From: Sabellastarte sp. h YS-2021
Taxonomy: Eukaryota; Annelida; Polychaeta; Sabellida; Sabellidae
Reading direction: 5' to 3'
Length of the DNA stretch: 64,000 nucleotides
Assembly: GCA_964017235.1 (NCBI GenBank)
Contig: OZ024940.1
Span: forward strand, 27,285,615-27,349,614
Under the pieces are notes generated by a model. That model did not search any database. It was not told the DNA's origin and saw only the letters and a list, made by a program, of their open reading frames with translations. The position numbers and the translations under genes were made by a program. Positions 1 to 64,000 of the stretch are shown here, piece after piece (the stretch's first letter is position 1; the number at the start of each line of letters is the position of its first letter).

Positions 1-250
1 CAACCCCCCCCCCCCCCCCCCCCCCTGTGAAGGGGTTCAACCCAAAGTACAAAATTATTTCTTGAGAGTGGTGTCAAATTTACAGGAAATGCACTATATC
101 GTTACCAAAAATTAATTTTTTTCCAACCCCCCCCTAGTTACGGTATGTCTGATGTGAACCCCCACCTTACTTAAAAGCTGGATCCGCCCCTGATGTTCAT
201 GCTGGAGGGGGGTGGTGAGGGGGGACGGGGGGGGGGGGGCTGGAAATACA
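1..250. repeat. Low-complexity C/G homopolymer stretches
   Basis: Seen directly: a C-run at about 5-25, a second short C-run near 125-133, and a long G-run near 210-239. The sequence between resembles a degraded interspersed repeat, but I cannot name it. Short reading frames here are made of homopolymer codons (runs of Gly, Pro) and are not genes. Similar G or C runs recur at about 12587, 13061 and 27434. Confidence 0.6.
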
Positions 251-991
251 GGGAGACTCGATTGTCAACATGTACTGTCAGGGTAGAAACTAGGAGTTTT
301 GATCTGGTGTGCCCTGAGTTTTCAGAAAGCTGTTGGTTATGTGTTTCATCCGGAGGTGGATCAACGATCCTGATTGAAAATCCAGGCTTCTTCAAGAACT
401 ACCCGTGGACGAGGGGTTTATGCATTTTTTGACCTACTTGTTTTGATAGTGTTATGGGCATTGCTGTTTGTAAAACTGCCTATCACATGACTTTATATTT
501 ATGTGGAATCCCATCTGTAAAATATTCAATCAAGTTTTGTCAAAACTAGTAACAATTTTGCAACTTCCTTATATCTTATGGGGAAAAACATTCTAATACA
601 GTATTTTTATAAAATTTATTTATTGTTGTTATTGAGTGTAATTTGTTCTTGTTCATTATATATTATAGTGACATGTATTGCAGAAAATGATACAAAAATG
701 AAAAAAAAATATGTATATATATATGTAACTTATTTAATGAGACCTAAGCTTCTAGCATAACTTTCCATTTGTTCCATATATTTCCCAGAAAAAGAAACAC
801 ACTTGTCAATGCCTGGATTTAATTATACAAAGACACTTTGATGAATAGATGGATAATTAATTCCCTGCCCCCCCCCCCTTTTTATGTAAAACAAATTCAG
901 TACACCCCTCATTAGAAACAACACAATTAAGTAAAAAATTTCTCCTGGATGTCACTGCAGTGGCATAGCTTATAAATTCTATTTATGTCAA
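251..991. other. Unassigned intergenic DNA
   Basis: AT-rich sequence with no convincing gene. A 60-codon frame at 578-760 is low-complexity and matches nothing I recognise. Confidence 0.5.
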
Positions 992-1153
992 TGGTAACAA
1001 ACTCACCTATCACCTCTGAGGTTGGAGGTTCAAACCCCGGACCTTATGTGGGACAGTTGGTAGTTGCTTACCGATGGTCGGCAGTTTACAGTACAGAACC
1101 TTGACACCAACTGTATGTACTGGTTTCCTCTGCCCATAAAACTACCCATCGTG
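992..1153 (+). mobile_element. SINE-A fragment (tRNA-derived)
   Basis: This is the plus-strand copy of the most abundant short repeat here. It retains the B-box-like GGTTCAAACCC, followed by the family body (GTTGGTAGTTGCTTACCGAT, then the CAGTTTACAGTACAGAACC block and TGTACTGGTTTCCTCTGCCC). The first part of the tRNA-like head and the AAATAAATA tail are missing, so it is truncated at both ends. The stretch from 1154 to 1578 holds nothing I can name. Confidence 0.8.
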
Positions 1154-1578
1154 AATCTAAATTCTACCGTGAGGGATCTTTGAATTTTTTTTTCAAAAGT
1201 ATGTTTTAGGTATCAGGTTAAGCTTACAATAATTAGGAATTGATTGTAACAAAATAATGTAGGAAAAGCTTCAGCGACTGTCTGACTGTCACATCACACA
1301 CAGTGTTGATACTGAGCCGGTTTCCTTTAACTGTGTCACCGAGGTATGGACATTTCCAGCCATGTCTTCCTCTGGGTAAAATGTCAATTACACCCGGGGT
1401 TAATGCTTTGCGCCATGGCAAAAACTCAGGTTTCACAGAAAGAGAATTACAAGTCTGGAGAGATTACCACATGTAACAGACACAGAATTGATTTGGGAAT
1501 GTATTTTATATCCTTGATAAATCAGACAAATAAATGGTTCTGAGAGAGGCTGTTTCAGGTAATTTTTATGTTCTTGCA

Positions 1579-1819
1579 TTTATTTTATTTTATTTATTTG
1601 GGGTTTTACGTCGCTTTCAACACTGTACAAGTCATATAACGACAGGTAGTTGGAAGGGCAGAGGAAACCAGTACATACAGTTCGTCAGGGTTCTGTACTG
1701 TAAACTGCCGACCAACGGCAAGCAACTACCAGCTTTCCCACTTGAGGCCATGCCGGGAATCGAACCCCGGCCTCGGAGGTGGAAGGGGAGAGTGTTACCA
1801 CTCTGCCACCGTGGCCCGC
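1579..1819 (-). mobile_element. SINE-A, near full length, with target site duplication
   Basis: Read on the minus strand it starts with a tRNA-like head (TGGCAGAGTGGTAAC as A box, GGGTTCGATTCCCGG as B box), a ~150 bp body and an AAATAAATAAAA tail. It is flanked by a 14 bp duplication TTTATGTWCTTGCA at 1565-1578 and 1820-1833 with one mismatch, which shows retrotransposition. SINEs of this type are transcribed by RNA polymerase III and copied by LINE machinery (established knowledge). The frames across it are shadows. Confidence 0.9.
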
Positions 1820-3098
1820 TTTATGTACTTGCAAACAGAGATGTTGGTTCACTTCATGGATAATGCATCCACAAAACATTTCCAATGGTGTGGTGTTGTC
1901 TCTGAGGAATTATCTATATATTGAAGGCATCTCAGGTTGAATGCTCCTTTATTGCACGTCATTGTAAACACTATATTAATGCCTTGCTGTTCATTCATCA
2001 TTCATGACAGAACAGGTCCTGTGTGTTTAGCTGACAAGTGGACTCTCTCCGGCTGTACGACAGCCATTGATTCCGACCGTGTTAATTACAGCGAAGAGCA
2101 GAAGTCATTAGCCGGGCTGTACTCTGGCTATTGTGTCCTGCGACTCGGGGACTAGATGACAACAAAACCTCTCCATTACAGAGTGTACAGTAATCAATGA
2201 GACAAAAGCAGGGGGGCTGTAGTTGTGTAAGATATCTCCCAGGCCATATGTAGTTCTGTTTACACCATTTCATTATTCACCACACGACATATGTGACCTA
2301 AATACATAGACACTGGTTACAATTGCTTTCTCCAGCGCCCCTTAGCATGGTTAATTAGTGTTACAAATAGATATATAGACAATTGCTGATTTTTTGGGGT
2401 GAATATTCTGTTGATTATGTCAGTTACAAATATGTTATTTTCATCATTAAAAGGTATTTTGCAGAGATTTTCCTCATTTGGTTGCAAACAAAAATATGTG
2501 TGCAGAAATGGCGCAGAAATCTTAAGTTAAAAACTGAAGCTTTCATATATTTTCACCAATATGTTTTTTTACCAGTTATTTAGTAAATATGGACTTATTT
2601 TGCTTATTATTAAAGCAAAATCGTTTGAAATTGAAAACAAAACATCCATCATTAGGCATATGAAAAATATATATCATTCATGATATTCATTTAAACTGCT
2701 TTTTAAAATAAAAGACGTGTTTTCGGATCAGTCAGAAAAGCTCCCTTTCAGAACTGCAAATGGTTTGTTGTGTTCATTTTAAAAACTGTCACAGCAAATT
2801 TCAAGATTTTGCCTGAGTCAAACAGGTTCATCAACTTTAGTCTGAGTCTGGGGTGGCTAAAGATTAGTAGACGATTTTAAAATGGGACTTTAGTGTCAAC
2901 CCTGGAGGAAGTAAATGGCACATAATTGTCATCATACTTCCTGTTATAGTGCATTTCCTATTATCGCTCACCAGTAGTATCTCTGTAATGGTGATACATG
3001 GACAGTTTCTGATAGTTAAATGCAAATGAACTATGTGAGGTCAATCCTTTGTTTTATGTTATAGTTTTCTTGTTATATTAAATGGAGATTCCGTGAAA
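1820..3098. other. Unassigned intergenic DNA
   Basis: No supported gene or repeat family. The short frames at 1937-2155 and 2082-2273 lie on opposite strands of the same stretch and show no recognisable domain. Confidence 0.45.
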
Positions 3099-3328
3099 TT
3101 TATTTATTTGGGTTTTAACGTCGCTTTCAACACATTGTACAGGTCATATCACTATGGGTAGTTGGAAGGGCAGAGGAAACCAGTACATACAGTTGGTCAA
3201 GGTTCTGTACTGTAAACTGCTGACCACCGGCAAGCAACTACCAACTTTCCCACTTGAGGTCAGGCCGGGATTCGAACTCAGATCTCAGAGGTGGGAGGCG
3301 AGTGTTACCACTCTGCCACCATGCCCCC
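3099..3328 (-). mobile_element. SINE-A, full length
   Basis: It has the same head, body and TATTTATTTGGG tail as the other SINE-A copies, read on the minus strand. The B box is diverged (GGATTCGAACTCAGA on the plus strand) and the head end runs into a C-tract at 3324-3338. I see no clear flanking duplication, so this is probably an older copy. Confidence 0.85.
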
Positions 3329-4827
3329 CCCCCCCCGATTTGGGTGACAGGACACATTGATTGAGACTTGCATTCAATGACTACCATTGTCAGGAACAGC
3401 TAATGAAATTTAGTCTCATTAATTTCTTCTCACAGAAAATTGCTCCCACACGTTTTTAATTTGACAAAAAACTCCTCCGACTCATTGTTGCCACTGGAAA
3501 CCCGGAGTGTATTTATAAGGTTAATATGTCCTGCAAGAAGCCAACGTAATTACATTTACTTGTGTCAACCCTCGGGGTCATGTTTTCTGGTCTTAATTAC
3601 ACCCTGAAAGTTTAATGACATGAAGTTTATGACAAAAATTCTTAATTGAAAATTCAGGAAAAAACACTGTAACAGTCAGTAAATGGAAAGTAATGAGTCT
3701 CCTACAAATGTCAAAATAAAGCAAGAATATCTATCTTGAAAATCATTTCATTTCTTCATGTTATAAATAAGATGGACAGAATAGCCAGTAGAAACACCTG
3801 TCACACTGCTCCGTATGTGTGTCCTGATAGCTGCTAGTTTGTTGTTGCAGCAGGAATTTTATGTGAATAAAATTCCCCCCCTAAAACACAGCAGACGTTA
3901 TAATGGAAGCATGTCACATAGCAGTGAGTTGATGAGAACATCCGGTAAAATGTGTTACCTAAAACTGTGAAACAAGCTGCCTTCAAAAATAGCCAGAAAA
4001 AAATACACAAACGTATTCATTAAATTATCAAAGAAGTTTACTTTTAAAAAGTTTGTCATTTTTTTGGTACTCAATTGTGTCCTTTCGCGTACATTTATCA
4101 CTTAATTGTTCACTATATTCTTAATTTTTAAAAGAAGACATTCTTTCATTTGTAATTTCACCCGTTTTACAGTATTGTGTAGTAAGACAACCATTGTTAA
4201 TAATTTACTTAGTCTGGATAAATGTGACAGCCCCATAAGACGGCACCATATATATAAGCTGTTCTGTGAGAAATTCTGAGCCACCGGTCTGGAGTCGATT
4301 GGGTGGAATAAAACCCTCTTGCAAAGCTAATGAAGTGGAGAGGACAGGGCTTCATCACACTGCTATACCACACCTCACATCCTGCAGGCAGCCCAGGCGT
4401 GCAATGGTGTCCCCAGACTTATCAAGTTTTATCCAGGGGCCGAGGAGAGTCGGCCATATTCCAGAAAGTGATTGGCAATTTGAAAGACAGACATTTATCA
4501 GGGACCCAAGTCTCAAGTTGAAGGTTTTTTATAGTAAATGAAATAAATATATTTTGACACAAAGTAAATGTTGAAATGCAGACCCATAGATAGAATTAAA
4601 GTACACAAACTGTTCTAGATAAAAGCTATAAATCCACATTTAAAAATTACATTATAAGCTAAGTTGACACATTTTAAGCATATCACTGATATATCCTATA
4701 CCAACATGTCTGGAGAAATACTGTTCAGCAATAGTTGAAGGAATACTTGCGGCATTTGGCTGCATAAGTTACACAATTCTTTAGTTGGTTCTTTACATCA
4801 GAAGATTGTCTCTAAAATCAAAATTTC
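3329..4827. other. Unassigned intergenic DNA
   Basis: AT-rich, with no supported gene. Overlapping plus-strand frames at 4266-4541 and 4330-4521 have no recognisable domain, and I do not call them genes. Confidence 0.45.
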
Positions 4828-5057
4828 ATTTATTTATTTGGGGTTTTACGTCGCTTACAACACTGTACAGGTCATATCACGATGGGTAGTTTTATGGGCA
4901 GAGGAAACCGGTACATACAGTTGGTGTCAAGGTTCTATACTGTAAACTGCCGACCATCGGTAAGCAGCTACATACTTTCCCACATAAGGTCTGGGGTTTG
5001 AACCAATGACCTCAGAGGTGGGAGGCGAGTGTGTTACCACTGCACCACCGTGGCCCC
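4828..5057 (-). mobile_element. SINE-A, full length, diverged
   Basis: Minus-strand SINE-A with tail (TATTTATTTGGGG on plus), body and head ending ACCGTGGCCCC on plus. It carries the subtype wording TTTTATGGGCAGAGGAAACC instead of TTGGAAGGGCAGAGG. The partial copies at 992 and 21293 share that wording, so SINE-A has at least two subfamilies here. Confidence 0.85.
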
Positions 5058-5075
5058 TTTCTAAAAACAAAATGG

Positions 5076-5198
5076 CTCAATAATACGTAAATGGGGGAAA
5101 ATGCGGATCTTGTGTCTTTTTTTTGGCATCTAGGTACTGATCCAGATCACTCTCAAAATTTAATGAGATCCTAGCTGAACCAAGACAAATCTCCCAAT
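5076..5198 (+). repeat. Fragment of the GATCC-type repeat
   Basis: The string ATGGCTCAATAATACGTAAA followed by GATCCAGATCACTCTCAAAA matches the repeat at 28122-28335 and, more distantly, the dimeric repeats at 15163, 55420 and 60645. Only one partial unit is present. Confidence 0.55.
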
Positions 5199-5221
5199 AA
5201 TTGTTTTCATGATGATCCAAC

Positions 5222-5616
5222 CTGGGCCCGTATTCACAAAGATTCTTATTCTTAGAATCATACTTATTCTTAGAATTTTTCTAAGAATGGCTTTTATTCT
5301 TAGAATTTTTCTAAGAATATGAAATTCCTATATGCACAAATCTCTTATTCTTGACACCAGAAATGTATCCAAATACAGAAAGTCACTTCTGGGCCTGTAT
5401 TCACAAAGATTCTTAGAATTTTTCTTTGAATTACACTTAGTCTAACCTATGCACACAATTATTTTTACTTCTATTCTTAGAATTATTCTTAGCTAAGAAT
5501 TGTTTTGTGAATAGGTTTTTATTCTAAGAATAAGAAAATTCTGAGCAAAGAATTTTTCTTAGACTTAAGTGTAATTCTAAGAAAAGTTCTAAGAATCTTT
5601 GTGAATACAGGCCCAG
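5222..5616. mobile_element. Palindromic MITE (TTCTTAGAA type), plus a partial older copy
   Basis: The clean element is 5389-5616 (228 bp). It begins CTGGGCCTGTATTCACAAAG and ends with the exact reverse complement, and its arms are full of the word TTCTTAGAA / TTCTAAGAA. A second copy of the left end (CTGGGCCCGTATTCACAAAG) at 5222 starts a partial copy that stops near 5345. No transposase is encoded. The outer GGGCC-RTATTCACAAA end resembles PIF/Harbinger-type ends (inference). 5617-5999 contains no feature I can name. Confidence 0.8.
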
Positions 5617-5999
5617 TAGTGGTTTGCATAATGCTGATAACAAACAACCAAACAGACAGACAGGCAACACACTCATGTATTCCATACCTCTCTGGCGGAA
5701 TAATACAAGTTGCTACAGTGGCAGTAACTATGTGACAGTCTTGCAATTATCAGATGTCAGGTCATTACTCTTTGTCTCGGAAGATTTCTTGTGTGAGTCT
5801 CTGTTTGAACAAAAAATCACAGGTGGATGCTGTCAAAGACTTGAAACCTTTTCTTATAATATCCACTCTCAAGTTGCGGTGTTGTCCATTAATTATTCAA
5901 TAATTTCCTCTTATTTATACAGTACATACAGCAATATTCGTGACAGATTAAATGTTTCAGTCTTCTACTGGGAAAAAACTAAAAGACTGTGACAGTCAT

Positions 6000-6567
6000 C
6001 TGGGATTGATTTCATGAAATGTCTCAAACTTAGCCCAGTCTCAGGCTGAGCCACTGGCTCAAATCTGAGCCTTTTGGCTCAGCTAAGTCTTTGTCTCAAA
6101 TGAACTTTACAGAAGGGGTCTCAGTTGAGACCAAGCTTATCAAATAACACAGTGGTTTTTGGTGTCATGTGACCTTTTTTTGTAGTACAAATATTCTACT
6201 GATGACATATATGTTTCTTGTTTGACACATAATATCTGGGAGACCTTGTAAACATGTAAAACCACCCATACACTACTTCAGTATTTTGTTTTTTTCATGT
6301 CTACCTTATTTTCTGACATTTCAAATTTTGAAGTGCAGAAAGAATTATGGCGGCCATATTTGAGCCTTTGTTTACAAAACTTAAGCCCACTTTCTACCAG
6401 TCTCAGCATTTGAGCCAGTGGCTCAGCCAAAGCTGAGACTGAGACCTTTTGTGAAATCCATAAAGGCTGAGCCACTGGGCTCAAGAAAAATATTCCAATA
6501 ATTGGAGACAAAAGTCTCAAATTTGAGCCTGAGACCAGGCTAAGACCTTTTGTGAAATCCGCCCCTG
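6000..6567. mobile_element. MITE with GAGACC/CTCAG-word arms and conserved core
   Basis: The right end reads AAAGGTCTTAGCC inward from GGGGCGGATTTCACAAAAGG (reverse complement), and the left end GGGATTGATTTCATGAAATG is its diverged partner. The arms are packed with GAGCC, CTCAG and GAGACC words in both orientations. The interior (about 6141-6420) matches the interiors of the elements at 6621-7175 and 16235-16725, including AGCTTATCAAATAAC, CACAGTGG and TATGGCGGCCAT, although the arms differ. It is non-autonomous, and the 80-codon frame across it is not a gene. Confidence 0.8.
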
Positions 6568-6620
6568 CCTATAAGTATGGCCATTGTTTGATGTTATTCC
6601 TGTGGTTTTCTCTAACGCGT

Positions 6621-7175
6621 GGGGCCGATTTCACAAAGGGACTTAAGTCCAGATTTAGACTTAAATTTAAGACTTTGGTCTTAAATTTTGTCAACAGAAT
6701 GTTAAGTCCATGGTCTTAGACTTAGCGGATTCCACAAAGCAGCTAAGTCCATGAAATTGCTAAGTCAGTGGACTTAACTTTAAGTCTGGGAGGTAGTGGG
6801 CTTAAATTTTGTAGAGGACTTAAATATGGCCGCCATAAACTTTTCTGCACTTCAAAATTTGAAATGGCTGTAAATAAAGTATAATTACACAGAACACCAT
6901 ACTGAAGTAGTCTTTCGGAAGTTATTATGATGTAACAAGGTTTTCTATTTACAAACAGCACTTATCCTTAGATAAAATGCATCAAATGAAGGATATAAAA
7001 GGTCATCTGACACAGAAAACCACTGTGGTTATTTGACAAGCTTGGACTTAGCTAAGTCACCCTTTTGTGAAATCCAGTTAAGTCCCAGACCTAGCTAAGT
7101 CCAAAGTCTTAGATTTAAGTCCCTGACTTAGCCAAAAACTTGTCTAAGTCTAAGTCCCTTGGTGAAATCGGCCCC
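6621..7175. mobile_element. MITE with CTTAAGTC-word arms and conserved core
   Basis: It begins GGGGCCGATTTCACAAAGGG and ends with the inverted copy (CTTGGTGAAATCGGCCCC). The arms are built from GACTTAAG/CTTAAGTC/TTAGACTTA words. The core (about 6800-7060) is the reverse complement of the core at 6141-6420, with the same GGCCGCCATA and AGCTTG...AAATAACCACAGTGG blocks. No coding capacity. Confidence 0.85.
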
Positions 7176-7284
7176 TGGCAAGTAACACTTCCTCCACCTG
7201 TAGCACAGATTCTCCATGATGGGAAACAACGGCTTGATTTCTTCTGAAGCCTTTTAGCTGGAGTCGAAATAGAAAGTTCCATTC

Positions 7285-7690
7285 AATTTGAAAATAAATG
7301 TTATCTAATCTCAATTGAGCTTTTATAGCACCTAATCTCCACTTTTAGTAAGCGCACTCTAAGGCAAAACAATACAAAGAATGATAGACAAATTTCCAAC
7401 AGCAAGGAATGAAAAAGGGTCAGCCACATCACAGCCAACACTATATTGAGAACCCAGGATGGGTATGCCTCGGTGTAGAGACAAGATTTAAACTTCTTTT
7501 TGAATGGGGGGAGGGCAAAGAGGGGGATGCACGAATCTTTCACCAGGAAGAGCATTCCACATAGTGGGAACATCAAAAGTTAAGCTGGTTGCAGACTTTT
7601 AAGTAGGTGGATAAAGCTGACAAGAAAATTACCAACACTCCGAATACGCCTGGTGTGCTGTAGTAGGAAGGAAGATATAGAAAAGCACAC
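7285..7690 (-). mobile_element. 5'-truncated LINE tail (CR1/L2-like)
   Basis: Minus-strand translation in two frames gives remnants of the conserved carboxy-terminal segment of CR1/L2-group reverse-transcriptase proteins: FDVPTMWNALPGE, then FKKKFKSCLYTEAYPS. This is followed by a 3' UTR with GCGCTTACTAAAAGTGGAG and GGTGCTATAAAAGCTC, the usual style of such LINE tails. At least one frameshift separates the two protein pieces. The copy has only the last ~100 residues' worth of coding and cannot move itself. The exact clade needs a database comparison. Confidence 0.65.
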
Positions 7691-8689
7691 TTACTTTTAA
7701 AACATAAGAACCTTAATGAATATTAGGATGCTTTAGCACCAAGGCTGTACACTTATCAGTCAGTTTTATCTGCACTTTTGGATGCCTTGTTATTGCCTTG
7801 TTTGTCTGCATGCTGTACCAGTAATAACCTCATAAATAGAAGTGTCATTAATGCTGGTTTTCTGTGGTACATGTCACTGTTATAGTATTTTAAGAGCATA
7901 GTGTATTTCACTGTGGTCCTTCACACTGTGTCTGTACAGCAGTAGCCATTACTTACAGTAAGTGAGTAGGGAACACCCCGCCTCTCCGCTGATTACTGCT
8001 GGGGGTCGTTCCCGGGCAATGGAGTCAGGGGAAATGGAATACATATCTTTCTTAGTATTTCCCTCCAGAACACACTCAGTTATTGCAGCTTCTCAATCAA
8101 TGTAAAAGGTTAAGTCACATGTCAGATTTCTCCACTCTGTAAAACTCTGTGCGCCATGTAGAATTGCATCCATTTTCAGAACTGACCAATTTCAACTAAT
8201 CAAATGTATTATTGTGTCAACGAGAAGGGGACGGTTTCAGATTTGTGAGTGTTTTGTCGCTTCCACTACCTGCAATATTACAACTACACACTGTGATATT
8301 ATAACTGTGGTTTTCTGTTCAGCTTTGGCTGTCCTTCTCACCCACATGATTTTCAGGAATCTGAGCAGTCTGTCTTAAATATTAAAGTCCCCTTGTGGGT
8401 GGTTTATACAAATCATTATCTCCAGACAAAAAGTATACCATATTTACCTGACTATGTATTGGTGTGCTGTGCTGTTTGCTGAATGTTATTATTGAGAGCA
8501 ATTATAGCCTACTCCGACACACCCTTTTCACAGAAACACAGTTGGCTCCTGTTGCTGATTGGTGTTTGACATGCAGTTGCTTGCTTATCTTTGCTTGTTC
8601 CCTGTGTTTGCATCAATGCATTCTGGAACATACACCTGAAAGTATTGTTATCACCCAGCAGAGTTATTTTGATTACACTATGTCCAGTA
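7691..8689. other. Unassigned intergenic DNA
   Basis: No supported gene. Short overlapping frames on both strands near 8464-8778 partly read into the minisatellite that follows. Confidence 0.45.
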
Positions 8690-9690
8690 TCACCTTGTCG
8701 TAGATGATGCAATGCTCGGTATTGTTTTGATACAGATGTCGCAGTGTGTCCATTATAACTTTGATACAGCTGACACAATGGACAGTACTATTTTGATACA
8801 GCTGATGCAATGGACAGTATTATTTTGATACAGATGATTACATTGTGTTGTATTGTGTATTTATACTCAGTGCAATATCTCCATGTACTACAGGACTCAA
8901 TGATGTGTTATGTGGTACATCTGACTGCTCAAGTACAGCCCAACTCTGATACCACTGACATTCCACTAACTGAAAGACAGAGACTCAAAGATGTCCATTT
9001 ATCAATGTCCTTGAGTTTCTTTAACCTGCCACTGGGGATAGGACCCAGTGACGGAGGACTGCCATATTAAGTGGTGACCCAAGTCACTATCCATCTGTCT
9101 GTACCTGGGTTTGAACCACGGCCTAAACGATTGTGTTACCCACTAGGCCACAGTTGCAGATAATGTTCAATACCATTTTGACACAGTTGATGCCATGTTT
9201 AGTACCATTTTGACACAGGTGATGCCGTGTTCAGTACCATTTTGACACAGGTGATTCCATGTTTAGTACCATTTTGACACAGGTAATGCCATGTTTAGTA
9301 CCATTTTGACACAGGTGATGCCATGTTCAGTACCATTTTAACACAGTTGATGCCATGTTTAGTACCATTTTGACACAGGTGATGACGTGTTCAGTACCAT
9401 TTTGACACAGTTGATGCCATGTTCAGTACCATTTTGGCACAGGTGATGCCATGTTCAGTACCATTTTGACACAGTTGATGCCATGTTCAGTACTATTTTG
9501 ACACATGTGATGCTGTGTTCAGTACCATTTTGACACAGGTGATGCCATGTTCAGTACCATTTTGACATAGGTGATGTCATGTTCAGCATTATTCTGATAC
9601 AGATGATGCTGTGTTCAATATTTTTCTGATACGGGTGATGCCATGTTCAGTACCATTTTGATACAGGTGATACAATCTCCAATATTTATT
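8690..9690 (+). repeat. ~32 bp minisatellite, split by a SINE
   Basis: The unit is close to CAGTACCATTTTGACACAGG followed by TGATGCCATGTT, about 32-33 bp. At least 15 units are readable at 9160-9690. Older, more diverged units (ATTTTGATACAGCTGATGCA) lie at 8690-8845. The SINE-B at 8851-9157 interrupts the array, so the array predates that SINE, at least in part. Units nearest the right end are also more diverged, the usual pattern of edge decay. Confidence 0.9.
8851..9157 (-). mobile_element. SINE-B, full length, inside the minisatellite
   Basis: SINE-B is the second tRNA-headed family here. On the minus strand the head reads GGCCTAGTGGGTAACAC with a B-box region (GTGGTTCAAACCCAGG), followed by a ~220 bp body (CATTGGGTCCTATCCCC family block, AACTTGAGGAC-like block, GTTAGTGGAATGTCAGT) and the tail ATTGCACTGAGTATAAATAC. 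It lies between minisatellite units. Confidence 0.85.
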
Positions 9691-10309
9691 CCTCTCAAAA
9701 TATAAATACTTTTATTTACTATGAGTAAAGAAGAAGAAAATCATAATGTTTCATTCTGTTAATTTTCTCTTTTGCAATTGGTCTATTTTACTCATTTACT
9801 TATTTATCATAATGCCATAAACTGCATATATATATATCAATATTTACAATTCAATTATGAATATACTAAGCAATATAACTAAAATCAACACTAGTAACAC
9901 AACAGAGATCATGTGTTTGAAGTCCAATTTTCTGAGGATGCCACCATTGACAATGTTTGAGTTTTAACTCATCCTCTCAGGGGTTAGAGGGGAATATGTA
10001 TTGCTCAGTCAACAACAGAGTTTGAAGAGGCTTTAGGAAAAAGGTTTGATAAATATAAACAACTTTCAAAATTTAAATAAAGCAATAAATAAATAAAATA
10101 AAAAAGAAACACATGCCACAGAAATGGTTCTCAGGAGAAATATTTATAACAGATCAGCTGATGCATTAGCCTGACTATTATGGAAATGGATCCAAATTGA
10201 AATGTCAGACTCTATTACTGCAGTGTATTAGTAATTTAGTGGTGTGTCTAATTAAGTCTCCGCTAAGGTAAAGTTAGTGATCAAACTGTCTCACTGTTGT
10301 GTTTACACC
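9691..10309. other. Unassigned AT-rich DNA
   Basis: No gene seen. Low-complexity AATAAATAAATAAAAT runs near 10083-10100. Confidence 0.45.
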
Positions 10310-10985
10310 TCCAACTGGCTGATCTGAAATCTCATGATATCTGACTGTAGTGGAACTAAATGTATGAGTTTTCACCTTCATCTAGCTGACTCGTATCTCA
10401 GAAAAAATCTGAATGTATGAGTAAATGCCTCTAACTGGTTGATCCATATCTCGGTCTGATTGGGTAATACTAAGTCAGTTTATGCCTCCATTGTTGATCC
10501 ATATCTCTCACTGCCTGACAGGAGTGTATTAAGTGTATAAAACTTATGCCTCCACCCTGCTGATTCATGCCCCTGGCTGTCTCACTGGTGTGTACTAAAT
10601 GCATGAGTTTATGCCTCCAAAAGTTGATACCAGTCATATCTCTGACTGTCCTACTGGAGTGTACTAAGTGTATGAGTTTATGTCTCTGCATGGTTGACTC
10701 ATACCTCTGACTGTCTGACTAGGGTGTAGTAAGTGTATGAGTTTATGTCTCTACCTGGTTGACTCATACCTTTGACTTGCTGACTAGAGTGTACTAAGTG
10801 TATAAGTTTATGTCTCTACCTGGTTGACTCATACCTTTGACTGTCTGACTGGAGTGTACTAAGTGTATGAGTTTATGTCTCCACCTGGTTGACTCATACC
10901 TTTGAATGTCTGACTGGAGTGTACTAAGTTTAATGTGTTTATGCCTCTACCTGGTTGGCTCGTATTTGAGATTGCCTGGCTGTAT
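10310..10985 (+). repeat. ~70 bp minisatellite reaching into the GPCR 3' end
   Basis: About nine to ten units of roughly 65-72 bp carry CTACCTGGTTGACTCATACC, TTTGACTGTCTGACTGGAG and GTGTACTAAGTGTATGAG. Units between about 10620 and 10945 are most alike; those at 10310-10560 are decayed. The last unit (CTCTACCTGGTTGGCTCGTA at 10946-10965) lies inside the coding region of the minus-strand GPCR and supplies its final codons and stop. Frames within this array are repeats, not genes. Confidence 0.9.
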
Positions 10986-12060
10986 TCCAGCCTTCAGAAG
11001 CTTTATCAGTCCGGACTATATTCTTGTACCGACCATACTTACTGCAGAAGATGTCACAAAAGCAGTCCCTGAACCCACGGCTACAGATACAGTAAATAAC
11101 AAAGTTGACTGCAGAATTGACTGCAAGGAGAGCGTCTGTAAACTCACGAATACCTTTAACCAAGTAACTGGCTTCCACATAGCCATAGTCAAAGATTGTT
11201 GTTATAATAGCATCTGGAGTGACGCAGACTACAAACACCAGGATGACCACGATCAGCATGAAGGTGATCCAGTTCTTGGCGGTCATCTTCTTGCCCTGGA
11301 TGCGTTCTTTCTGGAGGGCACGGATGATGCAGGTATTGAGCACAATGAGAACACAGAGTGGAATCACCGACCTCAACAGGTTGATGATCCAAGAATAGGA
11401 CAGCATCATATATTTAATCCGGAAAAGAGAGGTGAGTCCGATCTCATAGCAGGAGATATTCTCCACTGGGTTGAACCTGTGCACCTTTTTGTATCTGAGT
11501 AGGGATGGTATAGTCACCACACTCATGGAGATGAACGCCACGATGCTGATGATGCGAGCCCGCTCCATCGTGCACATCAGCTTGGCCCGTGTCGGTAAGC
11601 ACACGCATATGAACCTGTCCACGCCCACGCACACAGTCAACCAAGACGACACACAGACAGATGCATTGAAGATGTAGTGAGATATTGGATACATGTATCC
11701 CATCATTGCATTGGCTGCCTCTGGGTTTTTCCTCATTAGTATAGAGACGATGAAATAGAGCAAGTCATTCAGCAGCTTTATGATGTCGGCGACGGCTAGT
11801 GTCCGCAGGTAGGTGTTGGTGCTGGAAGCCATTTTACGGTGTGACAGGACGATTAGCACCAAGGTGTTTCCTGTCAGACCTATGGAACATAGGACTGGAT
11901 AAAAGACCAGTCCAGTCAGAAACTGTGCCTGTCTGTAAAAACTCTCGTACGGGTCAGTGAGATTGGTGGCGACAGATTCAATGCACGAACTGTTGTCAAC
12001 CATGGCATCAGGCGGCACTATGACACGTGACACTGCAGTGGGCGTGTCTGACACCTCCAT
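10939..12060 (-). CDS. Class A neuropeptide-type GPCR, FMRFamide-receptor-like, single exon
   Basis: A 373-residue seven-helix receptor in one uninterrupted exon, expected in the plasma membrane and coupled to a G protein. The first ~46 residues are extracellular with N-glycosylation sites at N23 and N33. Helices lie at about 49-72 (G64-N65), 84-107 (LAVAD with D92), 122-150 (DRF at 148-150), 168-188, 219-247 (P234), 264-290 (TPD at 281-283) and 304-325. The end of helix 7 reads NSAVNFVIY (315-323), replacing NPxxY, a form common in FMRFamide/peptide receptors. N201 and C204 lie in extracellular loop 2, and C333, C335 and C339 after helix 8 are palmitoylation candidates. I see no Cys at the outer end of helix 3, so the usual loop-2 disulfide may be absent. 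Start: first Met, with another Met at 20. The last ~8-14 residues and the stop come from the adjacent minisatellite. The ligand cannot be read from the sequence; other amidated peptides are possible. Confidence 0.88.
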   Translation of the reverse strand: MEVSDTPTAVSRVIVPPDAMVDNSSCIESVATNLTDPYESFYRQAQFLTGLVFYPVLCSIGLTGNTLVLIVLSHRKMASSTNTYLRTLAVADIIKLLNDLLYFIVSILMRKNPEAANAMMGYMYPISHYIFNASVCVSSWLTVCVGVDRFICVCLPTRAKLMCTMERARIISIVAFISMSVVTIPSLLRYKKVHRFNPVENISCYEIGLTSLFRIKYMMLSYSWIINLLRSVIPLCVLIVLNTCIIRALQKERIQGKKMTAKNWITFMLIVVILVFVVCVTPDAIITTIFDYGYVEASYLVKGIREFTDALLAVNSAVNFVIYCICSRGFRDCFCDIFCSKYGRYKNIVRTDKASEGWNTARQSQIRANQVEA

Positions 12061-13309
12061 CTGAAAGTATACAGCAAGTTTAAATATTCAGACAGAATTT
12101 ATACTGGATGTACAAAAACTGGGCATGCACTTTTGTTCTCTTTGATTAAATCTGAGTTCTTTTGCCATTAACATTCATGAACTGAGTTTCGGCTTAATAT
12201 TAAACTTAGGGGTGATCGATGTTTTTCTCACATTTTTATTGCCATCATCTGAAAAACAAAAATGTCTTAGGAAAGATTCTTTTGTTAATCTGAATTTGTG
12301 CAAAAAAGTGGACTGGACAAGTAGATTTAAAACAAATATCAGCTGAGTTTTGACAAAGACCTGTAACTTTTTATGAAAACTGAAGTTTAAATACAAAGCT
12401 TCTTACAGATAGAAACAACTATAGCTTGTCAACAAGTAAAAGTCAGGGAGGCTTTGTGAGACCTATTGTTGCTTTGAATAGTTGATGACTTTCCTCAAAA
12501 CATCTAGGAACAACTGCAATACTTCTGTGCTGACTCTGTGCTTGCTGCTGTTACCTCTAGGTCTGTGTAGGACACCTTACCAGGACCCCCCCCCCCCCCC
12601 CCCCCAGTTACAGACTATTCCCGGAGGTCGTTACAAACTGGCCAGCCAACCTTTTCCACGTTCTACTTTGTGTCTTTTTAAATCATTGATGACTCTGACC
12701 TAAATTTCAAAAGCTCGAGATTATCAGGCTTACAGAGTCCATTATGGAGATGTTTCTGAGCTAAATTAGTCAGATGTTATTAAAACTGTGAAATCTATTT
12801 GCTCACCTACTTCAAAGATGCCTAGTTATGCAATTAATTAGAGTAGAAATTGGACTTAGAATAATAAGGAAAAAAGGTTGCTGAAAGTAGCAGAAAGGCA
12901 GGGATACTAGATCCCATATTCAGGTCAGTAGACAAGACATGGGCAATTGTCATAAATAACATGACAACTAGCAACTCAGGGAACTTTAATCAGTGGCAGT
13001 AGTGTTCAGAGCCGGATTGGTGGACTGTGCTTCTGCAGGCCTTATTTAGAGGGGAGAGGGAGGAGGGGGGGGGGGGGCTTGTGGTGAAGTTGTGTATTTA
13101 GTACAAGAAACATCATGGGACTTACAGTGTTACTGTAATTAGGGGGACTGACAAATGAACAACATAATTACACTGGATCAGCGTTTTCACTGATGATAAA
13201 GATTAATTCAATCACTCACATTACAAGTGAGTGAAGACCTGAAGTATATATTTTGTAAAGAGAATTGAAAGTTGAGCATAAAACTGAGTGAAAAATATCA
13301 AGTTTGAAA
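12061..13309. other. Upstream flank of the GPCR; no other gene seen
   Basis: This should hold the receptor's promoter and 5' UTR (minus strand), but I cannot point to a TATA box or a splice site with confidence. C- and G-runs at 12587-12605 and 13061-13078 are low complexity. The plus-strand frame at 12482-12703 reads through the C-run as poly-Pro and is not a gene. Confidence 0.5.
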
Positions 13310-14200
13310 CAACCCAGTAAACATTTTAAATATTTTTGAAAGGTTTAAACGTTTACAAAAGGTGTTACTGAACATTTCCCAGTAAACGTTTACATTGTAA
13401 TGTTTAACATACCTTACATAAACATTCTCTATGCAAATGTGTTGCTCAAAACATTTATTTAACGTCTATAAAAAACTTAAGAAACTGGGGTTTGACTGGA
13501 AATGTTTTTAAACATTTATAAAACAGCTGAAAAACTGAAGGTTATGTTGGAAATGTTTTTCAAACATTCATCATTCAATGTATGATAAACAATATAGATA
13601 AAACATTCAAAAAACTGTATTATAAATAATTAAAATATTTGCTCTGAAAACATTTTACTAACATTCTGTAGCAACTGGGTTTCATACCCACCAATTTAAA
13701 ACACTATTTGAAAATGTTTTCTATCAAATGTTTGGACAACATTCTATTACAAATGATTTCTGTAAGCATTTTAGTCAGAATGCTTAGTAAACGTTTATCT
13801 TCAAGCATTTGCAAATCAAGATGGCGGTGAGCAATAATAGGAGATTTTAGAGAACTTGGTCAAAAATTACCCCACATGCAATACCTAAAAGTATGAATTG
13901 ACTGGGAGCACCATTTTTCAGCCACTATCTGATAATTTTAGACATAAAAATAATATTGTAAAACAGGTTGAATTTGACCCCTTGACCTCAATTTAGGTTA
14001 CCATTCTGCAATGGTGAAGTAAAGTACATTGTAATTTTCATTTGTAAAGTTTTTGTCATTAAATGTTTAGTAAATGGTGTACATGAAACATTTTGAAAAC
14101 CTTATACCCATTATTTTTTAACCTTTACCAATCGTTTCCTTTTGAACATTTACAAGCCTCAAAAAATGTTTACACTGTAAACATTTGAAATTAGGTCACA
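13310..14200. repeat. AACATTT/AAACGTTT-word element
   Basis: About 30 copies in both orientations of the words AACATTT, AAATGTTT, AAACGTTT and GTTTACA lie across ~900 bp, with GTAAACGTTTAC near the left and TGTTTACACTGTAAACATTT near the right end. The ends are roughly inverted (CAGTAAACATTTTAAA against TTTACACTGTAAACATTTG). A middle part (about 13810-14040) is free of the words. This is likely another non-autonomous element whose arms are built from one short word, as at 5222-7175. No coding capacity. Confidence 0.5.
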
Positions 14201-15162
14201 CACCCTGCCAAGGAAGTAATGGAACACAATCCGTTATTTATGATTATCCTATATTATACGAGAGCCCGCGACACCGACTGTCTTAAAACCCCCTGTCAAC
14301 AAGACCTGTTGTGAGTTGTTTGATGAGAGGTTTCTCCATTCTCGCCATGTTATCACACTTAATTGGGATGCTAGCAATCCCGCACAGCCTTGACTCAGCC
14401 TTGTTACCCGATTCAAAAGTAGACCAAACAACTAGCAAAGTAGCAATTCCTAATTTTTGTCATAACACACTGTAACATAATTATTTCATTTTTCCATCAA
14501 TTCACTGACACTTAAGATTCCACTTAATGTCTCAAGCTACACCAAAGTTTTGTTTTAAATCTTGCATTTTGTTACTCTGTTTACATGCAAAAAATCTGGA
14601 TAAGAATTTTATCTGCCAATAAAGATCTTGCGAGCCTTTGACAGGGTCCCTGCAATAAAGTGAGAATCTAGCAGTCACTCATCCCTAGCTGTCTTATTTT
14701 GAGCCAAACTTAAGTCAAAAGCATTCTGTGAATGTAAACTGAATGAAATATCAAGGTTTTGAGAGATCGCTTAGATTTGAGGAAAATGAAGAGGGGATTA
14801 GTGAGTTGAGAGCTGTTGTAAATGCTTCACATAGTACAGGAGATACCTGTCACACTGTTGATGCACTTACTGGCTGTTAAAGGACCACACAGAACAGTCA
14901 GGACTTTATGGGAGACATCGGCCATAACCCGGCCATTATGGCGCAGATTTCTGGACTCAAGTGGGACATCAAGACTTTGGGACAAGATAGAGAGTGGCAT
15001 AAAGGGGCCGTCAGACTTGTCTGGACAAAGAAGAACATGAATAAAGTTTCCGGCAAAACAGCAAACATGAAATGTAGTATAGAAATGATGTGACATTCAG
15101 GTGGTAGAAATTGGTAGAAATTCAGGTGGTTTTATGTGATTCTCACAAGGTTGAAAGATAAT
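14201..15162. other. Unassigned intergenic DNA
   Basis: Several short frames on both strands (14249-15096) overlap one another with no recognisable domain. A small local duplication of GGTAGAAATT lies at about 15102-15121. Confidence 0.45.
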
Positions 15163-15570
15163 AAAAACACTTGGAGAGCGCAGACCTCCGCCAAGGGAGC
15201 TCAATTGGGATCACTCCCAATATATATTTTCATGGATCCAGACAGTGATCCAGATTACTCCCAAAATCTAATCACTTGTTCCTTGTCCCATTTAGGACAT
15301 ATCCTGAAAATTTCATCAAAATCGGTCCATAACTTTTTGAGTTATCTGTCTTTAGAAATTACATTTCATGGATCCGGAAGATCCAGATAGTGATCCGGAT
15401 CACTTCCAAAATTGAATCATTTCTTTCCTTTATTTTTTCAGACATATCCTGAAAATTTCATCAAAACCCGTTCATAAGTTTTTGAGTTATCTTGTTCAGA
15501 AACAAACTCACAAAGTCACAAACCCACAAACAAACCCAGGCGAAAACATAACCTTTCTCAGTGGAAGCAA
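15163..15570 (+). mobile_element. GATCC-type repeat, single dimer copy
   Basis: It opens GAGAGCGCAGACCTCCGCCA and closes near GGCGAAAACATAACC. Between lie two related ~145 bp halves. Each has GATCC-rich starts (ATCCAGATTACTCCCAAAA; ATCCGGATCACTTCCAAAA), then ACATATCCTGAAAATTTCAT, then TTTTTGAGTTATC. The same dimer recurs at 55420-55808 and expanded at 60645-62410. The frame at 15136-15390 reads the repeat and is not a gene. Widespread repeats of this wording are known in marine invertebrates and fish (my recollection, not checked). Confidence 0.75.
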
Positions 15571-16003
15571 CAATAGCACTAGGAGTGCAGTAAGAGGGCT
15601 TAGACTCACACAGATATGTTGATACCAGCAGGTTTGAGGGTGGGGAAAGACCACCTGTCTTTTCCGTTTAGTGGGGTCACCTGGTATGGTGCCTTCACCA
15701 AGCCAATTGCACTATGCTGAACTACACATTCTGGACACTGTGGTTGGGTTGATGATGTAGTGTCTAGAGGCAGGGGTGGAGTTCAGGGCTTTGAGTAATG
15801 CTGAATACTTCTGTAGAATTCATACATTCTTTGCCTGATTGATCTTTCCACATTCATAGCAATTGATAATGTAAATAGGTCAATGTAAATAGGTCAATTT
15901 ATTGGATGAACTTTTTAGAGAAGAAACTTTTGTTTCTTCCTTCTTTTGAATTTCTGGACATTTTATTCCGAAAAATATTTCCACTAGTTTACATTATTTT
16001 ACT
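15571..16003. other. Unassigned intergenic DNA
   Basis: No gene or repeat family seen, apart from a small direct duplication of AATGTAAATAGGTCAAT near 15869-15900. Confidence 0.45.
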
Positions 16004-16234
16004 AAGGCCATGGTGGCAGAGTGGTAACACTCTCCCCTCACACCTCTGAGGCTGGGATTCGGTTCCCGGCAAGGCCTCAAGTGGGAAAGCTGGTAGTTGC
16101 TTGCCGTTGGTCGGCAGTTTACAGTACAGAACCTTGACCAACTGTATGTACTGGTTTCCTCTGCCCTTCCAACTACCCGTCATGATATGACCTGTACAGT
16201 GTTGAAAGTGACGTAAAACCCCCAAATAAATAAA
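16004..16234 (+). mobile_element. SINE-A, full length
   Basis: Plus-strand copy with the complete head (ATGGTGGCAGAGTGGTAACA; B box GGGATTCGGTTCCCGG), the body and a CCCAAATAAATAAAG tail. Its tail end abuts the inverted-repeat element that follows. The 90-codon minus-strand frame across it is a shadow. Confidence 0.9.
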
Positions 16235-17072
16235 GACTTTGGTCTTAGCTAGGTCTGGCACTTAAATTGATTTCACAAAGGGGTGACTTAGCTAAGTCCA
16301 AGCTTATCAAATAACCACAGTGGTTTTCTGTGTCATATGACCTTTTATATCCTTCATTTGATGCATTTTTTCTAAGGATAAGTGCTGTTTGCAAATAGAA
16401 AACCTTGTTACATCATATAAAATTCCCAAAGACTACTTCAGTAAGGTATTCTGTATAATTATACTTTATTTACAGCCATTTCAAATTCTGAAGTGGAGAA
16501 AAGTTTATGGCGGCCATGTTTAAGTCCTCTTTACAAAATTTAAGCCCACTACCAACCAGTCTTAAAGATGAGTCCACTGACTTAGCAATTTCAATTACTT
16601 AGCTGCTTTGTGAAATCCGCTAAGTCTAAGACCGCAGACTTAACATTCTGTTGACAAAATTTAAGCCCAAAGTCTTAAATTTAAGTCTAAATCTGGACTT
16701 AAGTCCCTTTGTGAAATCGGCCCCAGGTTTCACAAAGCAGCAAACTCTAAGCTTTTTTTCTAAGTCTAGGGTTCAAAGTTAAGTCCACCTGCGAGTGGGA
16801 TTTAGACAAGACAAGATTTGCCATTCCAAAACAGCGCTTATCATAAGATAAGATATGTCAAGTGAAGGATATATGTCACCAGTAATTTATTTTGAATAGA
16901 AATGAAAGGTCACATGACACAGAAAAACCACTGTGGTTATTTCACGAGCTTGGACTGAGCTAAGTCACCCTTTGTGAAATCCATTTAAGTCCCAGACCTA
17001 GCTAAGACCAAAGTCTTAGATTTAAGTCCAAAAAATAAGCTAAGTGTAAGACCCTTTGTGGAACCAGCCCAT
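16235..17072. mobile_element. Two joined CTTAAGTC-word MITEs
   Basis: 16235-16725 is an inverted copy of the 6621-7175 element. It has the same core (AGCTTATCAAATAACCACAG, TATGGCGGCCATGTTTAAG) and ends GTCCCTTTGTGAAATCGGCC. Its left end is degraded but keeps TGATTTCACAAAGGGG. 16721-17072 is a shorter relative starting GGTTTCACAAAGCAGC and ending ACCCTTTGTGGAACCAGCCC, with its own copy of ATTTCACGAGCTTGGACT. The two share the junction sequence GGCCCCAGG. No coding capacity. 17073-17401 has no feature I can name. Confidence 0.75.
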
Positions 17073-17401
17073 GGACTCAAGGCACTGTCAGACATGTCCT
17101 TACTGGACAAGTACAGTCCATGCTGTAGTGACTAACAATCCCTTAATTGACAGGTAGAGCCTTAGAGATGACCATTTAATCATATCACTGAGGTTATTTT
17201 GTCTGCCAAATGAAATAAAACCTACTGACAGAAGATAATCATTTTAAAGTGGTCATCCTGTACCTAGAATCAAGTTCAGATATTGTTAATGTCAGATATG
17301 TAATAGAATATTACAAAATGCTTGACAGGACTTTGTCATATTTCAGGGCCCACAGACAACACTATCTGCCCAGGGTTCATGTGATGAATCACCTTCTCAA
17401 A

Positions 17402-17735
17402 TATTATTATTATTATTTTATTATTATGTATTTATACTCAGTGCAATATCTCCATATACTACAGGACTCAAAGCGCTATTTAACCCATCCGACTGCACAG
17501 GTACAGCCCCAACTCAAAGTAACTGACATTTCCCCTAACTGGAAAATAGAGTCTCAAGGATGACCAATCAACGTCCTTGAGGTTCTTTAACCTGCCATTG
17601 GGGATAGGACCCAATGACAGAGGACCGCCATTTTAACTGGTCATTTGAGCAACTATGTATCTCCCTGTACCTGGGATTGAACCCACGTCCTCTGAGTTCC
17701 TAGACAAGTGTGTTACCCGCTAGGTCACAGTGGCA
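17402..17735 (-). mobile_element. SINE-B, full length
   Basis: Minus-strand SINE-B: head GCCACTGTGACCTAGCGGGT with B-box region GTGGGTTCAATCCCAGG, the family body, and tail GAGTATAAATACATAATAAT followed by an ATA microsatellite (17399-17428 on plus). The body closely matches the copies at 19719 and 37256. Confidence 0.88.
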
Positions 17736-17794
17736 GATGTTGGACATACAGTAAATATAATTACTTCAGATTGAAAGAGAGAAAGTCAAAGCTG

Positions 17795-17925
17795 CAGTTT
17801 TATGTCTGGTTTGACAACCAGGGTCATTTGTGGGAGTCTAACCCACACAGAGGTGACAGCCTCTGATTAGATGGCAAAGCTGCTGACCACTAAGTTACCG
17901 AAGGCCACAGATTGACAAAGAGCTT
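17795..17925 (-). mobile_element. tRNA-like SINE head of a third family
   Basis: On the minus strand, GGTAACTTAGTGGTCAGCAG resembles an A box and TGTGGGTTAGACTCCCACA a B box with a self-pairing arm, as in a tRNA T arm. Spacing between the two is close to that in a tRNA. Body and tail are not clear. This could be a tRNA pseudogene or a decayed SINE; I see no intact cloverleaf. Confidence 0.45.
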
Positions 17926-18479
17926 AAGTCAGCTCAGTTATACTGTAAATATTAACACTTTAGATTTAGCAAGAGCTTAATAAGAACCCACAGGGAAACC
18001 CAGTATGATGAGACTGATGGAATTTCATTTAGGTCACTAAAATGCTGACTTGCAGCCAAGATATATTGCAGACCTGGCGGGGCAGAACTCTGGGAATTGT
18101 CTGGGACTTCAGATCTTTTATTTTCAGACTGTATTCACTGAAAGGCTACATTTACGTTGAAACTTCATTCTATGCTCATATCCACAACTGAAATGTTTGA
18201 GATTTAAAGCGATTGAATTTATTCCGGCCACAGGTAACAATCTGATTTGAAGTTCTCATCTCAGCCAAGTGCACGTTTCTTGGCTCTCACGAGTTCGGAC
18301 TATGTTGTCTGTCCGTTTGTTATGTTGTATGTTGTGTATTCTTCACACTCTGAGATTGAGCTATTGGACAGTGGTGTTCTCTGTCAAAATCTTTCAGACA
18401 ACTTTGGATGAGAGGACTTAAGGGTGGGGTTTACATCTACTTCAACCAGCGAAGCTCATCATATCAGGGCAGAATCTGG

Positions 18480-18534
18480 GTAAATCCCACAATCTTGCTG
18501 TGAGATGGATTCGAACCTACAGCTATAGAACTGA
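18480..18534 (-). mobile_element. tRNA-like fragment hit by SINE-A
   Basis: The minus strand carries GTAGGTTCGAATCCATCTC, a strong B-box match. The SINE-A that follows is inserted a few bases beyond it and splits this older sequence. Confidence 0.4.
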
Positions 18535-18548
18535 GGGCCAAGTGTTTA

Positions 18549-18746
18549 TTTATTTATTTGGGGTTTTACGTCGCTTTCAACACTGTACAGGTCATATCAC
18601 AACGGGTAGTTGGAAGGGCAGAGGAAACCAGTACATATAGTTCGTTAGGGTTCTGTACTGTAAACTGCCGACTAACGGCAAGCAACTACCAAGCCTCAGA
18701 GGTGGGGGGCGAGAGTGTTACCACTCTACCACCGTGGCCCCTAAGG
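18549..18746 (-). mobile_element. SINE-A with perfect 14 bp target duplication
   Basis: The duplication GGGCCAAGTGTTTA flanks the element at 18535-18548 and 18747-18760 with no mismatch, so this is a comparatively recent insertion. The copy carries a ~35 bp internal deletion around the B box (CAACTACCAAGCCTCAGAGG on plus, where other copies have the TTTCCCACTTGAGGCC segment). Confidence 0.93.
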
Positions 18747-18760
18747 GGGCCAAGTGTTTA

Positions 18761-19718
18761 CCATTTTTTTTGGTATCAATGTGTGAGTTTTATCTGAGAC
18801 CCTGCATTGTTGGAAGCAGATATTTTGTTATGGCACAGACTACAATAAATCCTTTAGTGGGTGACATCACACCACAATAGTACATATTTTTACTAAAAAT
18901 ATTGTAGTTAGATTTAAATAGAATTTGACAAATATATGTTCAGGTTTTCACAGGCACCACATATTTGGTGTAAATATTTATGTTTTAACAATAAAATCAT
19001 CCGAGTAGCTTTTGGAAAAGCTAGCTAATATTACAGGCATCACACATTTTGTGTAAATATTTGTGTTTTAACAGTAATAACATCCAACTAGCTGGCCAAT
19101 AAAGACATGAAACATTGTGTAAAAAAATTCACTATTGTTCCATAGAAGGTGCTTATTCTGTAAAATCTTATTTAATGATGCCAGAACTTCCATGACTTTC
19201 AGACTTTTTATACTGTGTTTCACCCTCCGTAATGTACACTCATATTTTTGCCCTTCTGGGCAGGTTTTTTTACAGGCAGTTGTAAAATACATCCATCAGT
19301 GACATGACATAACCCACTCTTTCCACCATTAGGCAGGTATCACCGGCCAGCAGATGTCCTTCTAATGGAAAGCTGACAAGCTTTTGTCAAGGTTACAGTG
19401 GGTGTATCTCACTGTCATCGGCTTTACAGGGACAAACAAACCTTTTTCTGGCAAAAAAGGGACAGAAATGCTTGTTTCAATGTGAATTGCTGAAAGGGGC
19501 TGTCCCACTGACACCAATTATTGAAGATCCTCTCAGAAATAGTGTATTTTTTTCCTTTCTGATCATTCCAGAGGAAAAGTGAGACAAGTTGGACAGAAAT
19601 TACTCTCTGACTGGGAACCTGTTACACCCTGCCAAACATTGGACAGTGTTCCAATGACAGTAACAAAGAGAGATAAGTGTCAGCTTAGATACTTGTACAA
19701 ACTTCCGAAGCAACATCT
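18761..19718. other. Unassigned intergenic DNA
   Basis: A diverged ~115 bp tandem pair (ATTTGGTGTAAATATTTATG near 18963; TTTTGTGTAAATATTTGTG near 19048) is the only structure seen. The minus-strand frame at 19068-19292 has no recognisable domain. Confidence 0.4.
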
Positions 19719-20037
19719 ACCACTGTGGCCTAGCGGATAACACACTTGTCTAGGAACTCAGAGGACGTGGGTTCAAACCCAGCTATAGGCAGATACATAG
19801 TGGCTCGGATGACCACTTAAAATGGCAGTCCTCTGTCATTGGGTCCTATCCCTAGTTGCAAGCTAAAGAACCGCAAGGACGTTGATAAATGGTCATCCTG
19901 GAGCCTCTATCTACCAGTTAGGGGAATGTCAGTTACTTGTGAGTTGGGGGCTGTACCTGTACAGTCGGATTGGTTAAAATAGCGCTTTGAGTCCTGTAGT
20001 ATATGGAGATATTGCGCTGAGTATAAATACACAATTA
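19719..20037 (+). mobile_element. SINE-B, full length
   Basis: Head ACCACTGTGGCCTAGCGGAT with B-box region GTGGGTTCAAACCCAGC, body with CATTGGGTCCTATCCCTAG and GGGGAATGTCAGTTACTTG, and tail TTGCGCTGAGTATAAATACA. A weak ACAACAT-like similarity flanks it, but I do not call a target duplication. Confidence 0.88.
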
Positions 20038-20552
20038 CAACATGAGAAATCCTGAGAAACACAACTAGACTGATAATATCCAGGAACTGCACCTCAAAAT
20101 TAATTCTTACCGATGACTGAATGTTCTGATCACCATTGCTGTGAAATTGTTTCAAATTTTGGGTTCAATGTATCCGTACAAGTCCCTGAACTTCGATCTA
20201 GTTTGACAGTCAAAACAACATGTTCAAAACCAGTTAAAACGCAGAAATCTGATGTAAAATCTTGTTACTTTGCTAAAATTATAGTGGAATTATAAAATCC
20301 ATGCATATTTTGAATAAATTCTGCCATATTTTCAAAACAAACCAGGTTTTTTATGCATGGGTAAAATAGGATCCGTTGGGATGTGGTGTGATGTTGGTGA
20401 TTTCTATACATTTTTGCAAAGTCTGAATTTCAGACGTTTGAACCAAACTTCGTATTCGGGGGAGTAAACAAACAAACTCTCAAACTGAATTGTCATGAAT
20501 TTGTCTCTGAGATTCTGCACAAATGTCACTAAACCATTTTTTACCCATTCTA
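20038..20552. other. Unassigned intergenic DNA
   Basis: AT-rich, with no supported gene or repeat. Confidence 0.4.
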
Positions 20553-20727
20553 AAGCCTCTCTTACATCCGTCTTACATCCGTCGTATGTGTACAGGCACG
20601 TAAGTGTGCTGCAAAAATATGCGAGCTTGATATTTTGTTATAAAATCGCAAGTGTAGCTTAAGTGTCCCTTTTTTTTCTCTGTAACCAGGACGTACATGC
20701 ACGTACAGTGGGATGTAAGAGAGGCTT
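20553..20727. mobile_element. Short MITE with perfect 17 bp inverted ends
   Basis: AAGCCTCTCTTACATCC at 20553-20569 is exactly inverted at 20711-20727. The 175 bp interior has CGT-rich words (ACGTACATGCACGTACAG) and no coding capacity. The transposase family is unclear. Confidence 0.75.
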
Positions 20728-21292
20728 AAGTTGTTTAGGAATGTCAGTACGGTGATGTGAAACAGGGGTGTAAGTATTTGCTGACTTGCGGCTATACAAT
20801 CCTGTTAAATTTAGATTTATGGAAAAAATATATAGATAATAAATCAACATATTGGCATGGCAGGTAGATTAATTGAATATTTATTGAAATAATTATTTTA
20901 AATTACAATTTCGAAATAATGGATTGATAAAGAATTATGACTTGAGGTATTTATGCATATAAATATATTTATACAATGAGCAATTCAGTCCATAATTCAA
21001 TGTTGTTAAATAGATTTATTTTAAGTAAATTGATAAATGAAAAATCCACGTGTTCACTGTGGGTTTGATTAATCTTTATATTTTATGAAAGATTCTGTTT
21101 AAGTGACTAAGTTTAAGTAACTGTTTAAGTGGTGTTCACACTTCTCCGTTCATTTTCAATACTGATTGATCCAGTCTGTTCGGGGGTATTTGAGTGTCAA
21201 TTCAGGCAAAGCGCCAGGTGCAAAGTATATTTTAGAGTGGCATGCAATAGGGAAACTAAGGTATCTATTTTCAAAAAAAAAACCTAGAATAT
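20728..21292. other. AT-rich DNA, nothing named
   Basis: Strongly AT-rich from 20860 to 21120, with no gene seen. Confidence 0.4.
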
Positions 21293-21456
21293 ATGTGGGA
21301 AAGTTGGTAGTTGCTTACCGATGGTCGGCAGTTTACAGTACAGAACCTTGACCAACTGTATGTACTGGTTTCCTCTGCCCATAAAACTACAAGTAGTGAA
21401 ATGATCTGTACAGTGTCGATGGTGATGTAAAACCCCAAATAAATAAATAAATAAAT
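21293..21456 (+). mobile_element. 5'-truncated SINE-A
   Basis: It begins inside the body at GTGGGAAAGTTGGTAGTTGC and ends with a four-repeat AAATAAATAAATAAATAAAT tail. It belongs to the CCCATAAAACTAC subtype with the copies at 992 and 4828. The tRNA-like head is missing, as expected from incomplete reverse transcription. Confidence 0.85.
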
Positions 21457-21845
21457 CTAATATTTATAATACAAGGAAAATGGACATTTATTGATTTCTT
21501 GTAATAGAGTTTTGTCATGGAAATCCACCGAAATGAGGAGTCTCATTTGTGTCAAAGTGTTGTTTCTTGGTATATTATTCAATTAGAAAACCCAGCTACA
21601 TAATTATCTCAGCCCCGTTCCTCAAGTTAGCTGATCAATAGCAACAAATAAATCCTACTTTCCCAAGGTCAAAAAAATTTACAATCAATTTAAATCTTTT
21701 ACTGTCACAAATAGAAGGTTAAATCTGTGTGTAGTTTGTGTATATTGCAATTTATGCGTGGAAAAATTGTTTTTATTATTTTCAATCTGTTTCCCCATAT
21801 CTGTTCAACCTTTGATCATATTTGTTTATGCAAATTCTTGAATTG

Positions 21846-21908
21846 TGACGTCACATTAAAAACCAATGAGTTTACACGCGGAGATGACGTCATCACCTGA
21901 TGACGTCG
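21846..21908. promoter_or_regulatory. Cluster of CRE-type sites with a CCAAT box
   Basis: TGACGTCA occurs at 21846-21853 and 21885-21892 (inside the palindrome ATGACGTCAT), with TGACGTCG at 21901-21908 and CCAAT at 21863-21867. An E-box-like CACGTG follows at about 21932. CREB/ATF factors bind TGACGTCA (established knowledge). Three such sites in 63 bp are unlikely by chance in AT-rich DNA, and the stretch is locally richer in CpG. Whether it drives a gene is inference. Confidence 0.5.
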
Positions 21909-21975
21909 GCTAGCATGTGTTTTGCAGAGATCCACGTGAGAACCAGAGGAGTTTGTTTTAAACAATGTTTGGTAG

Positions 21976-22096
21976 AGCAGAGAGTTGCCTGGAGACAATA
22001 CAGCTAGTCAGAAGAAGAGAAAGATAGCATTGGAGGACAGAGAAGAGGAGAGACAACAGCAGAAAATGCAAGAAAGACACCCTACGGGCAAGATAT
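21976..22096 (+). CDS. Possible internal exon of an unknown gene
   Basis: A stretch open in one frame lies between an acceptor-like TTTGGTAG and a consensus donor GTGAGT at 22097. It encodes about 40 very charged residues including SQKKRKIALEDREEERQQQ, resembling a nuclear-protein linker or short coiled coil. No family is recognised. It follows the CRE cluster by under 100 bp, which could instead make it a 5' UTR exon. The opposite strand also has an open frame, so coding is uncertain. Confidence 0.25.
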
Positions 22097-22282
22097 GTGA
22101 GTTTGGAGGACGTTTGTGGTGAAACCACAGTGAAAAGGAATTGTTCAGGAAACCAGTCTCCTAGAACAGGGGTCGCACTGAGGACAAGGAACTGAAGGAT
22201 GGGACAGGAGACAGAGGAGATGAATATACTGACTACAAACAATCAGTAAGGTTGAAGGTCAAGTATATTTGGGGTTAGGTAC

Positions 22283-22510
22283 TATTGGCAGTCCACTGTC
22301 ATTGGGTCCTATCCCCAGTGGCAGGCTAAAGAACCTCAAGGACGTTGATAAATGGTCATCCTTGAGTCTCTGTCTTCAGTTAGGGGAATGTGAGTTACTT
22401 GTGAGTTGGTGCTGTACCTTTGCAGTCGGATGGGTTATATAGCACTCTGAGTCCTGTAGTATATGGAGATATTGCGCTGAGTATAAAAATACATACACAA
22501 AATACACAAA
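22283..22510 (+). mobile_element. 5'-truncated SINE-B
   Basis: It starts inside the body at GGCAGTCCACTGTCATTGGG and runs to the tail GCGCTGAGTATAAAAATACA. The head is missing. It is otherwise typical of the family. Confidence 0.85.
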
Positions 22511-22812
22511 CATCAAGGTGTCAACAGTTGCCATGTTAGTCCATGTCAATTTCCGACCATACTATTGGTCAAAGAATGTCAAAATCCAGATGCTGCTGAT
22601 GTGGAAAACTTGTAGATCCCCTTTGCAAACATTCTTCCCGTTACTGATGTGCCATATACCCAATAGTTACAACAGTAAGTCTTTTGGGGCTGTGGAGAGA
22701 GGGCCAGGAGATTGGGCTGGACCTCACCTCTTCTTGGCACGCAGAACACACTTTGGCAAAAAGTTCTTGTCTCATCTCCTAGGTGAAGTACTCGAGTTAT
22801 AAGATAGATGCA

Positions 22813-23053
22813 GGGGCCACGGTGGCAGAGTGGTAACACTCTTGCCTCCCACCTCTGAGGCCGGGGTTCGGTTCCCGACACGGCCTCAAGTGGGAAAGCT
22901 GGTAGTTGCTTGCCGTTGGTCGGCAGTTTACAGTACAGAACCCTGACGAACTGTATGTTCTGGTTTCCTCTGCCCTTCCAACTACCCGTCGTGATATGAC
23001 CTGTACAGTGTTGAAAGCGACGTAAACCCCCCAAAAAATAAATAAAACATAAC
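22813..23053 (+). mobile_element. SINE-A, full length, with target duplication
   Basis: The complete head GGGGCCACGGTGGCAGAGTG and B box GGGGTTCGGTTCCCG are followed by the body and an AAAATAAATAAAAC tail. Flanks carry ATAGATGCA at 22804-22812 and 23054-23062. The 158- and 96-codon minus-strand frames across it are shadows of the SINE. Confidence 0.92.
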
Positions 23054-23180
23054 ATAGATGCACAGCATCAACCAGCCCATTCCTCATTCACTCCAGCACC
23101 TATAGCATTAATATTGGAGCATTACCTCCATCTGCAGCACTTGTTGCAACTTCTACCAGTGACAGTTACATACATATATC

Positions 23181-23543
23181 TAGGGGTGCGACGGTACCAG
23201 ATTTTCTAGTCCGGGATTCTGCCAATGCAAAACCATCCTGATTCCGGGATACCGAAAATATTTGAGTATCAGCATTTCCCCAATCGAATAGACCTACAAA
23301 CAGGAAGTGATTTTCCGTAATCCAAAACATGGCAGTTTTTCTCAAAGAAATCCCTATAAATGCATCAAAATCTCTTGAAATATGAGGCAACAGTTAATAA
23401 TTTCTTCAGATTCAGGTTTGGAATTTAATATTTTACGTTTCTCAATAATTAAATAAGCTGATTTTCAAGATTCCGGTTGTTAAGAGCGGTCACGGTATTT
23501 CAGTAAACATGTCTCGATACCGGTATACCCCGACTCACCCCTA
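23181..23543. mobile_element. hAT-type MITE with perfect 8 bp target duplication
   Basis: The 363 bp element begins TAGGGGTGCGACGGTACC and ends TACCCCGACTCACCCCTA, imperfectly inverted. CATATATC flanks it exactly at 23173-23180 and 23544-23551. Eight-base duplications and TAGGGGTG-style ends mark the hAT superfamily (established). It has no transposase, so it depends on an autonomous relative. A second hAT-type element is at 37651-38006. Confidence 0.9.
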
Positions 23544-23551
23544 CATATATC

Positions 23552-24631
23552 AGATTCTTTCCTGTGTCTTCAGATGGCAATGGGGCATAATCAGATTACT
23601 GGTATGTTTGTATACATAGCCTACTGAAATCAGTTTATATCTCTGTATCCAAATAAAAATTGTTGCATGCAAATCATTTCATATGGCTTATCCAATGAAC
23701 ACAAGTTACTGCCAATATATGAAACGAGTGGAATGAATCAGAACGGGAACCCTGTTGTGACACAGTGATAGCCATATTGTTAATCAGTGACTTAATAAAC
23801 TTATTAATTAGAACATCCTATGGGCTTAGAGGGGAGGACTCATGTAAAGTGGCCCTCTAAAGGTGGCCTGAAATAGGCTGGTTGTCACTGGGCCACTGTA
23901 TCTGTATCTCCTTTCAGGAACAGTTGCCCAACAGAAATCACTGGCCTAAAGTATGAGCTTCAGTAACCAAGTGTATTGTGTAGCTGAATTTGCTTAGAAT
24001 AAGATATGAACTTTTAAGTGTTTGAGCTTTAAAAACCCAGAGGGCTATAAAAGTAAATTATATGAAAGTAAAAGATATGGTTAACCAAAGTGTAAATCAA
24101 AGAAATGGTTATAGTATAAGAAAAAAGCATAAAAGTTTCTAAATAAAAGATGTAAACATGTAATTGAATAATCGCAAATGGCCTATTTTGTAAAGTAAGT
24201 TGCTAACACGATGAAATCGTAATGTTAAATAAAATGAAGTTAGAACACCTGTTTCGCCTGATGATAACGTGTCACTGAAACAAATCTGAATAGGCTACTC
24301 GGAAAGAACAACATTATGTTCTAAAAGGATGACAGTAAAATGTCGTAACCAAATGTAAATGAAATGTTGGTGTGAAACAAATGTAAACAATGAATTGAAG
24401 TAATGTTCAGTCTATAGTTCAGTGTTAACAAATGGGAAAAAAAACATTGTAACTGAATATGTTAAGGCCAATGTCCAATCAAGACAAAGAACATGGTACC
24501 TCAAACAATGTAAATCAAAGTAATTTATATCTTCTTTCTACTGAACATACTGTATATGCTTATTTGAAAACTGAAAATAGCGAGCCCAGACTGCCATCTG
24601 TGGGTTATAGGTTCTGTCCTGATATAACTTC
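23552..24631. other. Unassigned intergenic DNA
   Basis: AT-rich, with no gene seen. The 74-codon frame at 24459-24683 runs into the next MITE and is not supported. Confidence 0.4.
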
Positions 24632-25328
24632 AGGGCCGGTATTCATAAAACCTGCTGAGACCAAATTTTGTCTCAAGTCTTAAGTTTTGGTCTCAAGTCT
24701 GAGACCACTTTTGGTCTCAGACTTGTTAGCTATTCATAAAACAGTTGAGACCAAATTTAGTCTCAGATTTGGTCTCAAACTTAAGACTGGTACATAGTTG
24801 TCTTAAATATTTTGTTCAAAGTCTCAAGCATTATTTCATCTTAACTGAGATTCATATTTTTATTTCTTATGGCTTAATGTAAAGTAGAAATAATTTACAA
24901 CATATATACTACTTGGCCTAAATTTTTGTAACAACTGATAGGACAAATTTTTGCTTCAAGAGTACCTTACTTTGAGACAATTTTCAACAGAGTTTTCTGA
25001 CTGCATAGCAACAAAGAAGTGGATCATGTGACATGAAAAATAAAAAACAGTTGACACAATTTTCTATTTATTTTTTATTTAAATGGACAGTATAATTTTT
25101 GTTGAGAATTAAAACACAAAAAGTATTGATCTTTTAAAAAAATGTTGGATATATTTGCAAGTTTATGGTTTGTTTACATTGGAAAGACTTGAGACTGGTC
25201 TCAGCTTGGTCTCAGCTGAGAACCTGTTTGTGAATACAAAGTTGAGACTTGGTCTCAGCTGAGACCAAATCTCAAGCTGAGACTATTTTTTGTCTCAGAC
25301 TTAAGATCTCTTTATGAATACGGCCCCA
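24632..25328. mobile_element. MITE with GAGACC/TCTCAAG-word arms
   Basis: It begins AGGGCCGGTATTCATAAAAC and ends with the inverted GATCTCTTTATGAATACGGC followed by CCC. The arms repeat TGAGACCAAATTTTGTCTCA-type words in both orientations. The interior is AT-rich and includes ATCATGTGACATGAAAAA, a possible trace of the core seen at 6141-6420. A partial relative lies at 42765. No coding capacity. Confidence 0.85.
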
Positions 25329-27446
25329 GGAGCTACCTTTAAGTTTCCACATGTTTATGTGTTCACTTGCATTTGAGGTTTTGTGAAAGTAAAATGATAA
25401 AAATTACAATAATTTCAACCAAACAAAGAGTCAGATGTCATGTTTAACTAACATCTTGACATTTGAGGGTCTGTCATCAGATGAAGCCACACAGTCTAAT
25501 GGCCTTCCATGTCGCTGAAGTGACAGTCACTTTAAAAAAATACTCAAAAAATGGTTGAGGTTTGTGGGGATTTAATGGCTTTCAAAATCTAGTGATGTAA
25601 GCCAGTTTTTTTCTTAAAACTCTCATATATTTTTTTTTCATCCAGGTATTCCAGGATAACAAAATGATACTTGAGTGTGTGGCCTAGCATTTAATCAGTT
25701 ACCTCAAACTTTGATAAAATATCTTCTATGCGTCAAGATTTTTTGTTTGTAAATTTATTTTTTTGTTGGTAAATATTTTTTTGTGCTCAAATAACACACA
25801 GATCTGCTGCGGGTTACTCCAGAGAGCTTGAATAAAGTTTAAATTAATTTTTGCAATTCAATTTAAGACAATACAATAAAATACTGATGAAATCTGTAGT
25901 TTCTATACAAATCAACTACCTGTGAACTGTCAAACCTTGGCAATTCAGTGATCTGTCTCAATGGGTTCCTAATTTATTTGATTTGTTTTTCAGGCAAATA
26001 AAATTACTGATGTGTATAACATTAATTGATTGTTTGTGATTTTCCAAAAGAGTTTAAAAAACCTTCAGATAAATTGATAGTTGGTTGAACAAAATAGCCG
26101 ATTGGATATATTGGTAAACCTTTCATACAGATGGATAAATCATTCAAACCTAATGTGTAACCTCGTGAGTAAGTTCAAGATTACTCAAACAAATCCTTAG
26201 TAAATCATTTGAAAGATTAGTTCATTTCCTGGCTATCAAAAACTAACCATAAACTCTAAACTTCCTATCTAAACTTGCATCTTTAAAAATATGAAGTAGT
26301 TTGTTTCTGCAAATTTGGCAAATGTGTAATGACATTTATTTTATAAAAACCTCGCCAAATGAAAACATAAAAATAGAATAAATACACCTTGACTGTATGA
26401 AAATCTGATTTAAAGTGCCAAACAAGGTGATTATGTCATTTGTGTTGGGAAGTTAAATTAACATTTTTTACAATTCTCACCCTGAAAGAAAATTAAAACT
26501 GTAATATTATTACAAGGTGATTTCAGCTGTACAAAAGTTATAAAATAGATTTATGATATTCTTTCTACAAACTCACATTCTAGAAAATAATTTTGGTATT
26601 TTTGTTGTATTTTTTCCTGTTATATTACTACTTTCTTGTTAAATTTTGAAAAAATACACTCGTAAATGAAAAAAAAAATGGAAAAAGAAAACAAAGAGTT
26701 CCATCCACAACCTACCCTCTTGTGTTTTATGAAACTATCCAATTTGAATTCTTTTTAAATTATTATTTCCATGAAACTAGATACTTAATATTCCACCCGA
26801 TGTAACTGTATAGTTTTAACACATATTAACGCGTTATTTATTCATGTGTGTTATCCAATCTGCGGGTGATTCTGATATTGTCTTATCCGAATGAATCCAC
26901 ACACATGCGTGTACTCAGCCTCCTGCCACCCTCTCGTGACACCAGTGATCTGACCACTCGTCCTGGGAGTTGTGTGTGCACACACTGAGCTCTGTGTGCC
27001 CCCCCTCCCTCCCCCCTGTCAGTACAGGTTCCACCACTATCTGTCAGCCAGCCACAAGACCCTGCCTTCTCCAGGTTTGCATTGGCTGTGTAATGAATTC
27101 TGCCAGTGGGTGGGTGTGTTACAGGAGAGGATGTATATATATATATGACAAATGCAAATAATGAATAAAGATGACAATTACAATACCATTGGGTAGCAGA
27201 AGTATTGTACTGTTCATCATCTGTGAGTGGTATATTTATTTCATGTACATTGTGTAAGTCTAATGAGGGATGTTTTACTTCTGTTATCCACCATTTTTTT
27301 TTGTGTGTGATTAAACAGTAAAATAAATCCATATTTAAAGAAAGAATGCAAAATACATGTATGTAGAGGGTCACAGTAAACATCGGAAAAAAAAGTGAAT
27401 GGTTCATCTTAACTGTATACTTGGTGTCACATGGGGGGGGGGGGGG
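25329..27446. other. Unassigned intergenic DNA
   Basis: Mostly AT-rich. 26880-27120 is a GC-richer island with C-rich CCCCCCTCCCTCCCCCC on the plus strand; it could be a promoter or UTR, but I see no gene beside it. The 174-codon minus-strand frame (26883-27407) has no recognisable domain, biased composition and a Gly/Arg-rich end produced by the C-rich strand. I do not call it. Confidence 0.4.
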
Positions 27447-27658
27447 CTCGGTGGCGTAGCGGTTAGAGTTCTCGCCTCCAACCTCTGAGGCCGCCGGTTT
27501 GAATCTCGGCCCGGGCGCTTCATGTTGGAAAGTTGGTAGTTACTTGCCGATGCCCGGTGGTTTACAGTGCAGTATGCACTGGTTTCCTCCACCTGTAAAC
27601 TACCCGTCGCAATATGACCCTGGCTGTTGAACGCGACGTAAAAAACAACAAATAAATC
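27447..27658 (+). mobile_element. SINE-A relative, diverged subfamily
   Basis: Head GGTGGCGTAGCGGTTAGAG and B-box region GGTTTGAATCTCGGCC, then a body alignable to SINE-A (GTTGGTAGTTACTTGCCGAT, CACTGGTTTCCTCC, CTACCCGTCGCAATATGACC, GAACGCGACGTAAAAA) and an AACAAATAAAT tail. The head wording is closer to a generic metazoan tRNA SINE than the other copies, so it is either an older subfamily or a separate source gene. It is preceded by a G-run. Confidence 0.82.
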
Positions 27659-28121
27659 AATGCTGCACCCTTCTGTTCAGTTTGGTTATTCAGCAATGTC
27701 TTGACTCAAACTCCAATCAACTACAGAAATAGAAATAGAGGAGCTTGTTTTGAGTTTGTGATGAGTCTTCAAGCGTTGCTGTTCCTTTACTGTAACCTGC
27801 TTACAACTAGAACACTAACTCTTGCTTTGTGTAAAGTCACCATGGATTTGTTTTGACTGAAACATAAATTGGCAAATCCAAACCCCATAAAAAATATATT
27901 TAAAGAAAAATTTAAAAAAAATTTTAAAAAAAGCTTGAAAGTAATTACTGCACTTTCCCATAACTCAGCACACACCTCAAGTTGGCACAAAACAGGAGAT
28001 GGAAGTCATCAGTAACATTCATGCAGAATGCCCCATAACAAAGTATAAAACAATGGTAATCAAAGCGACAAAGGGCGTAAATTAATTGACCGCAGAAATT
28101 ACTGTTCGCAAATTCTAAGAC
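27659..28121. other. Unassigned intergenic DNA
   Basis: No gene seen. A-rich and AT-rich patch at 27890-27935. Confidence 0.4.
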
Positions 28122-28336
28122 AAGAGCACCCAGAGACCGCAGGCCTCCGCCAAGGCATGTACAGCTAATACCAGGAACTTTTCTTACGCGAAACGGCTCA
28201 ATAATAAGTAAACAGGAAAATCCAGATTTTTTATATTTTTTTTGATCTCAAAATTTAATGGCATCTAAGTTGGACCAAATCCCGTCTACTCATTTCTCCC
28301 AACAAAATCCATCCATTGCTATTTGTGTAATTCGAC

Positions 28337-28421
<85 letters not shown>
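28122..28421 (+). repeat. GATCC-type repeat ending in a (GACA)n microsatellite
   Basis: It starts AAGAGCACCCAGAGACCGCA / GGCCTCCGCCAAGGC like the copies at 15163 and 55420, has a diverged interior (matching 5076-5198), and ends in about 21 tetranucleotide GACA units (28335-28421). In this repeat class the CAGACAGACA tail is where such runs begin (compare GGACAGACAGACAGACAA near 55738). Open frames of repeated RQTD or CLSV are microsatellite artefacts. Confidence 0.85.
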
Positions 28422-28425
<4 letters not shown>

Positions 28426-29106
28426 AACCATCCCACCATCTAACCAACCAAGCAAGCAACCAAACAGTTGGTCATGCATTTAGTATCCCTTTGACAGAGG
28501 CAATCAGTGTTTTGCAGTCAAACAGTCCAATATTATGGCGAGAAGCATTAGCCTTGTAAAGGCTGTTTTCGGTGGCAATAATAATTTGTATTTGAATTCA
28601 CTGCCCCGAATTGACGCATGCGTCATCAACACACCAACCTTTGTCTCAGCCTGTAAACTGTACACTGGACAGCTACTGGGGTGGTTCAAATAACAGTCTT
28701 ATACAGTTACCTTGAACTTACAAAGGTTTGTTGACTGGGATTAGAGTAGCCTTAGCAACAGATTGGTCCCAGATTACTATCCTGGGAATCACGTGTCACA
28801 CTGTAAGGACTTGCAGCCACATGTAAAGGTATGTTCCAATTTGGACAGTATTCTAAACATGGTTCAGACATTGGCTGACTTAGTCACGTGGTACAATCTG
28901 AAAGGAAAATACTCATTGTGTTTGTTACATGTAAGTCAGTTGGACATTTTCTGAAAAGCGTGTGCATTGTCTGAAATATTGTCATTAAATATCCACCTCA
29001 CAATGTATTTCAGGCAAATACCAAGCTTTACAGGCCTTAATTTTAAGCACAAACTTCAGCAAGGCTTTCCTTTCATTTTAAGAGGGTTCGCTGGACTTTC
29101 GTGAAT
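28422..29106. other. Unassigned intergenic DNA
   Basis: Short frames only; no gene or family recognised. Confidence 0.4.
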
Positions 29107-29213
29107 TGTGGCATTGCTTGATAAGTACCAGTCTCATCACTGAAGTTAAACAGCAATGGACTAGGTTAGTACTTGGATGGGTGACCGTCTGAGTTCTAGG
29201 CCAGGCTTGGGAT
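29107..29213 (+). pseudogene. 5S rRNA-like unit (pseudogene or 5S-derived SINE head)
   Basis: The downstream promoter region GGTTAGTACTTGGATGGGTG followed by ACCG at 29164-29187 is identical to the conserved 5S C box. Upstream, TCATCACTGAAGTTAAACAG corresponds to the A-box region (canonical GAAGTTAAGCA). The first ~30 bases and the last ~25 are strongly diverged and could not form the normal 5S stem. This is therefore a dispersed 5S pseudogene or the head of a SINE3-class element; no clear body or tail family is visible downstream. Confidence 0.75.
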
Positions 29214-30798
29214 GTATTTGACTCAGAATTTGTTTTTGTCTCCAGACTTTATAAATTCTAGATCACTACTCTTGTCTCTGATGGCTTTGCAGTTCAGGCA
29301 TGTAGACTGAAACACTTTTCGGCCTTGTCTATTCCCCATGCCACTTACTCTATATAGTTAGCATTACAAATTCATCAACAAGTACTGACTTTTCATTAAT
29401 TGCCCCTCAGCAATGTTAACTGCAGATATAATATTTTTTTATCGCCAGCAAGATGCTTTACAGAACTTCTGCATTTTTTGTTGCATTATTATCCATGTAG
29501 AAATGACAGAACTTGTTTTGATATTCACTGGTAGCCCTTATTTTTATTTCACAGCAATTAAAGCTCTTTTAAAATACCGACTTGGTTCACTTGTTTTTAT
29601 ACAAGGTGATGAGTAATAAAAGTAAAACACATACAAAAAAAAACAACACATATATCATTCATGAAGTGCAACAATAGAATATTGGTGCTCACTGGTATAA
29701 AAATATCATCTTTAATAATATTTTTTTGTAAATGTCATTCAGTAAATTTTCTCTTTTTTATGCAAAAATACGAGAATGGATTTTAAAGGAGTGAAATGAG
29801 TGCCAACACTGCATATGACCAATCAACAGAGAGCTTACAGATTAGACCTGCTGTATGAGTGAACCTGATTGGTTTAGAGTCTGTAGTCATTCTTCGGCAC
29901 TTGATATTTGCGCCAAGTTAAAGTGTGTGTCAAATTACAAAAGTAAAATAAAGTATGATGCCAACATTAAAACAAATTCAAGTGAAGTGTACATAGGTTA
30001 ATATCAAATACTTTATGGCGCCACAAGATTGCTGTTTACTACCATTTAAATTAGCAATGATAGCAACTCTGAAATGTCTTTCACCAGTAATGAAATTGTG
30101 GTGTTATAAGGTTACTTACTTCAAATGTCAACTTAATTACTGCCAAGTCCCTATTAATTCAAACTGTTGTGCCACATGTGGAGATTTTACATTCATAGCT
30201 TGTCACACAAATTAAATGTTACAATGTACCTTCAAAGGACTGAGACTTATTTGAAGAGACTTTGCTGATGAAGTGCAATCAGCCTATTAGGTAATTCTAA
30301 AGAGATGAATTGCACATGCCGTGTTGTAAGGTAAGGAAACAGTTTAATTAATTAAAGAGGTCAATAGTACATGATGTGTGTAAAATAAAGAAATACAACA
30401 ACCCCTCCCCCAAACAGAAACCATCCAGCCAAGTAATTCACAAGTTTGCCATTAGATCCATTGCCTCTCGAAGTTATGATCGTGGGTTCAAATGCACATT
30501 ATGACATATGGGCGATGAACTCTCCTGTCCCGATTTCTCACAAGGCTCTGTGTGTCCCTGAGGCCCAGTTGCAGTGACTGGAATCGGTTCGTAGTTCTGC
30601 CCCCCCATACATGTTTCAAACATGTCATTAAAATATTTAGCAGAAGAACCTTGCTGTCACAGCTTACAAATGTTGTACATGGAAACGAAGACTGAGGCAA
30701 GCTTCACCAGACCTGATAAAATTGGTGTTATGCAGAGTTGTAGAATGAATCATCGCAGGTTTGTGTGTGTACATTTCTTCTCCAAGTGAATTATCGGC
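29214..30798. other. Unassigned intergenic DNA
   Basis: No gene supported. A B-box-like TCGTGGGTTCAAATGCAC at 30480-30497 may be a decayed tRNA-like sequence. The 70-codon minus-strand frame at 30488-30700 has no recognisable domain. Confidence 0.4.
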
Positions 30799-31921
30799 CT
30801 TATGCCCAGGTCACACAGTGGCGAGCGTGCTGCGATGATCTCAGCGAATATAGAAGACTGGAGGCGACTTCAAATTCGCCGAAAAAAGGCGGGAAAGTGT
30901 GGTCACATGATAAAAGATCTTCGTACTTCTACGACCCTTCTACAATGTTCTATGATGTGTTTCAACTGTCCTGAGATTAACCCTCGACAAAGCAAGAATA
31001 TATGGGAATAGCCTCCGAACTGGTGAAGATATCTGACGACTTGACGACAATTACCCACGAATTAGCTACAAGTAGCGGACGATGAATGCAATGTTTGAAG
31101 AATCTTCTACCACAAAGGAAGAACCAGTTGAGAACAAGGAGAATATTCAAGGAAAAAAACAAGGAATATACAAGGAAAAAACTCCACTGGCTTCCAATTC
31201 AACATCCTATCCTTTTTAAGTATAATCTTCTGGTATTCAAGGCTATCAATCTGTCACAGCACCCATATCTCTCAGCTTTAATAAGATCGAGCAGTCTCAC
31301 TCGCGGCAACAGGCTATCTGTCTCCTCAACCCGCCCTAAGAAGCACATAGGAAGGCGTGGCTTTGCAGTAGCTGCACCAGCTGTATGGAACAAGCTGCCA
31401 CAAACTGTCAGATCTCAGCAAACAATAGATTGTTTCAGAAGCCAGCTAAAGACCTACTTGTTTAGGCTGGCATACCCCCCACCTTAGTTATACCCTGGCG
31501 GGCGCTTTTTAGATGTCGACCCATGCCTGTCCCTGGACCCTCCCTTCTTGGACCTAAGCGCATTAGAGGACTTGTATCAATTTTGCGCTATATAAATCCT
31601 ACTATTATTAATATCCGGCGAATTTACTGAGAATATGAAGGCAGTACAATTTGCTGGTGAGTGTCCTACTACAGAACTACGACATAGAAGAATCTGCTAC
31701 CAATAGTGGTAAATTCTCATGGCGAACTAAAAAACCTCCAAAAATCGACGTATACCGGCAATAGTTTTAAACATTCAGCTTGTTGTCGCCGTGAGCTGGC
31801 TAATTATGAAGAAAACCAAAGACAAACAAAGAATAATAAGGAATCCACTAAGAATCCTGGCGAATTCATTATTTGCCAATATTTGCCTTTCAAATTCGCC
31901 ACTGTGGGACCTGGGCATAAG
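30799..31921 (+). mobile_element. Terminal-inverted-repeat element A, interrupted by a LINE tail
   Basis: The left end CTTATGCCCAGGTCACACAG (then TGGCGA) is inverted at the right end (TCGCCACTGTGGGACCTGGG, then CATAAG). The interior has further GGCGAAT/ATTCGCC words. A clean ~190 bp stretch (CACATGATAAAAGATCTTCG to CCCACGAATTAGCTA) matches element B in opposite orientation, so both are copies of one family. A LINE tail sits inside (31165-31615). No transposase is seen in either copy; the family is unknown to me. Confidence 0.85.
31165..31615 (+). mobile_element. 5'-truncated LINE tail (CR1/L2-like) inside element A
   Basis: The last ~100 residues of a LINE reverse-transcriptase protein are open: LHWLPIQHPILFKYNLLVFK, then RRGFAVAAPAVWNKLPQTVR, then CFRSQLKTYLFRLAYPPP, with the stop at 31487. 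The LHWLP...APxxWNxLP...FRxxLKTYLF pattern is the conserved carboxy end of CR1/L2/Rex-type elements. A ~125 bp 3' UTR ends TGCGCTATATAAATCCTACT plus an ATT run. The frame starting at 31086 fuses element A sequence with the LINE and is not a host gene. The coding part has no stop, so this copy is fairly young. Confidence 0.85.
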
Positions 31922-32028
31922 ATTTGCTTGAATCCAACTATTATTTTATTTCCCAATTGACAATGACTATTCTAATGGTGCCATTTGTTTTTAATAGTGC
32001 TGTAGATTCTGTACAACTTCAACCTCCA

Positions 32029-33088
32029 TTATGCCCAGGTCACAAAGTGGCGAATTTTAATGGCGAATATTGGCGAATAGCACATTCTTCAATGTTAAAG
32101 GTGGATGCCTCAAATTTTCTTTGTCTTCAGTTCTAATCTAATCTAATCTAATCTAATCTACTGCTTTGCAAGCGCAATATCTTCCCCACAAAGGGGAACT
32201 CAGTGCGCTAATTAACCAAAATCATTATCATAGGGGAGTCGAGGGGCGTTCAGGTCGGTAATCCAGGATTGTGGGTGTGAACGGAAGGGAAGAAAAACTA
32301 AGTTGGGAAGCTAGAGCTGAAGAGGTGAGTTTTGAGGTGCTTCCTAAAAGATGCAACAGAGGGACTATTTCTTACATGGAAAGGGAAAGAGTTCCAAACC
32401 GCAGGGGCATAGTGACTGAAGGAGTTAGAAAAGTGTTTAATTGATTTGTGAACTCTGCGATCAAAAGTGGGGGTTTGAAGGAACTTGAGTTTGGGGTACT
32501 TCGTCTTGTGTTTCTGGAAGAGGTGTAGGGGTGGATTAATTCTCTTAGGTAAACTGGTTGACCCTGGTTGAGAATTTTATATGTTCTCTTCATTATTTGC
32601 CACTTCTCAGTGACAACAGCCTGAATTGTCACTGGTATTCACCAATTTTTAGCTATTTTTAAGTTTTCCATGAGAATTCGCCACTATAGGTTGCGCAATC
32701 TTCTAATATCATAGCTCTGTAGTAGGGCATTCGCTGACGACTTGTACTACCTTCTCATTCTCAATAAGTTTGCTGAACAATTTTCCTTCTTCTCAACTGG
32801 TTCTTCTATTGTGCAAAAAATTCTTCCCAGATTGCATTCATTCTTCCCTACCCATAGCCAATTCGTGGGTTATTGTAATCAAATCGCCAGATATCTTCAC
32901 CAGTTCATAGAGTATTCTCAGGATATTCTTGCTTTGTAAAGGGTTAATCTCATGATAGCCGAGGAGCATTGTAGAACATTGTAGAAGGGTCGTAGATGTA
33001 TGAAGATCTTTTATCATGTGACACACTTCTCTATTCTTTTATATTCACCGAGGTTATCGTAGCACCCTCTCCACTGTGTGACCTGGGG
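32029..33088 (-). mobile_element. Terminal-inverted-repeat element B, opposed to A, interrupted by another LINE tail
   Basis: This is the same family as element A but reversed: TTATGCCCAGGTCACAAAGT (then GGCGAATTTT) at 32029, and CCACTGTGTGACCTGGGG at the other end. Reading the minus strand, it aligns with A through GTGACACATGATAAAAGATC, the CTGGTGAAGATATCTGGCG block and the GAAGAACCAGTTGAGAA block. The two copies are only ~107 bp apart and form a large imperfect inverted repeat. The MITE at 33091 starts exactly where its outer end should finish. Confidence 0.85.
32136..32590 (-). mobile_element. 5'-truncated LINE tail inside element B, with (AGATT)n tail
   Basis: The minus strand encodes QPVYLRELIHPYTSSRNTRR, then a segment equivalent to FGTLSLSM...SVASFRKHLKTHLFSSSF in a neighbouring frame: the carboxy end of a LINE distinct from that in element A. 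The 3' UTR has TTAGCGCACTGAGTTCCCCT and ends TTGCGCTTGCAAAGCAGTAG, then about five AGATT units (32136-32159 on plus). Pentanucleotide tails are typical of some CR1-related clades. At least one frameshift is present. Confidence 0.8.
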
Positions 33089-33090
33089 TG

Positions 33091-33293
33091 GGGCCGTATT
33101 CTACAACAATACTTAGATCATTTCTAACTTAGATTTCAAGCATTTCTTAGATTTCAAGTAAGAAATGATGAAACTGAACATTCCTAACTTTTGGTTCATA
33201 AATACAAAGTGCAAGAAAATCTTAAGTGAAAAACCTTCCTTTACTTAGATCTAAGGTCACCTTATCTAAGTATTGTTGTAGAATATGGTCCCC
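33091..33293. mobile_element. Small palindromic MITE (CTTAGAT words)
   Basis: GGGCCGTATTCTACAACAAT (then ACTTAGAT) at 33091 is inverted at the right end (ATCTAAGTATTGTTGTAGAA, then TATGGTCCC). The 203 bp are mostly arm, with repeats of TTTCTAACTTAGAT. The outer end style matches the other GGGCC-ended elements. Confidence 0.85.
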
Positions 33294-33696
33294 TCATTGC
33301 ATGCTGGAACGGGTCTTAGTTGCACTTCACTATTATGCTAGCCTTGCTTAAGGCTCAAATTTGCATGATATATTTTCAAACATGCACGCAGATATTTGGT
33401 ATTCACAAATCACTCATACATGTTAAGAGAAAGAACTGTATCAAGCTGTATGCTGCTCCAAAAGTCAGTACATGTATGAGTACATTATAGAAACTGAAAC
33501 TCCATTATGTGAACTAAAAACTTTCCTTAACTGCAAACAAACTTGAGCCTTCAGCAAGGCTACTATTATGCACACACAAATATAGCATCTGCTGGTTATC
33601 TCCAAACTGTTTTCTCTCACTTCTTTTTATTTTTTTTGCACACTGATAATTCTACAGAGTCTGTTGCAAAATTCAACTGCATTATAATGGAAAATG
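33294..33696. other. Unassigned intergenic DNA
   Basis: No gene or repeat family recognised. Confidence 0.4.
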
Positions 33697-33935
33697 AGGG
33701 GGCCACGGTGGCAGAGTGGTAACACTCTCGCCCCCCCCACCTCTGAGGCCGGGGTTCGATTCCTGGCATGGCCTCAAGTGGGAAAGCTGGGAGTTGCTTG
33801 CCGTTGGTCGGGACAGTTTACAGTACAGAACCCTGACACCAACTGTATGTACTGGTTTCCTCTGCCCTTCCAACTAGCCGTTGTGATATGACCTGTACAG
33901 TGTTGAAAGCGACGTAAAACCCCAAATAAATAAAT
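33697..33935 (+). mobile_element. SINE-A, full length, with target duplication
   Basis: Complete head (GGGGCCACGGTGGCAGAGTG), B box GGGGTTCGATTCCTGG, body and CCCAAATAAATAAAT tail. ATAATGGAAARTG flanks it at 33684-33696 and 33936-33948 with one mismatch. The two short frames across it are shadows. Confidence 0.93.
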
Positions 33936-33948
33936 ATAATGGAAAGTG

Positions 33949-35860
33949 TAATTACCCCTGTCACCTGTTTTTCCTCAAATGATTTCTTGCCTTATTTTTT
34001 TATATTTTCTTTGCAACCAAGCTATGTGTCTCAATTGTTTGTCCTCTAGTTACACTTATTGTACATTCAGAATGAATTAAATAAAGTAGATGACACAGAA
34101 CTAGGTATAAGATTAAATATTAAATAGATAAGGAGGTTACTTTGCTGTTTTAACAGGATTTGCATGTCAATCTCTTAAGATACAATTAACAGGTAAAATA
34201 TCTTCGAATACATATTTATTTCCGCTAGGATATCCTCTGAAAGGTTCAAACTCTCTAAAACCTCTGCAAAGATCAAGACTTTCAGTTCTGAGACACAAGT
34301 TTAGCTTAGATTTGGCTGAGACATGATAGCTATAATAACCCCACATGAATCCTTTCAGACTGTTAATTGACTGGATTAGAGATGTCAGAGCTCTGTCCAT
34401 ATGTCCAGTTATGACACCTCATCCAGTAATAAGAGGGAACTTCCGGCCAGAAACTAATTATCTGCTGTTATTAACAGATCCCCCTCCTACTGAACTGGCT
34501 GGCAAATTAACCCACTCACAGCGCACAATGGCAGTGGATCCACCTTGGCCAACGAACAAAAAGCCTGGAGGAATGGCGGTAAGGCGATAGAAATTAGACA
34601 GTAGGGTGTGTAATACGGCTAATATGGAGTTAATTGTAGGCATTCTTTGCTCTGTAGTCAAATGATGACATGCGACAAACAACCGATCCACAAGGGGAGG
34701 TGACAATAGACAGGATTAACAGGACTTCTTTCAGCTGTGACATCCATAAACTTTATATACGCATTTAGTTTGGAGATTTTTCTAGTCTGGCTACAGGCCC
34801 AGTGTCTCGGTATCGAGAGCATTTTACTGAAATACAGTGACAAGATTTTAAAACCACCACTTTGCTTGCCGACACAAATAATGGAAAGAAACGTTAAAAT
34901 ATTAGAAATTATTTTATCCCATATTTTTGTGCATATATGCAGATTATTATAGTAATATGTTTAGGAGAACTGCCATGTTTCACTTGGGACACTTTATAAC
35001 CTGGAGAGAGGTCAGGGTGAAAAAATGAATAAAGCAATCACTAACTTCCAAAAGATTAGACCTAAGCATTCTACAAATTTAGCAAGTGGCGTTTATCGGT
35101 AGAACTGACTAAGAAACCGTTAGAGCCAAATAGGTGGATCTCAAATGCATAATCCTAAAGACAGCCTTCGTGATAACTTAAGCCTTGGGTGATTGTTGTA
35201 CTGAAATCCACAACTGAGTGGCTGGGAAAATGATGGACTTTGATCAGTAGGGGAAGGCGGCCTTGTTCGTTACACCCGACTTCATTGCCAAGAATCAGCT
35301 GACTTGGAACGATGCACAGAGAACGGCTCCAGTGAATGTTCCTGCTTTATCCAATCCAGTGGGTCGATCTTTGAAAGGGAGACAGAATCCTGTTGAACAC
35401 AGTCTGAAATTTTACTTAAATTGTACCCAAGACTTAAGGGGGCTGACAAATTCCTTCTGTTCATGGTCACTCTGTCATAATGGTTAAATCTCACTTGTTT
35501 TACAAACAACCGGAGAATTTGCAGCATCCAAGGATTTTAGTGATGGGTTTTTCAGCTGAGAAAAACTAATGCAGGCGTGTCAGTGGAAAGCACAAAACAC
35601 ATTCACCATTTTTAGGTGAAAGACTTGACTTGGTCAGACCATGATGGCATTACGTACCTCAGTAGGTGGTGGACATATCCTCATCTCAGCACAATCTAAG
35701 ACACTGTGGTTCAATCAAACTGCAAAGTTTATGTTACATGTAGTTTTTATAAGCTAAATCTAACCCTTTGGGGTTCAGGTGAGTCCCACCCTCCATCCCT
35801 GCTCATATACAGCTTGGGTGGTGGGCACAAATGAATGGGGGGGTCAAAACAACAAACACC
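33949..35860. other. Unassigned intergenic DNA
   Basis: Nearly 2 kb free of obvious repeats. Several short frames (34167-34400, 34345-34590, 34458-34706, 35263-35527) overlap on opposite strands with no recognisable domain. It could hold an exon or conserved non-coding DNA, but I cannot show it. Confidence 0.35.
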
Positions 35861-36858
35861 CTGTTTACACTACAATCCGTGTTGGCAAGGATTGAAGGTT
35901 GAAGCAGACTGAGGCAGATTCATCTCGATCCGGACTGAGTTTCCACACTACAGAGTTTAATCTGGATTGGGAAGTGTCCAAAAGTGAGTACAGTAAAACG
36001 TACAAATTTAGATGAATCTATGTAAAATTGTGTAAACGGCACTTTCTTTTTTCAATATGGATAAAACTGATAAAATTAATAAAAAATATACCAAATCCCT
36101 ACATTCTGTTATATATCATACAGTAAAATAGCTTGACAAAATTTCATAATTTAAACAGAAATTTTATATTATTAGGTCTGTGTCAGTTTCTTAGCAACAG
36201 ACCAATTACAATCTTTTTAAATATTCTGCTCATAAAATATTGTCACTGTAATTACAAATATTCATGTATTTTATGTCAAATATGCAATCATCTAGAAATC
36301 ACACAAAAATCACTTTTGGTGGCCTTTGTGTCAATTATGTTCTCTAGAGCTTACAAAGGATTAAGATATATTGAATTAAGCAATTGTTTCAAGGCAGTAT
36401 GTCAGTTGGTTACAGTAACCATACACTGAACCCTTGTCAACTCGGATTGAGAGGGTTCACACTACAAAGGGCCAAGCTGCTTTTAATCTGCTTCAAATCC
36501 ACTTTTTGAGTAGGCTTGAGATTTACCCTTGTCAACCCGTATTGTGAGCGTTCAGACTAGTCTCCAATCTGGTTTAATCTGTATCAACCCGGGTTGAATC
36601 ACTAGTCTGAACGCCCAGATATTGAATTAAGCAATTGTTTCAAGGCAGTAAGTCAATTGGTTACAATAACCATACACTGAACCCTTGTCAACTCGGATTG
36701 AGAGGGTTCACACTACAAAGGGTCAATCTGCTTCAAATCCACCTTTTGAGTAGGGATGAGATTTATCCTTGTCAACCCAGATTGTGAGCGTTCAGACTAG
36801 TCTTCAATCTGGTTTAATCTGTATCAACCCGGGTTGAATCACTAGTCTGAATGCCCAG
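35861..36858. mobile_element. Likely TIR element with GTTCAGACTAG-type words and an internal duplication
   Basis: The left CTGTTTACACTACAATCCG and the right CACTAGTCTGAATGCCCAG are loosely inverted. Inner arms repeat AATCTGGTTTAATCTG, TCAACCCGGGTTGA (a palindrome) and GGATTGAGAGGGTTCACAC. A ~245 bp block (36368-36615) is repeated at 36616-36859 with about 95% identity by eye. No coding capacity; the 98-codon frame inside is not supported. Confidence 0.55.
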
Positions 36859-37095
36859 AAAGAGTCTCTTTCCTTGATGGCTAATGTCACCCACTGGTAG
36901 TTCCAGGACAGAGTGTAATATACTTCTTGAGAAGTTTGGTCATCTAGGAAGCAAGCCTAGGAAAGGAATCCCAAAGGGTAAGACTGAAGCTAATAAAAGC
37001 TAAATTTAATCACAAAGTTTGCAAATTTGTAGGGTAAATAATGAAATGTCAATGAAAAGTCGGCACTTGTTTATATATTTGTTTATATATCTGCC

Positions 37096-37247
37096 TGGGA
37101 AAGCTGGTAGTTGCTTGCCGTTGGTCGGCAGTTTACAGTACAGAACCCTAACGAACTGTATGTACTGGTTTCCTCTGCCCTTCCAACTACCCGTCGTGAT
37201 ATGACCTGTACAGTGTTGAAAGCGACGTAAAACCCAAATAAATAAAT
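37096..37247 (+). mobile_element. 5'-truncated SINE-A at the 5' edge of a SINE-B
   Basis: The copy begins inside the body (TGGGAAAGCTGGTAGTTGC) and ends in AACCCAAATAAATAA. ATATATCTGCC flanks it exactly at 37085-37095 and 37248-37258. The right copy of the duplication includes the first bases of the SINE-B head (GCC), so SINE-A landed exactly at the start of an existing SINE-B. Confidence 0.9.
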
Positions 37248-37255
37248 ATATATCT

Positions 37256-37566
37256 GCCACGGTGGCCTAGCGGGTAACACACTTGTCTAGGAACTTAGAG
37301 GATGTGGGTTCAATCCCAGGTACAGGCTGATATATAGTGGGTCGGATACATAGGCCTCTGTCATTGGGTCCTTTCCCCAATGGCAGGTTAAAGAACCTCA
37401 AGGACGTTGATAAATGGTCATCCTTAAGCCTCTATCTTCCAGTTAGGGGAATGTCAGTTACTTGTGAGTTGGGGCTGTACCTGTACAGTCAGATGGGTTA
37501 AATAGGGCTTTGAGTCCTGTAGTATATGGAGATATTGCGCTGAGTATAAATACATAATAATAATAT
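37256..37566 (+). mobile_element. SINE-B, full length
   Basis: Head GCCACGGTGGCCTAGCGGGT, B-box region GTGGGTTCAATCCCAGG, body with CATTGGGTCCTTTCCCC, and tail GCGCTGAGTATAAATACATA plus an ATA run. A ~25 bp piece present in the 19719 copy (ACCACTTAAAATGGCAGT) is missing here. Confidence 0.9.
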
Positions 37567-37650
37567 TTCTTACCAAAGTAGTCACAGTGAAGCAAGAAAC
37601 ATAAAATCATTATGTCCTGTCTATATGTCACACTACATAGGTAAAATATG

Positions 37651-38006
37651 TAGGGATGTCATGAATCCAAATGTTTCATGTCGACTATTCGCCAAGTACT
37701 ATTCGTGTTGACACACCGCGACTGTTTTCCTGCGACTTCTGCTTCGTTTATTTCAGACAGGAAGTGGGCGATATAAGAGGTAAATGGTACTTCGAGTTTT
37801 ACGTGAATGCATAAACAATACAGAAAACGTGGCTGTTCTTGGATTTTAACTTTTTTTTTTTTTTGACAATATGGATATATTTTATGGATTCAGACCTTCT
37901 GTCATCTTTTACTACATTGAGTGATTATTCATACTTTAAAATATGAAACCGGTGTACAGCACTGTTCTAACCGTTGTCGATTAGTCAGCTATTCGTGACG
38001 GCCCTA
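37651..38006. mobile_element. Second hAT-type MITE
   Basis: The 356 bp element begins TAGGGATGTCATGAATCC and ends TATTCGTGACGGCCCTA. It is flanked by AAAATATG (37643-37650) and CAAATATG (38007-38014), an 8 bp duplication with one change. The interior has a T-run near 37850-37863 and no coding capacity. It differs in sequence from the 23181 element. Confidence 0.82.
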
Positions 38007-38245
38007 CAAATATGTGGTGTGTGTGTGGTGGATAATAAAAAAGAATAAAGGGCTAAAAATGAAAAGAACCTCAAATATTTTCAGATTGATGTGAAATAAC
38101 AAAATGTATTCCTTAAAGACAGAACTACACACACACACACAGCAGTGATACATCAATGACCCACAATGTAAACTTAAACTTAGTACAGATAGTATAGCGC
38201 AGATGGGCCAGTGCTCTTCAAAGAGTAATTATCTGAGATTTACAC

Positions 38246-38650
38246 ACACACACACACACATATGATAAATCATTGCAAAATATCCCCAAAGTACTTTCTG
38301 AAATGGATATTTTTACATCTTTGTTTAAAGCAGGATTTCGATTTCAGTTGAGTAGGCTATTCCAAAGACCTGGGCCGCAATAGCTGAAGGATCTGTCTCT
38401 GAAAGTTTTGTTAAATGGTGTTAAACAGTTATTTTGGTAACCAGCATTAGTTTCCGAACTTCTAGTGACAGCTTTCATTGTCAGCAGCTCTTTCAGGTAT
38501 TCCGGACCACATCCCAGGTGCACTGGTGCATGAGTGATAGTACACTAAATTCAATTGGATTCGAAGCCAATGCATGTCTCCTATTGCTTTTTGTAAGTTG
38601 TCATATTTTGATCTTTTCAGTACCAACTTGGCGCAAAAAGTACTCATGGA
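38246..38650 (-). mobile_element. 5'-truncated LINE tail with (TG)n tail
   Basis: The minus strand gives IGDMHWLRIQLNLVYYHSC in one frame. In a neighbouring frame it gives the pattern SSETNAGYQNNCLTPFNKT and FRDRSFSYCGP..LWNSL, the LINE carboxy-end motif set. It ends in a TGTGTG run (ACACAC at 38244-38262 on plus). Two or more frameshifts and a stop indicate age. A third tail type beside those at 31165 and 32136. Confidence 0.72.
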
Positions 38651-39042
38651 TTGGATAATAAAGTGGTCTTCCCATCCTACAAGTTCTGCTGCAGGATTTT
38701 ACAATTACATGTCACAGGAATGGTCTTCCGAAAGGCAGCTTTCTCTGGACAATAACGTGCGGATGAGATTAATAAAAATATATAAAATATAACAGGAAGG
38801 TACCCCATTAGTACATATATATATATTTTAATTTCATCACACGAAATTACAATTTAATTCAATCTGAATGTGAAGAGAGATGTTGTTCTCTTTATTATTC
38901 AGTACTTAGTCTCATTAGTATGTAAAATAGGTCCATGTTTACTCAAATACAACAAAAAGTAGGTTTGAAACATATCCATAGTAAATAGAAAAAGTTTGAT
39001 TTCAAAATTAATGTTCACAGTAAAAAGTACTTTTCTAATGAT
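38651..39042. other. Unassigned intergenic DNA
   Basis: AT-rich; nothing named. Confidence 0.4.
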
Positions 39043-39267
39043 TTATTTATTTATTTGGGTGTTTTAGGTCGCTTTCAACACAGGTCATATCTCGACGGGT
39101 AGTTGGAGGGGCAGAGGAAACCAGTACATACAGTTCGTTAGGGTTCTGTACCTTAAACTGCCGACCAACGGCAACTACCAGCTTTCCACTTGAGGCCGTG
39201 CTGGGAACCGAATCCCGGCCTCAGAGGTGGGAGGCGAGAGTGTTACCACTTCTGCCACCGTGGCCCC
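39043..39267 (-). mobile_element. SINE-A, near full length, with target duplication
   Basis: Minus-strand copy with head and B box GGGATTCGGTTCCCAGC. Flanked by TTTTCTAATGAT (39031-39042) and TTTTCCAATGAT (39268-39279), one mismatch. Two short internal deletions relative to the family (in the ACTGTACAG and GGCAAGCAACT blocks). Confidence 0.92.
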
Positions 39268-39396
39268 TTTTCCAATGATGTAGACATCATATCACCTCTG
39301 TAGGTTGCGTAGCTTGAGAAACATTGACTAAAAATCGGTACCTGTGGATGAATTTGTAATGCCAATCATTCATAATAAATAGCATCAGGGAATAAT

Positions 39397-40062
39397 ACCC
39401 CTGTTCCACCAAAGGATTAAAGTCTTGGACCCTTAATCCTTGAGAGTCGGTGAAAAAGCATGAATAATGGGCAGGGAAATGTAATCTTGATCCAGGTGTG
39501 GGATCAATCCCAGATCATCCCCAGGAAGTCTCAGACCTCCTCAGACAACTAGCGATTGTTCCCTGACTAAGAGCCTATTAAGTCACAATTGTGATACGAT
39601 TCAACACTGATCCTGTCTGGGACATACCCACTGGGTCTCAGACTGGTCTGAGACTTCCTCAGACTTCCTGGGATTAATAACAGATTCCCACACACAGCAA
39701 TGGCCGATTTTTGTTATTTCTTTTGCATGGGGGGTCGGGGATAGATCTGGGATTAAGTCCAGATCTCCTGGGACTAAAACTAAACTGACCTGGCATTAAG
39801 AGTCCCAGGAAGTTTCAGACAACCTAAGATTGTGTACATTTCAGCCTGAAGAGGTCTCAGGAAGTCTGGGACTGGAATGTTGGTGGGTAGGAGCGCATGT
39901 GGATCGGTTACAGTCGTGGCAAATATCAAACATGTTTGACTTTTAAACCGATTACAACAGATCCAAACAGACTCGAGCAGACTGTCTGGAACTCTAAATT
40001 TTTAGAAACAGATTCCCTAAATACCTTAATCGGGAGCCTTAGTCATGTGGTGGAACAGGGGC
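39397..40062 (+). mobile_element. GTTCCACCAAAGG-ended TIR element, copy 1
   Basis: TACCCCTGTTCCACCAAAGG at the left is answered by CATGTGGTGGAACAGGGGCA at the right. The interior is dense with words GGGACT, AGACTTCC, CCTCAGAC and AGTCCCAGG in both orientations, and has CAAACATGTTTG. A second, GC-richer copy in the same orientation lies at 43261-43976, and both share the terminal block TTAATCGGGAGCCTTAGTCA. The 86-codon frame is not a gene. Confidence 0.85.
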
Positions 40063-41419
40063 ATAAAAAACATCCCCCAGTCATTGTTTCTTGGTTTAAG
40101 GTCAAATACAGGTCATTGTGGAGAGTAATGGCCCGATCAGGCCTTAACGTTTGGTAGTACGTATTTACTTCCTACTAGACCACTTGGTCCTCAAGACTCT
40201 AAAAATAGCCCCTCGTGTCTCGGTACTGTATGTTTAAAAACCAGCCACCCAATATATCCATCACAGGCTCCCCCTCACCCCTGAAGCGTGTATATTTTAA
40301 CACAGCTCAGAGGTGGTCATAAAATAATTTAAATAAGCTGCTCCAATAGCAGATTCCATTCCAGTTGTGTCAAATTGCCTTGAAGGCGGCTTACCAACAT
40401 CCAAATCTCACCAGAGACATTCTACCCAAATACTACATGGAGAGGTCAAAGAGTAAGTCATTCTTCAGTCAAATGTGATGCTGAAGTAAACATCCTACCA
40501 TGTACATGGCAAGTGGCAGATAATAAATACACATATCAAAGCTGTAAACACTGCTGTGAATATAAATATTTATAGATGATTTCACCATCAGCCAATTGAT
40601 ACGCAATACATAAGCGGCACCAGTTGAGTTTGTTTATTCTTCTAGATGACACCTATAAATATGACAAGAGTGAAATTTACTGAGATCTTCCGCCTGGGGT
40701 GAAAGTTTTACCTTCAAACCAGCACTGTTCAACAAACAATGGAAGATCTATGGAAAGCACCTATGAAAACCACTTTTTACAGAACCGTCCACAAGGCAAC
40801 CATACAAAATATCCTGACACATGCAAAGCCAATCAACACACAGCTTACAAAAGTTGTGTTTTGTGTCGGTGATGATGATTGGCTAAAATTTATGTTTGTT
40901 ACAACTTTTCTGTTTGTCCTTCACGAAGATATGTTCTGAATGTTTTGAAGAAGAATTATCAACTAAATTGCTGTCTACCAACTCTCCAGTTAGTGTATGT
41001 ACCCATATTTGTGGCTAACAACACCTGATGGCCAATTTGCGACAGAGATCTTTTCCCTCCATCTCATTTATGTTTGGTTGTTCACATGTGTCTAACTCCG
41101 ATTCGCAATGACATTTTTTTGCTCTGGGAGGGGAAAAAAATCAGATGACAAGTAAATTTAGATGTATGTCAACAACATATTGGGGAGGTTGGACAAAAAT
41201 CGACATCGCAAATCGGCGATATGTACATACACTTAGATGGACACTATAGAGTGACCGATTTATTGATTAGTAACATTAATTTGAAGGCAACTTTATTGTG
41301 GCAGAAGACAAAGTCTGTATAATTAAAGAATTACAAGACACCTCTGTCTTTAATTTCACCAAATAATAATTCTAAACATATCTGAATTTTATTAACGTAC
41401 CAGCCAGAACTTTACATGA
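40063..41419. other. Unassigned intergenic DNA
   Basis: No gene or repeat family recognised; the frame at 40739-40939 has no domain. Confidence 0.4.
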
Positions 41420-41868
41420 CTAATGCAGCGTTCTTACCGGCCGTAAACACGACCTCACAGCCTGTAAATTTCTCAAGAACGGTGTCACAGGTGGTATTTA
41501 CGCCTGGTGATTTGGGTGCCTCCAGAAACTTTCCAATTTGTGACCTTCACCTCTAATGACACCAAAGATGGAGGATACATGTGCTTTCGTTATAAAAAAA
41601 AACATGTTAAATAAAGTGTTTCGGTACTCTGGATTTTGATAAATAACATTGGAAAAGGTTTAACAAATGAAATATGCATCATTTGCATGGCGAATAACGA
41701 AATATTGTGATTTCTTTTATTTCTTTCTCTTTGTCATTTGTGTTTGTTTACATAGACACATAAACACACAGGCGGTGAAGTGTTAAGAACGGTCAAAACT
41801 TTCCACTGATATATACGTACTCACAGGTGGTGCGCACCACTCGTGAATTTCCGTCTGAATGCAGCATA
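41420..41868. mobile_element. Possible TIR element
   Basis: TAATGCAGCGTTCTTACCGG on the left and CGTCTGAATGCAGCATAA on the right are roughly inverted, with paired inner words (CTCACAG...CACAGGTGGT and ACTCACAGGTGGTGCGCACC). Weak compared with the other elements. Confidence 0.4.
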
Positions 41869-42764
41869 ATTATATCTCCCCATCCCCCTATAGACCCTAA
41901 TAACCATATCTGAAACATATTAGAAACCGATCCATTTCTAAAGCTGCAGTAATTGCCTCAATGTCGTATATCTATATGCTAAGCAGCCATCATGATAGAA
42001 TGTTGACTTGTTTATTGGCTTTATAAGTTCTTATTGTAGTATAATTGGCCAAATCTTCATTAGTTGTGAGGTTTGTTATTGGGTTATTGGTTTCAAGTAC
42101 AACTTAATTGTCATGGAGAGATCAGGGCAAGATGGCGTGGACTGCGGCATATTGGCAGGTGAATGCATTTTCCGTCCTTGTCAGCTTGCTGGGGATATCT
42201 GTTCAGTTGCAGAATTGTTTTAATCTATATCTCATAAACATATCTACAATTCAAAACAACACAACTTCGTATCATTATAATAATTTTATTTTTTTTTAAA
42301 AATCTTTTGTTAAAAAATTTATATATTCCAGTTAATCTTGATCAAGTGCTTTTGCTCTGAAAGAGCTTTTTTGAATTTTCAATAAAATACACATTTTGTT
42401 GTTGTCAGTAAGTTAATGGGCCAATAACTCCCTTACACTTAGTAACAACCAAAAGTTTATTGTCATCCATAAATATTTAATACTTATTCTATTTTTAATA
42501 CAAATCCAAGTTTCTTAGTTTTTCCAAGCTCATGTACACAACTGATATTATTTCAAAATACTTCCTCAAAAATAGACCCAAATTGGAATATGTCAGTTTC
42601 GTTTCAGTCGTTAAGTACCTTAAAAGATCACATAGAAGTTTTTAACAAAACCAAATAACTGAAGTATCAAGTAACAGGCTAAATTAAGTATGCTTCATAA
42701 GTAAAATTCTGAATGCCCACATTATTATTGTCTCTAAGCATGACACCCCATAAACAGGAACCTT
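41869..42764. other. Unassigned AT-rich DNA
   Basis: Short frames only; no gene supported. Confidence 0.4.
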
Positions 42765-42930
42765 GGCCCGTGTTCACAGAGAAGTCTTGAGTCTGAGACA
42801 AGATATAGTCTCAGATTTGAGATTTAGATTTGATCTCAGCTGATACCAAGTCTTAACTGTGTATTCACAAACAGGTTCTCAACCAAGACCAGTCTGAGTT
42901 TTAGGGTAAACAGACTGTAAATATACCTCA
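42765..42930 (+). mobile_element. Partial GAGACC-word MITE
   Basis: The left end (TTGGCCCGTGTTCACAGAGA), then TTGAGTCTGAGACAAG words and ACAAACAGGTTCTCAACCAA, match the 24632-25328 element. I see no right end before the next element at 43261, so the copy is broken. 42931-43260 holds nothing else I can name. Confidence 0.7.
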
Positions 42931-43260
42931 TTTTAATGGCCAGTATTTATTTTGCCAATAATTCACAACATAATTTAAAACATCTAATAGAATGAAAAGA
43001 AATGAGAAAATCTGCCAATTGTCTTTTTTATTTGTATGTAATGTGATCGTCTATGTTCTACTTGCCCAGAAAATAATTTGTCTACTGCCTGGCGCCATAA
43101 CTTGGAACACCTTGGACACAAAATCCTTATTTTCGTTTGTTTTAAGTGAAGTTCCGTGGGTTTCTTTTTATTAAAAGATGTATTGACACAAGCACAAGTT
43201 ATAAAAATACTTTACTGACATAAAGTACACAAAATAAACTGTTTAGAATCGTTTTTTAAT

Positions 43261-43976
43261 GCCCTTGTTCCACCAAAGGATTAAGCCCCGACTCTGTCGG
43301 CGACCCTTAATCGTGGACAGTCGGTGAAAAAAAAAACAAAAATGGGCGGGAAAACTGGATCGGTTTCAAAGTCTGGGATTAAGTACAGATCGTCCTCAGG
43401 AAGCCTCAGGACGCCTCAGGCGGCCCCAGACAGTCCCTAACTGGTCTGGGACTAAGAACAGACTAAGCCATTTGTCTGGTCGGTTTGAACCACGATCCTG
43501 TCGTACACAAACCGACTGGGTCCCAGGACACCTCGGGCCTCCTGGGACTAAGCCCCGACTAACCCAGGATTAAGTCCCGACCCCACAAGGTGTCCTGAGG
43601 CCTCCCCAGGCGTCCCCAGACCGAGATAGCCGATTTTTGTTTTGCAATGGGACTAAGGGTTGCAGGAGGCCTGGGACTAAGGAATAGAGGGTCTGGGACT
43701 AAGGGTCGGCGACTAAGGGTCGCAGGCGGCCTGGGACAGCATAGGACTGTGTAAATTTGGTCTGAGGAGGCCTGAGGAAGCCTGGGACTGGACATTTTGT
43801 TTATGGCGGGAAAAAATAATCGGTTGGGGTTGGGAGAAATATCAAACATGTTTGATATTTCTCACGGCCCCAACCGACCACAACCGACCCTTACAGGATG
43901 CCTGGGACTAAGCAAATTTTTCAAACCGACCCTCAAAAACCCTTAATCGGGAGCCTTAGTCATGTGGTGGAACACC
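43261..43976 (+). mobile_element. GTTCCACCAAAGG-ended TIR element, copy 2 (GC-rich)
   Basis: CCTTGTTCCACCAAAGGATT at the left pairs with CATGTGGTGGAACACCC at the right. The interior is unusually GC-rich for this window and made of repeated words GGCCTGGGACTAAG, CCTCAGG, GGCGACCCTTAAT and GGTCTGGGACTAAGG, plus a near-perfect hairpin around AATATCAAACATGTTTGATA (about 43831-43862). Overall layout equals copy 1. The 96-codon minus frame is repeat translation. Confidence 0.85.
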
Positions 43977-44244
43977 CACATAAGGGGCGATAATATAATG
44001 GCCGATAATATAATTTCTACATGAAATCAGCGCCTCAAATTGGCATAATTTGCTTACGGAAAAGAGATTTAAATTTTTTCTGTCGTCACTTCCACTTCCT
44101 TATTTGTAAAACAGAAATGCATGAGTCTGGGCAATAAAGAACCATTGTTATTAAATATTTTAACTTCCGTTTTGTGCCAATTTGAGGTGTGTGCCATTAC
44201 ATGGCGCCAAGCAGTAATCTGTTAGGCACTTAATCCAACAGATA
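43977..44244. other. Short unassigned interval
   Basis: Nothing named. Confidence 0.35.
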
Positions 44245-44700
44245 TATCTACAAGTGTGAAATTTGACAGAGATGTGGATAAGCATACAGTTATTCCATTT
44301 TATGAGTGTGCCAATGCGAACAGTCATTTGTAATGACATACTTGTCAGTTCAGTATGGGAACTGGTCAGTACTGAACATGGCACAGAGAAGGCATTGTGT
44401 AAACTTGTCTTCAGGCATGAAATTTGATACAGTGTAGACAAGGTTTGAGGTTTTGAGGGCGCTGAAGTCAATGGTCATTTGGACCACTGGACAGTACTGA
44501 GCATGCCACAGAAAAGAGATTGGGCAAATTAGTCTGCAGGCATGAAATTTGCCAGAAATGTAGATAAGCATAAAGTAATTCCATATTTTGCTGATGCCAT
44601 CAGTTATTTGTAATGGTATTACAGGCCATTCCATTTTGGATATTGTGCAATATTGAACATGGCGACACTGAGAAATGATTTTGCAAACTGCTCTATTGGC
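44245..44700 (+). repeat. Diverged ~150 bp tandem repeat, three units
   Basis: Units carry GTGAAATTTGACAGAGATGT / ATGAAATTTGATACAGTGTA / ATGAAATTTGCCAGAAATGT, then ATAAGCATA, then a TATTCCA block, then CAGTACTGAACATGGC or CAATATTGAACATGGC. By eye the units are ~75% alike. Frames across it differ between units, which argues against coding. Confidence 0.65.
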
Positions 44701-45649
44701 ACAGATGTTTTATTATGGCATTGTGATCCTTAGGTTGCCAAATGCAATGATGATCACTTACTGTCACATCATAAGACATTATTATGACATGATAAGGCTA
44801 TGGATCACACTAATTATACATGATGACTGCCAGTGCATGTGAGAAAAATGATGAAGCTTCCAGATAACATCCCCAGTATTTATGCTGAGTTGCTTAAATG
44901 CCAATTTTATTCGTGCAATAAATCTCTTCACAATTTCAGTCTGACTATAAAGAATCAGTCCAGTGAGTAGTTCAATAAGAGTGTTTAGGCACATGGTGGG
45001 GCAGTTGGTCTTAATCAGAATGCTGAAGCATTGCCACTTTTCAGAGTAGTTATTATTATGTCTTAAGCCATCATGGGTAGCTAAATAGGGTTTAAATCCA
45101 CGATAATTGCGAATTTTTATAGTATGTTCACCATTGTGTTCAATTAATTTAACTGGCTGAACTCAACCAGAATATGGTTGTTTTATGATCTTTCAGCACA
45201 GATATAATCTGTTACTTGACATCAAGCTCTCCTCTGTGTAAAGTTATTGAAATGGAAGTGGTAGAATTTTAGTCCAATTTTATTGCCAACTGTAATGAAA
45301 CTGTTTTTAAACAATAGAAGGCAAACGTATGGCCACAAAGGATTAGTATACAAGCATTCAAAAACAAATGAGATAAACTTTCTCTATATGACTTACAAAG
45401 AAACACATAAAGGACTTTTAACAATATTCATTAAATATAACTAATCATTTATAGGTATAATATGATGAGCAATACAGAAAAAACATCCCTGCCCTCAGAT
45501 GATAAATTACAATTATTAATATTTGGACAAACCTTAGAAAAATCAATACTTGGAAAAAACATTAATGACTCTGGGACCTTTTAGTACACCTTGTAGCAAT
45601 AATTTGTAAATTTTCGTAACTGTCAATAATTTGAGATCAATATCAGGAT
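44701..45649. other. Unassigned DNA, possibly the LINE 3' UTR
   Basis: AT-rich sequence between the tandem repeat and the last LINE coding remnant. No poly(A) boundary or target duplication could be fixed. Confidence 0.35.
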
Positions 45650-48600
45650 ATTTACACAAAAACTATTAAAAATTACATAAAGTACTCTTATAGAATATGT
45701 GTTTACTGTAGCTGAAAGGAATATTATTAGATATATACTGTTCAGGTAAATATTTCCTAACTTCCAATTTTAGCCAATATAATGAAATATCCTTCCATTT
45801 ACAATAATTTCTAATTAAGAATTTACTAATATGAAAAACAGATGAAGCTTATATCTTAATTTCAATATCAACTAAATTAACCCCTCTCTGATTCCCTTTT
45901 ACGATATAAAACTTTACTCTTGAAGCATTCAGTCTTACTACCCCAAATAAAAGAAAATATTTCAGATTTAAGCTTATCTATATAATATGTCTCAACTTGA
46001 AAAACAGCAGCAACATACCATAATTTACTCAAAGCTAAAGTATTTACAATTACACTTTTACCAAATAGTCTTAAATTCCTTAATCTATTAAATTTAATTA
46101 CATTTCTAAATTTTCCCCAAACACTTTCCCAAGTTGTTGATACAAAATTTGTATTTCACAACTGACCTCCACATATTTTAAACATACCTGTTCTCCATTG
46201 AATACCATATAATTTTTTCTGGATATCCCCCCACTTACAAACATATAGCGCCCAAGACTTCATCTTATTCAATTTAGCCCCAGTTGCCAAATCATAAATA
46301 TGTGCTATATTTAGAATTTTAGAAACTGACTTTAAATCTAAAACTGTAAAAGAACAATCATCAGCATACATAGAAATTCTGGACTCACAGGTCCCCCAGG
46401 AACAATAAAATCTTTAATATGTTGATCACTCCTAAATCTATTAAGATTAAGCAAAAGCAAAACATTAAGCAAAAGGCTCAATATATAGTAGATACAATAA
46501 TGGAGAGGGACTACACCCTTGTCAAACATTTCCTTCAACTGGAAAACTATCTGTTAAATAACCATCTACTGACACTGTACTGCAAATATTTAACCCATGT
46601 CAAAAGATCCTCCTGAAAACCATAATTTTAAGAACATAAAACATATAATCATGACTTACCCTGTCAAATGCTTTTGCTTGATCTAAAGATAAAGTAATAC
46701 ATGTTAATCCATTTTGATTGGAATAATCTATAATAATTCTTAATAAATTAATATTATCATGAACTGATCTCCCAATAACTGCAGCTGTTTGATCAACATT
46801 AATTCATTAATTAAATTACCCAGTGACCTTTTTAACTCTATTATTGATATTCTTATTTATGATTTTGTAATCAACACATAATAAAGATATTGGACACTAA
46901 AAATTGTTTACCTGTAATTTAACAATAACGTTATTATTACACTTTGTTTCTTTCTTTATTTAAGAAAAATCTATTAGGTTTTTCGTCAAAATTTAACTGC
47001 TTAATCTTTGCCCTTACTTTACAACCCTCATTATACAACTCACAACAATTATTCATTTCAATTTCACAATTTTGAATTTTATTATCATATTTATTATCAT
47101 ATCTTGCCCTGTTTAAGCATTTAAATTTTGCAAATTTTTTATGCACATCTTTTATTTTTGAAATTTCATGTTATTTAACATTTGGGTATAAATTTGAATA
47201 ATCTGTTTACATTTAGCTTTAAAATGGTAACGAACAATACCAAACCCAGATGAGTGGTTTTCTCCAAAAGCCCAAAACATTTACCATTGAAAACTTTCTG
47301 CCAAAGCTTTCCTTTTTAAATATTTGTACAATGTGATTCCTGTATAAACAAAATATGTAACATTTTGCAAAATACCAACTATATTTCTGTTACCTAATCT
47401 CTAAACCCCCTTTACATTCCTAACTCAGCCATTATGTAATAAACAAAGTAAACTTAACTAAAATCAGAAACAAAACATATAATAAAACCCCACAATTGAA
47501 ATATGTAATAAAATATAATAAATCAAAAGAAAAGAAAAACAAAACATATAAATACTATAAATGCAGAATTCACCATCAGAATCCAAATCCAGTTATTATC
47601 CATCCCCTCTAAACACCATTCTCAGAATGGTCATTATCGTAATCCAAAATAGGAGTCCAGAAAAACCAGTCCCTAATCAGTCCTCTGTGTTATTTTTTCT
47701 TTGTTTACTTTGCTTGCTCCAAATCAGTAGAATTCCGACTTTTCCTATTCGTCCTATTGCTGGATGTTCCTGCATCATCTGTAACACTAACTGTATTGAC
47801 ACTGGCCAATCACTATCCAGCTGAAAGGCATCCGGATCATCTTTACTCATTAGATCATACATAGTTTGAGAGGCCTCAATGAACTCCCGTTGACTCATCT
47901 CACATTCATCTCTGTTCCAGTTTTTGTCCACATCTACACTCTGCTTGTCATCTTTATATTGCTGTACTTTCCCATTTTGGCCTTACTGGAATCATCTGCC
48001 ACAGACCCAGACTTTTTGTGATTGGCATTCCTTTTGTCTGTCTCATTCACTAGAAAATGTGACGTATCTTCTGTTTGTGATGTCTTACCCTTGGCAATGT
48101 TGGCATACAACTTTTGGGTACACTGGAAGATTCTGAGGAATGGACTTCATAGGTTTGGCAGTGATGGCAAAACACTACTGTTTAATATGACCTGTCTTTT
48201 AACAACGAAAGCAAACTGGTCCCCACCCTAGAACAGTAATTAAGAACTTGTACATTTTGTCTTCATAAGAAAGGGTTTCTAAATATTGAATTGCAGTCAT
48301 GCTGAAACCCATCAATCTTAGAGAAATCTCAAGAACAAGACTGCACCGCACCAAACTTTGACATGTTAATGCCAACCTCTGGCATAGGAATATACACTGG
48401 AAGCCAGTGTATACGACATTGTATAACTGAGCTCACCAAAGAGAACATCCATGCGGAATATTCCCTGACAACTAGTACCACAGAAAGAGCTTTGACAACT
48501 GCTTCTTTGTTGGCCAAAGTGATGAGCTACCTACTGTTATCATTCATAGGGCCCACTGCCAAAATATCCTTCTTCATCAGCCCAACTTCAACTAATGATG

Positions 48601-49186
48601 ACAAAACTTCATCCCTAAAATAGGGCTTCCCAGCATTAGGCAAAGTCATTTTTACCGTATACTCTTGTCTTGAGAATACTTTCCTGGGCAAATTCCCTCT
48701 TCAAGTCATCCAAAATAGTCTTACCAGCTGCAGCTTTCTTCATATGTCTCTATACAATATCATAAGACTCCTGTGAATGAAATCTTTTGTACTCCTTTAA
48801 AGCTTCATTGATTACTTTGCTAACTGGATCCGCCTAACCAACTCGTAGCCAGCGTGTGGGGGGAGGGGCCCATTTGACACATCTCACTCTGACTGTGTGG
48901 GGACATACTCTGTAACCTGGACCCGCCCTCGCGGTCCTATGACTCTGCACACCTCGGATGGAATTTGACGAAACTCAAGTCGCTTGCATGGTAGCAGTGA
49001 GTGTGTAAAGTTTCCACACCAAGTCGCTGTTCATTCGAGTGATTTGAAAATTTAACAGGGTAAATATTCACAGGCAGACAAGACAATGGGTTGGGTGGGG
49101 GGGCATGGGGTAAACTCACAGGTGACTGTGCTTGTTTTTCCCTGGGCTTGTTTTTTTTTTTTTTAAATTTCTCCCAAAGGGGGGAA
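45650..49186 (-). mobile_element. Degraded Tx1/L1-like LINE with ORF1 and RT remnants
   Basis: Read on the minus strand from 49186. GC-rich 5' UTR (about 49186-48700). An ORF1 remnant (about 48660-47700) includes RIHWLPVYIPMPEVGINMSK and, downstream, a CCHC zinc knuckle of form CFRC-x4-HIKQ-x-C near 48210, interrupted by stops. A linker piece YNEGCKVRAKIKQLNFDEKP (then NRFFLNKERN) lies at about 46950-47040. An RT core has GGPVSPEF-type and YADDCSFTV motifs, and SGAKLNKMKS-like ATGAKLNKMKSWAL at 46371-46250; then a thumb-like LRNLRLFGKSVIVN-type stretch and FSFIWG near 45930. Many stops and frameshifts; no intact frame above ~90 codons. The endonuclease was not located. Layout and motifs fit the Tx1/L1 group; the exact clade is inference. 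Confidence 0.75.
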
Positions 49187-49338
49187 GTGGGCCGCTCCTG
49201 GAGGTACTGCAATACCAGGCCAACCCGTGGAGGGGTCGGAGAAAGCTCCTGCATCCCCTCCTAGTTCTAAAAATCAGTTTAATATCGAAGTGACCCTATG
49301 GGCCACGTATCAGATATTAAGCTGATAAGAACAGATAC
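49187..49338 (-). pseudogene. 5'-truncated U2 snRNA copy joined to the LINE
   Basis: The minus strand from 49338 reads GTATCTGTTCTTATCAGCTT, then AATATCTGATACG, matching U2 stem-loop II sequence. It then has GATTTTTAGAACTAGG (Sm-site region), GGAGC-TTTCTCC (stem III), and TGGCCTGGTATTGCAGTACC, then TCCAGGAGCGGCCCAC, the conserved 3' stem-loop IV. The first ~35 bases, including the branch-site-pairing GUAGUA region, are absent, so it cannot work in splicing. Stem II-Sm spacer sequence is diverged. It ends within a few bases of the LINE 5' UTR and has the same orientation. Confidence 0.88.
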
Positions 49339-49344
49339 TTTTTC

Positions 49345-50640
49345 ATTTTCATAAAATTTATTCACAATATATACAGCATATTAGGCAATAACAAGAAACA
49401 TAACAAAAATTCTAAGGCCACTAAACCACAAAGAAAAATAATTCCACCTAAACCACTTTCATATATTAGAATTAACAATATGAACCCACCTTAAACTTCT
49501 CTTCTTTAAACTTAAGTAAATATTAACCATACACTAATAAAATTATTACTGATAAAGTTACTTAAACAAACCACCTCTTCCCATATATACAAACCTCTCC
49601 CAAAGTCACCACACCATCCATACCTATATATAAGTGACTCCAATCTAATTTGAGACTATTCCAATAGTCTCAAATTTTGAAAAAATTTTGCACTGACACA
49701 TAAAAGAACCTATTTGGCATTTTCTAATGTCGGCTAATGTAACATTTGAAGTGAGAAAAGTTCTCCCAGGGATACAATTTTTATGTTTTCACAAATGTTT
49801 GAGATATTTAGTCAACCTTTGTCGTCATAGGGTCCCCAATTAATACTAAGCTGCATATTTCACCCTCTTTTGAAAAAATTTATTCAGTACAGCAACAAGA
49901 ATGAATTTTCATTACTTATTGTTTGACTGAATAAATTTATTCATTACAAACCCAGAAATCCCAGTTACAACACCAAGTTACAGATTTTTAACCCTCGATC
50001 TCCTGAAAAAAATTCCTTTAGCACTGCAAGATGTATGGTTTCTCACATAGTTCTGTTGCTCAGAACATATCTATTCTCTACAAACCAAGGAGTCAAAGCT
50101 AGAACACCAATTGGTTGAAAAAATTTATTCAGCACTACAATAAAAATTAGTATGATTGTCACATCTTACTTTTTGGCAGAATAAATTTATTAATTGCAAA
50201 CCTAGGAGTCCCAGTTACAACACCATATTGCACAAGTTAAAAGCGAAAGTGTGAATGAATTTATTCAGTCAAAAAATCACAGATTTCTTACTGTGCACAC
50301 CTGAGTGCAAACTGAAAAAAACAGTGAAAAAATTTATTCAACACTGGTGTAAGTTTGGTGTTCTCAGAACTCTGACTGGTTTTGAATAAATTTATTCATG
50401 GATACCCCAGAGTTCCTACTTCACACACCACGTTGCAAACTGGAGAAACCAGTGAAAAAATTTATTCAACACTGGTACAAGCTTGATTAGTGTTCCCAGA
50501 ACTGGAGCACACACCACGTTGCAAACTGGAGAAACCAGTGAAAAAATTTATTCAACACTGGTACAAGCTTGATTAGTGTTCCCAGAACTGGAGAAACCAA
50601 TGAACAAAAAAAAGTGAAAGTAGAAATAGGATGAGACAGT
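49345..50640. repeat. Array of the palindrome GAATAAATTTATTC
   Basis: At least nine copies of GAAWAAATTTATTC or one-base variants occur at about 49872, 49929, 50117, 50179, 50253, 50325, 50383, 50454 and 50540, typically 57-86 bp apart. Perfect GAATAAATTTATTC copies (49929, 50384) alternate with GAAAAAATTTATTC copies. The sequence between is partly shared (CCCAGTTACAACACC; CACGTTGCAAACTGGAGAAA). The last 85 bp unit is exactly duplicated (50422-50590). No gene. Confidence 0.85.
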
Positions 50641-50724
50641 TTACTGAACAGTATCATCAAGTTGGTGTTCTAAATTTATTATCTCAAAGTATATTTTATC
50701 CTTCACCTTTAATATATTTGTCTT

Positions 50725-52430
50725 GTTACCTCCACCTGCCAGAGGCTATGTGATCCTATGATTTTCAAGCCAATTGTTTGAAAATCATAAAGGTGCTCTA
50801 AATCTTGAAATATTCCAGCTAGCTTCATCAAATTTGCACAAAAGCTATATGGCTAGAAAAACTAGCCTGATAGTAATTTTGGCACTAGTTCAAAAAACAA
50901 AATGGCCGCCATATCACATGTTTAAAGTTTGTCACGTTTTTGCATAAACCTTAATGTCTCATTCATTTATAAATATATCTTTACCAAATTTGCAGGGGAT
51001 GTTTATGGCTATGAAAACCTGTCTCTGCAAAGTTTTAGCCTCATTTTGAAAAACAAAATGGCCGCCATAGCTAATTGTTTGAAAATCATAAAGGTGCTCT
51101 AAATCTTGAAATATTCCAGCTAGCTTCATCAAATTTTCACAAAAACTATATGGGCTATGAAAACTTGTCTCTGCAAAATTTTAGCCACATTTTGAAAAAC
51201 AAAATGGCCGCCATAGCTTATTCTTTGAAAATCATAAAGGTGCTCTAAATCTTGAAATATTTCAGCTAGCTTCTTCAAATTTGCACAAAAGCTATATGGC
51301 TAGAAAAGCTACCCTGAGAGTAGTTTTGGCACTAGTTCAAAAAACAAAATGGCCGCCATATCACATGTTTAAAGTTTGTCATGTTTTTGCATAAACCTTA
51401 ATATCTCATTCATTTATAAAGATATCTTTACCAAATTTGCAGGGGATGTTTATGGCTATAAAAACCTGTCTCTGCAAAATTTTAGCCTCATTTTGAAAAA
51501 CAAAATGGCTGCCATAGCTTATTCTTTGAAAATCATAAAGGTGCTCTAAATCTTGAAATATTCCAGCTAGCTTCTTCAAATTTGCACAAAAGCTATATGG
51601 CTAGAAAAGCTACCCTGGGAGTAATTTTGGCACTAGTTCAAAAAACAAAATGGCCGCCATATCACATGTTTAAAGTTTGTCATGTTTTTGCATAAACCTT
51701 AATATCTCATTCATTTATAAAGAAATCTTCACCAAATTTGCAGGGGATGTTTATGGCTATGAAAACCTGTCTCTGCAAAATTTTAGCCTCATTTTGAAAA
51801 ACAAAATGGCCGCCATAGCTAATTGTTTGAAAATCATAAAGGTCCTCTAAATCTTGAAATATTCCAGCTAGCATCTTCAAATTTGCACAAAAACTATATA
51901 TGGGCTATGAAAACTTGTCTCTGCAAAATTTTAGCCACATTTTGAAAAACAAAATGGCCGCCATAGCTTATTCTTTGAAAATCATAAAGGTGCTCTAAAT
52001 CTTGAAATATTCCAGCTAGCTTCTTCAAATTTGCACAAGAGCTATATGGCTAGAAAAGCTACCCTGAGAGTAATTTTGGCACTAGTTCAAAAAACAAAAT
52101 GGCCGCCATATCACATGTTTAAAGTTTGTCATGTTTTTGCATAAACCTTAATATCTCATTCATTTATAAAGAAATCTTCACCAAATTTGCAGGGGATGTT
52201 TATGGCTATGAAAACCTGTCTCTGCAAAATTTTAGCCTCATTTTGAAAAACAAAATGGCCACCATAGCTAATTGTTTGAAAATCATAAAGGTCCTCTAAA
52301 TCTTGAAATATTCCAGCTAGCATCTTCAAATTTGCACAAAAGCTATATGGCTAGAAAAACTAGCCTGATAGTAATTTTGGCCTAGTTCAAAAAACAAAAT
52401 GGTCGCCATATCACATGTTTAATGACAGGT
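50725..52430 (+). repeat. ~150 bp satellite with two alternating monomer types
   Basis: Monomer type 1 runs AAAACAAAATGGCCGCCATA, then GCT...TTTGAAAATCATAAAGG, then ATATTCCAGCTAGCTTC, then AAGCTATATGGCTAG. Type 2 begins with the same CAAAATGGCCGCCATA but continues TCACATGTTTAAAGTTTGTC, then CATAAACCTTAATATCTCAT, then TTGCAGGGGATGTTTATGGC. Types mostly alternate, giving a ~300 bp dimer with occasional 450 bp steps, over about 11 monomers. Identity within a type is above 90% by eye. No frame stays open across units. Confidence 0.9.
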
Positions 52431-53135
52431 TATCCTATTAAAAAGGCCATATATCTCCCCAAATATTGCTCCAAGAGCTTTGGAATTTGAAAACAACTTG
52501 TAGGAAGACATGGACAGGGAATCTTTTCCAGGTGTTGAATTTGACCTTTGACCCCTGCATCAAGGTTAAATGAGGTCGTCGCACTAAAACATCCTTATTA
52601 TTGGTGCTATGGCTTCAGAATATAAAGACAGACCATCAAAACTCCTGGCCTTCAAATGTTATGCCTGAGAAAAATTTTTGGCTTATTTTGAAAAGCAAAA
52701 TGGCCGCCATAGCCAATTATTTAAAAATCATAAAGCTGCTCTAAAACGTGAAATATTGCAGCTAGCTTGATTAAATATGCGCAAAATACATATGGCTAGG
52801 AAAGTTAGCCTGATAGTAATTTAGCCTCGTTTCAAAAACAAAATGGCCGTCATATCACATGTTAGATGGGATTATCCTATTAAAAGGCCTTATATCTCCC
52901 TTATCATTGCTACTAGGGGTTCCAAATGTGAAAACAACTTATACCAAGTCAAGGCCTGAGACTATTTTGAAATTGCTGACTTTTACCTTTGACCCCTTCT
53001 TCAATGTCAAGTGGGGTCATCTTACTTCAAAGGCCTTAAATCTCCTTTAGTTCTCCATTTTTACTGATTCTAAGGCGGGAGATAACCGCTGCGGCAGTGG
53101 CCTTGTATATCCTGTGAAATTATGGCCAGTTTAAA
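52431..53135 (+). repeat. Diverged satellite flank with a ~430 bp duplicated unit
   Basis: TTATCCTATTAAAAAGGCCA followed by TATATCTCCC recurs at 52430 and 52872, each followed by GACCTTTGACCCC and a second monomer-like ACAAAATGGCCG block between. It closes near GGCGGGAGATAACCGCTGCG. It likely shows the ancestral longer unit from which the 150 bp satellite expanded (inference). Confidence 0.6.
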
Positions 53136-54839
53136 AGCAACAAGTCATGGATACAACAAATGGCAACTGTGCTACACTACATATTCTTAAAATTAATATT
53201 CATTATAGAAACTGAAACACACTTACTTGATTGATTTAATAGTCCACCAAACAGTATCTAATCCAGTATATATTTTAAATACATGGTTAATGGTTCCAAA
53301 ATTGTCTAAATGTGAATTTGTGCTAGATTTTAATCTTGACTTTATATTGCTATATGCCTCTTTCTAGTTGACCAATAATAAACGGGTATACTTCTCCTCT
53401 TAACTAAATAGTATGACTTACTATACTAACATGAAGATTCCCTTGTAAGATATGTTTTCATTAGCTGAGCTGTCAACATTTGCAGTGTACACAGAAATTA
53501 TGGAGATTAAAATGTTTGACATGTACTGACCACAAGAACATCTGGAAAGTATAAACAGTGAGCATTGGTTACACATTGCAATCCAGATGTGACTTGGAGT
53601 TTATGGCATCAGATAAATGTAGGGAGAAGCTACATGCAGCTTGATGTAGTGAGAGAAGTAAAGGAGGGTTTAATTAGAAGGTTTAGGACTCTCTCATGTC
53701 AAGAAATGATTAATGTAATAGAGTACTATCTGAATACTTCCAAAGTTACATAGAATGTTACAGTGTGAATAACACATGGAGAGCTTAATGACCAAAAGTA
53801 CTAGTTGAATGAAATACATGCAAAAATATTTTTATGATACTAAAAGGTTAATATAATTTCTTTCTGTATTTACATATTTTGAAAAGTTTTACCTTAAATT
53901 TATAACTTTTGATTAAATTGAAATTTGTGTATGATGGGAATATAAGAATATTTTCTTATGTCATCCTTTCATAAGTATGCTAATTGGCAAACTTACGAAT
54001 GGGTGAGTATAAAAGGAAATTTCTATTGAGGCAGAATAATTAAGTTAATCTGAGTAATAAAAAATATTATAGGCTAACTATGCATCAAATAATTTTATCA
54101 TGATATTCTGTTTGCAAATTCGTTTTAAATTTATCCCCTATATAATTAATTATGTAGTAAATTTAATTTGTAAAAGATAAACATGTATACCAACACCATG
54201 GGCTTATCAGCCAAAAAAAGAGATTTGTATCTCTTACCGTGAATTAATCCAACAGCAGTATTCCCATTATATTATTCTTAATAGTGTTGCCTGTTGATAT
54301 CCCTCCAGATAAAATATTGTCCATTATTGACCCTTAATACACTGTTGAACACTAACATGCTCAATTTTGAAAGATTAGATAAAACTTGACAAATTTAACT
54401 TAATAAACTAACAAAAAGTTACTGAGCTCAGTTTCTTCACAATCTGTCAGAATTTACATCAAGTGAAGAATCTTGTAACACATTAAAGATAGCCTTTCTC
54501 AACAAGAATGTTGGTTAATTAAATAGGACATGTCAGACCCCTTAAATTCACAACAGAACAGAATAATATCAGAGAAGCTACCTTTGCAGGAATATTAGTT
54601 TTTTTGGTGGGTTTCTTTGTTTCTGTGTCAAAAAACTAACATTAAGGTAAACAATGCAAGAAATTACTCAGTCCAAGCTCTAATGATCATAATATTTTGG
54701 TTCTAAAATACATTGAATTTAAGATTTGAACTTCAAGAATTCTGCTATGAAGAGGATTTCAACATAATGGTATGTTGTAGTGGAAAACCTGTTTCCAGTT
54801 CTATTCATTTCTACCCCACAGCCTTAAAAGGCTTTGGGG
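53136..54839. other. Unassigned AT-rich DNA
   Basis: No gene recognised; frames at 53565-53753 and 54713-54961 have no domain. Confidence 0.4.
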
Positions 54840-55310
54840 TATTGTTTTCACCCATGGCGTCCGGTTGGGCGGGTGGTCGGGCGGCGGGAAAAACTTGTCT
54901 AGGCCATATCTCAAAAAGCATAAGGTGTAGGTTGTTCATATTTGGTATGGACATTGGTTAGGAGGTGTAGTTGTGCAACGTCATAGTGTGACCTTAATTT
55001 GACCTTGCTGTGGTGACATTGACCTTTAAAATCTTGTACCTGCCATATCTCTGAAACTGTAAGGTGTAGGATGTTCATACATGGTATGGACATTGGGTAG
55101 GGGATGTAGGTGTACACTGTCATAGTGTCACCTTGATTTTACCTTTGACCTTGCCATAGTGATCTTGACCTTTAAAAGCTTGTCCGGGCCATTTCATATT
55201 TGGTATGGACATTGGTTAGGGGGTGTAGGTGTGCAACATCAGCAACGTCTTAGTGAGACTTTGATTTGACCTTGCCGTAATAACCTTAACCTTTTAAAAT
55301 CTCTTAAGTG
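54840..55310 (+). repeat. ~140 bp tandem repeat (GGCCATATCTC...GACCTTGACC type)
   Basis: Three units: AGGCCATATCTCAAAAAGCA / TGCCATATCTCTGAAACTGT / GGGCCATTTCATATTTGG, each followed by TGGTATGGACATTGG and GACCTTG...TGACCTTTAAAA blocks. A GC-rich GGTTGGGCGGGTGGTCGGGC precedes them. Non-coding. Confidence 0.7.
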
Positions 55311-55419
55311 AGAATTATTTTGTAAAGTTTTGATTCTGTAAGAAGCAATATTGCAAGAATAGAAGCTAAATTAAATTGAACAAGGATACATATTAACTTC
55401 ATTAAGTAAAATAGGATAT

Positions 55420-55808
55420 AATAAGAGCACTCTAAGAGCGCAGACCTCTGCCAAACGTGGATCCAGCTAATCCAGACAGTGATCGAGATCATTCCCAAAA
55501 TCTAATCACTTGTTCCTTGTCCCATTTAGGACATTTCCTGAAAATTTCAACAAAATCCATCTGTAAATTTTTGAATTATCTTTAAAAATTACATTTCATG
55601 GATCTAGAAGATCCAGATAGTGATCTGGAACACTTTCAAAATTTAATCATTTCTTCCTTTTACCTTTTCAGACATATCCTGAAAATTATATCAAAGTTTG
55701 TCCATAGGTTTTTGAGTTATCTTGTTCACAAACAAATGGACAGACAGACAGACAAACCCAGGCAAAAACATAACCTCCTTGGTAGAGCTCCTTGGTGGAG
55801 GTATTAAA
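55420..55808 (+). mobile_element. GATCC-type repeat, single dimer with both ends
   Basis: It opens AAGAGCGCAGACCTCTGCCA and closes AGCTCCTTGGTGGAGGTATT. The outer CCTCYGCCAA and TTGGTGGAGG are a short inverted pair, suggesting defined ends of ~12 bp. Between them are two ~145 bp halves and a GGACAGACAGACAGACAA stretch. 55311-55419 is unassigned. Confidence 0.8.
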
Positions 55809-57096
55809 AATGTGGTTTGTGGTGTTGTAAAATAATAATTGGGATGCCTGCATCAACTTGAAAAATTAATTTAGCAAAGTTAATCTGATAAATTTGATAA
55901 ATATGCTATCAGCCTTGTGCCAGGCCAGATAGTTATCAATTAAATAAAATGTTATATGGAGCATTCATGGAGATTTCACCCATCACTTTTATACACTAGG
56001 GGTGAACTAACAGTTTGATCTTCAAGTAAGCATGCACCCTGTTTATAGATAGATACTAATTTATAATGATTACAGTATCACATGTGTCAGAAAAATAAAG
56101 CAAGATAAAATATTGAAGGCACTCTTTCATCTAAAATTGTCTAAGGACATTATCATATAGGGTATACCACACACCTCATTAGAGTAACAACATCACACCA
56201 GAATTTTTAGACATCAAGTGTGAATACTGGATTAAATTATATTTTTTTCAAAGAAAAAATAATAATTGTGGAATACAAGCCGACTCAACCAAAGACCAGT
56301 TTCTAGAAATAAAGTTTTTATCTATATATGTTATGCATGTATATCAAAAATAAAAACTCTAGAATATTTACTTTTCACTATATGAAGAGTCAGTACAACA
56401 GTAGCTTCATTACTGTGATTATACCACGGTAAATTAAGCAGTTTTATCATCTTAATAGAACCAGAAGCTATCAATTGCATTCTCTGAACACACTCTTGTA
56501 ACCATTAAAATAGTTAGGGGCAGTGCAGGGATGAGGTGGGAAAAGCACCCCGGTGAGAAAACCCATAGGCTTAATCATGATAATAAACTTCACCCTCTGT
56601 ACATAAAACTAGTGTTCAGTCCTGGAATTATATCATCCAAGTCTCTCAAATCTGAGGGAAGGTCTATCTGCTCCCCCTCTGACTTTGTTTATTCTAACTA
56701 GGTAGGGTGCTGATAATGAATTACCACAAATGATTCCACATGTGGGGTTTCTTGTCTAACTGTAATCCACACAAATTAGCCTATTTATAAAGTTGTGTAC
56801 AGGGGTATTTTACTATCATTTTACTTGATTTTTGTGCAACCTTGCAAGTTTTTTTGAAGCTTGATTAAACAAAATAGTACAAACGTTTGGGTCAATTTTC
56901 AATTTAAGGAATAGTTTAATTGGTGCAATGTTTAAGGATGTGATATTTTCTTTACTGATTTGGTTTTTTTATCTATCTGTAGATAGATCTGTACAACCGA
57001 ATTTATTTTGTGCTCAAAGGAATGTATCACATTGTACACAGATATAGCAATATTAGTCCATTTGTCACTAGCATCTAGTAATGTAATGTAATGTAA
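55809..57096. other. Unassigned AT-rich DNA
   Basis: No gene or repeat family seen. Confidence 0.4.
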
Positions 57097-57470
57097 ATAA
57101 GAGCACTCAGAGAACACAAACCTCTGTCAAGGCATGTAATATCAACTGATCCCAAAGTAGGTGAATCAACAGGTCATTTAGTACATTTACTCAGCTATGA
57201 GAACCTGAAAGTAGCTATCGCTCAGCTATGTAATGCACTACAGCTCTACAGTTTTACTCTGTTACAGCTAACCCAAAAGTAGGTGAATATTATATTTGAA
57301 CAAAATACTTTAAATGCAATGGTTTTCAAGATACAAGTATTTACTCAACAGAGAGAAAATCAGAGTAGCTATTGCTCAGTTATGCAATAAGCTACATGTC
57401 TGCAATTTGACTATGTAATAGCTGACTCAAAAATGGTGAACAACATATTCAAACAAAATCCTCTAAATGT
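57097..57470 (+). repeat. GATCC-repeat start fused to a ~140 bp tandem repeat
   Basis: AAGAGCACTCAGAGAACACA and AACCTCTGTCAAGGCATGTA match the left end of the GATCC-type repeat. It then changes to three units with CAAAAGTAGGTGAAT-type starts, GTAGCTAT(C/T)GCTCAG(C/T)TATG and ACTCTGTTACAGCTAACCC blocks. No coding capacity. Confidence 0.6.
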
Positions 57471-57479
57471 AATATTTCA

Positions 57480-60400
57480 TTGTGTTGATACATCCTATCC
57501 AATGGACAATTGCTAATCCGATTGGCGCAAGTCAGCCCACCAAATGAAAGAAAAATTTGTCCTGTGTTTCCACTGGCTGGCCAGGCCCACTGTGCATTTG
57601 CCAGGTGGCATATCACACTTCCTTCCTGTCTAGACAGTGTGACATCATAGCATCTTTTTAATTTGGGGCATGCACTGTGCTGATGGATTTTTGTAAAAGT
57701 TTTCAAAATGAAGATTATTGTTGTATTGCTACTTTATTTGCAGTCTATCTTACTACTAACTGCAAATTTAATAAGTAAATTAAATTTTTATAAGTTAATA
57801 CCCTATCCAATGGACTATTGCTTTACCAGTCAGCACGACCGGTCCCGCCAAACGTCAGAAAAAGTCGTCCTGTATATAATACCGGCAGGACCGGCCAGGA
57901 GAGTGCATCGTACTTCCTCTTCCTGTCTAGACAATGTGACGTCATAGCATCCTTTTCATGTCTAATCCTAGTAAGACCCCTAGTAAGCTGATAGCGGGGC
58001 CGGTTGGGTGGGCCTTGCCTGTCCATTGGATAGGGTATTAACTCATAAAAATATAATTTACTTATTAAATTTGCAATTTTATTACGTTAATACATCCTAT
58101 CCAATTGACAATTGCTGAATAACTACCGCTTGGAAGGCGGCTAAGCTGCTAGGGACATGTGTGAACTCATAAAAGAACAAAACTGAATATGCCCATATTT
58201 GACCCAGGGTCAGGTGACCGCAGAGGTCAAGGTAGGATAGGACTGACCGGTTAACCGGAAGTCCAAGTTCGCCCCCTCTTCTTTCTCAGGAAGACCTGAG
58301 AATAGGTAGAGAGGGCTGAGTTCAGTCCCATAAGAAATAAACTTCCCAAGGGAAGCCAGTCGCAGTTTTTTGGTTTTTTTTATATATTGTACATATTTAC
58401 ATTTAACACTATGTACATATTTACATATATACAAAATCTCCTCAGTTCTGGGTCTGGTGGTGTACCTGTTGAGCGGCCACCACAGGCCCTAGATGGAAAA
58501 GCTCAGACTCAGCCCAAGCAACATCCATCCATAAAACTGGGTGAAGGTGTTATGGGATTTCCAGTGACAGGCTGACAAAATCTGCTCTACGGAGATTTCT
58601 GATTGAAAAGCATTAGAAGCAGCAAAGGCCCTAGCATCATGGGCTTTAACCTGATGTAGGGTGAGGGACTCTTGGTCCGAGAGCTCATAGCATGGGATCA
58701 CAGTTGAGATTTCTTTGTCAAAACCTTTCTTGAAGGAGACAAAGACCAACTCGTTATTCTGCCTAAGGTCTTAGGTCCTGTTTAGGTAGTAGCGCAGAGC
58801 TCTAACTGGACATAAGGACCTATCACCCTTGAGTGACTTGTCTATGGAAGGAGCCAGGGCTGGTATGACCACTGGTCCCACACTAACTCCTCCCTTAGCC
58901 AGCTGATACTTGGACAGAAAGCTGGGTGAAGGGTATAGGGAAACTTTAGACCAGTCTGACTGGTGTCTAATGTTCCTATGTGACCAAGCATGGATCTCAC
59001 TCCTGCGTTTACCAGAACCCAAGGCCATTAGAAAAACAGTCTTGAAAGTCAAGTGTTTCAAGGAGGCCTCTTTTAAAGGTTTAAAGGGGGCCTTTGTAAG
59101 CTGGTGTAGCACCAGAGAAGGGTTCCAGGAGGTTACCAGAACCCAAGGCCATTAGAAAAACAGTCTTGAAAGTCAAGTGTTTCAAGGAGGCCTCTTTTAA
59201 AGGTTTAAAGGGGGCCTTTGTAAGCTAGTGTAGCACCAGAGAAGGGTTCCAGGAGGTTACCAGAACCCAAGGCCATTAGAAAAACAGTCTTGAAAGTCAA
59301 GTGTTTCAAGGAGGCCTCTTTTAAAGGTTCAAAGGGGGCCTTTATAAGCTGGTGTAGCACCAGAGAAGGGTTCCAGGAGGGGATGCCCCTCCTGCCCTTG
59401 GGTCTGACTCTATGGAAACTATCCAGGAGACGATTGAGATTCTCATCTTTGCTGACATTAATGGTGGCGTTGCTCAGTTTGGCAATGGCAGATCTGTAGC
59501 CATCAATAGTGCCAGGCTGTAACTTCTTGTCCTAAAACAAATGCAGGAGGAAGTCAGCAATGGCTTTCAGAGGTGGTGCCCTGAAGTCCACCTGATTACT
59601 GAGGCACCACTTTGTAAAATTGGACCACTTTGCCTCATAGACTGATCTAGTTGATCCTCTTTGAGGAGCTTCAATTCGTGCTGCCACTGCCTCAAAGAAC
59701 CCTTGCTCCTTGATAGCTGGGGCTCTAGGAGCCAGGCATGCAGGTTCAGATTTGCTAGGTTCCTGTGAAGAACCTGGTTGAATGGTTGAGACACCAGGTT
59801 GGGTATGTTGGGCAGACACAGTGGAATCTGACTGGACATGGCCACCAGATCCCAGAACCAGGGCATGTTGGGCCACCCCGGTGCAATAAGGATTAGCCTG
59901 TTGCAAGGGTCCTGTAACTTTTCCACCACTTTGCCCAAGATGGCTGCTGGTGGAAAGGCATAAGGATCCAGACCCTCCCAGGAAAGGCTGAGTGTGTCCA
60001 CTGCCCATGCCTGGGGGTCTGGTACTGGTGACACAAACTGGGGTACTTTGTTGCTGAATCTGGTGGCAAACAGATCCACTTGAGGCTGGTGCCACTGGGA
60101 GCATATAGCTTAAAACACTTCTGGGTGAAGTGACCACTCTGTTTGAATGGTCTGGCCAAGCCTGGATAGCTTGTCTGCTATCAGTCGGCCGGGGATGTGA
60201 CGTGCCCTGAGGGTCACCTGATTTCTGGTGCACCAGGACAGGATTCTCGACAGTAGGGCACACAGGGAGCCCGATTTCATCCCCCATTCTTTGTTGATAT
60301 AGGCAACAACTGTTGTGTTGTCTGTAGCTATCAGTACTGTTTTGTTGCAACAGGAGGTTTGAAATTCTAGAAAGACTACTTTTAGCTCTAAATGGTTTAT

Positions 60401-60490
60401 GTGCAACTTGCTTTCTGGAATTATTAAAAAAAATTATTAAAAAAAACACTAGACATTGCGTCTCGACGCAGTGTATCCCCGAGCGAGACA
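57480..60490 (-). mobile_element. DIRS-like tyrosine-recombinase retroelement, broken
   Basis: A fossil LTR-kin element on the minus strand. Parts in order: reverse-transcriptase/RNase H region remains (about 60410-59560), a tyrosine recombinase region (about 59360-58490), a non-coding stretch, and a terminal repeat region (about 58110-57480) with an inverted repeat whose arms carry AATACCCTATCCAATGGAC. The recombinase part keeps family wording such as GSGKRRSEIHAW and SACHWKSHNTFTQFY. Only the downstream half of a DIRS element is represented. It is clearly broken, with at least five breaks by eye, and looks old to moderately old. Element boundaries are approximate. Confidence 0.78.
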
Positions 60491-60509
60491 TAGTTAAGGC
60501 GTGAATGTG

Positions 60510-60640
60510 TCAGGCTTGAGCCTGTTTCCTGGAGCACCAGGTCAGGATTCTCCATAGTAGGGCACAAAGAGGGCCTCACTTCCTCCCCCCCCACACACAC
60601 TCTTTAAATAGGCAACCACCATGGTATTGTCTGTAGACCT
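60510..60640 (-). mobile_element. Small second DIRS-like fragment
   Basis: This stretch is a diverged duplicate of about 60180-60310 in the neighbouring DIRS-like element (RNase H region), sharing ACCAGGTCAGGATTCTCC-like wording. Fossil fragment; broken and older than its neighbour. Confidence 0.55.
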
Positions 60641-60644
60641 CTGC

Positions 60645-62410
60645 CATGGAAGCTCAATTTCTGGACTATCATCAAATCCACCCTAAAATTATCTGGCCAT
60701 AACTTCCTTCAAAAAAAACCCTGGATCCAGATGATCCAGATTACTCCCAAAAGCTAATCACTTGTTTTTTGTCCCATTTCAAAATCCATCCATGACTTTT
60801 TGAGCTATTTGTCTTTAAAAATTACATTTCATGGATCCAGAAGATCCAGAAGATCCAGATAGTGGTCCAGATCACTGACAAAATTTAATCATTTCTTCCT
60901 TTTACCACTTCTTCCGTTTAGCATTTCTAACATATCCTAAAAATATCATCAAAATCCATCCTAAAATTATGTGACAGCCTGGATCCAGATGATCCAGTGA
61001 TCCAGATCACTCCCAAAATCTAATCACTTGTTCCTTGTACCATTTAGGCCATTTGGTGAAAATGTCATCACAATCCATCCATTACTTTTTGAGGTATCTG
61101 TCTTTAAAAATTACATTTCATGGATCCAGAAGATCCATGTAGTTATCCGGATCACTTCCAAAATTGAATCATTTCATCCTTTTACCTTTTCAGACATATC
61201 CTGAAAATTTCATCAAAATCCGTCCATAAGTTTTTGAGTTATCTTGTACACAAACACATCTGGCAGCCTGGATCCAGATGATCCAGACAGTGATTCAGAT
61301 CACTCCCAAAATCTAATCACTTGTTCCTCATCCCATTTAAGGCCATTTGCTGAAAATGTCATCAAAATGCACCAATACGTTTTTAAGCTATTTGTCTTTA
61401 AAAATTACATTTCATGGATCCAGAAGATCCAGATAGTGGTCCATATCACTCGCAAAATTGAATAATTTCTTCCTTTTACCACTTCTTCCTTTTACCATTT
61501 CTAACATATCCTAAAAATATCATCAAAATCCATCCTAAAATTATGTGGCAGCCTGGATCCAGATGATCCAGACAGTGATTCAGATCACGCCATAAATCTA
61601 ATCACTTGTTCCTTGTACCATTTAGGACATTTGCTGATAATGTCATCAAAATTCATCCATTACTTTTTGAGGTATCTGTCTTTAAAAATTACATTTCATG
61701 GATCCAGAAGTTCCATATCGTCATTCGGATCACTTCCAAAATTCAATCATTTCATCCTTTTACCTTTTCAGACATATCCTGAAAATTTAATCAAAATCCG
61801 TCCATAAGTTTTTGAGCTATCTTGTACACAAACACATGTGGCAGCCTGGATCCAGATGATCCAGATGACTCCCAAAATCTAATCACTTGTTCCTCGCACA
61901 ATTTAAGGCCATTTGCTGAAAATGTCATCAAAATCCATCCATTACTTTTTGAGATATCTGTCTTTAAAAATTACATTTCATGGATCCAGAAGATCCATAT
62001 AGTGATCCGGATCACTTCCAAAATTCAACCATTTCATCCTTTTACCTTTTCAGACATATCCTGAAAATTTCATCAAAATCCGTCCATAAGTTTTTGAGCT
62101 ATCTTGTACACAAACACATCTGGCAGCCTGGATCCAGATGATCCAGACAGTGATCCATATTACTCCCAAAATCTAATCACTTGTTCCTCGTCCCATTTAG
62201 GATATTTCCTGAAAATTTCATCAAAATGCATAAGTTTTTGAGTTATCTGTCTTTAAAAATTAAATTTCATGGATCCAGAAGATCCAGACAGTGATCCGGA
62301 TCACTCCTAAAATTTAATCATTTCTTCCTTTTACCATTTCGGACATATCCTGAAAATTTCATCAACATCCGTCTGTCAGTTTTTGAGTTATGTTGTTCAT
62401 AAACAAACAA
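60645..62410 (+). repeat. Expanded GATCC-type dimer array
   Basis: About six ~285-300 bp dimers. The marker ATTTCATGGATCCAGAAGAT recurs at about 60826, 61107, 61409, 61694, 61977 and 62264. Each dimer has one half with CAGCCTGGATCCAGATGATC and TCACTTGTTCCTCGTCCCAT, and one with CATATCCTGAAAATTTCATC and TCCGTCCATAAGTTTTTGAG. The single-copy dimers at 15163 and 55420 are the same unit. Frames of ~70-80 codons (YTNTSGSLDPDDPD...) recur because the unit recurs; they are not genes. Confidence 0.9.
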
Positions 62411-62980
62411 ACAAAGAGAGGGCCAAAAATGACCCATGGTCAGGTACTTTGGCGGTCAGTGGATGACCTTCAATGAAGATCTGTAACCGGTAAGCCTGGA
62501 TGCTGGTACCACATCATGTAGTCAACCTCCAAAGCCATTTTCAATAGTTTCCATGCAATGTAGTAAGCATTAAGTGCGAAAATATCTCCAAAAAGGCCAA
62601 AAATGACCCTCGGTCAGGTGCTTTGGCGGTCAGTGGATGACCTTCATTGAAGAGCTTCAAGGTCAAATTTCTGGAAATATATATGTATCATATATACCAG
62701 CCATAGGATGATCTAACTTTCCGTATGTGAGAACTGGCCAAAATGTGAAAAAATGGCCAAAATCTGACTTTTAAGAGGCCACCAGTGACCTTGAGATTGA
62801 AGGTCAAGGTCACAAAACAATAGCGTTCGTGGCATTGCCCATATATACACACATACCAAACTTGAAAGTTCTAACTAAAATATTTTTTAAGTTATCGCGT
62901 CCAAAAGAAAATCTCTGCGGCAGCGGCGGCGTGACTGTACTGAATCCTAAGTATCCCCGACTTTCGTCCGGGGATACAAT
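62411..62980 (+). repeat. Interspersed repeat with GGTCAGG...GTGGATGACCTT duplication and end hairpin
   Basis: ACTTTGGCGGTCAGTGGATG followed by ACCTTCA occurs at about 62448 and 62618, each after a GACCC-TGGTCAGG-type start. The block ends GCGGCAGCGGCGGCGTGACT and a hairpin TATCCCCGACTTTCGTCCGG (then GGATA) at 62951-62975. The GC-rich end and hairpin resemble 3' ends of non-autonomous repeats, family unknown. 62981-63164 is unassigned. Confidence 0.6.
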
Positions 62981-63164
62981 AAGACAGATCCAGGTCTCAT
63001 ACTCACACAAGAGAATCTACTTCTGGCCTAGTACATATATGCAAGATATGAGAGAAATCCCTGCAACAGTCACTGAGAAAATTGTGATAAAGTGTTGAAT
63101 TTTTCACACTTTTGGTGGGGGTACCTCCCTTGTAATGTCTCTAGCAAACAGACAAACTTGGAAA

Positions 63165-64000
63165 ATTTAATAGTAATTTAAATTTTTATTAGAAATACTT
63201 ACCATTTCCTAACAGTAGCTATTTGTTGGAGCCATCCAACCCAATGGCCAACGCAGAGATGCGATTTTAAGGTTATGTAACAACCTTAACCAAGCCATTG
63301 GGTTACAGTAGTCCGTCCTCCCGCCAATTAGGTCACATGACCACATTGTTTACTTCATTATTTTTGTTGCAAGTAAAAGAATGACTTGCGGGGAGGCGGG
63401 AGGGAAATATGAGTGTTAGGAAATGGTAAGTATTTCTAATAAAAATTTAAATTACTATTAAATTTTCCAATTTTATAGCGAAATACCCTTACCATTTCCT
63501 AACAGTAGCTGAATTCAGCCTTGTAGGATGGAGGGAATTCTTTTAAGAAAAACCACTACCCAACCTACAACTAAACAACATGAGAACTTCACAATGGAAT
63601 TTACAGGCATTAATAACATATAAACTTCCAACAATCACAACATACAACTCCCAAAAAACTGAAAGTATGTAGTTGTAGTTCTCACAACTGCTGACAATGT
63701 TGGTGTTGCAAAAGGATGTCATACATAGATATCCCATCTACATTGTAACATCCGACCTCAAGACAAGGTCAAACCAACCTGAAAGTGTCATCAGCATAAT
63801 GCCTAATCCTTCCCAAGAAAGATTTAGGCAAGATTGATATCTAACTACAAACATCCAGCATTGCAGACATACCAGCCACAAACTGCAAATGTACCAATAT
63901 AAGTATGAAACACATACTTATAAAGTAACAAAACTGTAACTGCAACTGTAGGACCCAATTTCAAATCTGACCCTATGACAACAGAGGTTTTTCAGATAGA
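63165..64000 (-). mobile_element. Palindromic end of a probable second DIRS-like element (partial, runs off window)
   Basis: A ~60 bp arm containing TAGAAATACTTACCATTTCC at 63165-63230 is inverted at about 63411-63470. A third copy of its inner part (CTTACCATTTCCTAACAGTA) follows at 63489. The same layout (two inverted arms about 200 bp apart, then a third partial arm) is at 57760-58110, next to the DIRS recombinase. On that basis this is likely the matching end of a related element whose body lies beyond the window. Treated as a fossil; whether it is whole cannot be judged. Confidence 0.5.

Follow-up and report, generated by a model that had tools for sequence, protein, structure and literature searches.

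The inverted-repeat elements of the sabellid Sabellastarte sp. h YS-2021 are built of cores and word-coded arms that have separate histories inside one genome, and this is the unusual part of a well-supported case of modular MITEs. Our main reading, to which we assign a probability of roughly 0.63, is that the elements are non-autonomous NuwaI-type DNA transposons (MITEs) of the PHIS/Harbinger superfamily, a known group, that a core of about 300 bp was transferred between E-armed and B-armed elements, and that the words repeated in the arms are putative binding sites of Myb-like proteins.

The host genome comprises 1.79 Gb in 647 contigs, and the features of the window (the whole stretch of 64,000 nucleotides that was analyzed) are collected in Table 1. 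Families A and B lie side by side in the window, and family E is located elsewhere in the genome. All three are real repeated, non-coding MITEs with GGG-starting inverted ends beside CWG. The A and B elements are 555-568 bp long, and no ORF of 120 aa or more overlaps positions 6000-7175. First-look searches returned 3782 (A), 3583 (B) and 4405 (E) candidates on many contigs, which are not copy numbers, and the copies analyzed are the best scorers per query (best 40 scored), hence a non-random sample. Consensus sequences were built from full copies, namely 26 of 36 A, 30 of 32 B and 21 of 22 E elements. Genomic A copies were 81-89% identical to the A element of the window (search matches), and genomic B copies were 93-95% identical to B, apart from one neighbor at 83%, the A element itself (69%) and three arm pieces of 72-80 bases (73-91%).

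When A was compared with the reverse complement of B, the two aligned over nearly their full length with 69% identity (E 1e-41), and their common interior reads AAGCTT.TCAAATAA..CACAGTGG and TATGGCGGCCAT. The conserved interior that an earlier note had described for A and B is thus borne out. The third element of that note (16235-16725) is a truncated copy of B type, and 5222-5616 belongs to another family, G, with ends of the same type and other words (Table 1). G elements occur in short head-to-tail runs with ends shared or missing, in the window and at G000:C19:64767063-64768282. In the DNA examined, where most loci had been fetched for A, B or E and the sample is biased to that extent, 69 elements had paired ends: 24 B, 22 A, 16 E, 1 G and 6 others. 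Two of the latter are damaged A- or E-like copies, and among the remainder are at least three additional families whose words differ, at 24631-25329 of the window (to which L059 is probably related), at L048:2077-2735 and at L068:446-1286. Apart from the repeats, an intact-looking 373-aa ORF at 10939-12060 of the window (minus strand) belongs to the rhodopsin-like receptor family (PF00001, E 4e-26).

Table 1. Positions of elements and their parts in the window.
Feature	Position	Strand	Remarks
Element A, MITE with CTCA/TGAG words	6000-6567	+	CTG at 6000-6002 and 6565-6567; consensus from 26 copies
A left arm	6003-6133	+	Terminal motif, then word array and inner words, with an internal terminal-motif copy between them (about 6102-6117)
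A core	6134-6358	+	Homologous to B and E cores (alignment)
A right arm	6359-6564	+	Words on both sides of an internal end motif (TTTTGTGAAATCC), then terminal motif
Element B, MITE with CTTA/TAAG words (GACTTA)	6621-7175	-	GTG at 6619-6621, CTG at 7175-7177; consensus from 30 copies
B core	6826-7045	-	Near-identical to E core
B-type copy	16233-16724	+	Lacks about the first 65 bases; 93% identical to B
Second partial B-like piece	16803-17066	-	Opposite orientation to 16233-16724; approximate edges
G family, GGGCCCGTATTCACAAAG ends, ATTCTTAGAAT words	5222-5616	+	Left ends at 5224 and 5391; single right end (to 5614)
H family, CAGGGCCGGTATTCATAAAA end, GAGACC/GGTCTCA words	24631-25329	+	Internal TATTCATAAAACAG motif; own core

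CWG stands at both edges in 59 of 75 copies of A, B and E. At one locus (L037), a B element interrupts a B2 element, a member of an older B subfamily, exactly at CTG, and the uninterrupted counterpart was found at L049 as one empty site. The terminal inverted repeats all begin with GGG: GGGGCGGATTTCA in A, GGGGCCGATTTCA in B and GGGCCCGTATTCA in E. The flanking W letters are equal in 37 of the 59 clean pairs, against 28 expected if they were independent (p 0.01), which is a genuine yet weak duplication signal, below a faithful 3-bp duplication. The W letters of the other 22 pairs are unequal, 18 in the family's own inverted-end sense and 4 in the opposite sense (A, B and E copies, e.g. L009-L038), a ratio that is partly circular because the family sense was derived from the same copies. 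In such cases the element might carry its old terminal letters into the new site. At L029:912-2057, A and B elements abut at one CWG, and the target site of one element is used by the next.

Together, CWG and GGG form the signature of NuwaI. This group belongs to the PHIS superfamily, which also includes PIF/Harbinger, and according to the sections cited it has a separate Myb/SANT ORF (Han et al. 2015, PMC4482050). The site and the ends of the elements match this published signature, the hosts are animals in both cases, and we consider the elements to be probably of NuwaI type. NuwaI families as described in the cited part of that paper are autonomous, their TIRs are short (12-61 bp) and word arrays in subterminal position are not mentioned, whereas only gene-less elements were seen here and their W letter shows a weak duplication signal. 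In being short and gene-less they resemble the Tourist-like MITEs of PIF/Harbinger, such as mPing with Ping/Pong, on which a Myb-like ORF1 protein and a transposase act in trans; these differ in a 3-bp TSD that is usually TAA, and the cited parts of the sources do not describe family-specific word arrays or core exchange (PMC2836001, PMC4055405).

Read from either end towards the middle, the elements begin with the terminal motif and about 100 bp of words, after which the terminal motif recurs, followed by further words and the core. The internal copy is spelt as in its own family, TATTCAC in E and ATTTCAC in B. Considering CTYA/TRAG words, the arms hold 27 (A), 26 (E) and 23 (B), more than any of 2000 letter shuffles (means 5.7-6.3, maxima 15-17), and each core holds 1-3, not above its own shuffles. 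Counted as CTCA/TGAG against CTTA/TAAG, the consensus arms have 21 vs 6 in A, 0 vs 23 in B and 4 vs 22 in E. The left-arm spacing of words is 6,11,7,11,8,12,6,11,25,6 in A and 6,11,6,12,8,12,6,10,26,6 in E, and the arms of A and B can be aligned at 65-75% with the words in register. The grid of words is thus conserved across A, E and B, and the words are family-specific.

To describe how the words differ, we compared the 21 sites at which all three consensuses carry a CT.A or T.AG frame. The middle letter differs at 17 (A-B), 14 (A-E) and 5 (E-B) of these sites, and the letter preceding the frame is changed at 15, 10 and 11, respectively. Background transitions in the arms amount to 10.5-11.4%; the middle-letter changes lie above this level, and therefore the word changed in concert. 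The contrast in words that the earlier note had drawn between the arms holds in this concerted change, but the arms are not unrelated: one or two letters are altered on a conserved grid. RNA editing or deamination as the cause of the CTCA/CTTA difference was dropped on inspection of the alignment, where the changes occur on both strands in word context and other TC sites of the core are unchanged.

The comparison of E with B is the most informative. The pair differ at 33 of 115 positions in the left arm (29%), at 11 of 268 in the core (4.1%) and at 55 of 175 in the right arm (31%). A two-break model placed the breaks at alignment columns 108 and 422, with 96.1% identity inside and 68.5% outside, and its log-likelihood was -220.3 compared with -260.8 for one rate (gain 40.6); the breaks are sharp. 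Among non-word (spacer) letters, 34 of 80 differ in the arms (42%) and 11 of 279 in the core (Fisher 1.7e-16). Since the spacer letters have diverged too, the whole arms of E and B differ in ancestry, and word-only rewriting does not describe them. Similar values were obtained for E and the B2 subfamily (11 copies), with 14 of 287 differences in the core (4.9%) and 36% and 31% in the arms. The arms of B and B2 themselves are 8.8% and 1.1% apart and their cores 3.1%, and A is about equidistant from E and B (arms 25-35%, core 21%).

Tree distances from 80 copies agree with this pattern. For the arms they were 0.644 (A-E), 0.649 (A-B) and 0.628 (E-B), and for the core 0.398, 0.422 and 0.099, respectively. 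In the IQ-TREE core tree (73 rows, 12 A copies included), each family formed its own group, and a clade of B and B2 without E had a p-AU of 0.51. Because this clade is not rejected, the core transfer would be visible in branch lengths and not in branching order. Accordingly, of the discordance between core and arm trees that the earlier note had looked for, the branch lengths show it, but the branching order is the same.

The same figures bear on an account without any exchange, in which the core is slow or conserved and the arms are fast. Between copies, left arms vary about twice as much as the core in E (0.027 vs 0.014) and in B (0.060 vs 0.031), which may reflect a somewhat higher rate in the arms or a mixture of subfamilies. 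In A, however, the core varies more (0.058) than the arms (0.039 and 0.048). Moreover, A and E differ by 21% in the core and 27-31% in the arms, against 4% and 29-31% for E and B, and one rate ratio cannot yield both. Considering also that the edges of the shared core are abrupt, this account is disfavored and appears improbable.

Family F provides a second case. Its arms match those of A (81% over 133 bases and 75% over 126 bases), but its core has no match better than E 0.07. One copy of F was read (L047:684-1382), and over the 399 bases searched the 40 copies that were scored proved identical or 99% alike. Given the common core of E and B and the A-like arms of F around an unrelated core, arms and cores are separable modules. 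They assort separately and have different histories, which bears out the separate arm and core histories that the earlier note had suggested. The arm families A, E, B and F diverged long ago as separate lineages, whereas E and B have a core in common at about 96%. At G000:C3:65401654-65426162, six F copies in one orientation about 4.8 kb apart form a tandem array of a 4.8-kb unit, and one period of it (L076) contains no ORF above 132 aa.

It is conceivable that the shared core was formerly an inserted mobile unit with its own end motifs, which landed in two arm-bearing MITEs and gave rise to E and B. The end motif recurs inside each arm, and the left break (column 108) is placed within the internal copy on the left. 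However, the internal motif has the spelling of its host family, and on the right the break is set about 55 columns inside of the internal motif; the shared tract is therefore not bounded by ends of its own. In addition, A, whose arms are equally distant, has the same core in the same frame. We therefore consider an inserted unit very unlikely.

The simplest account of E and B would be the transfer of a single core tract. A stretch of about 300 bp that begins at the inner end of the left arm and reaches into the inner part of the right arm would have passed between an E-armed and a B-armed element through ectopic gene conversion or template switching in gap repair, in which both arms stay in place, and the chimeric element would have been amplified afterwards. 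In a search with the E arms, 19 places with both arms 238-307 bases apart were found among the best scorers listed. A family with E or B arms around a different core, as expected of a donor, was not encountered in the material analyzed, which for the E arms comprised these best scorers, and core-less arm segments in the DNA fetched appeared only as short or cut-off matches. An ectopic template in gap repair has been proposed as a source of chimeras among P-MITEs, and the Anopheles element AgaP2-P12MITE was likewise assembled from two subfamilies; as far as the cited passages go, its two ends come from different subfamilies, whereas both ends agree in E and B and the core is the shared part (PMC1562414). 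In Galileo and other Foldback-like elements, inverted repeats are restructured with arm-to-arm transfer and template switching has been invoked, but Galileo belongs to the P superfamily and, in the sections cited, has 7-8 bp duplications and hundreds of bp of TIR (PMC4168063). Among the titles and abstracts listed in searches of open-access papers, we found no description of word switching or core exchange in NuwaI-type MITEs.

Alternatively, the words could have been homogenized inside each element, with hairpin pairing or short-tract conversion copying a variant from site to site into both arms. The words are uniform family-wide, and where the left arm and the reversed right arm can be aligned, their identity is high in A (0.78) and E (0.86), compared with 0.67 in B and 0.69-0.74 for the same arm between families. 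Nevertheless, E-B spacers are as diverged as the words or more (34/80 vs 43/161), and some A sites keep CTTA as B and E do (columns 31, 411 and 571). The left and right spacing patterns are also kept separate in the three families: same-side arms of A, E and B align with 0-2 gap columns, but left against reversed right arm within an element needs 38 (A), 44 (E) and 10 (B). According to these side-specific patterns, copying of one whole arm onto the other is unlikely to have taken place after the families separated. When all pairs of the predicted fold were considered, of which 75-96 of 170-193 are left-right pairs, compensating double changes showed no excess in copies of any family (observed vs expected, A 7 vs 13.8, E 3 vs 4.1, B 4 vs 3.0). 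The hairpin copying by which the earlier note had a word spread through existing arms is thus not supported, and homogenization as the explanation seems unlikely. Short conversions of single words may have occurred; the high arm identity within A and E elements fits such short-tract conversion or one protein reading both ends.

In the reading with core transfer, the words would be bound by the Myb-like protein of the respective autonomous partner, and in both arms they would track the preference of that protein, being uniform within a family and different between families. By analogy, the words are probably binding sites of the Myb-like protein of a partner transposon, because the only such protein tested, that of zebrafish Harbinger3_DR, binds a 9-bp subterminal motif according to the part of the source cited (PMC9710019).

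The PHIS-type transposase domain PF13359 gave 10138 candidates in the genome, of which 150 matches were scored, all over the Pfam cut-off. Eight of the 150 loci listed were read (L070-L075, L096 and L097), and in none of them does an inverted pair of A-, B- or E-type ends enclose the ORF. L075, L096 and L097 contain weak matches to the end motifs (2-4 mismatches), with no plus-strand end to the left combined with a minus-strand end to the right of the ORF. As judged from their proteins, the eight loci appear to be ISL2EU-like or Harbinger-like genes. The 442-aa type at L071 was rejected as a partner since it has other ends. It is a separate high-copy Harbinger-like element (L071:1185-1629) with ends TAATGCCCCTGTTCCACC and word arms of GACTAAG and CCGACT, and positions 43257-43647 and 39393-39641 of the window resemble its end region. 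A protein search for transposase pieces in the fetched DNA and the window gave nothing useful beyond the loci themselves. Zator transposons have 3-bp TSDs, and the PF07592 profile used with this idea had 0 matches here and 0 in control genomes too, hence it is uninformative on absence.

We tentatively suggest that the arms could act as an address code, in which about twenty repeats of a single word, set on a fixed grid, are recognized by the Myb-like protein of a given transposon lineage. With drift of that protein, such a code might shift letter by letter at every site, and a core transfer might change the address of a MITE and move gene-less elements between transposase networks. If the separate histories of arms and cores are right, the name of a MITE family would no longer stand for one history, ends and core would need separate classification, and age estimates from whole elements would mislead. 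Families A, E, B and F would offer a naturally arisen series of binding-site arrays that have diverged on one constant grid. Such a series would be useful for seeing how the DNA-binding partner of a transposon changes in step with its sites, which is difficult to study otherwise.
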